Shown here one piece after another: positions 1 to 64,000 of a DNA stretch of 64,000 nucleotides (positions are counted from its first letter, which is position 1; each line of letters begins with the position of its first letter). Where the stretch lies: positions 1-64,000 of the forward strand of contig NZ_AUAF01000007.1 of assembly GCF_000428585.1 (NCBI RefSeq), given 5' to 3'. The notes beneath the pieces were generated by a model, which saw only the letters and a list, made by a program, of their open reading frames with translations, was not told the DNA's origin and did not search any database. A program made the translations under genes and the position numbers. The stretch is from Zooshikella ganghwensis DSM 15267. Lineage in GTDB: Bacteria; Pseudomonadota; Gammaproteobacteria; Pseudomonadales; Zooshikellaceae.

Positions 1-267
1 CAGTCATTGCCAGCAAAAGAGGTTAGTGAAATGATCCAACATCACTGGCAAATTGAAAACAGCTTGCACTGGAGTTTGGATGTTGCATTCAGAGAAGATG
101 ATAGTCGAATTCGTAAAGGACATTCAGCTGAAAATATGTCTAGAATTAGGCAGATAGCACTTAATATTCTTAAGCAAGATAATACTTATAAAATTGGAAT
201 AAAAAATAAGAGACTCTCTGCTGGTTGGGATCATGAATATTTAATGAAGCTAATTTGTTCGGTGTAA
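1..267 (+). pseudogene. ISAs1-type transposase, C-terminal part only (cut by window edge)
   Basis: The frame is open from base 1 and ends at 267, giving about 88 residues. It contains HHWQIENSLHW, then FREDDSRIRKG and a NxxRIRQIALNILKQ helix. This is the conserved C-terminal end of ISAs1-family DDE transposases, including the glutamate of the catalytic triad in the QIEN segment. The first in-frame ATG-like start (position 7) lies inside the conserved domain, so the gene begins outside the window. Whether the whole element is intact cannot be seen. No terminal inverted repeat or target duplication was recognised after the stop, although a dispersed repeat begins 24 bases downstream. Family assignment is from remembered motifs. 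Confidence 0.8.
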
Positions 268-291
268 ATTTATATGCGATTGCCCTGGTTA

Positions 292-362
292 TATACCCTT
301 CACGAATGATTTCTAGGTTTTGTTATCTTTACTCCTCACCCCAATCACCATATTTATATGGC
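292..362. repeat. copy A of a dispersed palindromic intergenic repeat
   Basis: This stretch begins TATACCCTTCACGAATG and matches, in inverted orientation and almost base for base over the first 60 positions, the right arm of the element at 24038-24163. Past position 351 the match continues with a one-base indel. A third degenerate fragment lies at 20803-20826. The copy directly follows the transposase remnant, so a link to that insertion sequence is possible but unproven. Confidence 0.75.
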
Positions 363-372
363 AGATTGAATA

Positions 373-404
373 ATTTGTTTGCCGCTTCCTTGCGGCAAAC
401 AAAT
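373..404. repeat. perfect 13-bp inverted repeat (hairpin)
   Basis: ATTTGTTTGCCGC (373-385) is followed by a six-base loop and its exact reverse complement (392-404). No T-tract follows on either strand, so it does not look like a normal intrinsic terminator. It lies between the transposase remnant and the 3' end of the yaiI-like gene. It could be the end structure of a mobile element, a REP-like palindrome or a recombination site. Confidence 0.7.
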
Positions 405-541
405 CGGCGGGTATTATCCAGCCTTTGTAGTGCCCTTTATATACTGAGCTATTACTGTTACTGACTTAAGCGAAGTTGGGGTACAGCACAAAGAGGGTTG
501 GCAATACTTGAATTTGCTTGTGAAGCAGGTGCTGGGAGCAC

Positions 542-991
542 CTATTTTTTATGTTGAGCTAGGAGTTTATCCAGGTTATTCGCGAACTGTTGACGGTCAC
601 TTTGGCTCAGTGCAGGAGTGCCTCCGGTATCAATACCACTGCTGCGTAAGGTATCCATAAAATCACGCATATTGAGACGTACTTTGATATTGTCTTTGGT
701 ATACAGCTCACCCCGAGGGTTAAGGGCAATACAACCTTTATCAATCACTTCAGCGGCTAAAGGAATATCTGCGGTGATCACTAAGTCGCCTGCGGCTGTA
801 CGCTTAACAATTTCATTATCAGCAACATCAAAACCCGGTGTTACTTGCAGGAATTTAATAAAGGGTGACTTTGGTACACGCAGTGGTTGGTTGGCAACCA
901 GCGTGACTGTTGTTGCAGTCCGTTCTGCAGCTCTAAATAATATTTCTTTAATCACAACAGGACAGGCGTCTGCGTCTACCCATATGTTCAT
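542..991 (-). CDS. UPF0178 family protein YaiI/YqxD
   Basis: A 149-residue protein, full length for the YaiI/YqxD (UPF0178) family. It opens with [11 protein letters not shown], the family's acidic N-terminal motif, followed by an ITADIPLA segment and a C-terminal [19 protein letters not shown] stretch typical of the family. These proteins have a PIN-like nuclease fold with clustered aspartates (here D6, D8 and the ITAD aspartate), but their cellular role is not established. It is a single gene on the minus strand, convergent with the transposase remnant and followed upstream by the efflux pair. Identification as a family member is firm; function is not. Confidence 0.92.
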
Positions 992-1073
992 AATCTTTAA
1001 TGACCTTATAGAATTAAGCGTTGGCGGTTTATGAGCTGCATATACCCATAATACAGATAGAATGTAAAGGTTT

Positions 1074-2042
1074 TTAGCCTTGTAAGGTTAAGTCGATGAA
1101 TAAAATCGCAAGTCCCGCAGCACAAAGCATGATGACCCGAATGCTTAAATTATAGAGGATAGGTTGCCCAGGAATCATATAAAGTATAAAAGGTACACTG
1201 TAACCAATCATGGCGTTGGTTAGTGCAGCCGCATTATTAGGTTGACCAAAGGCATAGACGAGATAGCTAACAATTAATAGATGGCCAAGAATAATAACGA
1301 GAAGCTGATCTGTTTGACCTAGTGTGATTAAAACTAATACGCCTACCAGCACACAACCAGATAGTTGACCGATCATGCTTTGATTGTATTTGGCAACATC
1401 ACCTTTTTTCAGTGCCATTACCGCCCCAATTATAGTGATAAAGACAAAAACACTGTCTTTAATGTTAAAAATTAAATAGGCACCAAGAGCCAGGGATAAA
1501 ATAATACCAATACAAATCATATTGCCTGTTAAAGGCGGGGAGCTATTATTTTCAGGTGGTTGCGGGGCTAGTCCGGGTGACGGTAGTAGACAAAAGATAG
1601 GGTACATTAATAGTACCGTAATAATAAATGACCAGTAGTAGTCTGCTAATAAGGAACGTGTAGAGATGCCTGAAAACCCTAGAATTAAAAACAGTGACCA
1701 GCTAATTAATCCAAAAAACCAAGATGTTTGATTATTGTGTTTGGCCGTGTCATGAATAGCATAAAAACATAACCAGCTTGAAATAAGCCAGACAATAAAA
1801 GGATGGGTTGCCAGTATATCGGTTAATACACTGGCAATGAATGCTAAAAACAAACTTTTCCCTGTTAATTTCCACACTAATTGAAAAGATGCTTGGGGTA
1901 AATTGATAAAAATAATGGTCGGAAACAGTAACCAATACATGGGTAGTTTCCAGTTACCCGTTAAGCCAATGACAGCACCTACAGTCATGCCGATGATAAT
2001 CCGTATGGGCCTATGGAGTGTTGGATTAATATATTTCCCCAT
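1074..2042 (-). CDS. DUF2955 (FUSC-like) inner-membrane transport protein
   Basis: A roughly 322-residue integral membrane protein with about ten hydrophobic segments in two blocks, the layout of DUF2955 proteins related to the FUSC/aromatic acid exporter group. It is encoded directly downstream of an HlyD-type adaptor. The start is placed at the ATG sharing one base with the adaptor's TAA (TAATG), a usual sign of translational coupling. An in-frame start 39 bases further upstream would lie inside the adaptor gene and add a non-conserved arginine-rich leader. Together the two proteins probably form an efflux system. The substrate is unknown; control by the divergent MarR protein suggests a toxic or aromatic compound. 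Confidence 0.83.
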
Positions 2043-3094
2043 TACAGCACCATACGCGCCAGGGACACGCCGCGCATCCATATATGGCTGAGTACAGACC
2101 AGATGTCCGACTGTTGAGGAATAATCATCGCAGATGCCCTAGACCCTACAATCATGCTCTTAGGCGCATGATTAAACTGAATACGGACCCGTATACGTTG
2201 TTTAGGTCTGACCCAGTGCGTGTCATTTTGAACATCTGCAGCTGAGCCTAGTGTTGCTTTCGCTGATGAAACAGCTGTATCAACACTACTGATATAGCCT
2301 TTTACTAAGGTAGTCGGGTTTGCATCAAACACAACCAGTGCCTGGCTTCCAGGCTTTAACTGGTCGCCCCCTTTTTCAAGAAAATCTACTGCGAGCCACT
2401 GGTTTTGTTGGGCCACTAAGGTGAGCGCTGTTTGCCCAGTATGCAAGTAAGTACCCTTTGTTAAAGCCTGATTGGTAATCGAGCCAGCACTGGTGGCGAC
2501 AACCCTGGTTCGGCTTACATTGTACTGGGCATGTTGGAGCTGATTCAGTGCCAGCTTAAGCGCAGCATTTTCACCATCACGCTGAATTTTTGCGCGAGCA
2601 TTTATGACGGCATTATGGTGAATAATGACTTGTTGTTGGGTATGAACAAGTTCAGTTTCAGCTTGTTCTAATGCCTCTTTATTTATCAGCCCTTTGCTAA
2701 ATAGTTGTCTAACGCGCATGGTGTGAGCTTGCACTTGTTTTAAATCTGACTGTGCCTGCTTTTCCCGTGCTAAGGCTTGTGTGATGGCAACCTTTAATCC
2801 TTGGTTTTGTTCAAGAACCTGGGCAAGTTGGGCTTGAGCCTTTTCCAAAGCAAGTTGATAGCGTTCAACATCAAGATCAAATAAACGGTCACCAGGCATG
2901 ACATGGTCACCATTACGCACATAAATTGTCGTAACCTTACCAGGAACCTCTGGTGCTATATCAATAAAGCCAGCCTGAATAACGCCTTGGGAAGAAAAAG
3001 GGACATAAAAGTCAGCGGCTAACAGAAAACCACTGAGCAGTACCACAATAGCAAATAAACCAAACGAAAGGCGGGTGAGCGCCCGATTAGCCAT
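2042..3094 (-). CDS. HlyD/EmrA-type membrane fusion protein
   Basis: A 350-residue periplasmic adaptor of the HlyD/EmrA family. A single N-terminal membrane anchor (about residues 8-28) is followed by a biotinyl/lipoyl-like half (GKVTTIYVRNGDHVMPGDRLFDLD, about 52-76). A long alpha-hairpin of alternating Gln/Ala/Glu/Leu (about 77-190) follows, then the second lipoyl half and a beta-barrel region with the ALTKGTYLHTGQ motif. It bridges an inner-membrane pump, here the coupled DUF2955 protein, towards the outer membrane. It is first in a two-gene operon divergent from marR. The -10-like TATAAT on the minus strand lies between two MarR-type operators, so repression by the neighbour is likely. 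Confidence 0.9.
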   Translation of the reverse strand: MANRALTRLSFGLFAIVVLLSGFLLAADFYVPFSSQGVIQAGFIDIAPEVPGKVTTIYVRNGDHVMPGDRLFDLDVERYQLALEKAQAQLAQVLEQNQGLKVAITQALAREKQAQSDLKQVQAHTMRVRQLFSKGLINKEALEQAETELVHTQQQVIIHHNAVINARAKIQRDGENAALKLALNQLQHAQYNVSRTRVVATSAGSITNQALTKGTYLHTGQTALTLVAQQNQWLAVDFLEKGGDQLKPGSQALVVFDANPTTLVKGYISSVDTAVSSAKATLGSAADVQNDTHWVRPKQRIRVRIQFNHAPKSMIVGSRASAMIIPQQSDIWSVLSHIWMRGVSLARMVL

Positions 3095-3149
3095 AGTAAC
3101 CTCATTAAAGTAGTAAGAAGAGAAAAGGAAATATGTGAGTATTTCGATT

Positions 3150-3192
3150 GTTGCACATGCAACATTATAGTGATTTATGTTGCATGTGCAAC
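3150..3192. promoter_or_regulatory. paired MarR-type operators between efflux operon and marR
   Basis: GTTGCACATGCAAC (3150-3163) and GTTGCATGTGCAAC (3179-3192) each have GTTGCA...TGCAAC arms around a two-base centre. The second is the exact reverse complement of the first, with centres 29 bp apart. A minus-strand TATAAT (3164-3169) sits between them, and a TTG-type -35 element overlaps the second site. Occupancy would cover the efflux promoter and probably the marR promoter. Binding by the adjacent MarR protein is inferred from position and symmetry. Confidence 0.8.
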
Positions 3193-3261
3193 GTTTTTTG
3201 CTAAGCTAGCGTCATGCTGTAAATTTTTATATAAAATACGTGGTTTTTCGGGGGCGACATT

Positions 3262-3711
3262 GTGCGGTTTAGTGAGATTGATGTGTTGGATGAATCAATA
3301 TTTTTTGCTGTAAGCAGCTTGCATTATGTAATGCGGCAAAAAATCACATTGGCTTTAGAGCCATTAAATATTACCTCAGAAATGCTAGGGTCCATGTTGA
3401 TTATTGCGGATAAAGGGCCGTTAACCACTAATCAGTTTTGCTGTTATCAAGGCCGTGGGCGTTCAACCTCGAAACGCATTATAGATCGACTTCTGCAGCG
3501 TAAGCTGATTGCGCTTGATGATAATGATTGTGATAAACGTGTTAAAAGCATTCGTTTACTGCCTGAAGGTGAAAGATTAATGAAGCAAGGATTGCAAGCC
3601 ATTAAGCAGGCACGTCAGGAATTAGAAAAAAAAGTTGGAACCAAGCAGATAGTGCAATTTATGAGTAGTGTTCGAGAAATGTATGCGCTATTGCAGGATG
3701 ACAATGGATAA
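3262..3711 (+). CDS. MarR-family transcriptional regulator
   Basis: A 149-residue winged-helix regulator. The N-terminal dimerisation helix precedes a helix-turn-helix around GPLTTNQFCCYQGRGRSTSKRIIDRL (about residues 52-77), and the wing contains LDDNDCDKRVKSIRLLPEG, the DxRxxxxxLTxxG signature of MarR proteins. It is transcribed divergently from the HlyD/DUF2955 pair, the standard arrangement for a local ligand-responsive repressor. The 167-bp gap holds two perfect GTTGCA/TGCAAC palindromes. Two adjacent cysteines (CC, near residue 54) lie at the recognition region. Redox sensing is conceivable, but nothing else supports it. Confidence 0.88.
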   Translation: MRFSEIDVLDESIFFAVSSLHYVMRQKITLALEPLNITSEMLGSMLIIADKGPLTTNQFCCYQGRGRSTSKRIIDRLLQRKLIALDDNDCDKRVKSIRLLPEGERLMKQGLQAIKQARQELEKKVGTKQIVQFMSSVREMYALLQDDNG

Positions 3712-3748
3712 ATTTTTGTATTAATGCGTCTTGTGTTGATATGGTTTT

Positions 3749-3812
3749 TAGAGGAAGCACATGATTGACAACGTTAGACGTGTTAACAGGCCCTAGTAAT
3801 GTACTTCCTCTA
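3749..3812. repeat. 64-bp inverted-repeat element between convergent genes
   Basis: TAGAGGAAGCACAT (3749-3762) pairs with ATGTACTTCCTCTA (3799-3812) with one mismatch, enclosing 36 bases that include TGTTAACAGGCCCTAG (3781-3796). That inner motif recurs inverted near 8276-8291 and, with one change, near 18910. It may act as a bidirectional transcript end for marR and the convergent TPR gene, but it has no strong T-tract. A small repeat element is equally possible. Confidence 0.5.
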
Positions 3813-3838
3813 TCGCGCTTACTTTTTTAGGGTAGTGC

Positions 3839-6800
3839 TTAGGACTCGTGGCTTTCTTGTTTGGGAATCCAGCTATTGCCAAATCGATGCCAAGGCCAAA
3901 ACCCTGGTTTAGCGACGTCTGCTTTGTCTAAAATAGCCTCCCCTTTTTCTTTTTCACCCAAGGTGAAATAGTATCGGTAAATCAATTTAGCAAGCTGTGT
4001 TTTTTCATCAGCAAAAGGCGGTTCATGAAAAAGCGCATTAAACCGGTGTAATGCCATGGGTAACCAGTTAGTTGGTAATGGTTGTTTGACCTCGGCAGCA
4101 CAGCGGGCAGCGTTGACTAAAAAATACTGTGTTTCATGGCCAATTTGATGGTCAATTGTACGATAAAAATAAGGGTAAAGCTGGGTAGGCTCATAATGAA
4201 GAATAAACAGGTTGTTCAGGGCTAAATCATGCAATGGGTCTTTTTCTAAAACATTTTTATAGGTATCAATGGCAAGTCGAGTATTGCCCTCACTATGATG
4301 AGCTCGGCCTATATGTACCAATGCATCAACCCAACCGGTCATGTCATAGGCGCGATTTAAATGTTGAAATGCAGCAGAGACATTACCCTGATCAGTGTAA
4401 ATGCGCCCTAATAATAAGTGGTTTTCTGGCTCGTCAGGTTGTTGGGCTAGTAATGTTTTGGTTATTTGCACGGCTTCATCATATTTATTCTGATTAATTA
4501 ACCAATACACAAGTGTGCGTTTAAAGTAGTCGTAGTGGGTAAAGTAACGACTGCCAAAATACAACAAGTCAAGTCTTTTTTGTAATTCGTTGTGGTCAAT
4601 AAAAACATGTTCTAAATATCGGGCACAACGGTAAGCAGCATCTTCTGGTTGTTGTTGCAACCAGTCAAACAGTGTTTCACTATTATCATGCTTATGGTAT
4701 TCGTACCAACTGGAAAGGATGTTATTAGTTATCACTTGCTGTTTGATACAGTGTTCTATAAACGTATAACGTTGGGTGCTATTGGTTTTTTCTAACACCT
4801 GCAGTTTCGTATTAATAAACCATTCATCTTCAGGCTCATACTCTAAGGCGTTATGAATAGTGTTCAGTGCTTGCTCATTCTTTTCCAAGCCAATATAACA
4901 GCGTACTTCTGAAACCATGACATGGCGGGTGAGTCCCTGTCGCTGGTTAATAGTCGCTAGCTGATCAGCTGCTTGCTGAAAGTTGTCTTCTATCAAATAA
5001 AGGCGTGCAGCAATAGCTGCTTTGGCTGACGGAGAAAGATAAACTTCATAGTCCTCTAATTGCTGTAGTGCAACTTTAACGCTGTCATTATAGGCTAGAT
5101 AGCGCAGAACCTGTTCGATATAGTTAAAACTATAAGGATGTAAGTCTAACAGCTTTTGGGCACAGAGAGCCGCTTTTTCATACATCTGATTATCATGATA
5201 AACATCGAGCATACGACTGATAGCGCCTGGTGATAAAGGTGCTATTTCGATACTTTTGGTATACCAATGCATTGCTAGTTGTAACTCACCCTTTTTATCC
5301 AGTATTTGGGCTAAGCGGTAATAGGCACCAGCATAACCAGGCATTTGCTGGATAATGGTCTGGTACATTTGCTCCGCATCATTTAAATAACCTGCACACT
5401 CTTTAAAAAAGGCAATATCAAAAGCAATATCATACCGCCATTGGCTGTTTTTCATGGCTGCGCTTTGCCATTCATACAATAAATAATTTGCTTGCCGGCT
5501 CAGATCACCCCGCTCTAAGGCCTGGTTAAAACATAACAAAGAAAAGGGTTTGTGGCCGGGTAAGTCTGCCGGTAAACATTTTTTTAAGGCGGCTGTTTGC
5601 TCACTGGCTGAGCGCTGTCGGAGCCGTTGGTCGGTTACGCCAAAATACACTGCATAGCAATAACAAGCATCAAACCACGATAACTGATTTATGAAGTCAT
5701 TGTTTTCAATGAGAGTCGCTAACCGCTGGTAATCTGAGTCAGTAAAATGGGCTTGCTGATACCAAGTCCATTTTAACGTTTGCCACTGGTCAGTAAGAGA
5801 GGCTTCAGGTGTTGCCTGTTGATCGTGATCTTCAGATTTTGGGTGGGGAGTATCCTCTTTGTCTTGTTCAAATGAGCGCAGTTGAATTTCTGTAGGTAGC
5901 AGACTACGACCTTGATTTAAGATTGTTTTAGCCAGATCATTACGATCCTGTTGTAAATACCAGTCAGCCAGTTTGTCATAGTTCCAGGGCAATAAAGGCC
6001 GCGCATCAATACAGCGCTTAAGGGCTTTTTCATACTCTAAGCCACTGCTCCCCTCCCCTAATAAATACGCATACTCCTCCTGAAGTTCAAAAATACTGGG
6101 ACTGGCTTTAATTTGCGCCTGCAGCTGCTGGCAACGTGCTTGATAGGATTCAGCATAAGGACGGATCAACCGCAATTTACGTTTAATGCTGGTGGACTTG
6201 GGGGATAAGTCAATTGCCATGTTGGCACTGCTCAAGGCGTCATCCATCAAGCCTAACTCATATTCAGCTTCTGCTTTATATATCCATAAATGCTCTGCGG
6301 AGGGTGACTTTGCCAAAAGTTGATTAGCGCGGGTAAGCACTTCTGACCAATGTTGTTTGGCTTTGGCAACAATCAGCTCCAGGTAATGTGCAAATCCTGT
6401 TGGAATATCGTCGTGTTGTTGACGATAACTATCCACCCATTGTTCAAGGAATTCAGTGTCACCGCAATTTAAGATAGCTTTTAGACGAGTAACGTTGTGT
6501 TGCTGTTGATCATTCGCATAATGCTTCATCCGGTCAGCAAACTGTTGAGGTGACAAACAAATACCATAGGCATAGATGTCTCTGAGATAGGCACAAGGAC
6601 TATCATGGCTAATTTTTTGATACGCGAGTTTAGCCAGGCTGATGTTGTTTTCAGCAACATGTTTGCTAAGGGCAATAAGCTGTTGAGCATCTTCATGACA
6701 TGGGTAACCTGCCAGTGCTGGTTGACTTTGATGAGTTACCGCAATGAGGTAGTTGCCTGAAGCTTGGTAGGCCTCCGTCAAATACCCTTCATCAACAAAT

Positions 6801-8062
6801 TTAGGGCTGAGAGACTCAGGGTCACGAATATAAAACCCCTGTAGTGCATCGTCAAAACCAATGATGACTTCAACATGAGCCATGAATAAGGTGAGTAAAT
6901 GGCCGATTAAAGGAATGCCCTGTTTCAACAGGGTTTTGATAGCTGCTGAGGTATTTTGGATGTAGTGAACGGTGAATCCATTGTTTTCCAGATATGATTG
7001 CATACGCCATAATTCGGTCCCTTCATGGCCTTGCATTTGCTGATAAAGCTGTCGTGGATCAAGCGTTACGCCTTGAGCGTGCGCACACATCGTAATTGAG
7101 GTTGGCACACACATCGAGGGCTCTTGACACATAACGGGTACGGAAATGAGGACTTTTTCGGCATTCGGTGGCGCCTCTTTCAGTTGTTGATAGAAAGAGG
7201 GGTACACTGTTTGCGCTAATTTAAGCGCTTCGTCTTTTTGATCGTTTAGCCATAATAAATTGACATGTGTATGCTCTATCTGACGTAAATCCATATTGGG
7301 CCAACGATGTTTTAGCTCAGTCAGGCACTGGATTGACTGGGTTAAGTCACCAATAAAATAATAAAACTGGGCCATGTAGTGTAAAAACATTAAGTCATTA
7401 AAGCCCTTGGTGATGGCTTGCTGTAAAACTTTTTTGGCTTGGGCAAGCTGGCTTCGTGCCAGCAGGTTGGAAATCAGTAGACAATAGCCGTCTGCTCGTT
7501 GAGGGTAGCTTTTAATAGCTTGCTGGCTGCAGGTAATGGCGGCATCCCAATCCCGTAAATAACCATAAGCAATTGCCAGATGACGCCAGGCTAAGTAATG
7601 TTTAGTGGGCAGCTGTGTTTTTAAGTGCGCGATTCGCTCATAGGTCGATTTTATGAGCCCCATTCTTGCGGAAATACGAATAACAATAGCTTGTTGTAAT
7701 GTGTGTTCATAGGTATTTGAGCACAAGCTGCTCATAGCTTCAGCATGAGCCAGGCTATCACGAAGGTTTTCCCGCTGAGTTCGAATACCCAGCCAGCGTA
7801 ATTGAATGCCTGGGTGTTTTGGAAAATATCTAGAGGCAATTTTAATAAGCGCATTGCCTGTATTAGTTTTTCCTGCGGCAGTTAAAACATCATCCCAAAA
7901 TAAGGCATCTGCAGGCTGGCTAAGTAAGTGAACAACCTGTTGACGGCACTGAACAAATGCTTGGTATGCTTGATAACCGTCACCTTTGGCAAAAATTAGA
8001 TAAGCTTTTCTTGCATGATGAGAAAGAGGTCCATAAAGTGGATGATGGCGACGAAATAACAT
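3839..8062 (-). CDS. 1407-residue TPR protein with C39-like peptidase domain
   Basis: A very large soluble protein without signal peptide or membrane segments. Residues about 1-295 and 445-1390 are helical repeats with TPR spacing, for example HLAIAYGYLRDWDAAITCSQQAI, AYYRLAQILDKKGELQLAMHW and NHLLLGRIYTDQGNVSAAFQHL. Between them (about 305-445) lies a C39-like papain-fold domain with Q313 and C318 (CQEPSMCVPTS), H396 (MAHVEVIIGFD) and D414 (RDPES). These residues match the C39 catalytic set, although the usual CGP motif is CVP here. No ABC transporter or peptide substrate is encoded next to it, so it is not an ordinary bacteriocin-processing transporter. It probably acts in the cytosol. Partners are unknown. 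It stands alone in its transcription unit. Confidence 0.75.
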   Translation of the reverse strand: MLFRRHHPLYGPLSHHARKAYLIFAKGDGYQAYQAFVQCRQQVVHLLSQPADALFWDDVLTAAGKTNTGNALIKIASRYFPKHPGIQLRWLGIRTQRENLRDSLAHAEAMSSLCSNTYEHTLQQAIVIRISARMGLIKSTYERIAHLKTQLPTKHYLAWRHLAIAYGYLRDWDAAITCSQQAIKSYPQRADGYCLLISNLLARSQLAQAKKVLQQAITKGFNDLMFLHYMAQFYYFIGDLTQSIQCLTELKHRWPNMDLRQIEHTHVNLLWLNDQKDEALKLAQTVYPSFYQQLKEAPPNAEKVLISVPVMCQEPSMCVPTSITMCAHAQGVTLDPRQLYQQMQGHEGTELWRMQSYLENNGFTVHYIQNTSAAIKTLLKQGIPLIGHLLTLFMAHVEVIIGFDDALQGFYIRDPESLSPKFVDEGYLTEAYQASGNYLIAVTHQSQPALAGYPCHEDAQQLIALSKHVAENNISLAKLAYQKISHDSPCAYLRDIYAYGICLSPQQFADRMKHYANDQQQHNVTRLKAILNCGDTEFLEQWVDSYRQQHDDIPTGFAHYLELIVAKAKQHWSEVLTRANQLLAKSPSAEHLWIYKAEAEYELGLMDDALSSANMAIDLSPKSTSIKRKLRLIRPYAESYQARCQQLQAQIKASPSIFELQEEYAYLLGEGSSGLEYEKALKRCIDARPLLPWNYDKLADWYLQQDRNDLAKTILNQGRSLLPTEIQLRSFEQDKEDTPHPKSEDHDQQATPEASLTDQWQTLKWTWYQQAHFTDSDYQRLATLIENNDFINQLSWFDACYCYAVYFGVTDQRLRQRSASEQTAALKKCLPADLPGHKPFSLLCFNQALERGDLSRQANYLLYEWQSAAMKNSQWRYDIAFDIAFFKECAGYLNDAEQMYQTIIQQMPGYAGAYYRLAQILDKKGELQLAMHWYTKSIEIAPLSPGAISRMLDVYHDNQMYEKAALCAQKLLDLHPYSFNYIEQVLRYLAYNDSVKVALQQLEDYEVYLSPSAKAAIAARLYLIEDNFQQAADQLATINQRQGLTRHVMVSEVRCYIGLEKNEQALNTIHNALEYEPEDEWFINTKLQVLEKTNSTQRYTFIEHCIKQQVITNNILSSWYEYHKHDNSETLFDWLQQQPEDAAYRCARYLEHVFIDHNELQKRLDLLYFGSRYFTHYDYFKRTLVYWLINQNKYDEAVQITKTLLAQQPDEPENHLLLGRIYTDQGNVSAAFQHLNRAYDMTGWVDALVHIGRAHHSEGNTRLAIDTYKNVLEKDPLHDLALNNLFILHYEPTQLYPYFYRTIDHQIGHETQYFLVNAARCAAEVKQPLPTNWLPMALHRFNALFHEPPFADEKTQLAKLIYRYYFTLGEKEKGEAILDKADVAKPGFWPWHRFGNSWIPKQESHES

Positions 8063-8214
8063 CAGTGAGACTACCTGCCAGGGAAATACGTTAATTAATG
8101 CTTGTTAATACCAGTTTAACAAATCCATCCCTGATTATCACAAGTTGCAGCACTGTTATGCGTTAAGTGTAGTTTAGAGTTGGGGCTTTAAGGGTATAAT
8201 ATCAAAGGTGTCAT

Positions 8215-8240
8215 GAATACCCATTTGGGCATGGGTATTC
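8215..8240. repeat. perfect palindrome GAATACCCAT-N6-ATGGGTATTC
   Basis: Ten-base arms (8215-8224 and 8231-8240) surround a six-base loop. No T-tract follows on either strand. The ATACCC...GGGTAT core recurs at 9001-9020 and 10099-10118, both near the DUF4360 genes, so it may be a shared regulatory or structural motif. Confidence 0.6.
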
Positions 8241-8304
8241 TGGTGATAAACAGCTGCTTTTCAGTACACTTTTGGCTAGGGCCTGTTAACAAGCCCTAAG
8301 CTCT

Positions 8305-8967
8305 TTAAATAGCATCACTATCATTACGTTCTGTGTTCATTGTGCACTCGCGAAATTGAATACCGTACTGATGTGATAACTTACCGTCAATGGTATCGGT
8401 TGTAATTAAGCCGCGGGCTTCAGAATTACCACCATCATTGACCCTTAGTTCAGTATTAATAACTACAGGTTCTTTTGCCCCGCAGCTTGACCAAACAATG
8501 GAATGTATATCAAGACGATCGCTGATCAGGTAGTTATCATCGTAAGGGCCATTAAAATCTGTTTTCAAACGTGCTTCTTGAGGATAGCCGGCAAAGAAAT
8601 AGCGGGATTGTTGTACGGCACTTACACCATCTTCCAGCGAAGCATATCCCCGATAATTAACATCAACAATGGTAAACGCATAACCATTAGGGATATTCAG
8701 TTGTGCGGTTAAAGAGCAGTTCTTGCGGCTTTCGCGGTAAGGGATATTAGGCCCAACTTCTGCAATATATGCATCAAAACCTAAAACAAAAGATTTACCA
8801 TCAGGTGCCACTGTTGTTGAAACGGTGCCTGAAGGACAACCTGTGCCGGAGTTCTTTACCAAGTCAATTGTCACTGGAATTGAGCTGCTGGCGCTGACAC
8901 TTGAGGCAAGTGAAAATCCAACAATAAAAATAAAGGCTTTAGGTAAAGTAAGAGTGTTTGTCATCAT
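8305..8967 (-). CDS. secreted DUF4360 protein, copy 1
   Basis: A 220-residue exported protein. The start is placed at the ATG six bases after AAGGA (8967) rather than the TTG two codons upstream, which would abut that ribosome site. A signal peptide of about 25 residues ends near SVSASS. The mature part matches DUF4360: a GTGCPSGTVSTTVAPDGKSF strand, SRKNC, NYRGYASL, and WSSCGAKEPVVINTELRV near the end. Four cysteines (GCP, KNC, SSC, REC) are conserved in the neighbouring paralogue and could form two disulfides. DUF4360 proteins are small secreted proteins of unknown role in bacteria and fungi. The adjacent copy is roughly 85% identical over the mature region by eye. Confidence 0.85.
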   Translation of the reverse strand: MMTNTLTLPKAFIFIVGFSLASSVSASSSIPVTIDLVKNSGTGCPSGTVSTTVAPDGKSFVLGFDAYIAEVGPNIPYRESRKNCSLTAQLNIPNGYAFTIVDVNYRGYASLEDGVSAVQQSRYFFAGYPQEARLKTDFNGPYDDNYLISDRLDIHSIVWSSCGAKEPVVINTELRVNDGGNSEARGLITTDTIDGKLSHQYGIQFRECTMNTERNDSDAI

Positions 8968-9000
8968 AATCAATCCTTGAAGAGACAGGTTTTTAATCGT

Positions 9001-9020
9001 TATACCCCTCTATGGGTATA
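9001..9020. repeat. TATACCC/GGGTATA inverted repeat upstream of DUF4360 copy 1
   Basis: Seven-base arms (9001-9007 and 9014-9020) lie 34-53 bases upstream of the chosen start of the 8305-8967 gene, where a leader hairpin or operator would sit. The core is shared with the palindromes at 8215-8240 and 10099-10118. Confidence 0.5.
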
Positions 9021-9239
9021 GCGTGAGTTTGAGAATGGTTGATAAAAAACAGCTACATTATAAACCTCTCAAAAAACGTTTTTTATAGATGCCTATATGC
9101 ACAGACCCATGTCAGTTATGCATGTAAAATATGTCAGCCGTAAAATGATTTAATGAATAATATATTGGGATTTAGGGGGGAATAAAAAGTGCAGGTAAAT
9201 TAACTAAACGTAGAGCAATGACTAAGGCCAATGTATAGA

Positions 9240-9262
9240 AAGCAGACCCTAAGGGCCTGCTT
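9240..9262 (-). terminator. probable terminator of DUF4360 copy 2
   Basis: An imperfect stem, AAGCAG-CCCT with AGGG-CTGCTT (9240-9250 and 9252-9262), lies just past the stop of the 9271-9939 gene. On the minus strand it is followed by a short T-rich run (TTTCT). On the plus strand a run of seven A follows, equivalent to a weak U-tract for the opposite direction only. Confidence 0.5.
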
Positions 9263-9270
9263 GAAAAAAA

Positions 9271-9939
9271 TTAATTAAAAGATAACTCACTGTTGTCAGC
9301 TTCACTATTCATAGTACAGCGTCTAAATTGAATACCGTATTGATGTGAAAGTTTGCCATCAATGGTATCTGTTGTGATAATACCTCTCTCTCTTCGGTAG
9401 TTACCATTAGTGACGCGGAGTTCAGTGTTGATCACTACAGGTTCTTTTGCACCACAGCTTGACCACACAACAGAGTGCAATCCTAAGCGGTCACTAATTA
9501 AATAATTATCATCATAAGGACCTTGGAAATTAGTCCTTAAACGTGCTTCCTGGGCAAAACCTGCAAAGAAATAACGAGACTGTTGCATTGCCTTCACATG
9601 ACGATCAAGGGAAGCATAGCCACGATAATTAACATCGACAATGGTAAACGCATAACCATTAGGAATATTCAGTTGTGCTGTGATGGTACAGTTTTTCCGG
9701 CTTTCCCGATAAGGAACGCCTGGGCCAACTTCGGCAATGTAGGTATCGAAGCCCAGCACAAAGGATTTGCCATCGGGTGCAACCGTTGTTGACACGGTAC
9801 CAGAGGGACAGCCCGTTCCGGAGTTTCTCACTAAGTCAATGGTGACAGGAACGGAGTTGTTTGCGGTGGACAAACCAGCGATGGATAAGCTGGAAATTGC
9901 AAGTAGTGTGGCGCTAAGTTTACGTAATGTAAATTGCAT
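9271..9939 (-). CDS. secreted DUF4360 protein, copy 2
   Basis: A 222-residue protein with a different signal peptide (MQFTLRKLSATLLAISSLS..., cleavage near STANNS) but a mature region nearly the same as copy 1. It has the same four cysteines, the same GTGCPSGTVSTTVAPDGKSF strand and the same GPYDDNYLISDRL and WSSCGAKEPVV segments. The start ATG follows an AAGGA site at good spacing. The two copies are separated by about 300 bases and each probably has its own promoter. Function is unknown. The pattern indicates duplication with conserved mature protein but independently diverged or replaced export signals. Confidence 0.85.
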   Translation of the reverse strand: MQFTLRKLSATLLAISSLSIAGLSTANNSVPVTIDLVRNSGTGCPSGTVSTTVAPDGKSFVLGFDTYIAEVGPGVPYRESRKNCTITAQLNIPNGYAFTIVDVNYRGYASLDRHVKAMQQSRYFFAGFAQEARLRTNFQGPYDDNYLISDRLGLHSVVWSSCGAKEPVVINTELRVTNGNYRRERGIITTDTIDGKLSHQYGIQFRRCTMNSEADNSELSFN

Positions 9940-11033
9940 GATTCATTCCTTGATAATGTTATTATTTTACCTGCCTACATGTGTAGCTTATGTAGTGAAT
10001 AAAACATCCTAATTAAGCACACTCAATTATAAATATACTGCCTTTTATTAAATGAATAATGGTTACTTTATTATAATTGGCGCTTGTGCAACGGATGTAT
10101 ACCCTTTGCTATGGGTATTCTTATAAATTTCAAATACCGCTATAAATTACTTCTGTGCTTCTCTCATTGCTGAGCAATAAATAGCGTAAATAAGTAGCAA
10201 GCTTATTGCAAATTTACTGTTTTCTTTTCAGTAGTTAACAGTTGTTGCTGGTTATAATGAGCGAGCCTGAGACTGCTGATTTCTCATTTTCTGAGTTGTT
10301 TTTAGTGAAATTAGCCTTTACTGATCAGGCCAGCTTCGCTAAAAACACTTCGTTTGGGGTGCAAAATTGCATAAATTATTATTTATTTTATTTGTTTTTT
10401 CTAAATTAAATTGTGCTCTTATAATAGATGAATTAGATATTTAGTATTGTTATTTTTATACGAGTGGTTTTTATAGTATTTATTATTGCCTCAATCCTGT
10501 GAGCTACTTATAGATGTTAACTGTATTATAATTGTCAAGTTTTTTGCTTGATCTGTAGCAACTGTTTTAGCTTAATTTTATGGCTAAAAGTTTGTATTCC
10601 TTATACGTTTATTTTGTGACAAAAATAAGTCAGTTGCGTTTATTTGAGTGGGGGTTTTATATTTTGTGATGCTGATCAACTTTATAGATTCGGTTAACTA
10701 ATGGTGAGCATTTTTGACCACACTGTGCTTCTTTAGACTATGCTTAGGTGGCTGTAATGGGATCATAATAGTTTTAGCTCAAAGTATTGTTTGGGTCCCA
10801 CCTGGAAAAACCATTTGTTTTTTGAGCTTTTATAAAGGGGCTGACTAAGCTTTGGTAAGGAAGGCCCATTTTTTGCGGATAAAAATACTTTGTGTTATAA
10901 ATACTTTTGATGTTAATGAAAGGCTGAGGTTAGTACTGACGGGTTTATAAAGTAAATAGGTGACAGGTACGTTACCAAATTAATACAGCGATTAACCCGC
11001 TTACCAATTAAAAAGAGTGGATTTATACTACAT
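9940..11033. other. 1.1-kb intergenic region, AT-rich, no gene seen
   Basis: No convincing coding frame, tRNA or terminator was found. It holds an ATACCC/GGGTAT inverted repeat (10099-10118) upstream of DUF4360 copy 2, several TATAAT-like hexamers (for example near 10420), and must carry the promoter of the NAGGN operon at its right end. It is long compared with other gaps here, so an unrecognised small RNA or a long osmotically controlled leader is possible. Confidence 0.5.
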
Positions 11034-12812
11034 ATGTGTGGAATTGCAGGTGAATTTCGTTTTGATCAACAGGTGCCTGATTTAAATTTTGCTAGTGTGG
11101 CAAACAGTTTGCAGGCATCACGAGGACCTGATGCTTCAGGTATTTTTGCTCAAAATAATCAGTTATTTGCTCATCGTCGTTTAAAAATCATGGACTTATC
11201 CAGTGAAGCGCAGCAACCCATGGTTGATATGTCGCTTGGGCTAGGTATTGTTTTTAATGGAGCAATCTATAATTATCGAGAAATTAGAAAACGACTCATT
11301 GATCAGGGCTATCACTTTTTTTCTGATGTTGATACTGAGGTGGTGTTAAAGGCCTATCATGCCTGGGGGAAAAAATGCCTGGATCGGTTTAATGGTATGT
11401 TTGCTTTTGCCATTTGGCGCATTGATGGCAGCCAGCTCTTTTTAGCTCGTGACCGTTTAGGTATAAAGCCCTGTTATTATGTACAGAATCATCAATTTTT
11501 CCGTTTTGCCTCCTTTTTGCCTACTTTATTACATAGCGCACAAGTATCCCATGAGTTGGATCCGATAGCGCTTCAGTTTTATTTAAATTTTCATGCAGTG
11601 GTGCCAGCCCCATCTACCCTTTTTAAAGATATTCGTAAGCTGCCCCCTGGTCATTGGTTAGAGGTGGATGATAACGGAGGTGTTCAACAGGGCTGTTGGT
11701 GGCAAGTTAATTATGAGAGAACCCAGGATCATGAAGTGCAGTCAGTGGATGATTGGCAAATGATGCTGCAGGAAACACTATTGCAATCTGTGCGCCGTCG
11801 TAATGTCGCCGCTGTTGATGTGGGTGTTTTGCTTTCTGGTGGTGTTGATTCAAGTTTGTTGGTGGCGCTGTTAGCAGAAGTTAAAGGCAGTGATATTCAG
11901 ACGTTTTCTGTCGGGTTTGATAGCGTAGGTAATGAGGCTGGTGATGAATTCCAATACTCAGATATTGTTGCCAGGCAGTTTGGTACCACACATCATCGCT
12001 GGCGAGTAAGCGAGCAAGAATTGCTGAATACGTTGCCTCAGGCGATCAAGGCGATGGCTGAACCCATGGTAAGCCATGACTGTATTGGGTTTTATTTGCT
12101 TGCTCAGGAAGTAGTAAAACACTGTCATGCTGTTCAAAGTGGCCAGGGCGCAGACGAAATATTTGCAGGTTATCATTGGTATCCCCCCTTATTGGATGCC
12201 AAAGAAGCATATCCTCATTACCGACAGGCATTTTTTGATCGAGACTTTAGTGAATATAAAGAAACCGTTAGTGCTGCCTGGTTTGTTGATAATGATGATG
12301 CGGGCGACTGGGTTAAAGCGCATTTTGCTGAAGCTGGTGCTCCTCAGCCACTGGATAAGGCATTGCGTTTAGATACTACGGTGATGCTGGTAGAAGATCC
12401 AGTCAAGCGTGTCGATAACATGACCATGGCTCATGGATTGGAGGCTCGTGTGCCTTTCTTAGATCATGAGTTGGTTGAGTTGGTGGCCAAAATGCCCTCC
12501 GCCATGAAAATTCAGCAGGGTGACGGCAAGTGGCTATTAAAGCGTTTAGCGCGGCAGTGGCTTCCATCAGAAGTGATTGATCGACCCAAAGGTTATTTCC
12601 CTGTCCCAGCGTTGAAATATCTAAAAGGTACAGTACTCAATCAAATCATTGAGGCGCTTCAACAGCCTCAAGCGAAACAGCGAGCGTTATTTAATCCTTC
12701 TTACTTAAACAGGTTATATCAGGATCCTGGAGCACATATTACGCCGTTACGCGGTTCTAAACTGTGGCAGCTGGGATTGCTGGAACTTTGGTTGCAGGCA
12801 CAAGGTATTTAA
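11034..12812 (+). CDS. asnB: N-acetylglutaminylglutamine amidotransferase (asparagine-synthetase type)
   Basis: A 592-residue class II glutamine amidotransferase/asparagine-synthetase homologue. Cys2 of MCGIAGEF is the N-terminal nucleophile that frees ammonia from glutamine, which fixes the start. RGPDASG and FNGAIYNYREI are glutaminase signatures. SGGVDSS (about 268-274) is the ATP-pyrophosphatase loop of the synthetase half, and GLEARVPFLDHELVE is typical of the C-terminal domain. Clustered with a GNAT/ATP-grasp synthetase and an M42 peptidase, it is the amidotransferase of the N-acetylglutaminylglutamine amide (NAGGN) osmolyte pathway rather than an asparagine synthetase. It is first in the three-gene operon, with the next gene one base after its stop. 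Confidence 0.92.
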   Translation: MCGIAGEFRFDQQVPDLNFASVANSLQASRGPDASGIFAQNNQLFAHRRLKIMDLSSEAQQPMVDMSLGLGIVFNGAIYNYREIRKRLIDQGYHFFSDVDTEVVLKAYHAWGKKCLDRFNGMFAFAIWRIDGSQLFLARDRLGIKPCYYVQNHQFFRFASFLPTLLHSAQVSHELDPIALQFYLNFHAVVPAPSTLFKDIRKLPPGHWLEVDDNGGVQQGCWWQVNYERTQDHEVQSVDDWQMMLQETLLQSVRRRNVAAVDVGVLLSGGVDSSLLVALLAEVKGSDIQTFSVGFDSVGNEAGDEFQYSDIVARQFGTTHHRWRVSEQELLNTLPQAIKAMAEPMVSHDCIGFYLLAQEVVKHCHAVQSGQGADEIFAGYHWYPPLLDAKEAYPHYRQAFFDRDFSEYKETVSAAWFVDNDDAGDWVKAHFAEAGAPQPLDKALRLDTTVMLVEDPVKRVDNMTMAHGLEARVPFLDHELVELVAKMPSAMKIQQGDGKWLLKRLARQWLPSEVIDRPKGYFPVPALKYLKGTVLNQIIEALQQPQAKQRALFNPSYLNRLYQDPGAHITPLRGSKLWQLGLLELWLQAQGI

Positions 12813-12813
12813 C

Positions 12814-14565
12814 ATGACTACCCGTTTACGTAACCGGTCACGGATTGTGCGAAAACAACAGCCTTCTTTTGAGCAGCTTCAGGCCGCCTGTTTACGGGAG
12901 GAAAATGACCGGAGCCAGCCGCAAAATGTGACTGTAGATTGCGGTTGGGGAACGTTGATTATGGGGCATACATTTTCATCTGCCAGTTTGATCGCTAAGC
13001 CCTTGCTGGAAGAGCCTGCTGGACAACGAAATATCGCTTTCTATGTTGATCAGCCCCATGTATTACTGGCAAAAGCACCACAGTCACTGTTTTTGGACCC
13101 TTCGGACACCTATCGTTTATGGATGACCAACTACCGACCTCGACAAAGAGTTATCAGTAGTATTTCGGTTCGTCGTGCAACATCAAGTCTCGATGCTGAA
13201 GCTTTGAATACCATTTTATTAAAGCGAGGTATGGTGCCTATTCCTGTTAAGCATATTTTGCAGCACCGTCGCTCAAAGAAACTGTTGTATCTCGTGGCGG
13301 TAGATCGCAAGTCAGGCGAAGTGGTAGGAACGGTTATGGGACTTAATCATGAAAAGCTGTTTGATGATCCAGATAAAGGCAGCAGCTTATGGTCTTTAGC
13401 CGTGGCACCTGAGTGTAAACACGGTGCAGTGGGAGAAGCCCTGGCTCGTTATCTCGTAGAGTACTTTCAGGTTCGAGGTTGCCAGTTTTTGGACTTATCT
13501 GTTTTGCATGATAATTCAAGTGCTAAGGCGCTTTATAAAAAGTTAGGGTTTGAGCGTTTGAATACCTTTGCGGTTAAAAAGAAAAATGCCATAAATGAAA
13601 AATTATTTGTTGGGCCTCAAGCATGTTTAACACTAAATCCTTATGCTCAAATTATTATTGATGAAGCGCTTGCGCGTGGCATTGAAGTTGTCGTTGATGA
13701 TGCGGCAGCAAACCTATTCACCTTAAGGCATGGTGGGCGGGTGATTCGTTGTAATGAGTCACTCACCGACCTGACTTCCGCTTATGCGTGTAAGCTTTGT
13801 CAAAACAAATGGTTGACCCATAAAACTTTAATGCGTGCTGGTCTCAAAGTGCCTGAAGTTTTATTGGTTGAAGATGATAGTACAGCACAGGTTGAGTCAT
13901 TTTTAGACAAAGTAGGATCAGTCGTAGTTAAGCCGCTGGATGCTGAACAGGGGCAAGGAATCTCAGTGGACCTTGCTACTCTCGATGAGGTGAAAACAGC
14001 GATTCAGTATGCTAAAGGGGTCTCATCTCAGGTCCTACTGGAAAGTTTCCATTATGGACAGGATTTACGTGTGCTGGTGATTGATGATCAGGTTGTCGCT
14101 GCGGCAATAAGGAAGCCTGCTGAAATTGTGGGCGATGGGGTCAGCACCATTAAGCAGCTGATCGATAAACAAAGCCGGCGCCGCCAAGCGGCCACTGGAG
14201 GCGAAAGTACCATTCCCATTGACCAGGAAACCAGTCGCTGCATCAAGCACGCGGGTTGGACCATGGATGATGTGTTACCGCAAGGTGAAGTGCTTCAGGT
14301 ACGAAAAACCGCTAACTTGCATACGGGAGGCACCTTGCATGATGTTACTGAAGGCTTACATCCGGTGATTGCTCAAGCAGCACTTGAGGCAACCAAAGCT
14401 TTAGGCGTACCTGTGGCGGGTATTGATTTTATCGTGCCTGATCCTGAGCAGCCCATGTATGTCATTATCGAGGCGAATGAGCGTCCTGGTTTAGCAAATC
14501 ACGAACCGCACCCAACGGCACAACGGTTTGTTGATATGTTATTTCCCATGACTAAACAGCATTAA
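12814..14565 (+). CDS. ngg: N-acetylglutaminylglutamine synthetase (GNAT + ATP-grasp)
   Basis: A 583-residue two-domain enzyme. The GNAT acetyltransferase part (about 110-255) has VAPECKHGAVGEAL as the acetyl-CoA loop and SSAKALYKKLGFERL at its end. The second half (about 290-580) is an ATP-grasp ligase with VVVKPLDAEQGQGIS, the GDGVSTIKQLI segment also seen in cyanophycin-synthetase-like enzymes, and VAGIDFIVPDPEQPMYVIIEANERPG as the metal-binding end. In the known pathway it joins two glutamines and acetylates the dipeptide, which the upstream enzyme then amidates. It starts one base after the asnB stop, so translation is probably coupled. Regulation by osmotic stress is expected from the family. 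Confidence 0.92.
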   Translation: MTTRLRNRSRIVRKQQPSFEQLQAACLREENDRSQPQNVTVDCGWGTLIMGHTFSSASLIAKPLLEEPAGQRNIAFYVDQPHVLLAKAPQSLFLDPSDTYRLWMTNYRPRQRVISSISVRRATSSLDAEALNTILLKRGMVPIPVKHILQHRRSKKLLYLVAVDRKSGEVVGTVMGLNHEKLFDDPDKGSSLWSLAVAPECKHGAVGEALARYLVEYFQVRGCQFLDLSVLHDNSSAKALYKKLGFERLNTFAVKKKNAINEKLFVGPQACLTLNPYAQIIIDEALARGIEVVVDDAAANLFTLRHGGRVIRCNESLTDLTSAYACKLCQNKWLTHKTLMRAGLKVPEVLLVEDDSTAQVESFLDKVGSVVVKPLDAEQGQGISVDLATLDEVKTAIQYAKGVSSQVLLESFHYGQDLRVLVIDDQVVAAAIRKPAEIVGDGVSTIKQLIDKQSRRRQAATGGESTIPIDQETSRCIKHAGWTMDDVLPQGEVLQVRKTANLHTGGTLHDVTEGLHPVIAQAALEATKALGVPVAGIDFIVPDPEQPMYVIIEANERPGLANHEPHPTAQRFVDMLFPMTKQH

Positions 14566-14583
14566 ACGTATCGAGTGGTAAGG

Positions 14584-15765
14584 ATGAACCCTGTGATGAA
14601 TAAAGGTACTGATATCCCAATTGATATGGCGTATTTGCAACAGGTCATGTTAGAGCTGTTTGCAATCCCCTGCCCTACAGGATTTACCGACCGTGTTGTG
14701 TATTACGTGTGTAATAAGCTGCAAGAGCTGGGTATTAGTTATGATTTGACGCGACGCGGTACGATTAGAGCGCATTTAAAAGGTGCAGAACAACGTCCTG
14801 ACCGCGCCATTGTGACGCACCTTGATACCATTGGTGCAATGCTACGAGAAGTCAAAGCAAATGGGCGCTTAAGTATTACGCCGATAGGTCACTGGTCAAG
14901 CCGCTTTGCTGAAGGTGCTCGCGTCACTATTTTCTCTGATAATCATAGCTACCGAGGCACAGTACTTCCACTGTTAGCCGCGGGACATGCTTTTAATGAG
15001 GCCATTGATAGTCAGCCTATTAACTGGGATCAGGTTGAAGTACGAATTGATGAACATATTCGTAGTGCGGCAGATGTCTACAAGCTAGGTATGGATGTGG
15101 GCGATTTTATTGCTTTTGATCCAAACCCTGAGCTTCTGGATAACGGTTATATTGTCTCTCGCCATTTGGATAATAAAGCGGGAACCGCTGCACTGCTGGC
15201 TGCGCTGAAGGCTGTTTTGGAATATAAGATACCGCTGGCAATTGATTGCCATCCAATTTTTACCTTGACTGAAGAAGTAGGTTCTGGAGTGGGTCATGCC
15301 TTGGATGAGATGGTGACCGAATTTGTCGGGGTTGATATAGCCCCTGTTGCTCCCGGTCAGAACTCTACAGAGTTTGGTGTAACTATCGCGTTAAAAGACT
15401 CCAGTGGTCCTTTTGATTATCACCTGTCGAGACATTTAATTGGCTTATGCAAAGAGAATAATATTCCTTATCAGCGTGATGTTTTTCGCTTTTATTATAG
15501 TGATGCATTATCTGCTGTGCAGGCAGGACATGATATTCGCCATTCGCTCATTACCTTTGGAACAGATGCAACCCATGGTTATGAGCGAACACACTTATCC
15601 GCACTTGAAAGTGTGGCAAAATTATTGGTGGCTTATATGGAAAGTGGTCCAGCGCTCGATAGTGATAAGGTCGATGCAGCGCCTATGGAGGAGTTTGCCA
15701 AGCAGCTTAAGCCTGAAAATATGCCTAAAAAAAATACTAATGTACCCGACATTAACTGTTTATGA
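14584..15765 (+). CDS. NAGGN-cluster M42-type aminopeptidase-like hydrolase
   Basis: A roughly 393-residue zinc peptidase of family M42/M18-like fold. Metal-ligand segments are VTHLDTIGAM (His/Asp), SRHLDNKAGTAALLAAL (bridging Asp), TEEVGSG (catalytic and ligand Glu), DIAPV (Asp) and ATHGYERTHLSALES (His near the end). It is the third member of the conserved osmolyte trio and is thought to hydrolyse or trim the dipeptide, though its real substrate is not settled. The start is uncertain: GTG 14575, ATG 14584 and ATG 14596 (AAGGA eleven bases before) are all in frame. The gene follows ngg by a short gap and converges on a cheW-like gene. Confidence 0.88.
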   Translation: MNPVMNKGTDIPIDMAYLQQVMLELFAIPCPTGFTDRVVYYVCNKLQELGISYDLTRRGTIRAHLKGAEQRPDRAIVTHLDTIGAMLREVKANGRLSITPIGHWSSRFAEGARVTIFSDNHSYRGTVLPLLAAGHAFNEAIDSQPINWDQVEVRIDEHIRSAADVYKLGMDVGDFIAFDPNPELLDNGYIVSRHLDNKAGTAALLAALKAVLEYKIPLAIDCHPIFTLTEEVGSGVGHALDEMVTEFVGVDIAPVAPGQNSTEFGVTIALKDSSGPFDYHLSRHLIGLCKENNIPYQRDVFRFYYSDALSAVQAGHDIRHSLITFGTDATHGYERTHLSALESVAKLLVAYMESGPALDSDKVDAAPMEEFAKQLKPENMPKKNTNVPDINCL

Positions 15766-15805
15766 TCTTTTGTCGTTTTATGGAAGGACTGATTATTAAG
15801 GGAGG

Positions 15806-16252
15806 TTAGTCGGCTTTATTTATACTGAGGAAGTTATGAATAAACGTTGGAATATCAATGGCGCAAAATATTTCATCATTTATTTCAACAGAACCGGTGA
15901 TGAGCTTATAAGGGTCATCAAGAGGGGATTCACTTTGGTCAATAACATCCTCAGTGAAATTTAAAATTTCGCCAACACCATCAACTTTAAGGCCATATAT
16001 GCCATGATTTATTTCATAGGTGATGATTTTTTGGTCTTGGGTTGGGTTGGTATAGTTCAAGTGTAGTATACTGCTGGCGTCTATAAGGGTAAGGATTTCA
16101 CTCCGATAATTAATGATACCACTTACAAACTCTGGTGCACCTGCAACACCAACAGGGGTGATGAAGTCGAGAATTTCTCTGATCACGCTGGTTTCGTGAA
16201 GGCACCACACTTCACCAATCTGAATCGTCAGCCATTGTTTTGTCTGAGACAT
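15806..16252 (-). CDS. single-domain CheW-like protein
   Basis: A 148-residue CheW-domain protein starting at the ATG before SQTKQWLTIQIGEVWCLH; an upstream TTG would add 15 non-conserved residues. The domain has the usual two beta-barrel halves: VSGIINYRSEILTLIDASSILHL (the linker strand used for CheA or receptor binding) and YGLKVDGVGEILNF, with DPYKLITGSVEINDEIFCAIDIPTF at the end. CheW adaptors link chemoreceptors to CheA. No other chemotaxis gene is near, so it may be an accessory adaptor of a distant array or a solitary receptor partner. It is convergent with the M42 gene. Confidence 0.85.
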   Translation of the reverse strand: MSQTKQWLTIQIGEVWCLHETSVIREILDFITPVGVAGAPEFVSGIINYRSEILTLIDASSILHLNYTNPTQDQKIITYEINHGIYGLKVDGVGEILNFTEDVIDQSESPLDDPYKLITGSVEINDEIFCAIDIPTFIHNFLSINKAD

Positions 16253-16398
16253 AACGCTCGCTTGTGTTGGTGTATTGAATAGTTGAAGTATAGTCAACTA
16301 TGCTCAGGCGGCGTCTAAAAATCCCTTATTTTTACATGATAACCTTTATGTCTCTTTGTTTAACCGACAAGTTGTATTTGCGTTCGGGCGGTAATGGA

Positions 16399-16842
16399 TT
16401 ACGGCGTCGCCTTAATATCTGAGTTATTGATTGATGCTTTGATAAGTACTTGCCAAATAATGGGAGTATTGGTAGTTGGATCAATTTTACGGAGTGTCTG
16501 CTGTTCTTTTGGTTTGATGATATGTTCAGGAAGAAAGAGATAATCACTGTTTTTTAAAGAGTGCTTGGTTTTTACTTTTGCTAATAAAGATAGTTTCCCA
16601 TCAGGTAATGTCGTGAGCAAAAGCTCCAGGCGTGTTTTCTGGTCTGATAAGAGAATACTTGCTTCTTTATTACTTCTTAGATCTTTAGATATGACATTGA
16701 ACTGTTGTTTGCCAAGTTGCAGCTTGCCTTGTAAATGATAAAAAGCATCCGCTAAGTTAAAGGGAGAATACATCAAAGTAATACTGGTTATACCAGTCAA
16801 CAGCGCACGTTTAAGCAGCATAAAACTATTGTTCCTGGTCAA
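16399..16842 (-). CDS. small exported protein of unknown function
   Basis: A 147-residue protein starting at TTG 16842, which has AGGAG six bases upstream; the later ATG at codon 8 lacks such a site. The N-terminus has basic residues followed by a hydrophobic stretch (LLTGITSITLMYSPF) ending near LADAF, consistent with a signal peptide. The mature part is rich in Lys and Leu, with IISK/VISKDLRS and LLTTLPDGKLSLLAKV strands suggesting a small beta domain. It resembles no family I recognise. It lies in the same direction as the CheW-like gene, with about 150 bases between them. Confidence 0.6.
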   Translation of the reverse strand: MTRNNSFMLLKRALLTGITSITLMYSPFNLADAFYHLQGKLQLGKQQFNVISKDLRSNKEASILLSDQKTRLELLLTTLPDGKLSLLAKVKTKHSLKNSDYLFLPEHIIKPKEQQTLRKIDPTTNTPIIWQVLIKASINNSDIKATP

Positions 16843-17093
16843 TGTGTACTCCTGAAAAGAAAAGGGTTAGGCAAAGCATACTCATTTTTCTAGGAGTCTG
16901 AAGGATTGTAAGGCAAATTATTATAGGGAACTTGCGGTATAACGACAGTCTTTTCAGCGGAGAATAGCGGCCTAACTTGAAGAATTACTCGCTTTGTGAC
17001 GTGGTTTAATTTTTCTCCGTGGAGAACTGTTTTCGATTTGGCCAGAGTGACCACCACCACTGTTCAATCTTTTACGACAGGCTTTTATGCCAG

Positions 17094-17525
17094 TTATGGT
17101 GGAAGCGTTAATAGCTGAACAAGTTCCGTTTTATTTTGGGTAATATCAGCCAGGGTATAACCATCCATTACTTGTAAAAAAGCATCCATAGCGGTGGCTA
17201 ATGCTTGTTGCAATGCGCAGTGCTCAACAAGCTTACAGCGCAGCGCATGGCATTCAACCGCTTGCAAATTGCCTTCCAATGCACGAATAACGGCACCAAG
17301 AATAATATCTGTGGGCTTTTTCGCCAGTCGAATCCCCCCTCCTTTGCCTCTGACACTGCAAATATACCCAAGCCTTGTAAGCTGGTTTACGACCTTCACT
17401 AAATGGTTTCGTGAAATAGCATAGCGTGCAGCTACATCGCCGACGTTGCTTAATGTGTCAGGCGGTAGCGTGGTCAAGTAAATGAGGGTACGTAAACCAT
17501 AGTCTGTGTATTGGGTGAGTTTCAT
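17094..17525 (-). CDS. nsrR: Rrf2-family nitric-oxide-sensing repressor NsrR
   Basis: A 143-residue Rrf2 winged-helix protein. MKLTQYTDYGLRTLIYL is the classic NsrR N-terminus, and the recognition region is YAISRNHLVKVVNQLTRLGYI. Three cysteines, C92, C97 and C103 (ECHALRCKLVEHC), match the iron-sulfur cluster ligands of NsrR. The gene is divergent from hmp, the best-known NsrR target, and two NsrR-type palindromic sites lie in the 124-bp gap. NO would nitrosylate the cluster and release repression of hmp. Confidence 0.93.
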   Translation of the reverse strand: MKLTQYTDYGLRTLIYLTTLPPDTLSNVGDVAARYAISRNHLVKVVNQLTRLGYICSVRGKGGGIRLAKKPTDIILGAVIRALEGNLQAVECHALRCKLVEHCALQQALATAMDAFLQVMDGYTLADITQNKTELVQLLTLPP

Positions 17526-17578
17526 AGTCGTTAAATGTGTTCAACTTAAATAGCTTGCTACCTGATAAATATATATTT

Positions 17579-17617
17579 AAGATGCATATTTTAAAATATG
17601 TATTTAGAATGCAACTT
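17579..17617. promoter_or_regulatory. NsrR-type binding sites upstream of hmp
   Basis: AAGATGCATATTTT (17579-17592) opens a near-palindrome running to 17605. Overlapping it, 17595-17617 is a 23-bp 11-1-11 inverted repeat (AATATGTATTT / GAATGCAACTT) that agrees with the gammaproteobacterial NsrR consensus at about 18 of 22 defined positions by eye. The second site is 33 bases before the hmp ATG, right where promoter contacts would be expected. Binding is inferred from sequence and from the adjacent nsrR. Confidence 0.75.
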
Positions 17618-17649
17618 TATGATGTTTTTGAATGTTGGAGTTTAAGACA

Positions 17650-18870
17650 ATGCTCGACGCCCAAACTATTGCTACTGTTCAAGCTACGATTCCTCTTCTG
17701 GAGCAAGCAAATACAGCGCTGACCACGCACTTTTATCAGCGAATGTTTAAGTGGAACCCAGAACTTAAGCATATATTTAATGTGAGTAACCAACATAACA
17801 GCTCTCAACCCAAAGCCCTGTTCAATGCAATTCTGGCTTATGCCAAACATTTACATGAACCTGGTCGTTTAGCTGAAATGGTTGAGCACATTGCGCAAAA
17901 ACATACTGGGTTTATGATTTTGCCTGAACATTATCCTATTGTTGGACAGCACTTGTTGGCTACGTTGCAAGAGTTAGCACCAGAAGCGGCAACAGCAGAA
18001 GTGCTTGCTGCCTGGGACAAAGCTTATGCTGCATTGGCGGATATTTTCATCCAGCGCGAAGGTGAGCTTTATGAACAGCGAGAGGCGGTCATCGGTGGCT
18101 GGCGTGGAGCTCGGTTTTTTTATGTTGTCCATAAAGAGCGGGAAAGCGACTGTATTACCTCATTTGTGTTAGCGGCAGAAGATGGTGGACCTGTGATGGA
18201 CTTTCAGCCAGGTCAGTATCTTAGTGTAATTATGCCCTCCGGTACGGCTTCGCCTTATCAACAAATACGGCAATATTCACTGTCGGATAAACCTAATGGA
18301 AAAACCTATAGAATCAGTGTTAAGCAGGAGCTGCATCCACAGTTAGGTTTGGTCTCTAGTTATTTACATGAACAGGTTAATGTGGGTGACAAGCTCAGTA
18401 TTTTGCCTCCTGCTGGGGATTTTTATCTGCAAGCAGATCATGAAACACCTGTTGTATTAATTTCTGCTGGTGTCGGTTTGACCCCTATGATGAGTATGTT
18501 GAATCAACTTTTAGAGCAGCAACACCCAGCGAAAATTTATTTTTTACATGCTTGTGAGCATAGTGAAGTACATGCGTTTCGCGATGAGTTGATTAGATTA
18601 AAACAACGCCATACAAATCTAGTAAGCTATACATGGTATAGAGAACCAAAATCAACTGATCGCTATCAGCATGATTATGACTGCCAAGGTTTTATGGACT
18701 TAACGGTGTTGTGTAAGACATTTTTTAACCCTAAGCATCAATATTATTTATGTGGTCCCCTACCCTTTATGAAAAATATTTTTAAACAATTAACCGCAAT
18801 GGATAACATTTCATCTGATCAGATTAATTATGAAGTATTTGGACCACATAATACGTTAAACGACGCTTAA
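17650..18870 (+). CDS. hmp: flavohemoprotein, nitric oxide dioxygenase
   Basis: A 406-residue flavohemoglobin that oxidises NO to nitrate with O2 and NAD(P)H. The start is the ATG nine bases after GGAG; an earlier TTG adds six residues not found in the family. The globin domain (1-135) keeps Y29 (FYQRMF) and proximal H85 (AQKHTGF). The FAD domain follows (about 150-260) with RQYSLSDKPNG, and the NAD(P)H domain (about 265-406) has SAGVGLTPMMSML and YLCGPLPFMK. It is divergent from nsrR with NsrR-type sites at its promoter, so it is the nitrosative-stress defence gene of this region. Confidence 0.95.
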   Translation: MLDAQTIATVQATIPLLEQANTALTTHFYQRMFKWNPELKHIFNVSNQHNSSQPKALFNAILAYAKHLHEPGRLAEMVEHIAQKHTGFMILPEHYPIVGQHLLATLQELAPEAATAEVLAAWDKAYAALADIFIQREGELYEQREAVIGGWRGARFFYVVHKERESDCITSFVLAAEDGGPVMDFQPGQYLSVIMPSGTASPYQQIRQYSLSDKPNGKTYRISVKQELHPQLGLVSSYLHEQVNVGDKLSILPPAGDFYLQADHETPVVLISAGVGLTPMMSMLNQLLEQQHPAKIYFLHACEHSEVHAFRDELIRLKQRHTNLVSYTWYREPKSTDRYQHDYDCQGFMDLTVLCKTFFNPKHQYYLCGPLPFMKNIFKQLTAMDNISSDQINYEVFGPHNTLNDA

Positions 18871-18947
18871 AATACTTTAGAACACCACGTCACTTGACTG
18901 ATTAAATAGTGTTAACAGGCCATAGTGCTTTTTTAACGGGGAAAAAC

Positions 18948-19718
18948 ATGTTTTCATGGGATCCTGACTGTTATTTACAATGTGCAAATGAGCGACGAAG
19001 ACCCATCCAAGACTTGATTCAACATATTTCCTTTGAGCAACCTACACACATTATTGATTTAGGGTGTGGACCCGGTAACAGTACTGCAGAATTAAGGAAG
19101 CGTTGGCCTGCAGCAGAAATAACAGGCATTGATCAGTCTACCACTATGCTGAATAAAGCAAGACAGAGTTGCCCTCAAGTGACGTGGGTTAAAGCAGATA
19201 TTCGTTGTTGGCAAGCCTCTGAACCTGTCGATATCTTGTTTGCAAATGCTGTGCTGCATTGGTTGCCAAAACATGACGTGCTATTTCCTCAATTAATTGC
19301 TCAGCTTTCCCCTGTTGGTGTGTTTGCTATGCAGATGCCGGCCAATATTGATGCACCATTGCATAAAGTGGTTGATGATCTGGTTGAGTCGAGCTATTGG
19401 CGCAAACGATTTAGTTCAATTGTTAATAGGGCGACATTAGAAAGAACAACATTTTATTATGATTTATTAGCACCTTTATGCTGTTATCTTGATATGTGGG
19501 AAACGCGTTATTACCATGTAATGAAAAGTCATGAGGCTATTCTCAACTGGTTTCGAGGCACAGGATTACGTCCATATTTAGCCGCATTGAACAATAAAGA
19601 CTGGCAACAAGAATTTGAACAGCAGGTATTACAGGGGTATCAACACGCTTACCCTAAACAGATTACTGGCGATATCGTTCTACCCTTTCGTCGTTTATTT
19701 ATCATTGCCAATCGATAA
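18948..19718 (+). CDS. tam: trans-aconitate 2-methyltransferase
   Basis: A 256-residue SAM-dependent methyltransferase resembling E. coli Tam throughout: WDPDCYLQCANERRRP at the N-terminus, motif I IIDLGCGPGNSTAELRKRWP, ITGIDQSTTMLNKAR, FANAVLHWLPKHDVLFPQL, MQMPANI, and TGLRPYLAAL near the C-terminus. The enzyme methylates trans-aconitate, a spontaneous inhibitor of aconitase. The start at 18948 is supported by an ACGGGG site and by alignment with the family start; an earlier GTG 39 bases upstream adds an unrelated leader. It is a monocistronic-looking gene between hmp and the convergent zntB-like gene. Confidence 0.9.
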   Translation: MFSWDPDCYLQCANERRRPIQDLIQHISFEQPTHIIDLGCGPGNSTAELRKRWPAAEITGIDQSTTMLNKARQSCPQVTWVKADIRCWQASEPVDILFANAVLHWLPKHDVLFPQLIAQLSPVGVFAMQMPANIDAPLHKVVDDLVESSYWRKRFSSIVNRATLERTTFYYDLLAPLCCYLDMWETRYYHVMKSHEAILNWFRGTGLRPYLAALNNKDWQQEFEQQVLQGYQHAYPKQITGDIVLPFRRLFIIANR

Positions 19719-19739
19719 TAAGCTTAGACTTTTTTAGTG

Positions 19740-20741
19740 CTAAAATATTTTTAATACTTTTAGAAGAACTAACTCAATAACCACAGTGATGAGTGTAATT
19801 ACACAAACAATCAAAAAAGCATCTGTGCTTTCTGTACCTGGTAAGCCTCCAACATTTATCCCCAGTAGCCCTGTCAAAAAACTAATGGGAAGAAAAATCG
19901 CAGCAACCACAGTCAGTAAATAGGTATTACGATTTAATTTTTCAGAAAGCTGTTGTTGTAAATTATCTTTTATGATGATGGCGCGTTCACGCATCGCTTC
20001 TAGATCTTCGGTGACTCGGGTTACTTCATCCTGGACATTGCGAAAACTTAAGCCCTCTTCATGGTTTAACCAGGAAAGCTGACTGAGCGTTAGGCTCGAT
20101 AAAGCGGCAACCTGGGGGGCGATATACCTCCTCAGCTTAGTGACCTGGTTACGCAATTGAGTTACTTCTGTGATTAAACGAGAAATGGCTGTTAAGTCAT
20201 CGTTGTTTTCAAGCTTATCAAGCTGTTCATCCAGCTGCTCAAGGTAAATAGCCAGTTTATCTGTAAGTCCTGTTATTAACCAGACTAGTAGTTCAGCGGT
20301 GCTTTTAGGGAATATGCCTTCGTTAAACTGTTGCTGAAGTTCATTCACTGAAACAAAATGGTATTTGCTCAGAGTAATTAAACGTTTGCCCTGTATCCAG
20401 CAGCGCATAGAAATCATTTCTTCAGGTATGGCACCAGGGTTTAGGTTGATGCCTCGCAGATTGAGTAAACAGTTGTTCTGATAAAACTCACAACGAGGGC
20501 GGGTATCCTCTGACAAAAGCGCTAAACTTATAGCTTCAGGCAGCTGAAGTTGTCCAGTTAACCATAAGTCGAGGTTGGGCGTGTCTCGTTTTAGATGGAT
20601 CCATACAAAACGATCAGGATGAGGAGCTATTAAAAGTTGTTCTGGTGTTAATTGTTGCCCTTCTCCTTTGCCATCAAAAACCCAAGCAGTTTGTAGTGCA
20701 TGTTCAATGGTTTTTAGGTCTGATGTTATATGACTCATCAT
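19740..20741 (-). CDS. zntB: ZntB-type CorA-family zinc transporter
   Basis: A 333-residue 2-TM-GxN transporter. A long cytoplasmic N-terminal domain with coiled helices (LEQLDEQLDKLENNDDLTAI and EDLEAMRERAIIIKDNLQQQ) precedes two C-terminal membrane helices, TYLLTVVAAIFLPISFLTGLL and AFLIVCVITLITVVIELVLL. The signature between them is GINVGG, the Ile variant of GMN that is common in ZntB-like proteins. The N-terminal WVFDGKGEGQQLTPEQL and WIHLKRD segments also fit ZntB. It is probably a proton-driven zinc transporter. Magnesium or cobalt specificity cannot be excluded from sequence alone. Confidence 0.87.
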   Translation of the reverse strand: MMSHITSDLKTIEHALQTAWVFDGKGEGQQLTPEQLLIAPHPDRFVWIHLKRDTPNLDLWLTGQLQLPEAISLALLSEDTRPRCEFYQNNCLLNLRGINLNPGAIPEEMISMRCWIQGKRLITLSKYHFVSVNELQQQFNEGIFPKSTAELLVWLITGLTDKLAIYLEQLDEQLDKLENNDDLTAISRLITEVTQLRNQVTKLRRYIAPQVAALSSLTLSQLSWLNHEEGLSFRNVQDEVTRVTEDLEAMRERAIIIKDNLQQQLSEKLNRNTYLLTVVAAIFLPISFLTGLLGINVGGLPGTESTDAFLIVCVITLITVVIELVLLKVLKIF

Positions 20742-21171
20742 TATCTCAATTGGGGGTGAGCAAAAGTAAACGACATAAGTCGTTTAATAGGTCTGAGTTT
20801 TGTATATCCTTCACGAATCAATTTTATGCGTGCTATCTAAAGTGCTTATCCTGTTGGACCAGTGAAGCTGTACTAATATATTCCCGACACATTGGTAGGG
20901 TTTGTTGTTAGTATTGTTGAACACGCTGTTAAAAACCCTTCGTTTAGGGTATGTAACACTCTATTTTAACGTTGTTAACCTTCAGCAAAAGGTTGCTTAT
21001 ATAGTACTTCACAGAGGGTATAATACATTCTACTTTTTTTGTGTGCGGCTTTTTTTTATTAAAATTTGATAGCATATTTAGACAATATGGTAGCTGTTAA
21101 AACTGAATGAACAATCGATTAATTGACACGAAGCTTAATTAAAGTATCAACGTTCGTTTGACATTGGTGTG
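20742..21171. other. intergenic region between divergent zntB and enzyme I genes
   Basis: About 430 bases without a credible gene. Positions 20803-20826 hold a degenerate fragment (TATATCCTTCACGAATCA) of the palindromic repeat found at 292-362 and 24038-24163. TTAAAAACCCTTCGTTTAGGG near 20930 resembles a short stretch near 10340. Promoters for both flanking genes must lie here; none is clear enough to mark. Confidence 0.5.
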
Positions 21172-22857
21172 ATGAGGTTAGTATTGAAGAGTATCAACTT
21201 GAAAGCCGCAGAGTGTAACAACAAACTGGTCAGTGGTGTATCCGTTTCTTCTGGCCTGGCATGGGGACGTGCTTATCATTACCAGGATATTCTTTGGCGA
21301 GAACATGATCACTATGCGGTTAGTAAACAGCAGCTGACAAATGAGTATGATCGCATTGATACGGCGATTGACGACGTTCAAGATGAGTTAATGCACTCTG
21401 TCAAGAACACCAAAGAACAGTTAAATGACGAAGTTGCTGATATCTTTTATGTTCAGTCCATGATGTTGGATGATGCGACCTTACTTGAGCAGCTAAAAGA
21501 TACGTTAAAGACAGAGCAAATTAATGCGGAACAAGTGATTAAAATCGTTTTTCGACGTTTAGCTGAACAGTTTCGAGAAAACAAAGATGAAGCCTTTCGC
21601 AGCAAAGCGGATGATATTGAAGACTTGTGCCGTCGCCTGTTAATGTCCCTTGGAGGAATTCAAGCCCATATGTTGGAGCGTCTTCCACCACACAGTGTGG
21701 TGGTTGCCAGGCGACTATTACCATCAGATACCATTTACTTATCCCGCCAAGCCGCCGCAGGTGTGGTCTTAGAACAAGGGGGATTAGGTTCCCATGCTGC
21801 ATTATTAACACGTGAGCTGGGTATTCCTTGTGTAGGCCACGTCCAGGATGTGTTTAATAATGTTACCAATCGTTCATTGCTTCTACTCGATGGGGACAAT
21901 GGTTCTGTGATTGTTGATCCTGACCGAGAGACTTTTCTTGGGTTTCGGGATCTTGTTAAAAACCAGCGTAAACGTCTCCGCAAAGCTCAGCAGCAAAGGT
22001 TTGCCCCGGCAGTCAGTGCTGATGGCGAAATGGTCACAGTCATGGCCAATGCGAACTCACCTGAAGATGTCTTGAATGCTAAAGCTCAGGGATGTGATGG
22101 TATTGGTTTGTATCGTTTAGAAGGCGTTTACCTAAGCAATAAAATGGTACCCACTGCTGAGGAGCTTTATAGTTATCTGCGTGAAGCTCTTTATGTGGTA
22201 AGAGATCAACCTCTGATTATTCGACTGCTGGATGCGGGGGGGGATAAAAGGCCCCCGAGCCTTAACTTACCTGATGAGCCAGACCCGTTTTTAGGACTTA
22301 GAGGTATTCGCTTACTGCGAGAAAATTTGGATTTACTGAAGACCCAGCTTGAAGTGCTAGCGAAGCTTTCACTGACGATGAAAGTGACGATTTTAATTCC
22401 AATGGTGACACTAAAAGAAGATATTTTAGTAGTGAAAAGGATGCTTCAGGACGTTGTTGCAGAGAAAGGTTATCGTCAAGTGCCACCTCTTGGTTTTATG
22501 GTTGAAACCCCTGCAGCAGCCTTATGTATTGATCAGCTTTTACCGTTAACTGATTTTATCAGCATTGGCAGCAATGACTTAACCCAATACACCATGGCAG
22601 CAGGAAGAGAAAACATGTCTGTCAGTAACTACTATATTGAACATCACCCTGCCGTTTTGAGTTTGATACGCCAGGTTGTTGCTGCGAGTCATTCACAAAT
22701 ACCCGTTTCACTGTGTGGCGAGCTCGCCGCTAATAAACAACATATTACATCGCTGTTACAGCTGGGATTAAGGTCATTTAGTGTGGCACCTCCCATGATT
22801 CCCGAAGTGAAGTCCATTATTCGTTTATGTCGTATTAAGGAAGCTTTTCAGGCGTAA
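21172..22857 (+). CDS. phosphoenolpyruvate-protein phosphotransferase (PTS enzyme I type)
   Basis: A roughly 561-residue enzyme I homologue without the GAF domain of PtsP. It has an N-terminal HPr-binding helical part (about 45-170), a phosphohistidine domain with H208 in GGLGSHAALLTRELGIP, and a PEP-binding barrel with LLDAGGDKRPP, FLGLRGIRLL, VETPAAALCID, DFISIGSNDLTQ and the cysteine of SLCGELA. It would transfer phosphate from PEP to HPr. No HPr or EII gene is near, so the partner is encoded elsewhere. The motif around the active histidine has Gly where Thr is usual (GGRTSH). GTG 21169 is an alternative start. Confidence 0.87.
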   Translation: MRLVLKSINLKAAECNNKLVSGVSVSSGLAWGRAYHYQDILWREHDHYAVSKQQLTNEYDRIDTAIDDVQDELMHSVKNTKEQLNDEVADIFYVQSMMLDDATLLEQLKDTLKTEQINAEQVIKIVFRRLAEQFRENKDEAFRSKADDIEDLCRRLLMSLGGIQAHMLERLPPHSVVVARRLLPSDTIYLSRQAAAGVVLEQGGLGSHAALLTRELGIPCVGHVQDVFNNVTNRSLLLLDGDNGSVIVDPDRETFLGFRDLVKNQRKRLRKAQQQRFAPAVSADGEMVTVMANANSPEDVLNAKAQGCDGIGLYRLEGVYLSNKMVPTAEELYSYLREALYVVRDQPLIIRLLDAGGDKRPPSLNLPDEPDPFLGLRGIRLLRENLDLLKTQLEVLAKLSLTMKVTILIPMVTLKEDILVVKRMLQDVVAEKGYRQVPPLGFMVETPAAALCIDQLLPLTDFISIGSNDLTQYTMAAGRENMSVSNYYIEHHPAVLSLIRQVVAASHSQIPVSLCGELAANKQHITSLLQLGLRSFSVAPPMIPEVKSIIRLCRIKEAFQA

Positions 22858-22860
22858 CAC

Positions 22861-23829
22861 CTAAAGCCATTTAACAAGTGCAACAGCCGTAAGACAAAGC
22901 CCTAGCAGAGATACGGTCAGTGGTAATAACCATCGGTTGGTTTTAGCCGGGGTGGGTGAAGATGTTTTCACGGTATCAACCGTTAAATTGATTTCTTCTT
23001 CTGGTAAGTCTATTTCTGGCTCACAATTGATGAGTGAAAGTTTGGGAGAAGTATTTTTACTGGTGTGATGCGGTGTTGGTGCTGTCGAGGTGTGACCAGA
23101 TTGTGCACAATAAATTAATGCTAACCGTGTCATGATGATTTGCTTGTTGGGTGCGCAAATGTACTGAAACCAGTTAGCAGGAAAGTCTATAAAACGCAGA
23201 CTAACAGTAAGAGTATGCCCTGCAGGAATACGTAAAAGGTTATTTTCTTCGATAAATAAACTGAGAAAATCTTGGTCATCTTCACTTAACTGTTTGACTT
23301 TCCCCACAAGTGGTTGCATAAGGCGCACAATCGCTTGATCTTGAGTATGTGCTAATACCAACACTGCACATGGCTCATTAGTCCAGGTTAAGAGTGCTGG
23401 GTAGGGAAATTGTTCTGGCTGCAGTAACTCATAATTGATAGGAATAGCAGGTTTATCTACTGGAGCATTGGCTGGATTGGTGAGCAATAAGTTGAGTCCA
23501 GCATAAATAAAGTTGCGTTGTAATGGGAACTCGTCAGCAGGTAAACAACAGCTCCGAATTAAAGCGTTAAGTTCAAATTGAAAAAGCAATGGATGCAGTG
23601 TGTTGTTTTCGTGAAAGTAGTTATACAACGCTTCACTTTCAATCGAAAAACCGTGGCCCTTAAAATAGGGATGCTGGCGATGGCTAAAAAATAAACTGGG
23701 ATGCTCCCCTGCTTGTGTTGACCAGCTAAAATTAATACCGATCAGATAATCACTAACTGGAAATAAGCGTTCCCATACAGGTTTTAGTTGGCTATCAATC
23801 AGTTTTAGGTACCGGTCCACTCGCCGCAT
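22861..23829 (-). CDS. unknown protein with C-terminal membrane anchor
   Basis: A 322-residue protein of no family I recognise. The first 230 residues are globular, with many aromatic residues (YLIGINFSWS, HPYFKGHGFSIE, FPANWFQYICAPNKQ). Next come a Ser/Thr/Pro-rich linker (about 240-295) and one hydrophobic C-terminal helix, WLLPLTVSLLGLCLTAVALVKWL, that ends the protein. There is no signal peptide, so it is probably tail-anchored with the globular part in the cytoplasm. Its stop lies three bases from the stop of the convergent enzyme I gene. No functional link is shown. Confidence 0.65.
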   Translation of the reverse strand: MRRVDRYLKLIDSQLKPVWERLFPVSDYLIGINFSWSTQAGEHPSLFFSHRQHPYFKGHGFSIESEALYNYFHENNTLHPLLFQFELNALIRSCCLPADEFPLQRNFIYAGLNLLLTNPANAPVDKPAIPINYELLQPEQFPYPALLTWTNEPCAVLVLAHTQDQAIVRLMQPLVGKVKQLSEDDQDFLSLFIEENNLLRIPAGHTLTVSLRFIDFPANWFQYICAPNKQIIMTRLALIYCAQSGHTSTAPTPHHTSKNTSPKLSLINCEPEIDLPEEEINLTVDTVKTSSPTPAKTNRWLLPLTVSLLGLCLTAVALVKWL

Positions 23830-24429
23830 ACTTTTTTCCTATCCCTTACTTTAACTAGGCATACCCTTTAGAACGGGATTACAACAGGTGATAGGTGCAT
23901 GATACCCGGTATTACGCTCTTAAACTGTTGGCTATGTTGCAAACTGTTCTACATTATTTTTTGAGCTTGGTTTTTGACTTTTTTGCAGATCACTTTCTAC
24001 TTTGATGAAGTTAATGCTGAAGGATGGATTGAGAGTGTATACCCAATACGAATGGTTTTTAGGTGCGGCCATCGAGTGACGAACCCCCATGAGCCTATAC
24101 TAATAGGTGATTGGGGTGAGGAGTGAAGATAACAAAACCTAGAAATCATTCGTGAAGGGTATAGTTATTTGTCTCTCATGATCAGCTTTTGCTCAGAGTG
24201 CTTTTAGGCAATGCTTTATTGGACGTACTAAAACACACTAGTTTTAAGAAGGCTCATAAGTCAGCAGAGAATGGGATTTTGTACTTAACTAATGAAAATG
24301 GATACGAGATGAAAAAAGCGAGTTGGACTCACAGTAAAGCATTTTTTTGAACGAGATTAACTTTTCAGAAAGTGTTTTTTGTCGGGAACAGTTAGGTGCA
24401 GAATTTATTCAACTGTAGGTAAAATTATC
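23830..24429. other. 600-bp gap with palindromic repeat and decayed sequence
   Basis: The central part holds the 126-bp palindromic element (24038-24163). After it, 24180-24345 contains an open frame of about 50 codons ending at TGA, without a credible start or recognisable domain. It may be a fragment of a lost gene. The promoter of the downstream binding-protein gene would lie near the right end. Confidence 0.45.
24038..24163. repeat. 126-bp imperfect palindrome, full copy of the dispersed repeat
   Basis: The left arm starts TATACCCAATACGAATGG and the right arm, read in reverse complement, starts TATACCCTTCACGAATGA. The outer 27 bases agree at 22 positions, then agreement weakens and returns towards the centre (CCCCA, CCTAT). 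The right arm is nearly identical to 292-362. Size, terminal inverted repeats, lack of coding capacity and dispersal suggest a miniature inverted-repeat or REP-like element. Confidence 0.75.
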
Positions 24430-25161
24430 ATGTAAGTACTGATAACAGCGTTATTTATTTGCCTATTTTCAATAGGTAATGTAACGGCAGAAAAACTAAA
24501 AATTGCAGCAAACTCATGGGCGCCTTTTGTTGGAGAGGAGTTAGTGAATAAGGGGTTTTCTACCGATTTAGTGACGAATATTCTGAATAAGGCGGGTTAT
24601 GAGTATGAAGTACACATCGTGCCATGGGCGCGAGCGCTAAATGGCACTTATGATGGTGATTATGATGCACTTTATGTCGCCTGGTATAGTGATGAACGGG
24701 CAAAAAAGCTCAACTATGCTGAGCCTTACTTAGTTAACCGAATTAAATTTATTAAGCGCAAAGGGGAAAAGGTTACCTATAAAACACTGGAGGACTTTAA
24801 AGCCTACAAAATTGGCATTGCGCGTGATTATGCTTATCAAGCTGAATTTGATAATGCGACTTTTTTAAAAAAAGAAACTGCAAGAACATTTGTCTTAAAT
24901 CTCAAAAAACTACTTGCGAAACGAGTGGACTTAACTCTGGAAGACGAATGGGTAGCTAAATATGAAATTGCCAATAAGCTCAAGGAGGCTGAGGGCAAAG
25001 TAGAGTTTATTGACAATGCCCTTAGCGAAAATCCATTACATTTTGTGGTAAGCCGAAAAAATCCTAATCATGAGACGATTGTGAAGAAGTTTAATGAAGC
25101 GCTTGCGGCTCTTAAAAAAGACGGTACTTATGATGAAATCAAAGCGCTGCATGGCTTTTAA
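24430..25161 (+). pseudogene. periplasmic amino-acid-type binding protein with stop at codon 2
   Basis: The frame reads ATG (24430) TAA (24433), then an uninterrupted 241 codons. These encode a textbook signal peptide (VLITALFICLFSIGNVTA, cleavage before EKLKIA) and an SBP_bac_3 domain: WAPFVG, GFSTDLVTNILNKAGYEYE, VPWARAL, YADALYVAWYSDE-like, and KIGIARDY. Changing TAA to AAA would restore M-K-V-L-I-T, so a single A-to-T change is the simplest explanation. A GTG at 24544 could start a 205-residue product, but it would lack the export signal and first strand, so it would be non-functional in the periplasm. The rest of the gene shows no decay, so the change is recent, is suppressed, or is a sequencing error. 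Confidence 0.8.
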
Positions 25162-25191
25162 GCACCGTATTATTAAATGCTTGTTACCCCG

Positions 25192-28100
25192 TTACTCATG
25201 ATGGTCAAATGGCTGTAATAGTAACGCCAAATCTTCGTCAGTGAGTGACGTTTTGACCGTAGGCGCCTCATTGTAAAGTGCATCCGCCAGTTGTTGTTTT
25301 TTAGCCTGTAGCATGAGCATTTGTTCTTCAATGCTATGTTGGGTAACCAATCGGTAAACAAACACTGGCTTATCCTGCCCGATACGATAGGCTCGGTCTG
25401 TGGCCTGCTGCTGAACAGCTGGATTCCACCAAGGATCATAGTGAATGACGGTATCAGCCGCTGTCAGGTTCAAGCCCACACCTCCAGCTTTCAGGCTTAG
25501 TAAGAAGATAGGGATTTCTCCTTGCTGAAACTCTTCAATCACTGCTTGTCGATTACGCGTTTGACCCGTGAGCTTTACATAGGACAGCTGTTTGGCATTT
25601 AACTCTTTTTCGATTAATTGCAACATGCTGGTGAATTGAGAAAAAACCAGAATTTTCCGGTCTTCAGCGACCAACTGTTCTAGCATATCGATAAGCATTT
25701 CACGCTTAGCAGACTGGGTGACTTGTTGCGCTTCAGGGAGCTTAACCAGTTGAGGATCGCAGCAGACCTGACGTAGCTTCAAAAGAATATCAAGAATTTC
25801 AATTTGACTGCGCTTTAAGCCCTTTTCTGCAATAAGGCTAGAGACTTTATCCGCCATGATTTCACGTAAGGTAGCATACAGTTTTCGCTGTTTACCTGTC
25901 AGACAAACCAGTTTGGTCATTTCTGTTTTTGCTGGTAGTTCTTTTGCTACTTGGGCTTTGGTGCGGCGTAGTAAGAAAGGCCGTATGCGTTGAGTCAGCT
26001 CAGCCTGACTTTGGCTGTTTTCCTGCTGCTCAATGGGTTTCCGGTAAAGCCGGCGGAACTGTTGTTTGTTGCCTAACAGCCCTGGCGTAAGGAAGTCAAA
26101 CAAAGCCCAAAGCTCTTCAAGGTGATTTTCGACAGGTGTACCTGTTAAGCACAAGCGATGTTGTGCATCAATTAGACGTACAGCTGTTGCCGCTTTGGAG
26201 CGGGCATTTTTTATGGACTGGGCCTCATCAAGCACCATTAAATAAAAAGGTCGGCTTGCAAGGTGGGCAGCATCTCGCTGTAAGGTGCCATAGCTGGTAA
26301 TCAGCATATCAATGGCGTTACCGGCCACTTGTGACCAAAGCTTCATGCGGTCGGTACCATGCCAAATCAACGTTGTCAGTTGTGGTGTAAAGTGATTGGC
26401 TTCTTTTTGCCAGTTTTCCAACAAGCTGGTGGGTGCAACAATGAGGGCAGGTTGTCGCAATCTCCCCTGCTCTTTTTCATAAAGAATATGGGCAAGGGTT
26501 TGCAAGGTTTTTCCCAGCCCCATGTCATCGGCTAGAATGCCTCCCAAATGTGACTTTCGTAAAAACTGCAGCCAGTTTAAGCCTTGATGCTGGTAGTCTC
26601 GAAGCTGTGCTTTTAGCCCTTTAGGTGGGATAACCACTTCCATCAAGTCATGACTGAGCTGTTTACCTAATCCAAAAAGCGCCTTATCTCCCTGACGGTG
26701 GATATTATGCAGCTGTTCTGTCAGTTGATGGATTCTACCTAGAACGGCTTTGGGCAATGATAAGCCAGGTTTTTGTTTTAACGCTGGGCGATCGTAGAGT
26801 TCAACCAAAATTCCAATAATAGGGGCAATATCTTCAGCGGGTAGCGTAATCCAACGCTTGCCGTTAGGGTGTAGTAATACCACTGGATCAGGTAGTGGGT
26901 CATCCGGTTGAAGAGTTGTTCGCTTCAACCAGTCAATGAGCAGTGGTAAAAGTGGGATGTCTTCACCATCAATATTAACAGTGAGATTAATTAATACTTG
27001 GCTTTGTGTTTCTGGTTGTAAAGCAATAGACCATTGCTCTGGCTCTATAAACAGCTTCTCACCGCTGTCTTTGATATCAACAGTCCAGCCCTTTTGTGTC
27101 AGCTGACTGAGCTGTTGACTAAAAAATTGGTAGTTACTGATGGGATCAGCTTTTGCGTCAGGTAAAGCAAAAGGTAGGCTAACATCTGTGGTCAGTTGGC
27201 AATGCTCAATAAATGCGGCCAGTACGTTTAGCAGCTCATCAGTTAATGCTTCTTCTTGGGCTATATCTCGCTTTAGGGTAACGGAATGGCCCTGTTCAAC
27301 ACTGAAAGTATGGTACGTATCTGCTGTGGTATCGCCTGCAAGAAAATGTTGCTGGCCATAGACAAACATAGCATTAACCGCATAGTGGTTTTCAATCCAC
27401 TGGATAAGCAGTTTAGGCTTGGGGGATGCTATGGGGGTATTTGTGGTTTCAGGCGAAGGTAATGGCAGTACCTTAGACAGCTTTTCTTGCTGAATAAAAC
27501 CGCTGAGTTCATCAAACTGCGAAGTACTTATGCCAGGCATATAGCGAAGCGCATCAAATAAACCACTATCGAGTGGTTGCTCAATAATACCGCAAGCACC
27601 AGAAGTTTCATCAATATAAAAAGTGGGCGTTGTAGCGAGGGATATCCAGTTTTTTGAGGTGTTTTCAAGCACAGTTTCAAGCTTATAGTGCCCTTTGACT
27701 TCAGCCCAACGTAAACTGGCATGTCGAGATTTGTCCAAGAAAAGCTTATGACCTTCCGTTTGTACTAAATAGGCTCGACCTGTTGTGATTAAGCGTTTGA
27801 GTAGTTCACTATTAATTGTTGGTTGCAGACGCTTATCAAACGCAAACATATCAGAGATGGGCTTTAAAGCGCCAATAATAACCTGATCTTCTCGTGTTAA
27901 AGCTGGATGAGCTGTTACATTTCCGGTCAAAGGTTTGATAAGTTGCCAACCGTTCATACCTTGCTGGTAAAGACCTATCGAGAAAAAAAGCTCAGTGCTT
28001 GCCGCGCTGGTCAAAGGTTGCAATAAATACAGGACAGTTGGTTGACGAGGAATATCTGAAGCTGCAGGTAACTCTATCGTTTTATATGTTTCAGGTGTGG

Positions 28101-28515
28101 TTTTTTTACGTCGTTGGTATTGCTGGTACCAGACGGCCCACTGGTTTTCTGGAACCGAAGGCTGTTTATCAGCAGACGTTTGATCCTGCTTGAGCTGTTG
28201 CAGTAAAGGTTGCTGTTGATACTCAATAAAGTGTAATAAGGCGGCTACAACATGTTTGCAGTTGAAGCCAGTATTACATGTGCAGTCTCCATTAATAGAG
28301 GAATGACCGGTTTCGCGACGTATGATTATGTGTTGTTCGTGTGGTGATGCTTCATGGTTGTCAATATGACTGATCAGTGATACGACGTTAGACTTAACTT
28401 GATCAATACGAACACTGAGCACCTGTCCTGCTTTAAAGCAGTGCTTACCGCGGCCAATCGTGGCATTGGAAAATGCATGATGGAAGTCTTGTTGTTTGAG
28501 AAATGTTTGGATCAT
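25192..28515 (-). CDS. SNF2-family helicase with SWIM zinc finger
   Basis: An 1107-residue SWI2/SNF2 ATPase. The N-terminus carries a SWIM zinc finger, C78-x-C80...C86-x-H88 ([16 protein letters not shown]). A variable region of about 500 residues follows, then the two-lobe motor: motif I [16 protein letters not shown], Ia [95 protein letters not shown] (motif positions seen across the C-terminal third). Such proteins are common in marine gammaproteobacteria and bacilli; they are thought to remodel DNA-protein or RNA polymerase complexes. It is monocistronic. Its exact role is not known. Confidence 0.92.
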   Translation of the reverse strand: [1107 protein letters not shown]

Positions 28516-28872
28516 GAGCTAGCAACCTAAGCAGATCAATCCTGTAGCAACCCAGAATAAATAGTCATTGCAAGCAAGCATCAGGGAAAACGAAATGTAT
28601 GACTGAGTTATTAAATTGTTGATTCATATTGAGTGGTAGAGATGTATACCTTTCAAACATCATGTATTAGCCACTATTTTGGGTGGGTACTGTTATTTCT
28701 CCATCTTAATAGCTTGATCATATTCTGCTAATTCATGTTATGTATTGTTTCGTATGAGAACGCTAGTTAAACCCCTATGGTACTCTGATTACTAAGGCAC
28801 TGACCAGTGCCAGATGCTGCAGAGTAATGCTTTTTGATTAGGTTAACGGTGTTACCCGTCTTGCTAGACAAT
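28516..28872. other. gap of about 350 bases before the tRNA terminator, no gene seen
   Basis: Upstream region of the SNF2 gene, so its promoter should lie here. No coding frame with family resemblance, repeat copy or RNA structure was recognised up to the tRNA terminator. Confidence 0.4.
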
Positions 28873-28907
28873 AAAAAAAGCCGTCTACAAGTAGACGGCT
28901 TTTTTTA
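28873..28907 (-). terminator. intrinsic terminator of tRNA-Ser
   Basis: AGCCGTCTAC (28879-28888) and GTAGACGGCT (28891-28900) form a perfect 10-bp stem with A7 before and T7 after. It can therefore work in both directions. It lies ten bases past the encoded CCA end of the minus-strand tRNA. Confidence 0.9.
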
Positions 28908-28916
28908 TGCTTTATA

Positions 28917-29007
28917 TGGCGGAGAGGCAGGGATTCGAACCCTGGGAGGGGTATTAGCCCTCGCCGGTTTTCAAGACCGGTGCTTTCAACCGCTCAGCCA
29001 CCTCTCC
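28917..29007 (-). tRNA. tRNA-Ser(UGA)
   Basis: The minus strand reads GGAGAGGTGGCTGAGCGG, with the D-loop GAG-CGG typical of serine tRNAs. The anticodon arm is CCGGT-CTTGAAA-ACCGG with anticodon TGA, the long variable arm is characteristic of class II tRNA (GCGAGGGC...GCCCTCC-type pairing), and the T arm is GGTTCGAATCC. The acceptor stem GGAGAGG/CCTCTCC is perfect, followed by G and an encoded CCA. The length is 91 nt including CCA. It reads UCA and UCG-family codons by wobble. Confidence 0.95.
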
Positions 29008-29307
29008 GGAATTGAATTTCGGGTTGGATTATAGCGGCTTGATATAACATTGCAACTTTTAATATTTTGATGTGTTAGCTTTACTTAATACATCGTATAT
29101 CGAATGTTGCTAAGCTTATACAGATAAGCTTGCTAAATCTCACCGGTTGCCAATTTGCTTGGTTGGCAGCCCCCGAAACACGAGGCGTATCTTACTGAAT
29201 TTTTTTGGAGAGTCAACAGTCTAATTTCTTGATTTATATGAAGTACAAGGTATGATCATTTAAAAGATTCTCAATTGCACAAAATATCATCAAGCGAGGG
29301 TTTAGAC

Positions 29308-29991
29308 GTGTTCGAGAATAAAGTGACAGCAGCGACTGCAACTACCCATACCATAGAGCGTGAGCGCTCAATACTTGAAACTAACAAGGTATTAAAAAAT
29401 ACCTATATTTTATTGAGCCTATCACTAGGCTTTTCTGCGTTGATGGCGTATGTGTTCCGTTTTTCTGCACCGATTAACCCTTGGGTCTTTTTAGGTGGCT
29501 TTATTGGATTATCCTTTTTGGCGCAAATGCTGAGCCGAAGTGTCTGGGGTCTGGCTGCCGTATTTGCATTTACAGGATTTGTAGGATACGCGATTGGTCC
29601 TATCATAGGCATGTTTTTACAGACAGCTGGCGGCACATCAATCGTCGTCAATGCACTAGGTGGCACTGCTGCTATCTTTTTAGGTCTTTCTGGCTATGCG
29701 TTGATGACGAAAAAAGACTTCTCTTTCTTAAGAGGCTTTATCACTGCAGGGGCCATTGTATTAATGGTTGCTGTTGTGATGTCACTGATTTTTGATATTG
29801 GTGGCTTTAGCCTAGCTATTTCCTGTGGATTTATGCTGTTTGCCAGTGCTTTAATTTTGTTTCAAACTGGCCAGATTATTAATGGTGGTGAAACTAACTA
29901 TATCTTAGCCACAATCACGCTGTATGCATCAATATATAACTTGTTTATATCTTTACTGCATATCTTTATGGCACTAAGTGGTGATGACTAA
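29308..29991 (+). CDS. yccA: Bax inhibitor-1 family membrane protein (YccA-like)
   Basis: A 227-residue protein with seven hydrophobic helices. It contains NKVLKNTYILLSLSLGFSALMAY at the first helix and LFQTGQIINGGETNYILATITLYASIYNLFISLLHIF at the end, where the family's conserved acidic/Tyr residues lie. YccA is an inner-membrane substrate and inhibitor of the FtsH protease in E. coli. The GTG start at 29308 follows GAGGG at seven bases; a TTG 33 bases upstream has no such site. It ends in a strong terminator. In many gammaproteobacteria yccA lies next to tusE and related genes, as here. Confidence 0.92.
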   Translation: MFENKVTAATATTHTIERERSILETNKVLKNTYILLSLSLGFSALMAYVFRFSAPINPWVFLGGFIGLSFLAQMLSRSVWGLAAVFAFTGFVGYAIGPIIGMFLQTAGGTSIVVNALGGTAAIFLGLSGYALMTKKDFSFLRGFITAGAIVLMVAVVMSLIFDIGGFSLAISCGFMLFASALILFQTGQIINGGETNYILATITLYASIYNLFISLLHIFMALSGDD

Positions 29992-30032
29992 TTTCTGGTA
30001 ACCAATAATTAGTTAATACTAGCTTTATTAAT

Positions 30033-30058
30033 AAACCCTGCTTTTGCAGGGTTTTTTT
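30033..30058 (+). terminator. intrinsic terminator of yccA
   Basis: AAACCCTGC (30033-30041), TTTT loop and GCAGGGTTT (30046-30054), then a T run to 30058. It separates yccA from the tus operon, whose ribosome site begins about 15 bases later, so the tus promoter must overlap or lie inside yccA unless read-through occurs. Confidence 0.88.
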
Positions 30059-30085
30059 ATTAATGGTGGTTTAAGGAAATCAGCC

Positions 30086-30478
30086 ATGATTTTTTCATTA
30101 ACCATTCTTGGTGCACCTAACCATTCCGCTGCACCAAGTACTGGGCATCGTTTTGCTAAAGCATTATTGGCCGATGGGCATCAAATTTACCGGATTTTCT
30201 TTTATGGTGAAGGAGTTTATACGGCTAGTCGAATTATGGTCCCCCCTCAAGATGAGTATCATTTGTCCAAGGCCTGGCAAGACTTAATAACGGAGTATCA
30301 GCTGGATACGGTTGTTTGTATTGCTGCAGCACTGCGGCGCGGTATTATTGATGAGCAAGAACAACAACGCTATCAACTGGATACCAATAATATGATGAGT
30401 CATGCGGAGCTATCAGGTTTAGGGCAGTGGGTTGATGCTTGCTTGCAAAGTGATCGTATGATCACTTTTGGTGAATAA
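30086..30478 (+). CDS. tusD: sulfurtransferase TusD
   Basis: A 130-residue DsrE-family protein. The start at 30086 follows AAGGA at good spacing, and MIFSLTILGAPNHS matches the TusD N-terminus; an upstream in-frame start lies in the yccA terminator. C78 in VVCIAAALRRG is the active persulfide-carrying cysteine. TusD with TusB and TusC forms the heterohexamer that takes sulfur from TusA (IscS-derived) and hands it to TusE, then MnmA, for 2-thiouridine in tRNA anticodons. It is first in tusD-tusC-tusB-tusE. MnmA is also in this window (48263). Confidence 0.93.
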   Translation: MIFSLTILGAPNHSAAPSTGHRFAKALLADGHQIYRIFFYGEGVYTASRIMVPPQDEYHLSKAWQDLITEYQLDTVVCIAAALRRGIIDEQEQQRYQLDTNNMMSHAELSGLGQWVDACLQSDRMITFGE

Positions 30479-30489
30479 GGAGTATCCAA

Positions 30490-30882
30490 ATGGCTGAAGA
30501 TGCTGAGAACAAAACAGGTAAGGCAGCAAAAAAAATGGCTGTGGTGATTACCCGCCCCCCTTACCAGTCGCTTGCAGGTAAAGAAGCTTTAGATTTAGCC
30601 TTGGTAGCAGCAACCTTTGAACAGTCTGTAAGTTTATTTTTTATGGGGGATGGCATTTGGCAGCTGGTGAAAGGTCAACAACCAGAAGCGATCAATCAAA
30701 AAAATAATAGTGCCAGTTTTGGGGCTTTAGAATTATATGGGATTGAGCAGGTTTACACTGATGCTTCAGCAATGAAAAGCAACAATCTGACAGTTCAGGA
30801 TTTTGTGCTGGCAACAAAAGTGACTGCATTGAATGAGTTAGGCAGTTTAATTGCCTCCCACGATATTATTATTAATTTTTAA
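30490..30882 (+). CDS. tusC: sulfur relay protein TusC
   Basis: A 130-residue DsrF/TusC protein. AGGAG lies seven bases before ATG 30490, so the Lys-rich leader of about 15 residues before AVVITRPPYQSLAGKEALDLAL is part of the protein and slightly longer than in E. coli. EQSVSLFFMGDGIWQL is the conserved core. It has no catalytic cysteine, as expected for TusC, and serves structurally in the TusBCD complex. It follows tusD by 11 bases and precedes tusB by two. Confidence 0.92.
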   Translation: MAEDAENKTGKAAKKMAVVITRPPYQSLAGKEALDLALVAATFEQSVSLFFMGDGIWQLVKGQQPEAINQKNNSASFGALELYGIEQVYTDASAMKSNNLTVQDFVLATKVTALNELGSLIASHDIIINF

Positions 30883-30884
30883 TT

Positions 30885-31190
30885 ATGGCGATACTACACA
30901 CAGTAAATAAATCTGCTGCCTCTCATCCAGCCCTTGAGCAATGTTTGGCAACCATGCAAGCAGATAGTGCGTTATTATTGATTGAAAATGGCGTATTAAA
31001 TGCCATTAATGAGGGTTTAAAAGCAGATCAACTCGCTTTGCTGGCAGCGCAAAAGCGTTTATATGTTTTGGAAGTTGATGCAATAGCTCGTGGTATAACT
31101 CAGCGCTTATTACCTAATACTCTGCTGGTTAATGATAGTGAGTTTGTGCGGTTATGTACGGTGTTTGATGCGACTCAAAGTTGGTATTGA
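30885..31190 (+). CDS. tusB: sulfur relay protein TusB
   Basis: A 101-residue DsrH/TusB protein: MAILHTVNKS at the start, then ADSALLLIENGVLNAI and a short C-terminal strand DSEFVRLCTVFDATQSWY, whose ending on W-Y is typical. It is the third subunit of the TusBCD sulfur-transfer complex. It starts two bases after the tusC stop, so translation is coupled. Confidence 0.9.
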   Translation: MAILHTVNKSAASHPALEQCLATMQADSALLLIENGVLNAINEGLKADQLALLAAQKRLYVLEVDAIARGITQRLLPNTLLVNDSEFVRLCTVFDATQSWY

Positions 31191-31193
31191 TGT

Positions 31194-31529
31194 ATGCAAC
31201 AGTTAGTAATGGGCGAGCGAACAATTAGCCTGGACAAAGAAGGTTATCTGGTGGATCTTCAAGACTGGAGCCCTGAAGTAGCAGCAGCACTTGCAGCAAA
31301 AGAAGGTCTTGAACTTACCGACAAACATTGGCAACTGATTGAGTGTATACGTAATTTTTATCAACAGTTTCAACTGTCACCAGCTATGCGACCTTTGGTC
31401 AAATATATTGGTCAGCAACTGGGACAAGAAAAAGGTAACTCAATTTATTTAATGAGATTATTTCCTGAAAGCCCAGCAAAACTAATGGCAAAAATAGCTG
31501 GTTTGCCGCGTCCTGATAACTGTTTATAG
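31194..31529 (+). CDS. tusE: sulfurtransferase TusE (DsrC family)
   Basis: A 111-residue DsrC/TusE protein: GYLVDLQDWSPEVAAALAAKEG, LTDKHWQLIECIRNFYQQF and LVKYIGQQLGQEKGNSIYLMRLFPESPAKLMAKIAGLP. The penultimate residue C110 (DNCL) is the cysteine that receives sulfur from TusD and delivers it to MnmA. The second DsrC-type cysteine ten residues earlier, needed in dissimilatory sulfite reduction, is absent, which supports the tRNA-modification role. It starts three bases after tusB and ends the operon, convergent with cysG. Confidence 0.93.
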   Translation: MQQLVMGERTISLDKEGYLVDLQDWSPEVAAALAAKEGLELTDKHWQLIECIRNFYQQFQLSPAMRPLVKYIGQQLGQEKGNSIYLMRLFPESPAKLMAKIAGLPRPDNCL

Positions 31530-31580
31530 GACATGCTTTATTTTTGATGGAAGCCAAACATACCTGTTCTGGCGTATTGT

Positions 31581-32987
31581 TTATTGAGGCGATATCGTTG
31601 GCTGTGGTTGATACCAGCGTAGTTTGTTGTGGAGCTGGACTACCTCGCCAACAATGATAAGCGTGGGTGGCTTAATGGTGTGCTGCTGGATAAGGTCAGG
31701 CATGCTGGACAGTGTTCCGGTAAAGACCTGTTGCTTTTCAGTTGTACCTTGTTGCACAAGGGCAATGGGTGTTTGAGATGAGCGACCATGTTGAATCAGC
31801 TGCTGACAAATTTCTGGTAGCCCCATTAATCCCATATAGAATACTAATGTTTCATTGGTAACACATAAGCTAGGCCAATCTAAGTCTAGCTTGTCATGTT
31901 TGCGATGGCCGGTAATAAAACGCACAGACTGTGCATAATCCCGATGCGTTAAAGGAATTCCAGCATAACAGGCACAGCCTGATGCTGCGGTAATGCCAGG
32001 TACCACTTGGAATGGAATACCTTCTTCTGCGAGTCGGTCGATTTCCTCCCCTCCCCGGCCAAATATAAATGGATCTCCGCCCTTAAGACGAAGTACACGC
32101 TTGCCTTCTTTTGCTAATGAAACCAGTAGTTCATTAATCTGTGTTTGTGGCAAGGCATGGTTAGAGCGGGCTTTACCCACATAAATACGTTCTGCATCAC
32201 GGCGGGTTAGCTCAAGAATAGCCGGTGCCACCAATCGATCATAAAGTACCACGTCGGCTTGCTGCATTAAACGCAGCGCCCTAAAGGTCAGTAAGTCTGG
32301 ATCACCTGGACCGCCACCCACTAAATACACCTCACCTAGAGTGAAATGAGCTGAGTGAGCTCCTACGAGCTGTTGCTGTAGTTGAGTTTCTGCTTCTTGA
32401 ACCTTACCGGCTAAGACTAATTCAGCAGTATTACTTGAAAAGAACTGTTCCCAGAAAATACGGCGTTGGCGTACAGTCGGCAAGGCTGCTTTAACTTGAG
32501 GGCGAAATCGCCCGGCAAGGGCTGCCAGCTTGCCGTAGGCTGCAGGAATTAGGGTTTCCAGTTTGCCCCGTAACAGCCTGGCGAGGACCGGGGCTTTTCC
32601 GCCACTGGTGAGAGCGATGACCAGTGGAGATCGGTCAATAATTGCGGGAAAAATAACGGTTGATAACGAAGGTGAATCAACCACATTAACTGGTATGTTT
32701 CTTTGTTGCGCTAATTGTGAGATGTGCTCATTCGTTGCTGTGTCATTGGTGCAGGCAATTACAAGACGAAATTCGCCAATATCATCAGGTAAAAAGCAGC
32801 GAGCAAGGTGAGTACCTTGATACTGATTGAGCAAATCTTGAAGTTCAGTGGTGCAATTTGGCGCGATAACGGTGAGTTGAGCACCCGCTTGCAGCAGCAA
32901 GCGGGCTTTGCGGGTGGCGACATCGCCACCACCCACAATCAGGCAAGGTTGATCCTGTAACTGATGAAAAAGTGGTAAGTACTGCAT
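31581..32987 (-). CDS. cysG: siroheme synthase CysG (multifunctional)
   Basis: A 468-residue fusion. The N-terminal third ([27 protein letters not shown]) is the NAD-dependent precorrin-2 dehydrogenase/ferrochelatase. From about residue 215 comes uroporphyrinogen-III C-methyltransferase, with [51 protein letters not shown] and [23 protein letters not shown]. It converts uroporphyrinogen III to siroheme, the cofactor of sulfite and nitrite reductases. The start is the ATG that gives the family's MxYLPLF; a GTG directly before it is in frame. It is convergent with tusE, and serS lies upstream in the same direction. Confidence 0.95.
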
Positions 32988-33029
32988 CACCTTGCCTTGT
33001 GAGTTAATGTTAAAAAATGGCAGCTTTCG

Positions 33030-34322
<1,293 letters not shown>

Positions 34323-34377
34323 TTATAACCTTATTGAAAAAGCTCGCGCAATTTATTGTATTTACTAAAGTTCAATC

Positions 34378-34758
34378 TTACACAATGAAGCGTTCAACAA
34401 TCCAGAAACCAAGCCAGGTTGCGATTAAACACAATACAACACTGATCAGCAGGTAACCTAGTGCGATTGATAGCTCACCATTTTGCAGAATACGTAATGC
34501 ATCCAGCGAGTAAGTTGAAAAAGTCGTGAACGCACCTAAAAAGCCTACAATTAATCCATTACGCCAAACAGCCTGCAACTGCAAGCGTTCGACAATAGCG
34601 TAATAAGCAATGCCAATTAGGAATGAACCCACAACATTGACCACAAGTGTGGGTAACGGAAATAGCTTACCGCCAGTTGTCGCATAAATAAAGTACACTG
34701 AATAACGAGCCATAGCGCCAAGTGCGCCACCAAGGCCAATAATTAATAATTGTTGCAT
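34378..34758 (-). CDS. crcB: fluoride channel CrcB/Fluc
   Basis: A 126-residue protein with four membrane helices: GGALGAMARYSVYF at the first, VVNVVGSFLIGI at the second (the Asn of the fluoride pore), VGFLGAFTTFSTYSLD at the third (the Phe-box and Na+-site region), and a fourth at the C-terminus. It forms antiparallel dimers that export fluoride. It follows rarA by three bases. No fluoride riboswitch is visible because the gene sits inside an operon. Confidence 0.93.
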   Translation of the reverse strand: MQQLLIIGLGGALGAMARYSVYFIYATTGGKLFPLPTLVVNVVGSFLIGIAYYAIVERLQLQAVWRNGLIVGFLGAFTTFSTYSLDALRILQNGELSIALGYLLISVVLCLIATWLGFWIVERFIV

Positions 34759-34761
34759 GAA

Positions 34762-36093
34762 CTAATCCTGATAGCGCTTGTGGTCACTGTTTGCATTTAA
34801 CATGGCTAGGTGTTTTAGCTTGTCATTGATCTTTTGCTCTAAACCACGAGGCACAGGCTGGTAATAATGGCGCTGCTTAATTTCCTCAGGAAAGTAACAC
34901 TCCCCAGCAGCGAAGGCGTCAGGCTCATCGTGAGCATACCGATAGCTATCGCCATAAGCCAATGACTTCATTAGTTGAGTTGGGGCATTGCGCAAATGAA
35001 GGGGTACTTCATGAGATGGGCTTTGTTTTACATCTGCCATAGCTGCTTTAAATGCCTTATAGACTGCATTGCTTTTTGCAGCACAAGCACAATAAACAAC
35101 TGCTTGTGCAATCGCTAGCTCCCCTTCTGGACTGCCTAGACGCTCCTGGACCTGCCAAGCATTTAAGCTAACCTCTAGCGCTCTAGGGTCAGCATTGCCA
35201 ATGTCCTCACTGGCCATACGCACAACTCGGCGCGCAATATACAGAGGATCACAGCCGCCGTCTAGCATCCGGGCGAGCCAATAGAGTGCTGCATCAGGAT
35301 CTGAGCCACGAACTGACTTATGTAAAGCAGAGATCTGGTCGTAAAAGGCCTCTCCCCCTTTATCAAATCGGCGCAGGCTTTGGCTTAGCACGGGTTTGAT
35401 AATGTCTGCAGTAAGGGTTTGCTGGGGTGCCACCAAATCTGCAGCTATTTCAAGTAAATTTAGCAGCCGGCGGGCATCGCCATCAGCGGCTTGACGTAAC
35501 AGGTTACCTGCCTCATCTGTAATGTGCAGTTGCTGTTGACCAAGTCCATGTTCCTTATCTGTTAGTGCATTTGTTATGAGTTTACTTAAGCTATCATCAC
35601 TAAGTGCTTGTAATACATAAACTCTTGCTCTTGATAACAGAGCATTATTTAACTCAAAAGACGGGTTTTCAGTGGTCGCACCAATGAAAATCAGCGTGCC
35701 ATCTTCGACATAAGGTAAAAAAGCATCTTGTTGTGCTTTGTTGAATCGATGCACTTCATCAACAAAGAGAATGGTTTTTCGTTGCTGCTGGCGTGATATC
35801 AGGGCTTTATCGATAGCTGCACGAATTTCTTTTACCCCAGAGAGGACAGCAGAAAGTGTTAAAAAATCAGCATGGGCATGATGGGCAATCAGTTTGGCAA
35901 GAGTGGTTTTGCCAACACCTGGAGGTCCCCAGAAAATCATAGAGTGGATAGCTCCCTGGCTGATGGCATCATACAGTGGTTTACCAGGTGCTAGCAGATG
36001 GTCTTGGCCGAGGTATTCGCTGAGTTGCTGGGGGCGCATACGCGCCGCCAGAGGTTGATAGGGTGTTTCTTCAGAAAAAAGTGATAAAGTCAT
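34762..36093 (-). CDS. rarA: replication-associated recombination ATPase RarA (MgsA)
   Basis: A 443-residue AAA+ ATPase: [17 protein letters not shown], Walker [18 protein letters not shown], Walker [22 protein letters not shown], sensor 1 [13 protein letters not shown], then [33 protein letters not shown]. The C-terminal half (about 250-443) forms the tetramerisation region. RarA acts at stalled replication forks with SSB and RecA. The start ATG directly abuts the lolA stop, and the gene is followed by crcB three bases later. Confidence 0.95.
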
Positions 36094-36717
36094 CTAACGC
36101 TCAATAACATCGACCCCTTCAGGGATATCCAATTTGAACTGGCCTGGCTCAACGGCAACATTATTTTTTACATTGGAAAAGGCAATATTCGTCACTGAGC
36201 CTAGGGTATCTTTCAGCATCATGCCTGTAATCTGCTCACCCTTAAAGCTGATTTGCAAAGACTCGAAAGCGCTGTCTTCAGCTTTGGGTTTGAGTAAAAA
36301 GCTGGGCTTGTCTCCTGATTTACTGGTTTGAGAAATATCAAAATTTTCTTTGAGTTTTTTTACATCACCGCTTAATAGTAAGGCTGGTGTGGCGCTGAGC
36401 TGCTTATCTAACTTTTGGATCGTAACTTGCTCCAGGTCTGGATCATAAACCCATACCTTTTTGCCATTGGAGATGACCAACTGTGGAAAAGGACCGGTTA
36501 CCTCCCAGCGAAATAGGTTTGGACGCTGCACAGATAAAGTGCCATTAGACTCTCTGGAACGAGACTCGGCATCATTTTGTGTTGTTTGTTGAAATTTTGC
36601 GGTGACTGTATTGGCTTTAGCCAGTAAGCCATTTAATGCTTTGGCTGCTTCAGCATCGGCAAATAGTGCCATGGGTAAACCGGTTAACACCAAAGCAAGA
36701 GAAAGTTTACGCAACAT
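36094..36717 (-). CDS. lolA: outer-membrane lipoprotein carrier LolA
   Basis: A 207-residue periplasmic chaperone with a signal peptide (MLRKLSLALVLTGLPMALFADA). The open beta-barrel family features are present: VTAKFQQTT, NGTLSVQRPNLFRWEVTGPFPQLVISNGKKVWVYDPDLEQV and the C-terminal FKLDIPEGVDVI. It takes lipoproteins from LolCDE and passes them to LolB. It lies between ftsK and rarA, its usual place. Confidence 0.96.
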   Translation of the reverse strand: MLRKLSLALVLTGLPMALFADAEAAKALNGLLAKANTVTAKFQQTTQNDAESRSRESNGTLSVQRPNLFRWEVTGPFPQLVISNGKKVWVYDPDLEQVTIQKLDKQLSATPALLLSGDVKKLKENFDISQTSKSGDKPSFLLKPKAEDSAFESLQISFKGEQITGMMLKDTLGSVTNIAFSNVKNNVAVEPGQFKLDIPEGVDVIER

Positions 36718-36745
36718 GTTTAACCCTTTTTAATGTCAATGCAAA

Positions 36746-39163
36746 TTATGGTTGAGGTGGTGCCGCGACCAGCACTTCTCGCGAGCCATTGCTACCCATG
36801 GGGCTAACCACACCTGCTGTTTCCATTGATTCAATTATTCGAGCTGCTCGGTTATAACCGATTTTAAGTTTCCGTTGTACAGCTGAAATTGAAGCGCGGC
36901 GTGATTCTGTGACAAACGCCACTGCTTCATCATAAAGCGGGTCTTGTTCTGAGTCGCTATCCAGGCCAGCACTGAAGGCACTGCCTGCTCCGCTATCATC
37001 AACCGCTCCACTTAGAATATCCTCGAGATAATCTGGCTCAGCTCTTTGCAGCCAGTCATTCACCACCTGGTGGACCTCATCATCGGCGACAAACGCACCA
37101 TGCACCCGAATAGGGACTGCGGTTCCGGGTGGGAGATATAACATATCGCCTTGCCCAAGTAGCTGCTCTGCTCCACCCTGATCCAGAATGGTGCGGGAAT
37201 CGACCTTGGATGAGACCTGAAAGCTAATACGAGTCGGTATATTGGCTTTAATTAAGCCCGTTATCACATCTACCGAGGGTCGCTGAGTTGCCAAAATCAT
37301 ATGAATTCCCGCAGCCCTGGCTTTCTGTGCCAGTCGAGCAATCAGCTCTTCGACCTTTTTGCCTACTATCATCATCATGTCAGCAAATTCATCAATAACG
37401 ATGACAATAAAGGGCAAAGTCTCTAAGACTTGAGGTTCTTCACCTTCAATATTTTCATGAAACGGGTCAAGTAAAGGCTCGTCTTTGGCCTTAGCTTCTT
37501 TAATCTTGCGGTTGAAGCCTGCAATGTTGCGAACCCCCATGGCCGCCATAAGCTTATAGCGGCGCTCCATTTCGGCCACACACCAGCGTAAGGCGTTGGC
37601 GGCCTCCTTCATGTCAGTCACAACGGGAGCCAGTAAGTGTGGTATACCCTCATACACTGATAACTCAAGCATTTTAGGGTCAACCATGATGAGGCGAACT
37701 TCTTCAGGGCTGGCTTTAAACAGCATACTGAGCAACATACTGTTGACCCCGACTGATTTACCTGAGCCTGTTGTACCTGCCACGAGCAGGTGAGGCATTT
37801 TGGCAAGGTCAACGACTACCGGCAGACCTGCGATATCATGGCCTAGTGCCAGACTAAGCGGTGATTTAGCATCAGCATAGGCTTCAGAGTTAATGACTTC
37901 ACTGAAGTACACAACTTCACGATCTTCATTGGGAATCTCAATACCCACCACAGATTTGCCTGGAATGACCTCCACGACACGGACACTGATAACCGCTAGG
38001 GAGCGCGCTAAATCTTTTGCCAGGTTGGAAATTTTGCTGACTTTAACTCCTGGAGCGGGTTGAATTTCAAACCGAGTAATGACGGGACCTGGGTGAACAG
38101 CAACGACCTCTGCAATAACGCCAAAGTCTTTTAGGCGGTCTTCCAGTAAGCGAGAAAGCAGTTCTAGTGTTTCAGGCGAAAAGCCTCGCTCTACTGATTT
38201 ATCAGGCTCATTTAACAAGGAAACTTCAGGGAGCGAACCGTCACTTTTCCCTTGGTAGCGGACTTGTCGGCGCTGTTTGGGTTGAGATATCTTGGGTGGG
38301 CTGGATACCGCTAACTCAGTAGTGGGTTCCTCAGCAGCCAGGGTTTGGGTTGAAGCCTGGTACACCAAGTCAGCCTCTGGTGCTGAGAGCAGTAATGGGT
38401 CCTGCCGCTTTTGACTTGCTTTTTTGCGACGCGGCTGGGATGCGGTTGCAGCTTGTCTTTGTGCCCTTCCCTCCCAATAACGTTGCCACTGACTAATCAT
38501 TAGGCGACCAACATGGGCTAGCGCACCAAAAAAGTCCAAGGTCACTTTGCCCAAAAGGTCCATAAAGAGAAACCAGGATAGGTCTGTGGCAATGGTGAAC
38601 CCAAATAGGAAAAGTGAGAGCAGTAAGAGGGTTGAGCCAATGGTATTGAACAAAGGCATGGTTTCAGCAATCAGCAAGTTACCTAGAATACCACCCGCAG
38701 TGGCCGGCATTTCTGCTGCATACTCAGTAAAATGCAAGGTTGCTAAGCCTGCTCCACAAATAATACTGATCCCTAAGCCGGTCAGTCGTAGCGCCCAAAT
38801 CGGCAGTCTGAACTGCAACGGGTCGTGACGTTTGCGTAATAACTGAATGGCCATAAACCCAATAAAAAAGGGAAACAGGAAGGCAAAGTAGCCAATAAAC
38901 CAAAGTAAAAGGTCGGCTACCCAAGCTCCACTGCGTCCAACTAAGTTATGAACAGCACCATTGGTCTGCCCGGTATGGGACCAACCAGGATCTGCAGGGC
39001 TATATGAAAAGAGTGCCAGTATTAGATAAATACAGCTAGCAATTAACGCTATCAGCAAACCCTCACGAAGGCGCATGCCAATATGCTGGCGTGCTTGTGG
39101 GGGCGTACTTGGGGTCGTCGGAGTTTTTCTGTTACGCTTTTTAACTGTTTTTGAGCCTTTCAA
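36746..39163 (-). CDS. ftsK: DNA translocase FtsK
   Basis: An 805-residue septal translocase. Four N-terminal membrane helices (about 30-210) anchor it at the divisome. A fairly short, Gln/Pro/Ser-rich linker (about 230-320) follows. The RecA-like motor has Walker [14 protein letters not shown], Walker [13 protein letters not shown] and [20 protein letters not shown]. The C-terminal gamma winged helix (about 735-805, [25 protein letters not shown]...) reads KOPS and contacts XerD. The TTG start (39163) is preceded by AAGGT at seven bases. It pumps chromosome ends at division. Confidence 0.95.
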
Positions 39164-39457
39164 ATCAATGACCTTAACGCGATCTTACACTTAAAGAGTT
39201 TGACCAAGTTGACACACGTTAGAATTAAAAGTTCTTACATTGTACGGGTTTAGCACTTGGATGCTAGCCGTGCAATCCCTTATGCTGTCGATTTTTTGAC
39301 ATTAAATGTTCGTTAAGCCACAACGCATATACTCTGTAGGCTATTTGCGATGTAGCTTAAAAAAGCGGTTGATTATTCAGAGCCTGTGAAGCTGTGGAAA
39401 TGAAGTAGTGGCTATGGTTTTATTCAAGCTAATTCGCATCACAAATTTTCGGTACCT

Positions 39458-40156
39458 ATGATTCGATTACCACGTTTGTTACCTGGACAAGTTTATTTTC
39501 CACCTGTGTCACAAGCCTTAAAAGAGCCCAATGGGCTGCTGGCTATGGGTGGAGATTTAGAAGCTTCTAGCTTGGTTAGGGCTTACCGGCAAGGTGTTTT
39601 TCCTTGGTTTAATGAGGGGGAACCTATTCTGTGGTGGAGTCCTGACCCTAGACTTGTCTTATTTCCACATGCTGTTCATGTTAGCCGTAGTTTGCAAAAA
39701 ACGCTTAACCGCAAACAGTTTAGCTTTACCTTCAATCAAGCTTTCAATGAAGTTATAACAGCCTGTGCAGCTCCTCGAACAAAGCAAGTTGGAACCTGGA
39801 TAACACCACACATGTTGTCAGCTTATCTTACTTTACATGAGCAAGGCATTGCTCACTCTATTGAATGTTGGCAAGGTGCTCAGCTGGTGGGAGGACTCTA
39901 TGGTGTGGCCATTGGCCGAATATTTTTTGGCGAGTCTATGTTTAGTAAAGTATCAGATGCCTCTAAATGCACTTTGGTTGCTTTGGCCAGGCAGCTGGAT
40001 GCATGGCAGTTTGGCTTAATTGATTGCCAGGTAGAAAGTGACCATTTAATGCGTATGGGGGCTGAAACCCTTTCCCGAGAATCTTTTCTAAACTACTTAG
40101 AAAGGTATTGTTCAATACAAGGTCCTGAGCAATGGTCGATGACTGTGGATATTTGA
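39458..40156 (+). CDS. aat: leucyl/phenylalanyl-tRNA-protein transferase
   Basis: A 232-residue Aat enzyme: [55 protein letters not shown]-like and [34 protein letters not shown]. It adds Leu or Phe to N-terminal Lys or Arg to make primary N-degrons for ClpS-ClpAP, and both partners are encoded a few genes away (41784-44478). It is followed at 29 bases by ate. This is the classic aat-ate-infA-clpA neighbourhood. Confidence 0.96.
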
Positions 40157-40185
40157 TTTAATTGTCTGATAACTATGAAAAGACT

Positions 40186-40893
40186 ATGTCAGAGTTAAAG
40201 GAATTAAAATTTTTTGCGACCCATCCTCATACCTGTAGCTATTTGCCTGATCAGGAGGCTACCACACTGTTTCTTGATCCGAATAAGGAGCTAAGTACAG
40301 TTTTGTACAGTCAGCTTACTGACTTTGGTTTTCGACGAAGTGGTCAGCACTTGTATCGTCCACATTGTCGCTACTGTCAGGCTTGTATTCCCGCAAGAAT
40401 TCCTGTTGCACGCTTTCAACGCAAGCGACGTTTTCAGCGTATCTGGCAAAAAAATAAAGACTTGGTGGTTGAGGTGGTTAACCCCAGTAGTGAAGATGAG
40501 ATTTACCACCTTTATGAAAAGTACATTTTTCTTCGGCATCAGGATGGCGACATGTTCCCACCCAGCAAAGAGCAGTTTGAGTCTTTTTTAGTGGGGGGCT
40601 GGGATTTTGCCCAGTTTTATCTTTTTTGGGAGCAGTCAAGGCTGATTTCAGTAGCGGTTACCGACCAGTTAGCTAATGGCTTATCGGCAATCTATACCTT
40701 TTATGATCCAGAGTATAGCCAGCGCAGCCTAGGTACCTTTGCGGTTTTATGGCAAGTAGAAGCTTGTCAGCTATTAGGGTTGGATTATGTGTATTTAGGG
40801 TACTGGATAAAGTCTTGTCAAAAAATGCAATACAAAGGGGAATATCGTCCGCTGGAGGTTTTTGTTAATAATAAGTGGATAGAGTTGCAGTAA
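40186..40893 (+). CDS. bpt: aspartate/glutamate leucyltransferase (Ate/Bpt)
   Basis: A 235-residue Bpt/Ate-type transferase that adds leucine to N-terminal Asp or Glu. The ATG at 40186 gives MSELKELKFFATHPHTCSYLP, which matches the family start; a TTG 24 bases upstream adds an unrelated peptide. The family has a Cys cluster, CRYCQACIPARIPV, and a GNAT-like core with FWEQSRLISVAVTDQL, FYDPEYSQRSLGTFAVLWQV and GYWIKSCQKMQYKGEYRPLE. With aat, clpS and clpA it forms a local N-end-rule set. Confidence 0.93.
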   Translation: MSELKELKFFATHPHTCSYLPDQEATTLFLDPNKELSTVLYSQLTDFGFRRSGQHLYRPHCRYCQACIPARIPVARFQRKRRFQRIWQKNKDLVVEVVNPSSEDEIYHLYEKYIFLRHQDGDMFPPSKEQFESFLVGGWDFAQFYLFWEQSRLISVAVTDQLANGLSAIYTFYDPEYSQRSLGTFAVLWQVEACQLLGLDYVYLGYWIKSCQKMQYKGEYRPLEVFVNNKWIELQ

Positions 40894-41241
40894 TATGCTT
40901 TATGCCTACAATTAAGGTCTGATGACACTTAGGGAAGAGTTACTCGTTTCACTTAGCGCTGAGCTAGTCAGTATTTGTTTCGGTCATATCACCCCTGGCA
41001 GGCACTAAGGCAGGTTTTAATTTCTAAGAAGCTTTTCCTTCTGTTCATTTCTAGTGAAGCGTGGCTATATGGAGCCAGTTTTTTCTTCTGGGCTGAGAAA
41101 AATGTCGTCATAAAATACGATATTGTTATAGCAACCTTTACTTTTCTAGTTGTTTTCAGGCAGAATTCACCCCTATTTTGGGCTGGTCATGGCTAGGCCT
41201 GATACAGACTTGGTAAGTAACATGAAGAGGTAAAGCGCCGA
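40894..41241. other. gap upstream of infA
   Basis: About 350 bases between bpt and infA. An open frame at 40975-41196 would give a short hydrophobic peptide, but it has no ribosome site or family resemblance and is not called. The infA promoter is expected near the right end; AAGAGG lies about ten bases before the infA ATG. Confidence 0.4.
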
Positions 41242-41460
41242 ATGGCAAAAGAAGATTCAATTGAAATGGAAGGTACAGTTATTGATACCCTCCCTAATAC
41301 TATGTTTCGCGTTGAGCTGGAAAATGGTCATGTAGTGACTGCTCATATTTCTGGCAAGATGCGTAAAAATTACATCCGTATTTTAACGGGCGATAAAGTA
41401 CGCGTTGAGTTAACGCCTTATGACTTAAGTAAAGGGCGTATCACGTATCGTGCACGTTGA
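41242..41460 (+). CDS. infA: translation initiation factor IF-1
   Basis: A 72-residue S1/OB-fold protein, full length: [51 protein letters not shown] and [14 protein letters not shown]. It binds the ribosomal A site during initiation. It is placed between ate and clpA, as in many gammaproteobacteria. A strong terminator-like hairpin lies about 200 bases downstream. Confidence 0.98.
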
Positions 41461-41658
41461 TAACCTTTGCAAAAAGGTATGCTGCTATAAGGCTGTTTGT
41501 GTACGTTTTATTTATGAGTGATGATTAGCGTTAATTCTCATCTTTTTAACACTGACACCCGGTGATTTCATGCAATAGTAGAGATCATTTTTGCTGATGA
41601 AGACTACTGTGTAAAGCGAGTGCAGTGCATAGCATTTAATAGTCTAATAGTTTGAAAG

Positions 41659-41701
41659 CATCCGAATAGCAGTTGGCTCTGTTATTCGGATGTTTTTGTT
41701 T
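41659..41701 (+). terminator. intrinsic terminator downstream of infA
   Basis: CATCCGAATA (41659-41668) and TATTCGGATG (41683-41692) form a perfect 10-bp stem with a 14-base loop, followed by TTTTTGTTT. The distance of about 200 bases from the infA stop leaves room for a long 3' UTR or a small RNA, but no such RNA could be identified by eye. Confidence 0.8.
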
Positions 41702-41783
41702 GAGAGTGCGGCTTTTGGGTGAGAGGAGATATCGTTGGCTGCTGAGTATGCCCCAGATAGACAGAAACTGAGGCATAATTGAG

Positions 41784-44042
41784 TTAATGATCTTCTAGCT
41801 CAAAGTTCAGCTCATCTTCTTTGACAAAGACTTTGACAGTTCCTCCATTACCGGCCAACTTGCCGAAGAGGATCTGTTCTGCCAGAGGCTTTTTCAATAC
41901 GTCTTGAATGACGCGTACCATGGGCCGGGCACCCATTTGTTTGTCGTAGCCTTTATCTGCCAGCCAAGCTCGGGCTTCTTCATCCACTTCCAGCAAGACT
42001 TTTTTATCATCCAGTTGGCTCTGTAGCTCAGTGAGAAATTTATCCACCACATGCTTGATAGTTTCTTCAGTAAGTGGCTGAAACTGAATAATGCCATCAA
42101 GACGGTTACGAAATTCTGGGGTAAAAGTCTTCTTGATAACTTCCATGGCATCTGTTGAGTGATCTTGCTCTGTAAAACCAATTGAGGCTCGACTGGTTTG
42201 TTCTGCACCGGCATTGGTAGTCATTACCAGAATGACATTACGAAAGTCAGCCTTACGACCATTGTTGTCTGTTAGTGTGCCATGATCCATAACTTGAAGG
42301 AGTAAGTTAAATACTTCAGGATGCGCCTTTTCAATTTCATCCATGAGTAATACACAGTGTGGCGACTTGTTAATCGCCTCAGTGAGCAAGCCTCCCTGAT
42401 CATAGCCAACATAGCCTGGTGGAGCACCAATTAATCGCGAAACCGTGTGCCGCTCCATATACTCGGACATATCAAAACGAACCAGCTCAATGCCAAGAAT
42501 TTCGGCAAGTTGGCGACTGACTTCTGTTTTACCAACCCCTGTTGGCCCGGCGAATAGAAATGAGCCTACAGGTTTTTCTGGGGCTTTTAATCCAGCACGG
42601 GATAGCTTGATAGCGGTGGTCAATGAATCAATAGCTTCACTTTGGCCAAAGACAACCATTTTTAAATTGCGCTCTAGATTTTTAAGTACTTCTTTGTCTG
42701 ATGCTGAAACACTTTTAGGTGGAATCCGTGCAATTTTGGCCACAATAGTTTCGATATCGGCGACACCAATCGTTTTTTTGCGCTTGTTTTCGGGTTGTAA
42801 GCGTTGAAAAGCACCTGCTTCATCAATAACGTCGATTGCTTTATCTGGCATATGACGATCATTGATATAACGATCAGCTAACTCTGAGGCTGCCTTTAAG
42901 GCAGTATCCGTGTATTTAATGGCATGGTGTTCTTCAAAGCGAGATTTAAGACCCTTGAGAATCTGAAAAGTATCTTCCACAGAGGGTTCATTGACATCAA
43001 CTTTCTGAAAACGTCTGGCCAATGCACGGTCTTTTTCAAAAATACCACGAAACTCTTGAAAGGTCGTAGAGCCAATACAACGTAACTCTCCTGACGTCAA
43101 TAAAGGCTTAAGTAAATTGGACGCATCCATAACGCCACCGGAGGCGGCTCCTGCGCCAATAATGGTATGAATTTCATCAATGAACAGGATGGCATGGCGT
43201 TTTTTACGCAGTTCAGCCAGTAGGTGTTTAAAGCGTTTTTCGAAGTCACCGCGGTATTTAGTTCCTGCCAGCAACGCCCCCATATCTAACGAGTAAATGG
43301 TAGCATCATTTAAGATATCAGGTACTTCACCATCGACCACACGCTTGGCCAACCCCTCAGCAATAGCCGTTTTACCTACTCCAGCTTCTCCTACTAATAA
43401 GGGGTTATTTTTACGCCGACGTGTCAGTATTTGCGAAACACGCTCTAATTCGCTGTCACGTCCTACAAGGGGGTCAATGCGGCCTAACCTTGCCTGCTCA
43501 TTAAGGTTGGTAGCATAATTCTCTAGCGGGTTACTAGACGCGGTTCCTTCTGCAGTCCCCTCTTCTTCTTGTTCATGGCCTACATCTTCTTGTTCAGAGG
43601 TGCCTGGCACTTTTGAAATGCCGTGTGCGATATAATTAACAACATCAATGCGGGCAATGGTTTGCTGTTTAAGAAAATAAACTGCCTGACTTTCTTGCTC
43701 GCTAAAAATAGCGACTAATACATTTGCGCCTGTAACTTCTTTTTTGCCAGAGCTTTGCACATGAAAGACAGCCCGCTGTAATACTCGTTGAAAGCCCAAC
43801 GTGGGCTGTGTTTCGCGTTCTTGTTCATTACTGGGAATTAGCGGCGTTGTGGAGTCAACAAACTCGGTGAGGTCTCTACGCAAACGATCCATATCAGCGC
43901 CACAAGCTCTCAACACCTTTAACGCGGCTTCATTGTCCAATAGTGCTAGTAGTAGGTGCTCCACGGTCATAAACTCATGCCGTTTTGCCCGAGCGTCCTT
44001 GAAAGCAAGGTTCAGGGTCACTTCGAGGTCTTTGTTCAGCAT
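41784..44042 (-). CDS. clpA: ATP-dependent Clp protease ATP-binding subunit ClpA
   Basis: A 752-residue Hsp100 unfoldase. The N domain (1-145) binds ClpS. D1 has Walker A LLVGEAGVGKTAIAEGLA and Walker B AILFIDEIHTIIGAGAASGG. D2 has FAGPTGVGKTEVSRQLA, VRFDMSEYMERHTVSRLIGAPPGYVGYD and VLLMDEIEKAHPEVFNLL. The IGF/IGL-type ClpP-docking loop region is near SRASIGFTEQD. It pairs with ClpP encoded elsewhere. It lies 37 bases after clpS in the same direction, so it is probably co-transcribed. Confidence 0.97.
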   Translation of the reverse strand: MLNKDLEVTLNLAFKDARAKRHEFMTVEHLLLALLDNEAALKVLRACGADMDRLRRDLTEFVDSTTPLIPSNEQERETQPTLGFQRVLQRAVFHVQSSGKKEVTGANVLVAIFSEQESQAVYFLKQQTIARIDVVNYIAHGISKVPGTSEQEDVGHEQEEEGTAEGTASSNPLENYATNLNEQARLGRIDPLVGRDSELERVSQILTRRRKNNPLLVGEAGVGKTAIAEGLAKRVVDGEVPDILNDATIYSLDMGALLAGTKYRGDFEKRFKHLLAELRKKRHAILFIDEIHTIIGAGAASGGVMDASNLLKPLLTSGELRCIGSTTFQEFRGIFEKDRALARRFQKVDVNEPSVEDTFQILKGLKSRFEEHHAIKYTDTALKAASELADRYINDRHMPDKAIDVIDEAGAFQRLQPENKRKKTIGVADIETIVAKIARIPPKSVSASDKEVLKNLERNLKMVVFGQSEAIDSLTTAIKLSRAGLKAPEKPVGSFLFAGPTGVGKTEVSRQLAEILGIELVRFDMSEYMERHTVSRLIGAPPGYVGYDQGGLLTEAINKSPHCVLLMDEIEKAHPEVFNLLLQVMDHGTLTDNNGRKADFRNVILVMTTNAGAEQTSRASIGFTEQDHSTDAMEVIKKTFTPEFRNRLDGIIQFQPLTEETIKHVVDKFLTELQSQLDDKKVLLEVDEEARAWLADKGYDKQMGARPMVRVIQDVLKKPLAEQILFGKLAGNGGTVKVFVKEDELNFELEDH

Positions 44043-44079
44043 ACTGGTACCTTAAGCATTCGCCATTAACTTTTGCTAT

Positions 44080-44478
44080 TTAATTAGCTTTTTCTATTGT
44101 GCAGAGCAGTGGATGTTGGTTCTCTCTAGAATATTGATTAACCTGCTCGGCTTTAGTTTCGGCAATGTCGCGGGTAAAGACCCCACAAATCCCTTTCCCT
44201 TCTGTGTGCACCTTCAACATTACCTGAGTGGCTTTCTCACGGTTCATGCTAAAAAACACTTCTAAGACTTCGACTACAAAGTCCATTGGTGTGTAGTCGT
44301 CATTGAGCAGGACCACCTTATACATTGGCGGTGGTTTAAGTTTCGGCTTAGCTGGCGCAACAAGAAGTTGACCATCCTCATCGAAACTTTCTTGTCCGTC
44401 CTCATTTTCTAATGTTAGACGAAGTTCCTTTAGTTTACCCATTGCATACCAATCTGTTTTTTCACGACCAAGATTCAT
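44080..44478 (-). CDS. clpS: ClpS adaptor (N-degron recognition)
   Basis: A ClpS of up to 132 residues. The folded core runs from about residue 50: [27 protein letters not shown] (the NDDYTPM degron pocket), [33 protein letters not shown] and the C-terminal [10 protein letters not shown]. It delivers Leu/Phe/Trp/Tyr N-degrons to ClpA. The start is uncertain: ATG 44478 gives a 12-residue extension over ATG 44442 and neither has a clear ribosome site. It is divergent from cspD. Confidence 0.95.
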
Positions 44479-44654
44479 AAAGTAAGTATAATACCTTGCT
44501 TATGCTACAAATGCAGTTGTTAAAAACTTGACAGAAACCGCTGCATGTTAAACACTAGTTTAAAAACCACGCGTTGGTTTAAGTGTCTTATGTGTGACAA
44601 TGTGACGTGAAATTTTGTGACGAGGGACAGTGTCGCATATTTGTTGTAGGAACT

Positions 44655-44688
44655 ACTCCGCAAGGAGTTTTTGCAGAGGGAATAAAGC
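44655..44688 (+). promoter_or_regulatory. short hairpin in cspD leader next to the ribosome site
   Basis: ACTCC-GCAA-GGAGT (44655-44668) forms a five-base stem capped by a GNRA tetraloop and is followed by TTTTT (to 44672). AGAGGG, the ribosome site, starts two bases later, and the cspD ATG is at 44689. It could be a weak attenuator or a temperature-sensitive leader element. The stem is short, so this remains tentative. Confidence 0.4.
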
Positions 44689-44970
44689 ATGCCAACAGGT
44701 AAAGTTAAATGGTTTAATAACGCAAAAGGATACGGATTTATTTTGCCTGAAGATAGTAATGAAGACCTGTTTGTGCACTATTCATCAATTGAGATGGATG
44801 GCTACAAAACACTAAAAGCGGGACAGCAAGTGAACTTTGACATTTTACAGGGACCAAAAGGGCTTCACGCGATTAATATAGTACCTGTAGAAGATAAAAG
44901 TGAACATGAACCAAGGGACGCTCAACCCAGCCATATTCACTCGGCAGATGATGTACATCTTCCAGCGTAA
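44689..44970 (+). CDS. cspD: cold-shock-domain protein CspD
   Basis: A 93-residue protein whose first 66 residues are a cold-shock domain: TGKVKWFNNAKGYGFILPEDSNEDLFVHYSSI, with RNP1 (KGYGFI) and RNP2 (LFVHY), then GQQVNFDILQGPKGLHAINI. The acidic His-rich tail (about 67-93) is of the type seen in longer CspD-like proteins. In E. coli, CspD, encoded next to clpS, binds single-stranded DNA and slows replication in stationary phase. The position here is the same. A terminator follows. Confidence 0.93.
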   Translation: MPTGKVKWFNNAKGYGFILPEDSNEDLFVHYSSIEMDGYKTLKAGQQVNFDILQGPKGLHAINIVPVEDKSEHEPRDAQPSHIHSADDVHLPA

Positions 44971-45013
44971 ATTATTGGTGTCTGTTTGAGTGAAAAACCA
45001 TAACAGGTTTAAA

Positions 45014-45037
45014 AAAAGGGGCTAATCAGCCCCTTTT
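45014..45037. terminator. bidirectional intrinsic terminator between cspD and icd
   Basis: AAAAGGGGCT (45014-45023), AATC loop and AGCCCCTTTT (45028-45037). A- and T-rich ends flank a GC core, so it can serve both convergent genes. Confidence 0.9.
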
Positions 45038-45090
45038 CTGTAAGCGTTGTTATGCTTTCATACTACCCATTAACCTTACTAGGCTCGGGA

Positions 45091-46347
45091 CTACATGTTA
45101 GCAACAATAGCATCCGCAAACTCGGAGCATTTCAGTAGAGAAGCACCTTCCATCAACCGCTCAAAATCATAGGTTACAGTTTTTGCACCTATTGCCCCTT
45201 CCATCCCTTTAATAATTAAGTCAGCTGCTTCTGTCCAGCCCATATGACGTAACATCATTTCTGCAGAAAGAACCAATGAACCAGGGTTTACTTTGTCCTG
45301 CCCGGCATATTTTGGTGCTGTTCCATGTGTAGCCTCAAAAATGGCGACGTTATCGCTGAGGTTGGCACCTGGAGCGATACCTATTCCACCTACTTCAGCC
45401 GCTAAGGCATCAGATAGATAATCACCATTTAAATTTAAAGTAGCGATGACATCATACTCTGCTGGGCGTAGAAGAATTTGTTGCAACATAGCATCAGCAA
45501 TGACATCTTTTATGATGATCTCACGGCCTGTGTTGGGGTTTTTAAAAGTACACCAAGGACCGCCATCCAATAGTTTTGCGCCAAACTCTTGCTGAGCCAA
45601 CTCGTAGCCCCACTCTTTAAACGCCCCCTCAGTGTATTTCATGATATTGCCTTTGTGGACAAGGGTGACGGATGATTTGTCATTGTCGATAGCATATTGA
45701 ATAGCACGGCGTACCAGACGCTTAGTACCTTCTTCAGAAACAGGTTTAACACCAATACCACAGTTTTCGTCAAAACGAATTTTAGTGACACCCATTTCTT
45801 CTTTTAAAAACTTGATGACCTTATTCGCTTCAGGGGTGCCTGCTTTCCATTCGACACCTGCGTAAATATCTTCGGAGTTCTCGCGGAAAATACACATATC
45901 AACATCTTGAGGGTTTTTGATTGGGCTTGGCACACCAGTGAACCAGCGTACAGGACGTTGACAAACATACAGATCAAGTTCTTGACGAAGTGCTACGTTT
46001 AATGAGCGAATGCCACCACCGACAGGTGTTGTCAATGGGCCTTTAATACCAACGGCAAATTCTTTAAATGCTTCAAGTGTTTCTTCGGGTAGCCAGGTGT
46101 TCTCGTCATAGACCTGAGTGGCTTTTTCACCTGAATATACCTCCATCCAGGCGATTTTTTTGCTACCACTGTAAGCTTTTTGTACAGCGCTATCGACAAC
46201 GTTAATCATGGCTGGAGTGACATCAATGCCTATGCCATCCCCTTCAATGTAGGGAACAATCGGATTGTCAGGCACGTTGAGGGACAAGTCAGCATTAACC
46301 GTGATTTTTTCACCATGGGCTGGCACGTTGATGTGTTGATATCCCAT
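45091..46347 (-). CDS. icd: isocitrate dehydrogenase (NADP)
   Basis: A 418-residue enzyme, full length. It has [23 protein letters not shown] at the N-terminus, the substrate loop [34 protein letters not shown] with the regulatory serine region (GGGIRSLN), [11 protein letters not shown], the catalytic [44 protein letters not shown] and [13 protein letters not shown]. It makes 2-oxoglutarate in the TCA cycle. Malate synthase at the right end of the window implies a glyoxylate bypass, so the regulatory serine may be controlled by AceK. Confidence 0.97.
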
Positions 46348-46658
46348 TACTTACTCCATTATTTCGTGTATGAATTTTTTGGTTGAAACACTGTATGACA
46401 ACCTTATTGGTGGCATTATTGTTGTAGGTTTTGCCTTAAAAGTCACGTACTTTTTCCTTGTAAATACAACATGATAGGTGGGATTTTTCTCGTGAATAAT
46501 GAATATAAATCTCAGTTTATTGCGTTATTTTATCGGCTGTTTTATACAGTTATTTTACGTGACTTTTTGATGGTGTAATTACATCACATAAATTAAGAAT
46601 AAATGTCTATGTATTAAATTATTTTAGTTTGCTGACATTATGAGCTGAGTGAACATAT
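46348..46658. other. gap upstream of icd
   Basis: About 310 bases, AT-rich, no coding frame. It must hold the icd promoter and the end of the moaCE transcript. No terminator or operator is clear. Confidence 0.4.
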
Positions 46659-47114
46659 TTATTTAAGCCACTTTTTTCTCGCCTCTTGGTCTGAAGTTTT
46701 TGCGGCTACCCAGTGGGCACCACTTGAATGCACTTCCTTTTTCCAAAATGGCGCTTCCGCTTTAAGGTAATCCATCACATAGGAAGCTGATTCAAAGGCG
46801 GCCTGACGATGTTGTGCTGCAGTGCCTACAAAAACTATTTGTTCGTGGGCGTATAATTTTCCAATACGATGAATAACCGTACAGCCTAAAATACTCCATC
46901 GATTAACAGCTTCTTCAGCAATTTTTGCTAATGTTGTTTTAGCCATAGCCGGATAACACTCAAGCTCCATGTGTTGTATATCACCTTGCTCACTGAACTC
47001 TCGGACTAAGCCTGTAAATGTTACTATGGCGCCTACACTTGGCGCTGCCTGTCGAAGCTGGTGATAGAGATAGTGATGAGCAAAATCATCTTCTTGAATT
47101 TTAATTATGATCAT
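46659..47114 (-). CDS. moaE: molybdopterin synthase catalytic subunit MoaE
   Basis: A 151-residue Moa[87 protein letters not shown]. This includes the active Lys-rich APFWKKE segment and the R of HRQAAF. It puts two sulfurs on cyclic pyranopterin monophosphate. It overlaps moaC by four bases (ATGA), so they are coupled. The small subunit MoaD, often between moaC and moaE, is not here and must be elsewhere. Confidence 0.95.
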
Positions 47115-47599
47115 GACGAGACCCGTTGCCAGTGACCAGACTTACCCCCTGTTTTTTCTAACAGGCAAGTATGCTCAATAACAATACCTTTATCGAAGGC
47201 TTTACACATATCATAGAGCGTTAACGCAGCAATGGAGGCGGCCGTTAAAGCTTCCATCTCAACCCCGGTTTTTCCGGCAAGTTTGCATTGAGCCAAAATT
47301 TGAACTTGGTGCTTGTCAGGATGCAGGTTAAAGTCAACAGATACGTTACTTAATGCTAGGCTGTGGCACAGGGGGATTAGATCAGCACAGCGCTTGGCTG
47401 CTTGTATTCCTGCAATTCTTGCGACTGCAAATACATCTCCCTTGGGGTTATCTTCAGTGAGTTTATTAAAGCTGTCAGCAGAAAAACAGACGATACTTTG
47501 TGCGGTTGCGGTTCGATAGGTCACTTGTTTTTCTGTGATATCCACCATATGGGCCTGGCCCAGTTTATCTAAGTGGGTAAAGGGCGATGTCTTTGTCAT
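47111..47599 (-). CDS. moaC: cyclic pyranopterin monophosphate synthase MoaC
   Basis: A 162-residue Moa[50 protein letters not shown] (the active-site H/C region), [33 protein letters not shown] and KTGGKSGHW. With MoaA it builds the first molybdenum-cofactor intermediate. It is first of two overlapping genes, moaC-moaE. Confidence 0.96.
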
Positions 47600-47750
47600 T
47601 TGCAGCTCGCTTAAGTGTTAATTCTTATCGTGGACCAGTGAAGAAAGCGTCCAGAACCATTACACAGTATGATGCTTATTTGTGTGTTTCTTGTAAATGA
47701 AAGCCATACTGTAAATAAAGTATCCCTCCTCTTTAAATTTGGATTTAGGC

Positions 47751-48215
47751 ATGACGGATAATTTTCAACCTTGGTGTCCTCGGGTAGCGGTTGCCTCCAT
47801 TGTCGAGTCAGAAAATAGATTTTTGCTGGTAGAAGAGACTATTTTCGGGGAGTTGGTTATAAACCAGCCCGCTGGTCATTTGGAATATGGCGAATCTCTG
47901 GTTGCCGCGGCTCAGCGGGAAACCCTTGAGGAGACAGGGTGGGAGATAAATGTGACAGGATTAGTGGGGATTTACCGATTTAATCCTCCACAATCTCCCG
48001 GTATTACATACCATCGTTTTTGTTTTGTGGGTGAGGCCGTCAATCATATTGGCCACCAACGCCTCGACGATGAAATAGAGCAAGTGCTCTGGCTTACACA
48101 TGCAGATATTATACAACGCAAGTCGTCATTACGGAGTCCATTAGTACTTCGCTGTATAGAGGACTATCAAAAGGGATATCGATATCCATTGGAACTTATT
48201 GTAGAGCCTGCGTAG
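47751..48215 (+). CDS. nudJ: Nudix hydrolase (NudJ-type)
   Basis: A 154-residue Nudix hydrolase: WCPRVAVASIVESENRFLLVEE, and the box GHLEYGESLVAAAQRETLEETGWE, which fits GX5EX7REUXEEXGU. It resembles E. coli NudJ (YmfB), a phosphatase for thiamine and nucleoside pyrophosphates. The ATG at 47751 is preferred to a TTG four codons earlier. It is immediately upstream of mnmA, as in E. coli (nudJ-mnmA-hflD-purB). Confidence 0.9.
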   Translation: MTDNFQPWCPRVAVASIVESENRFLLVEETIFGELVINQPAGHLEYGESLVAAAQRETLEETGWEINVTGLVGIYRFNPPQSPGITYHRFCFVGEAVNHIGHQRLDDEIEQVLWLTHADIIQRKSSLRSPLVLRCIEDYQKGYRYPLELIVEPA

Positions 48216-48262
48216 AATAGCACTTACTTAATATTAAACATGAATAGCATGTTCGGTAGTGT

Positions 48263-49390
48263 ATGAGTAACCAAGAATATCCTGAACCGCATAATACCCG
48301 CGTTATTGTTGGCATGTCTGGTGGTGTTGACTCTTCCGTTGCAGCCCTGAGCTTAAAGCAGCAAGGTTATCAGGTGGAAGGCCTGTTCATGAAAAACTGG
48401 GAAGAGGATGATGGCACTGAGTATTGTACTGCTCGTGAGGACTTAGCTGATGCCCTGGCGGTCTGTGACAAGCTGGGAATCCATCTGCATACGGCCAACT
48501 TTGCTGCTGAATACTGGGATAATGTGTTTGAGCACTTTTTACAAGAGTATCGTGCAGGAAGAACCCCTAACCCTGATATTTTATGTAACAAAGAAATTAA
48601 ATTTAAGGCATTTTTGGATTACGCTGAGCTGCTTGGCGCAGATTTTATTGCAACCGGGCATTATGCGCGTCGAAGTTTTAAAGATGGCAAAGCGTGCCTG
48701 CTGAAAGGTAAGGACCCTGATAAAGATCAAACCTACTTTTTACATGCCGTGGGTCATCAGCAACTGGCTAAAACATTATTCCCTGTAGGGGAAATGCATA
48801 AGCCTGATGTACGAAAACTGGCGGCTGAACATGATTTGATTACCCATAATAAAAAAGACAGTACAGGCATATGCTTTATTGGTGAGCGTCGGTTCAGCGA
48901 TTTTTTAAAGCGATATTTACCCGCACAGCCTGGCCCGATAAAAACGACAGAAGGTGAGCTTATTGGAGAACACCAAGGATTAATGTACCACACATTGGGA
49001 CAACGCCAAGGACTGGGTATTGGGGGGGTGAGCGGTGCTAATGAAGCGCCATGGTATGTCGTTGATAAGGATGTTGCGAATAATGTGCTGGTGGTAGCAC
49101 AAGGTAATCAGCATCCTTTGTTATTCTCTGAAGCACTGTTGGTCAGTCATGTTGACTGGGTGTCTGGAGACGGTCCCACTCTGCCTGTCAGGTTGCATGC
49201 TAAGGTACGTTATCGACAATCTGAGCAGCCTTGTGAAGTTCAACCCTTATCAACAGGTGGCTACTTAGTGATATTTGACCAGCCTCAGCGGGCTGTCACA
49301 CCAGGACAATCAGTGGTGTTTTATCAGGATGATTTATGTTTGGGGGGCGGTGTTATTGAATCCCGCTCACACACTAAACCGATAGAATAA
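48263..49390 (+). CDS. mnmA: tRNA-specific 2-thiouridylase MnmA
   Basis: A 375-residue enzyme: [34 protein letters not shown] (ATP-binding PP loop), [12 protein letters not shown] with the first active cysteine, [20 protein letters not shown] and [15 protein letters not shown] with the second cysteine. It uses sulfur from TusE (31194) to make 2-thiouridine 34 of Lys, Glu and Gln tRNAs. It is the third enzyme of the sulfur relay in this window and is followed by hflD and purB. Confidence 0.97.
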
Positions 49391-49409
49391 ATATAGCTTT
49401 TCTCCATCA

Positions 49410-50033
49410 ATGAGTACGTATTCATACAAAGATCAAGCATTAGCGCTAGCGGGTGTGTTTCAGGCTGCAAACCTTGTAGAAAAGGTTGCTAAAACAGGTC
49501 AGGCCCCAGAGGATGCTTTAATTACTTCTTTATCCAGTATTTTAAACACATCACCTAACTCAGTGGCAGATGTTTATGAGGGTGCGAGTGGTGTGATGCT
49601 TGGATTACGTGTACTGCGCAGTGTTTTACAAAAAGAAGCATCTTCCATGCAAACAGATACCATTCGTTATGCGTTAACTTTGCTGCACTTAGAGCGCAAG
49701 CTCAGTAAAAATCCAGCCATGTTAACAGAAATAGGCAGCCGCCTTGACAAAATGAAAGACCAAGTCAATCACTTTGCGGTTACCCATGAAAATATTATTG
49801 CGGCTTTTGCCAGCTTGTACCAGGACACTATCAGCACCTTTCGGACCCGGATACAAGTCACTGGTGAAATGCGGCATCTTCAGCAACAGGTAAATGCCGA
49901 TAAAATACGTGCCTGCCTGTTAGCGGGTATACGTGCGGCTATGCTCTGGCATCAGACTGGAGGTAGCCGCTGGCAACTATTACTATCGCGCAGCAAATTA
50001 CTGGGCGGTGTTGAGTCCTGTATTCACGTTTAA
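49410..50033 (+). CDS. hflD: high-frequency lysogenization protein HflD homologue
   Basis: A 207-residue all-helical protein: YKDQALALAGVFQAANLVEKVAKTG at the N-terminus and AGIRAAMLWHQTGGSRWQLLLSRSKLL at the C-terminus, both HflD signatures. In E. coli HflD is a membrane-associated factor that binds phage lambda CII. The native role is unknown. Position between mnmA and purB matches E. coli. Confidence 0.93.
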   Translation: MSTYSYKDQALALAGVFQAANLVEKVAKTGQAPEDALITSLSSILNTSPNSVADVYEGASGVMLGLRVLRSVLQKEASSMQTDTIRYALTLLHLERKLSKNPAMLTEIGSRLDKMKDQVNHFAVTHENIIAAFASLYQDTISTFRTRIQVTGEMRHLQQQVNADKIRACLLAGIRAAMLWHQTGGSRWQLLLSRSKLLGGVESCIHV

Positions 50034-50070
50034 TACACGTTTTGGGTTATATACGTTTTAGCAACTGTGA

Positions 50071-51456
<1,386 letters not shown>

Positions 51457-51529
51457 CAAGTTACTCATAAACGACTGTGTATTCTCTTTATGGGTATTTT
51501 TTTACAAATAACGGGTAATCATTGCCATT

Positions 51530-52693
51530 ATGAATACATTACTGGGTAATATCAGCGCCGCAGAATTTTTGCGTGAGTACTGGCAACAGCGCCCTCTATT
51601 AATACGGCAGGCGTTACCTGCTTATCAGTCACCCGTTTCTCCAGAAGAGCTGGCTGGCTTAGCGATGGAAGATACGGTAGAAGCTCGGCTTGTGGTTAAT
51701 GATGATGAAGCTGAGCCTTGGCAAGTCTGGCATGGTCCATTTTCTGAAGAAGCCTTTTTGAACTTACCTGTAGATAACTGGACCTTATTGGTGCAAGCGG
51801 TTGATCATTGGGTGCCCGAAGTAGCTCAACTGCTTAGCCATTTTGATTTTCTACCTGGCTGGCGGCTGGACGACATTATGGTCAGCTATGCTCGTCCTGG
51901 TGGAGGTGTTGGGCCGCACTATGACCACTACGATGTGTTTTTACTGCAAGCCCGAGGCCGACGAAAGTGGCAGGTAGGTCAACGCTGCACTGTGCAAACA
52001 CCACTCATGACTCATAATGACTTAAAAATAGTAGCGGACTTTCAAACTGCTGAAGAGTGGATTCTAGAACCTGGAGATATGCTCTATTTACCACCAGGTG
52101 TGGCGCATAATGGTATTGGTATAGATGATTGCATGACATTTTCTGTGGGTTTTCGAGCCCCTTCTGCGGCTGAGGTCATTACCCATTTTAGTGATTATGT
52201 TGCAGATAACCTGTCTGATGATAATCGCTATGCTGACCCGGCGCTGTCTCTGCCTGAGCATCCTGGCGAAATTACCCACAGCGCCATTGGGCGTTTAAAA
52301 ACGTTGCTTAGTCAACTAGACGATGAGCAAAAGCTGGTGGAGTGGTTTGGACGTTTTATGACGGAGTCAAAATATAATATGACTCCTGAATTACCCACCA
52401 TTAAACCTACAGACTGTGATGAGCTGGCGGGTCGACTAAAGCAGGGCTACTCGCTGACGGTAGTGACCGGAGCACGGCTGGCTTATAGCGCACTTAATAA
52501 CTGTTGGCAGATTTATGCAGATGGTCAAGTTTTGCAAGCCAGTGAGCAGGTTTCTCCTATTTTGACACGTCTGGAGCGTCGACAGCCTATTGATCAAGCT
52601 GATGTCTCGGAGGCCGATGCAGATACTCTGTTATTACTTACCCAGCTGGTAGCTTTAGGGACATTGGCCTGGAAGCGGAATGATGACTGCTGA
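51530..52693 (+). CDS. roxA: ribosomal protein uL16 arginine 3-hydroxylase (YcfD/RoxA)
   Basis: A 387-residue JmjC/cupin-type 2-oxoglutarate oxygenase. It has FLREYWQQRPLLIRQALP at the N-terminus, ARPGGGVGPHYDHYDVFLLQARGRRKW with iron ligands H130 and D132, and [15 protein letters not shown] with H193. A C-terminal winged-helix domain follows (about 270-387). It hydroxylates Arg81 of ribosomal protein uL16. Its stop overlaps the start of the next gene by 14 bases. Confidence 0.93.
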   Translation: MNTLLGNISAAEFLREYWQQRPLLIRQALPAYQSPVSPEELAGLAMEDTVEARLVVNDDEAEPWQVWHGPFSEEAFLNLPVDNWTLLVQAVDHWVPEVAQLLSHFDFLPGWRLDDIMVSYARPGGGVGPHYDHYDVFLLQARGRRKWQVGQRCTVQTPLMTHNDLKIVADFQTAEEWILEPGDMLYLPPGVAHNGIGIDDCMTFSVGFRAPSAAEVITHFSDYVADNLSDDNRYADPALSLPEHPGEITHSAIGRLKTLLSQLDDEQKLVEWFGRFMTESKYNMTPELPTIKPTDCDELAGRLKQGYSLTVVTGARLAYSALNNCWQIYADGQVLQASEQVSPILTRLERRQPIDQADVSEADADTLLLLTQLVALGTLAWKRNDDC

Positions 52694-53729
52694 GGTTAGC
52701 TCTGCTACTGAAGAGCAAGTGTTATCGTTTATTGCTCACTATAGATGTGCAGGAGTTAACCATAGTGAGCAGGAAATTCTCCTCTGTCCACTACAATCAA
52801 CTATGCACGCTGACTATAGCTGGTTTTTGATTGGCGGTGATTCACCACAAGGCTTGGGGTGGTTTCACCCTGAGCTTTCTACCATTGGGATTTATTTGCC
52901 TTTTGCTGAAGAGAATGGCTCAACGTTCAAAGACTTACTTGAATACCTCATTGCTTATACCCGCGCTGCCGGTGTCAAAATGCTTAAAGCATGTACTCTG
53001 CTCCATTGGTTAAGTTATTATCAAGCTCAGGGGTTTAGCTCGCTAGCCATTGACAGCTTAGGGGTAGATGCGGCTGATTCGGAAAATGTCTTCCTTGGAT
53101 TAGATCTGGCTGCTCCCATTCCATTTGCCTCGATTCCCGATAAGCAAGGTATTGAGGTGATTCATGCTAAGTATCGTCATGACTACCAGCCTCGGGCTAT
53201 CAAGCCAGCTGCAGAAACGGTGACTGCATGTCAGCTTATTCTGGGAGAAGACAGCAAGCTGCAGGTTTGGCATAAGCAGACTGATATTATGTCAGCGCTG
53301 CTGAGCATTGTGGCTCAGGCTGATGAAATAGTGCTGATTTACTCCCCTTTGTTACAACATGAGCTTTTTGCAGATGAGTCCTTTATTCGAGAGTTCTCAA
53401 TGTTTGCTAGACGAAATCCGATTAGCCATGCGCGTATCTTGATCGATGATTGTCGCGCCATTGTCAATTATTCTCATCCATTACTGAGTCTGCAAAAAAG
53501 AATTCCCAGTCTTATAGAAATTCAACAAACTCACCCACAGTACCCTGTAGAAAGTTATGGTTATGTGTTGGTGGATCGTGTGGGCTGGTTAGAGCTGTCT
53601 GATGCCGATTTATTGATTGCTAAGGGATCATTTGCAGACCCAGGAAACGTTAAATTGCGCCAAGAAGGTTTTCAGCGTGCATGGGACAAAAGCTCTAAAC
53701 CAGCAGACTTAAGGAATATCTCATTATGA
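52680..53729 (+). CDS. GNAT-like plus PLD-like (DUF7931) two-domain protein
   Basis: A 349-residue soluble protein. Residues 1-145 look like a diverged GNAT acetyltransferase: SWFLIGGDSPQGLGWF, a helix near LLEYLIAYTRAAGVKML and LSYYQAQGFSSLAID at the end. Residues about 180-345 resemble DUF7931, a phospholipase-D-like fold, with IVLIYSPLLQHELFADE, FARRNPISHARILIDDCRAIV and ESYGYVLVDRVGWLEL, GNVKLRQEGFQRAWDKS. In Pseudomonas I recall the two parts as separate neighbouring genes in the same place, so this may be a fusion. It overlaps roxA by 14 bases and the next gene by 4, so all three are co-transcribed. Function is unknown. Confidence 0.65.
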   Translation: MMTAEVSSATEEQVLSFIAHYRCAGVNHSEQEILLCPLQSTMHADYSWFLIGGDSPQGLGWFHPELSTIGIYLPFAEENGSTFKDLLEYLIAYTRAAGVKMLKACTLLHWLSYYQAQGFSSLAIDSLGVDAADSENVFLGLDLAAPIPFASIPDKQGIEVIHAKYRHDYQPRAIKPAAETVTACQLILGEDSKLQVWHKQTDIMSALLSIVAQADEIVLIYSPLLQHELFADESFIREFSMFARRNPISHARILIDDCRAIVNYSHPLLSLQKRIPSLIEIQQTHPQYPVESYGYVLVDRVGWLELSDADLLIAKGSFADPGNVKLRQEGFQRAWDKSSKPADLRNISL

Positions 53730-54547
53730 TTCGCTTAAGATCAGCTACCTATTTGCTAGTCACTCTGTTGCTAATAAGTCGTTTATCGATAGCTGCAGCG
53801 TTGCAAACATATACCATTGACATGAGACATCGGCTGGCAGATGAGCTAGTTCCCATATTACAGCCTTTGGTGGCTCCTGGAGGGGCTGTCACGTCATACA
53901 ATAATGTTTTGATTATTAAAACAACAGCCAAGAACTTTCAACAGTTGCAGCAAACAGTAAAAAAACTGGATACGCCAATACGCCAACTCTTAATCAGTGT
54001 CAGCTCTGATTCAAGTGTGGTTTATGCCGAGCGTGGAATAGAAGCCGATGTTGATGTGCGAGTGGGTGATGTGACGATTCGAACAGGCGACCGTCATGCA
54101 GCTAGCGACCAAGTTGTTATTCATCATGGCACTCAACGCAGGCAAGATCAGGGGATACAGCAAGTGACTGCACTTGAGGGACAGGCTGCTTTTATTCAAG
54201 TAGGACAAGAGGTACCTGTACATGAACGTACCCAGTGGCCTGGGCATATTGAACAGCGCTCCTCTTATAAGAAAGTGAGCCAAGGCTTTTATGCGACGGT
54301 GAGGCTATCAGGTAATGACTTAGCTACTATTCAGCTAGAGGCTCAGAATAATCGTTTGGCTCGCAATAACTCAGGCAATATTGATATCAATTCAACCAGT
54401 ACGGTTATTCAAGCACCTATTGGGCAGTGGGTTCCTGTAGGTGGCGTTAATAATCAGGCTAATCAGCACAACTCAGGTTTGAATCAACGAGTGTATCGTA
54501 CCCGGGACCAACAGGCTCAGTTTTATATAAAGGTGGACTTTCAGTAA
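53726..54547 (+). CDS. exported secretin-N (NolW-like) domain protein
   Basis: A 273-residue exported protein with a signal peptide (SATYLLVTLLLISRLSIAAA). Next is YTIDMRHRLADELVPILQPLVAPGGAVTSYNNVLIIKTTAKNFQQLQQTVKKLD, the short-domain fold found in N-terminal parts of secretins. The remainder has beta-rich repeats (QVGQEVPVHERTQ, TVRLSGNDLATIQLEAQ) and an Asn/Gln-rich tail. It lacks the secretin pore domain, so it is not a secretin. It may be a pilotin-like or cell-envelope accessory protein. The ATG overlaps the upstream stop by four bases. Confidence 0.75.
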   Translation: MIRLRSATYLLVTLLLISRLSIAAALQTYTIDMRHRLADELVPILQPLVAPGGAVTSYNNVLIIKTTAKNFQQLQQTVKKLDTPIRQLLISVSSDSSVVYAERGIEADVDVRVGDVTIRTGDRHAASDQVVIHHGTQRRQDQGIQQVTALEGQAAFIQVGQEVPVHERTQWPGHIEQRSSYKKVSQGFYATVRLSGNDLATIQLEAQNNRLARNNSGNIDINSTSTVIQAPIGQWVPVGGVNNQANQHNSGLNQRVYRTRDQQAQFYIKVDFQ

Positions 54548-54690
54548 GGCGTCTTAAGGCGCTCGCATATTTGCCCCTCTTTTTTCTGCTTACCATGGGT
54601 TGCACCAGCTCTTGCCCTTTTCTTGTAAGTTAAGACAAATGGACTAGCCTTGTATTGCCACTTACAACCCGGCAAGGAAGGACATTTATT

Positions 54691-55296
54691 ATGGGATTTT
54701 ACACACTCATTGATGCACATGAGGTAAACGCTACCTTCGTAAGTACCAGTGATCAGCAAAAAGAAGGCCAGTTGATATTACATGCTAGTGGTATTGTTCA
54801 AGAGTATGCGACCACGCCTGAATTTTCGCGAGATGAACAATGGACAGGTGGCATCAAGTTTTGTTTAGGGGCTTGGATCGGTCCACTGGGGGCAGGAAAA
54901 CAAAATTATCGAACGGAGCGTTCGTTTTCTAACCTGGCACCACCAAAAGAAGTGGTTATTGCTATGGCTTCTGGAGACAAGACAATTCCAGTGGAGTATA
55001 TTCCTGAACAAAAAAGTCATGCCTTCTTGGCTGCACTCCAAACTGCAAGTCCTCATAAGTCAAGCGGACAAGCTGAACACATGACAGCCTCAGGAAGTTC
55101 ACTGCGCTTGGACTTTAATGAAGCTTATCAAGCCGCATTAAATACACTTATTGCCAAACTACCTGAAGCGAGCTTATTAACTCGTTATGAGCTAGTCATT
55201 GATAAGCAAGTGATGTCATATGTTGGTTTGGTCAAAGGTGCTCCGACTTACGAGCTAGTAGTAACTGTCTCCCTTTCGAGTCCCAAAAAACACTAG
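54691..55296 (+). CDS. unknown cytoplasmic protein
   Basis: A 201-residue protein with no signal peptide, starting at the ATG nine bases after AAGGAAGG; an earlier in-frame TTG would add 12 residues. Features seen are GFYTLIDAHEVNATFVSTSD at the N-terminus, GGIKFCLGAWIGPLGAGKQNY (a Gly-rich segment, not a Walker motif) and a C-terminal RYELVIDKQVMSYVGLVKG. It matches no family I recognise. A terminator follows, so it is a separate unit from the roxA group. Confidence 0.6.
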   Translation: MGFYTLIDAHEVNATFVSTSDQQKEGQLILHASGIVQEYATTPEFSRDEQWTGGIKFCLGAWIGPLGAGKQNYRTERSFSNLAPPKEVVIAMASGDKTIPVEYIPEQKSHAFLAALQTASPHKSSGQAEHMTASGSSLRLDFNEAYQAALNTLIAKLPEASLLTRYELVIDKQVMSYVGLVKGAPTYELVVTVSLSSPKKH

Positions 55297-55305
55297 CTAT
55301 ACCTT

Positions 55306-55340
55306 AATGGGCAGAACTAAGTTCTTGCCCATTGCTTTTC
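55306..55340 (+). terminator. intrinsic terminator of the 54691-55296 gene
   Basis: AATGGGCAGAAC (55306-55317) pairs with GTTC-T-TGCCCATT (55321-55333), with one bulged T and a TAA loop. GCTTTTC follows. Confidence 0.75.
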
Positions 55341-55666
55341 ATGCCAACAAGTAAATCAGGTTGCGTGAGCTGGGTGAGTATTATTCAAATCGATATCCAT
55401 AGTAAAGCCGCTGTCGCCTCTTCTTTACACTTCGATAAAAGATAATCTGAAAATAATTATTTGTAATTTAATTATATTTTCATATGCCAATTTTTTTTAA
55501 CCAAAAAAATCTTAAAAATCATTGGATTACGATGAGCGGTATTTGGGAGTATGATTTGTTTCGCGGAGTTTGTGGGACTTAATTCAAATTAAAAATTTTT
55601 ACAGTCTCGTTACCTTAATATGAAGTTTTAAGATTAAGTATTTGTTATAAATATAAAAAATAATTT
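55341..55666. other. AT-rich region upstream of sigma-54-type promoter
   Basis: About 330 bases without a gene. It precedes the -24/-12 element and is where an enhancer-binding activator would bind. No palindromic upstream site could be settled by eye. Confidence 0.4.
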
Positions 55667-55682
55667 TGGCATCAATGTTGCT
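55667..55682 (+). promoter_or_regulatory. sigma-54 (RpoN) -24/-12 promoter of the PEP-CTERM-like gene
   Basis: TGGCATCAATGTTGCT fits TGGCAC-N5-TTGCW with a single mismatch (T for C at the sixth base), and the GG and GC doublets have exact spacing. The predicted transcript starts about 55693-55695, giving a leader of about 83 bases that contains a perfect hairpin. PEP-CTERM genes in other bacteria are known to be under RpoN with the PrsK/PrsR pair, so the combination is meaningful. The promoter call is from consensus only. Confidence 0.75.
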
Positions 55683-55742
55683 AAATAGTGTCTGCGTTTT
55701 TACATGCGTTTATTCAATATGCATGAAGTTTGGATTAGTAGT

Positions 55743-55760
55743 ATGCACGACGGCGTGCAT
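55743..55760 (+). promoter_or_regulatory. leader hairpin before the PEP-CTERM-like gene
   Basis: ATGCACG-ACGG-CGTGCAT is a perfect seven-base stem with a four-base loop. It ends five bases before the ribosome site (GGAGA) of the 55777 gene. It could affect translation or mRNA stability. No T-tract suitable for termination is present. Confidence 0.55.
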
Positions 55761-55776
55761 TTTATGGAGAGTTATA

Positions 55777-56553
55777 ATGAATAAATTAGCCGCACTATTT
55801 GGAACTGCAGTAGTAGCTCTATCTTCACAAGTAATGGCTTCCCCCCTCGACGCAACGAATATTACCGTTTTTGATGGACAGGGTTCTGGTTCAGGTTGGT
55901 ATGGTACTCAAGAAGATAATGAGGTAGAACCACGCAATGGTTATGGACAGAAGTGGGACTTAGAAGGATTTTTCCAGAAAGGAAATAATGTCAGCATTGT
56001 GAGTGGTTACAACCTGAAAAATGGCGAACAACAAGGCGGTCACCACTGGACTTCTGGCGATATTTTTATCGATATTAATAACGATGTAACCCGTGGCAGT
56101 AGTACATGGTCAAATGGTAATAAAACCGTTAAAAACACTTACGGCTTTGACTATGTATTGGATGTTAACTGGTCTAACCTGACATATGATATTGTTAAGT
56201 TAGATGCAAACTCTTATACAAAAACTTCCTACTTTAAAAATAACCAAGCCGCTAATCCATGGTTGTATGCAGGTGGTGGTGATGTAATCGGTAATGGTGC
56301 TTTCTCTTTAAGCTCACTGACCGACGCCGAGTCAGGTTTCCTAGGTGGAAAACACTACTATGCTAATGGTTTTGATTTAAGCTTTTTAGGTGAAAATGCT
56401 GACTTCAATTTACACTTTACTATGCAGTGCGGTAATGATGACCTCCGTGGTAAAGGTAAAACACCAACTACGCCCGTTCCTGTTCCTTCTGTAGCTGCTT
56501 TAATGGGTATTGGTTTACTCGCTTTAGGTCGTGCACGTCGTCGTAAAAAGTAA
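55777..56553 (+). CDS. secreted protein with PEP-CTERM-like sorting tail
   Basis: A 258-residue exported protein. The ATG follows GGAGA at good spacing; an upstream in-frame ATG-less extension overlaps the promoter and is rejected. A signal peptide (MNKLAALFGTAVVALSSQVMA) precedes a beta-rich, Asn/Gly/Ser/Tyr-rich domain with SGDIFIDINNDVTRG, GFDYVLDVNW and NADFNLHFTMQCGNDDL. The C-terminus is PVPVPSVAALMGIGLLALGRARRRKK: a P-x-P-S motif, hydrophobic helix and Arg/Lys tail. This is the layout of PEP-CTERM signals cleaved by exosortase, with Val in place of Glu. No exosortase gene is in the window. A terminator follows. Confidence 0.82.
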   Translation: MNKLAALFGTAVVALSSQVMASPLDATNITVFDGQGSGSGWYGTQEDNEVEPRNGYGQKWDLEGFFQKGNNVSIVSGYNLKNGEQQGGHHWTSGDIFIDINNDVTRGSSTWSNGNKTVKNTYGFDYVLDVNWSNLTYDIVKLDANSYTKTSYFKNNQAANPWLYAGGGDVIGNGAFSLSSLTDAESGFLGGKHYYANGFDLSFLGENADFNLHFTMQCGNDDLRGKGKTPTTPVPVPSVAALMGIGLLALGRARRRKK

Positions 56554-56592
56554 GTAGCGTGTAGTAATCCATGAACGATATGGGTTAGACCG

Positions 56593-56623
56593 AAAAAGCC
56601 TTGCATTTATGCAAGGCTTTTTT
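56593..56623 (+). terminator. intrinsic terminator of the PEP-CTERM-like gene
   Basis: AAAAGCCTTGCAT (56594-56606) and ATGCAAGGCTTTT (56609-56621) form a perfect 13-bp stem around a TT turn, and the T run extends to 56623. It could also end the opposite-strand transcript. Confidence 0.88.
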
Positions 56624-56808
56624 AGTTTCTATCTATAAAAAAGGAAGTGTTCTGAAGCAGATTTATTTGATACCTTTTTGGGGTGGATAAGAAATATTTA
56701 CATGATTTTCTATTTTAGAGCTTTTCATGAACTAATCATGCCGGTAGTTTTTTACACTTACAAATACTCGCTTAAAATATCATTGTATAATGTATCACTA
56801 ATTTGTCC

Positions 56809-57528
56809 TTATGCTTTCTTCACTTCGTCTATACCTTTCTGTAACTGATTAATTAAGTCGTCAGACGTTTTTTTGCTAAAGGCATAAAACAGCTCAGCTT
56901 CTTTGAGTGTGTAGACTGTACTGAAGTCACTATTTTGCAAGCCATTTTTTTTGATAAACCAACGTGCGACATTTTCTTCATAGGCCCATAAGTCTACTCG
57001 ACCAGTGTTAAGTTTTTTTACCAATGAGTCAGCATTTGATGATGGTTTGATTGAAGCGTCAGGTACGCCAAGCGCTTTTACCAGCTGTTCACCAACATCG
57101 TCACGAATAGTGCCTACGGTATACTTAGCGATATCTTCAGGGGTATTGATTTTTACGTCGTTGTCGTTTTTAGCAAGCAAAACGATTTTAGTTTTGGCGA
57201 TGGGTCCTGCCCATTTAAAGAGAGGTTCTCGTTCTTTAGTACGTGTTGTGGCGAACAGAACATGATTTGGTTCTTCAAGAGTAGCTCGGTACCCCCTTGC
57301 CCAAGGGTAAACTTTGATTTGGCCTCTTTTTACTGGAGAACCTGCTTTGTTAGATGCAGCAATAAGCAAGTCGACAGCAATGCCTTTTAATAGGCCTGAT
57401 GTTTCAAAGTTATAAGGTGGGTATGATTCAGTAATAAACGTTGGTTTATTCAGCTCATTACCATACGATAGTGAACTTAAAAATAATGATAATACTAATG
57501 TTGTAATAGCACCTTTGATATGGAACAT
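56809..57528 (-). CDS. periplasmic substrate-binding protein (SBP_bac_3 family)
   Basis: A 239-residue exported protein with signal peptide MFHIKGAITTLVLSLFLSSLSYG. The SBP_bac_3 fold is shown by FITESYPPYNFETSGLLKGIAVDLLIAASNKAGS, VYPWARGYRATLEE, LFATTRTKEREPLFKWAGPI, TVGTIRDDVGEQLV and VDLWAYEENVARWFIKK. This type often lies outside ABC operons and is thought to bind amino acids or other small solutes. No permease is adjacent. It is related in type, but not closely in sequence, to the interrupted gene at 24430. Confidence 0.88.
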   Translation of the reverse strand: MFHIKGAITTLVLSLFLSSLSYGNELNKPTFITESYPPYNFETSGLLKGIAVDLLIAASNKAGSPVKRGQIKVYPWARGYRATLEEPNHVLFATTRTKEREPLFKWAGPIAKTKIVLLAKNDNDVKINTPEDIAKYTVGTIRDDVGEQLVKALGVPDASIKPSSNADSLVKKLNTGRVDLWAYEENVARWFIKKNGLQNSDFSTVYTLKEAELFYAFSKKTSDDLINQLQKGIDEVKKA

Positions 57529-58323
57529 AACGTTATTCTCCGAGCCTTTATTTGTATATACTTTCGATGAGTTATTTTTGTATACATCTAATTAGGTAAT
57601 TAATGATTTTTGTAGCACACTGCTTTTAATATTCCTTATCATTGCAGATACTTTATGAGTAGTTTAGTTTAATTTAGGCTATGGATTGTGCAAGATGATG
57701 ATAAAAAATAATAGATAAATTATAACTTGAATGCTAATTAATTAAAGCTTTCTTTTTCTTGGTGTCTTTTGGGGTGTGATTTTTTTATGGGTTTTACTTG
57801 CTAAGGCTTTTTTCTTTATGCCTCCTTATGGTGAAAAACTTTCATTGTTAAAGCAAAGAATGGTTTTCTGTTAAGTTAAAGTTGTTTTGTTTGTGCATTA
57901 TGTTGGCGCAGTTTCTATTTTTCGAGCTATTTATTTAAAGCTAAGAATCTTAAGTCATTTAATGGTCTTTCATAACTGGAATCGTATTTAAAACTATATT
58001 TTTATTAAGCCGGTATGTCGGTGTTGGCTGCTTTAATGTATTATAATTGCATATAAAAAAACACTATAATAAAAGTATAAAAAGCACCTATATTGAGAGT
58101 CTGGATATCATGTCATCATTACCCCTTTGTAGGTAATGCATCTCCTGATGTACTTGATGTACTTGATGTACATGAGACAGCTTTTCAGTTATTTTATGGT
58201 ACACATCATAAGTTGCACTTATAATGAATAATTAAAAGAAGTATTTAGCTAGTAAGTGACATACAATAGTTTTATTCATGCTATACCTTAACTACAAGGC
58301 ATAGTATCACTAGGGTACCCACA
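57529..58323. other. 795-bp AT-rich gap
   Basis: No gene is recognised. It carries the promoter of the binding-protein gene on its left, and a short tandem repeat at 58146-58171. Runs such as TATAAT near 58070 could be promoter elements for the gene at 58324. Confidence 0.4.
58146..58171. repeat. three tandem 9-bp repeats (TGATGTACT)
   Basis: TGATGTACT occurs at 58146-58154 and 58155-58163, and TGATGTAC again at 58164-58171, about 150 bases upstream of the 58324 gene. Such runs can vary by slippage. No role is shown. Confidence 0.7.
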
Positions 58324-58779
58324 ATGCATTGGCTAAAAGACTGGCTTGGTTCAAAAGAAGAATCTGGACTCGAGAGAAATGAACAGGCGCACTATAAAAA
58401 TATACGAGAACAAAATAATAAAACGCTGGTAAATTATTTGTTTCAAAAGGTGATTATTCCTCAGCTGTATGAGTTCAAGAGCAAGCTAGCCCTTCATTCT
58501 GAAGTCAAAGTGGTTGATATTCGTTACTATCAACACTCTTGTGAATTACATATTATCCAGCAACTGGCTCAAACAAGACATTTTGTGCTTTCTTTTACCA
58601 CAGACTTAGTGGATAACTTAGTGGTTGTCAGTGCACAGATGAATGAACTACCAATCGCTGAGTGGAGCAATAAGCATTTATTTATTATGTCTGTTCAAAA
58701 AAGTGACATACAACTGTTACTATCAGAGTTTACGAAAAGTCTCGATTGTGAAGCCCAGTTTCACCCTGATAGCAATTGA
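58324..58779 (+). CDS. unknown soluble protein
   Basis: A 151-residue protein, no signal peptide or membrane helix. The N-terminal third is charged (WLKDWLGSKEESGLERNEQAHYKNIREQ), then alternating strands (VKVVDIRYYQHSCELHIIQQL, HFVLSFTTDLVDNLVVVSAQM). The start ATG has no strong ribosome site. It lies in the accessory region, in the same direction as the large secreted protein, with 310 bases between them. No family is recognised. Confidence 0.55.
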   Translation: MHWLKDWLGSKEESGLERNEQAHYKNIREQNNKTLVNYLFQKVIIPQLYEFKSKLALHSEVKVVDIRYYQHSCELHIIQQLAQTRHFVLSFTTDLVDNLVVVSAQMNELPIAEWSNKHLFIMSVQKSDIQLLLSEFTKSLDCEAQFHPDSN

Positions 58780-59091
58780 GTTGTTATCCCGTGCCATGCG
58801 CGCTGGTCTATCCCTCCTAAGTTAGCAGGGCAACCCCTTTTAAAGGTATCTGTAATAACTGTCTTATTACTTTACATTTACATCACAAATAAATATGTGG
58901 TGAGCACTGCTATAGGTGTTTTTGCCTGTAAAGGATGAGCATCTTACGAGTCTTATTAAATAGCAGGCATTATGTTTGCTTAATTTTCGTGAAAAAACTT
59001 CATAATACAAAGAGATTAAGTCATCGCTCTTTATGGCTGTATTTTTACAAATAAAAATAAATACTCAGTGGCCATTCTGGTGATGGGTGTA

Positions 59092-62000
59092 ATGATATTG
59101 GCAGTAAAAAAATGGGTTCAGGCATTATTTTATTATTCACTCTTTGTCTGCGGTGTTGGTGCTTCATGGGCGGATGATGGAACACCAGACTTAACTGTAT
59201 TGTTAGCAGAAATATCTGCAATGCCTGAAGGCAGTTGGCGTCAAGTGAGTCTTAATCGTTTTGATGATGTGTGGGTACCTGCGGGATTACGGCCACTATT
59301 TGGCCTTTCAAACCCTGAGCCTGATCGTATTATTGCGGCGTGGAGTTCTTTTGCCTGGGATAGCCGACGTGGTGATTTAGTACTGTATGGTGGAGGGCAT
59401 GCCAACTACACAGGTAATGAAGTCTATCGTTGGCGAGGTACGACACGTCAGTGGGAAAGAGCTTCGTTACCCAGCGAAATTATTCAAGATGATTTTGGCA
59501 ATTGGCGTGCTGTCGATGGTGTGGATGCAGCGCCTAGCTCTGCGCATACCTATGATAATACTCTTTATTTACCCTTTCATGATCGTGTGTTGACCTTTGG
59601 TGGAGCGGCTTACAACAATGGTGGGATGTTTATTCGCCAGGTTGATAGCACAACAACAAGGCCTACAGGCCCTTACCTCTGGGACCCTGGCAAAGCAGAT
59701 AAAGATAAAGTAGGTGGTACAACAGGCTCGCATGTCCAGCGCATGGGCCCACATCCAGAAATATTGGGTGGGAATATGTGGCAAAACCGCGATATTCATA
59801 CCCACCTCATGGGACTGCCCACTCTCCCTAAAAGCCATGTGGAGGGTACCACCGCACTCCGCAGTAGTGAAGGTAGAGATGTGGTGCTAGTAAATGCTCG
59901 GCCCGGTGGCACCCATGAGTATCTTTATCAGTACACTATCAATGACATAAATGACCCCGCTAGAGATTCATGGACACTTTTGGGGACTTATTGGAATGGA
60001 GTTAATAATCAAGGTGCAGGCTTATTTGATCCTGTATTAAATCTGTATGTGCGTAGTGGACGAAAGGTCATTGGGTTTTGGGATTTATCGACACCTGGCA
60101 CTGAGAACAAGGATCAGCTTTTTTATCCTCAGTCACTTGGTAATGAGTTTAATGTCACGCGTGATATGGGGATGGATTATGATGCTAACCGTCACCAGTA
60201 TTTGTTATGGCGTGGTTATAATGAAGTTTGGGCGATTATTCCACCAACTACAGTCAGTACTGGAGGCTGGCGAGCAGTTAAGCAGCCACTTTGGACTGGT
60301 GATGCCCCAAGCCTGGGTCCTGGCACTGGTATATTAGGTCGTTGGAAATATATCAAACAGCTTGATGTATTTATTGGTTTGCAGGGCATTAGTGCAGGTC
60401 AGATTTGGATTTATAAACCTATAGGTTGGGAATCACCAGCATTAGCTGAACGCACCTTAGCACCGCAAATAGCCCCTGTAGCAGGTACCTATACTGACGC
60501 TCAACGGGTGACACTGACTGCAAATGAGCCTGGGGCCTCTCTGCTGTATACCATGGATGGGCTTGATCCAGAGCAATATGGTTCGCCCTATGATGGACCT
60601 ATTTCACTGAGTACCTCAACCACGGTTAAGGCGGTCGCTATTGCCCCCGAAAAGCGACCAAGCCGGGTGATGTCTGCAGAGTATCACTTCAATGTTCCTC
60701 CTGAGATTGCTTCTTTGACACTATCCTCAACACATATATCTGATCAGTCATTTGTGTTGTTATCTGTAAGTGCGAGTGATCCTGATAATCAGCCACAAGC
60801 CCTTCAATATCAGTGGGACATTATTAATGGTCAGGGATCTATTGAGCCGGTGTCCGCCACAGAGGCTCGTTATTATCCCGCAGATACTGATATGACAGAG
60901 CTGCACTTGTTGCAGGTTGTTGTGAGTGATGGAGAGCAAACCGACGTTGAATCTGTTTACCTCACTGTGACGGATGCTGATGGGCCACCATTACTTTTTT
61001 ATACAGCTTTTAGCGAAGGAGAAGACGGTTTACCTCCAGCCGATTGGCTGGTGTTCGATGAGGGTAACATTTTTGCCCCTTCTCGCTGGGTCAAAATGGG
61101 GCTGCAGTTGGTTCAGCAGAGTAATATTTATGCCAAGCCCATTGTTGCGAGTGATTTGGCTAAACTGGGTACAGTGCTTTATTACCCCGATAGTCTCTCA
61201 TGGCAAGATTATCAGTTAACCACTTTCTTTTACTCTAAAGACGATGATGCAGTTGGTGTGGTTTTTCGTTTGCAGGATGCAACCCACTACTATCGATTTA
61301 CCTGGAATAAGGCTTTAGGCTATCGGCGTTTAGAGCGTCGAGAGGGGGCCATATTTACGCTGCTGGCGGAGGATTTTGTGCCCTATGTGCAAAACCAGTT
61401 GTACCAGCTGACGGTTAAAGCTGAGGGTAATCAACTTAAGGTTATTATTGATCAAAATGAAATATTTAATGTAAGCGATAATGCTTTTTCGCAAGGAGGT
61501 GTTGGCTTTTATAGTTGGGCGAATGAAGGTTATCACATTCACTCGCTGGAAGTACTGGATAATAGAAGCAATGTGGAGCTAGGTGAGGCCCCTGTTATTG
61601 ATAGTTTAACCGCTACTCCTGTCTCAGTGTCTGCTAATGAATCTGCTTTATTACAGGTAGTTGCAAGTGACACTGATAGTCCAGAATCAAGCTTAATTTA
61701 TACATGGCAGGTGTTGTCTGGTAATGGTGTTTTATCAGCGGCAAATCAGCATACCACGAATTATACCCCCGAGGCTGTTGATGAAGTGGAAGTGCATAGG
61801 TTACAGGTCACTGTCAGTGATGGTCTGCAATCGATTACAGAAAACCTAAATATTACGGTTTTACCTACCAGTGCCACCCCTGTGCTTGAGGAGGTATTTG
61901 CATCCGGGTTAAGTCACCACTGGCATATGGTTACTACGGGAACGACTCAAGGGCCTGCAGATTGGGCGGTGAAGGATGAGGTGCTTTGCCAGTCGAGTAA

Positions 62001-63312
62001 TGTCTATGCACCGCCCTCCTCTGCTGAGGCAACACTGAAACCAGGGACTCTATTGTTATACCAGTTAGGTTATCGCTGGCAGGATTATGAGCTAAGCCTC
62101 AACGTCAAATCAGATGACGATGATGTTATGGGGGTGCTATTTCGTGTACAGGATGAGCAGCACTATTATCGGTTTAGCTGGTCAAAAACATTCGCTTTTC
62201 GCCGGCTTGAAAAGATTGAAGGCAGTGACGTTACGGTATTAGCAGAAGATCAAGTTCCGTTTAGCGTTGGGCAGTGGTATTCACTTGATATTAATTTACA
62301 AGGCAATACGATTGAGGTCGCTATTGATGATAATTTAATACTATCTGCGAGTGATAATACTTTTCTTCAGGGAACTGTAGGACTGTATACATGGGCAAAT
62401 CAGGGAACGTGCTTTGATGATATTAAAATACAGACTAAGGCTTCAGCAAATAAGCCCCCAGTAATATCTTCAATCCAATCATTACCAGCCTTTTTACTAT
62501 CAGGTAGCTCTCTACCGTTATCAATCGAAGCTAGTGACCCAGAAAATCAACCACTTTCTTGGGGTTGGTCTGTTATTGGTTCTGCCTCATTGACAGGCGA
62601 ATTTACAACAATGCCGATGCTATCGACGCAAACAGTTACTGAGCCGACAACGTTGACCATTACCGCTACTGTTTCTGATGGACAATGTTGGGATAAGGTT
62701 CAGCAACAGATTACATTAATGCCTGCGCAACAGCCTACGTTGTTATTACCAAGCAGCTATGAGGGGCAACGTTTAATCAGTGATTGGTGGTCGGTAAGTG
62801 AAGGTAGCCGGTTAGCGCCCGCAAAATGGCAAACAAGTTCAGGAACGTTATACGATAACTCTAATATTTATAGTTTACCCATTACTTTTACTGACTTACG
62901 AAAAGCAGGTAGTGTTATTTATTATCCTGCAGGAAAACACTGGGATAATTATGAAGTGCACTTAAAGCTAAAATCAGGCGATGATGATGCATTAGGTGTT
63001 GTTTTTCGTATGCAAGATCCACAGCACTATTACCGTTTTGAATGGAATAAAGCAGGTAATTATCAGCGATTGGTTCGGCGTATGGCTGATGAATATACCC
63101 TGCTTGCAGAGGTTGCTGAACCTTATATTCAAGGACGCTGGTATGAGCTTGTTATTCAAGTGAATGGTAATCAAATTGAAGTTTTCTTGGACAATACATT
63201 AGTCTTTCAAGTAGTGGACTCGCTATTAAGTAAAGGAACCATTGGTTTATATACCTGGGCTAACCATGGTAGTCAGTTTAAGGATGTGACTGTTTATCCA
63301 GTTAATGAGTAA
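59092..63312 (+). CDS. large secreted protein: propeller-like N-half plus three beta-sandwich repeats
   Basis: An exported protein of about 1406 residues; numbering here starts at GTG 59068, the longest frame. ATG 59092 (codon 9) is preferred because it gives a compact signal peptide ending at GASWA. Residues 55-455 are Trp/Gly-rich, with kelch/galactose-oxidase-like repeats (RGDLVLYGGGHANYTGNEVYRW, DRVLTFGGAAYNNGGMF). Residues 468-540 resemble the CHB_HEX_C_1 domain (TLTANEPGASLLYTMDGLDP). Three copies of a beta-sandwich (643-832, 940-1122, 1225-1412) share SNIY/SNVY...YYP...W-DYEL...DDDA-GVVFR-QD-HYYRF-W and end in GLYTWAN. PKD/Ig-like spacers (545-635, 842-932, 1130-1216) separate them. 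It is probably a surface or extracellular carbohydrate-binding protein. Confidence 0.78.
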   Translation: MILAVKKWVQALFYYSLFVCGVGASWADDGTPDLTVLLAEISAMPEGSWRQVSLNRFDDVWVPAGLRPLFGLSNPEPDRIIAAWSSFAWDSRRGDLVLYGGGHANYTGNEVYRWRGTTRQWERASLPSEIIQDDFGNWRAVDGVDAAPSSAHTYDNTLYLPFHDRVLTFGGAAYNNGGMFIRQVDSTTTRPTGPYLWDPGKADKDKVGGTTGSHVQRMGPHPEILGGNMWQNRDIHTHLMGLPTLPKSHVEGTTALRSSEGRDVVLVNARPGGTHEYLYQYTINDINDPARDSWTLLGTYWNGVNNQGAGLFDPVLNLYVRSGRKVIGFWDLSTPGTENKDQLFYPQSLGNEFNVTRDMGMDYDANRHQYLLWRGYNEVWAIIPPTTVSTGGWRAVKQPLWTGDAPSLGPGTGILGRWKYIKQLDVFIGLQGISAGQIWIYKPIGWESPALAERTLAPQIAPVAGTYTDAQRVTLTANEPGASLLYTMDGLDPEQYGSPYDGPISLSTSTTVKAVAIAPEKRPSRVMSAEYHFNVPPEIASLTLSSTHISDQSFVLLSVSASDPDNQPQALQYQWDIINGQGSIEPVSATEARYYPADTDMTELHLLQVVVSDGEQTDVESVYLTVTDADGPPLLFYTAFSEGEDGLPPADWLVFDEGNIFAPSRWVKMGLQLVQQSNIYAKPIVASDLAKLGTVLYYPDSLSWQDYQLTTFFYSKDDDAVGVVFRLQDATHYYRFTWNKALGYRRLERREGAIFTLLAEDFVPYVQNQLYQLTVKAEGNQLKVIIDQNEIFNVSDNAFSQGGVGFYSWANEGYHIHSLEVLDNRSNVELGEAPVIDSLTATPVSVSANESALLQVVASDTDSPESSLIYTWQVLSGNGVLSAANQHTTNYTPEAVDEVEVHRLQVTVSDGLQSITENLNITVLPTSATPVLEEVFASGLSHHWHMVTTGTTQGPADWAVKDEVLCQSSNVYAPPSSAEATLKPGTLLLYQLGYRWQDYELSLNVKSDDDDVMGVLFRVQDEQHYYRFSWSKTFAFRRLEKIEGSDVTVLAEDQVPFSVGQWYSLDINLQGNTIEVAIDDNLILSASDNTFLQGTVGLYTWANQGTCFDDIKIQTKASANKPPVISSIQSLPAFLLSGSSLPLSIEASDPENQPLSWGWSVIGSASLTGEFTTMPMLSTQTVTEPTTLTITATVSDGQCWDKVQQQITLMPAQQPTLLLPSSYEGQRLISDWWSVSEGSRLAPAKWQTSSGTLYDNSNIYSLPITFTDLRKAGSVIYYPAGKHWDNYEVHLKLKSGDDDALGVVFRMQDPQHYYRFEWNKAGNYQRLVRRMADEYTLLAEVAEPYIQGRWYELVIQVNGNQIEVFLDNTLVFQVVDSLLSKGTIGLYTWANHGSQFKDVTVYPVNE

Positions 63313-63714
63313 TAAAATAACCTTTACTTTTTATGTGGTGTACATCTGCCTCGAATAAGCGTATTAAAAACGGCACGTATTCGTTATTTATATTATTTAT
63401 AATCACTATTCTTGAAAAGGGCACTCAAGAGAATTGACATTATCATTGGAGAACAACAGTATTGTATTAACGATATCACTATAATTATTTTCCTTTTATA
63501 TAACGAGGGTAATTGATCAGTGTTCTTGAGTACCAATAGTGGTGGGAGTGCACTTTACGTATAAAGAATACGGAAAAGAAAAGGAAAATAGCGGCTAATG
63601 GAGTGATCGTTTTTATATAAGACACTAAGTTTTTTTATGAGATTGAATGAACTTGCAGTCAGTTGTCTTACAGAATAAACGTAAAAGTAATTACCTATAA
63701 AAATGAGGTTTAAA
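63313..63714. other. 400-bp gap upstream of aceB
   Basis: No gene is seen. It must hold the aceB promoter. GAGG-like ribosome site (AATGAGG) lies eight bases before the aceB ATG. No operator is clear. Confidence 0.4.
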
Positions 63715-64000
63715 ATGACTGAACCAACCCAAATTGGAGAAATGACATTTTTGGGTAAACTGTCTCCCGCATATCAGGAAATACTAACCCCTGAGGCAGT
63801 CACCTTTCTTACGGAGTTGGTCAGAGAGTTTCAGCCTCGATTACAACAGTTGTTGGCTGAACGGGCCAAGCGTCAGGCTATATTCGACGAGGGACAGTTA
63901 CCAGGTTTTTTAACAGAAACCAAAGAAATACGAGATAGCCTCTGGACAGTTTCCCCTATTCCTCAGGATTTACAGGATCGCCGCGTTGAGATAACAGGCC
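63715..64000 (+). CDS. aceB: malate synthase A, 5' part (cut by window edge)
   Basis: 95 codons are present. The sequence FLGKLSPAYQEILTPEAVTFLTELVREFQPRLQQLLAERAKRQ, then FDEGQLPGFLTETKEIRDSLWTVSPIPQDLQDRRVEITG, is the N-terminal region of AceB-type malate synthase, which condenses glyoxylate with acetyl-CoA. The start ATG follows GAGG at good spacing. The rest of the gene lies beyond the window. Its presence with icd implies a glyoxylate bypass. Confidence 0.95.
   Translation, partial: MTEPTQIGEMTFLGKLSPAYQEILTPEAVTFLTELVREFQPRLQQLLAERAKRQAIFDEGQLPGFLTETKEIRDSLWTVSPIPQDLQDRRVEITG

Follow-up and report, generated by a model that had tools for sequence, protein, structure and literature searches.

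The closest described relative of the locus analysed here is the PEP-CTERM/EpsH (XrtA) system. In the excerpts of Haft et al. 2006 (PMC1569441) drawn on here, a PEP-CTERM box stands upstream of proteobacterial PEP-CTERM genes and has two parts: motif 1, which is 17 nt long with TTTACA at its end, and motif 2, a -24(GG)/-12(GC) element whose mean distance to the start codon is 71 nt (S.D. 38.5), with a spacer of 62.8 +/- 10.6 nt between them. According to the same excerpts the box precedes 99 of 167 proteobacterial PEP-CTERM genes and is tied to PrsK, PrsR and PrsT. A further example comes from Aquincola tertiaricarbonis, where the available part of PMC9850573 describes a PEP-CTERM gene whose start has been mapped, which carries TGGCAC/CTGCTT and is RpoN1-dependent, and reports that the mutant was not restored by prsK-prsR on a plasmid.

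The locus described here (Table 1) belongs to this known system: it is an ordinary PEP-CTERM surface-protein gene with a standard tail and a control switch that has already been described. It lies in a window of 64,000 nt, positions 1 to 64,000 of contig NZ_AUAF01000007.1 of Zooshikella ganghwensis DSM 15267. Compared with the PEP-CTERM/EpsH system, as far as the excerpts of PMC1569441 describe it, the locus is alike in its tail, its apparent one-gene unit and its long upstream region, in the combination of the TTTACA end of motif 1, spacer and -24/-12 element, and in the partner genes found in the genome. It differs in having Val instead of Glu in P-x-P, which is common in these genomes, in a motif 1 without the 5' half and in the presence of a leader hairpin. 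The PEP-CTERM box is thus extended to the Zooshikella group while the picture of the system is unchanged. No paper that mentions Zooshikella together with PEP-CTERM was found in open-licence full texts.

Two further described families resemble the protein in part. The flocculation protein PepA (NF033554; pepA of Aquincola in the available part of PMC9850573) shares the RpoN-type promoter and an exported PEP-CTERM protein with the locus but differs in genomic position, the Zooshikella gene not being on the contig of prsT. The PepA model matches residues 95-258 weakly, with 14.1 bits against a cut-off of 80, and the protein is therefore not a PepA member. All seven members of its own family are matched by NF033554 at E up to 10. 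Such a match says little because weak matches to the model (E up to 1e-5) turn up in 112 of 369 genomes from this class, with six above the cut-off and many confined to the tail. The exosortase-dependent surface protein XDP1 (NF041927) matches the last 30 residues and not the body of the protein, and the score of 22.8 bits lies far from the cut-off of 125.

Table 1. Positions of the sequence features at the PEP-CTERM locus, numbered from the first base of the window
Feature	Position	Strand	Remarks
PEP-CTERM box motif 1, presumed PrsR site	55587..55603	+	TTTACA at 55598-55603, 7/7 homologs
-24/-12 sigma-54 promoter, motif 2, TGGCATCAATGTTGCT	55667..55682	+	Kept in 7/7 homologs
5' leader, 84 nt (predicted start)	55693..55776	+	83/84 identical in the sister species
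Leader hairpin ATGCACG-ACGG-CGTGCAT	55743..55760	+	7 bp, 4-nt loop; identical in the sister species (G004)
PEP-CTERM protein gene	55777..56553	+	258 aa: signal peptide, surface domain, tail PVPVPS-helix-RARRRKK
PEP-CTERM sorting domain	56476..56547	+	TIGR02595, 21.5 bits (17.1 in a second profile search), cut-off 16
Terminator-like hairpin	56593..56622	+	13-bp stem ending in a T run

The gene, its product and its relatives

The start codon of the protein is the ATG at 55777. Its frame has no stop codon back to about 55657, and an earlier start was ruled out because the homologs share an M-N/M-K start and a ribosome site and because the frame is closed just upstream in one of the homologs (G003). 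The initial annotation had treated 55667-56553 as one unit. All of its elements are present, but 55667 is the start of the promoter and not of the gene. As that annotation also proposed, the product has the build of an exported protein ending in PxPS, a helix and an Arg/Lys end. Judged by eye, the N-terminal signal peptide is MNKLAALFGTAVVALSSQVMA, and the C-terminal tail PVPVPSVAALMGIGLLALGRARRRKK consists of PVPVPS, a hydrophobic stretch and RARRRKK. The tail exceeds the cut-off of TIGR02595 narrowly in both profile searches, and with the Pfam model PF07589 it reaches 16.5 bits, about 4 bits below the cut-off of 20.7. Among the seven homologs TIGR02595 gives matches in five only (E up to 10).

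The surface domain of about 200 residues is above the cut-off of no family in the NCBIfam and Pfam profile searches, and a search of solved structures gave no relative at E up to 1. An AlphaFold model built from two sequences has a pLDDT of 27. Several stretches of the domain (WYG, SGDIF, GFDLSFLGE and TM-x-CGND) are invariant in all seven homologs. By analogy with other PEP-CTERM proteins, the 258-aa protein is likely to work at the surface or in the matrix together with the exopolysaccharide.

The protein is encoded in all five genomes of the family that were examined, in seven copies and two genera, and in the class as a whole homologs occur in 6 of 369 genomes, including its own. The copy in the sister species (G004) is 92% identical to the protein studied here, a paralog present in both species is 57-59% identical, and the other genus has one copy in each of three genomes (51-62% identical). 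These seven homologs represent at most four independent lineages.

The stem of the terminator-like hairpin and the T run after the gene suggest that it is probably its own, one-gene transcription unit. The region 53726-54547 encodes a small, 273-aa protein whose domains resemble those of secretins but which is short for a full secretin; its PilQ/GspD-like matches in NCBIfam are far below the cut-offs and its Pfam Secretin match is just above. Beyond the PEP-CTERM gene, on the opposite strand, a family-3 solute-binding protein is encoded at 56809-57528 (-).

Promoter, upstream element and partner genes

Compared by eye, the promoter TGGCATCAATGTTGCT departs from TGGCAC-N5-TTGCW at one position; it departs from TGGCACGNNNNTTGCW at two. 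Taken as a consensus match alone, it is not above chance. With up to two mismatches TGGCACGNNNNTTGCW is found 12 times in the window versus 12.07 expected, and TGGCAY-N6-TGCW once versus 1.11 expected. The latter count agrees with a reading in which the TGGC...TGCT match is an accident of the AT-rich sequence and transcription of the gene begins from a different promoter. The promoter stands above chance because of its position and its conservation: TGGCAY-N6-TGCT is located 80-105 nt upstream of the start codon in all seven homologs (94 nt upstream of the ATG at the locus itself), the flanking DNA having diverged. This conservation, the constant distance to a partner element and the enrichment of motif 2 before other PEP-CTERM genes described below make a chance match hardly credible. 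Among six distant homolog loci from five further genomes, five have, near the start, a -24/-12 site with no more than one mismatch, while the sixth (L092) has two-mismatch sites only (raw count). From the position of the -24/-12 site, transcription would start near 55693.

The upstream element of the promoter is equally conserved. In the alignment TTTTACA is found 61-63 nt from the -24 element in all seven homologs, with diverged flanks. At the locus studied here the spacer between motif 1 and motif 2 is 63 nt, and both this spacer and the 94 nt to the start agree with the box geometry given in the excerpts of PMC1569441. To judge from sequence and spacing, the two-part upstream element is very probably the published PEP-CTERM box, as those excerpts define it, a control switch already known. 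A strict composite pattern built from the homologs occurs only at this gene and its paralog in the 5.8-Mb genome, and the reversed control gave 0 matches. The sigma-54 reading of the initial annotation is supported, including the single mismatch to the RpoN consensus at a site that proves to be kept in 7/7 homologs, but the annotation missed the TTTACA element 61-63 nt upstream.

The same promoter was found before other PEP-CTERM genes, a search that had been proposed at the outset. It covered 64 tails from five genomes (60 from the main listing, two in G000 with E >0.1, one of them below the cut-off, and two homolog tails); a match in C95, which by eye resembles the middle of a membrane protein, was excluded. 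Five genes had too little DNA upstream and 59 were used, with start codons chosen by a script rule. Motif 2 with at most one mismatch precedes 24 of the 59 genes, versus 0.30 in base shuffles and 1 in the reverse complement, and motif 2 together with an exact TTTACA precedes 14 (0.01 in shuffles and 1 in the reverse complement). The 24 genes are not independent events because orthologs were counted separately. When the seven homologs are excluded the motif is still found before 17 of 52 genes. The remaining 35 of the 59 genes have no motif 2 at this threshold. Eight PepA loci were also available, of which one (L097) was excluded because a contig end cuts the locus and its frame had been misread; in the other seven motif 2 is present without mismatch in four, absent in two and represented only by two-mismatch sites in one (raw count).

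Motif 1 takes the form TGTC-N7-TTTACA before several other PEP-CTERM genes, for example as TGTCCAAAGAATTTACA. The motif at the locus is AATTAAAAATTTTTACA, that is AATT-N7-TTTACA, and in the paralog it is ATTA-N7-TTTACA; the TGTC half is absent from both. In two VPLP genomes TGTCA is found five bases further upstream. With the TGTC half missing, binding of PrsR at this gene may be weaker or differently spaced, or the gene may respond to another activator. The alternative retains RpoN but, as only half of motif 1 is kept, assigns activation to an NtrC-type regulator other than PrsR. It draws on the difference between AATTAAAAATTTTTACA and TGTCCAAAGAATTTACA and on the number of candidate regulators: the PrsR model has 12 matches in the genome at E up to 1e-50, one above the cut-off and 11 below. 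It is unlikely in view of TTTTACA, which is kept at 61-63 nt in all seven homologs amid diverged flanks and thereby reproduces the PrsR-linked geometry in the excerpts of PMC1569441. PrsR is accordingly preferred as the activator.

The partner genes of the system are present in the genome. The draft assembly comprises 414 contigs (5.8 Mb, 99.1% complete), and one exosortase match was found in it, of XrtA type, on contig C53 (340.9 bits, cut-off 208). The neighbours at this locus are an XrtA-associated amidotransferase, an ATPase, a polysaccharide deacetylase and FemAB proteins. The genes prsK (752 bits), prsR (737) and prsT (617) are consecutive on contig C28 and all above cut-off, rpoN (493 bits) is present, and PEP-CTERM tails give 17 matches, 15 of them above cut-off. 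The initial annotation had named the lack of an exosortase as a reason to abandon its reading, had suggested a search for PrsK and PrsR, and had taken the RpoN and PrsK/PrsR system as support. With XrtA, PrsK, PrsR, PrsT and RpoN all found, and the box of PMC1569441, as excerpted, at the gene, this part of the reading is supported.

The sequence parts observed at the locus are conserved and the genome has the partner genes, which suggests that the gene is probably an XrtA substrate under PrsR/RpoN control. In this course of events PrsK would sense a signal and phosphorylate PrsR, which, following the literature, would bind the TTTACA-ended site near 55587-55603 and activate RpoN polymerase at 55667-55682, so that the mRNA would begin near 55693. 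The N-terminal signal peptide would export the protein and the C-terminal helix would hold it in the inner membrane. As described for related systems, XrtA would then cleave at or near the PVPVP motif, and the cleaved protein would reach the cell surface with the exopolysaccharide of the XrtA locus. Taken as a whole, this reading of a one-gene unit encoding an XrtA substrate, with a PrsK/PrsR-activated RpoN promoter and export, cleavage and a surface fate of the product, is held with high confidence.

Variation in the P-x-P motif

The tail with PVP was originally proposed to mark a subtype, and this is not borne out. Of the 64 tails, 30 have a last P-x-P without Glu (PVP 14, PTP 6, PAP 6, PNP 2 and PLP 2), one of the PVP tails being ambiguous as it reads PEPVP, and two tails have no P-x-P. 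In the Zooshikella genome itself the last P-x-P lacks Glu in 5 of 16 tails. The relation between tail and promoter was analysed in 57 genes using the last P-x-P of each tail, two more genes being without P-x-P. Motif 2 precedes 14 of 27 non-PEP genes versus 10 of 30 PEP genes (Fisher p = 0.19), and when the seven-member family is removed the numbers are 7 of 20 versus 10 of 30 (p = 1.0). A subtype defined by the tail was consequently rejected, since about half of the tails have a P-x-P without Glu and these show no link to the promoter. Because one exosortase was found in the genome, a single enzyme presumably processes both PVP and PEP tails. The combination of a single detected XrtA-type exosortase with both PEP and PVP/PTP tails allows a direct test of which middle residues XrtA accepts. 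In the tails of L065 and L088, VHEPS replaces P-x-P and the tails are still above the TIGR02595 cut-off.

Leader and hairpin

The hairpin at 55743-55760 has no mismatch and ends 5 nt before GGAG, in agreement with the initial description of a perfect hairpin right before the ribosome site. None of 300 shuffled versions of the last 50 nt contained a 7-bp stem. In the whole window there are 44 perfect stems of at least 7 bp with loops of 3-8 nt, versus 14-18 in three base shuffles, and this excess is probably due in part to terminators. Before the 59 PEP-CTERM genes the longest stems follow the shuffles; there are three of 7 bp versus about 1.2 expected (at least 7 bp), and two of the three belong to the gene studied here and its ortholog. 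Folding of whole leaders was analysed in 28 genes with the promoter (24 from the five genomes and four of the five distant loci with a site, L094 being excluded). The mean z was -0.15, and -0.59 for the gene itself. A hairpin as a general part of PEP-CTERM genes was rejected on these grounds.

The seven-member family itself gives another result. Over the 50 nt preceding the start the mean folding z is -1.70, versus -0.49 in 52 other PEP-CTERM genes and -0.27 in 24 window genes (one-sided p = 0.005 each), in a test where the stretch was picked after the hairpin had been seen, where at most four lineages are independent and where the stems differ in sequence. Individual values are -1.91 for the gene, -1.86 for its ortholog, -2.60 and -3.00 for the paralogs, -1.93 in G001, -1.04 in G002 and +0.41 in G003. 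The proposal that the hairpin is a subtype trait thus fails as a statement about PEP-CTERM genes in general, but a leader structure, as the better folding before the start would indicate, may be a trait of this family.

A broader version of that proposal makes the PVP tail and the leader hairpin together the mark of a distinct, separately controlled PEP-CTERM subtype. The family-wide folding of the last 50 nt agrees with it, as does the hairpin itself, which is unchanged in the sister species and has a short counterpart at the equivalent place in the paralog. Nevertheless it is very unlikely, given that tails without Glu are frequent and unlinked to the promoter, that one exosortase was found in the genome, that whole leaders fold at chance, that the longest stems before PEP-CTERM genes follow the shuffles apart from the three of 7 bp, and that the stems of the homologs differ in sequence, with a positive z in G003. 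At the position of the hairpin the other homologs have different, shorter stems. An ordinary XrtA substrate gene remains the preferred reading.

The leader is highly conserved between the two sister species. It is identical at 83 of 84 positions, whereas the fourfold sites of the gene are identical at 60 of 108 (56%; Fisher p ~1e-13), and the DNA upstream of the leader is 70-72% identical. With 99% versus 56% identity, the leader may be held fixed by something. The single difference shortens a second stem and has no compensation. Among 12 PEP-CTERM ortholog pairs, out of 16 genes taken in the genome, the median leader identity is 0.92 versus 0.78 in 20 other window leaders (one-sided Mann-Whitney p = 0.049). 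This excess is weak, since 3 of the 20 controls reach at least 0.98, two of them with unusually conserved fourfold sites. The controls, which have 84 nt or more of DNA before the gene, all come from one contig and some share one intergenic stretch, and for some PEP-CTERM genes the promoter itself is inside the 84 nt compared. The 84 nt of upstream DNA are 98-99% identical in the sister species for the genes at 39163 (-), 44478 (-) and 44689 (+).

No known RNA family was found in the leader at E up to 1. Between 55300 and 56800 there are five weak matches to RNA families, all at 56563-56668 around the terminator and below the gathering scores. No papers joining PEP-CTERM, exosortase, leader and hairpin were found in open-licence full texts. 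A tentative and rather doubtful idea is that the 84-nt leader might be a cis-acting RNA element which adds post-transcriptional control to a surface protein switched by PrsR/RpoN, the family keeping structure in a changing sequence. The structures within the family range from the 7-bp stem of the gene studied here to the shorter stems of the paralog and a ribosome-site stem in two genomes of the other genus. In the latter (L035 and L036) GGAG-TAAT-CTCC precedes the start codon, and the stem would pair the ribosome site itself.
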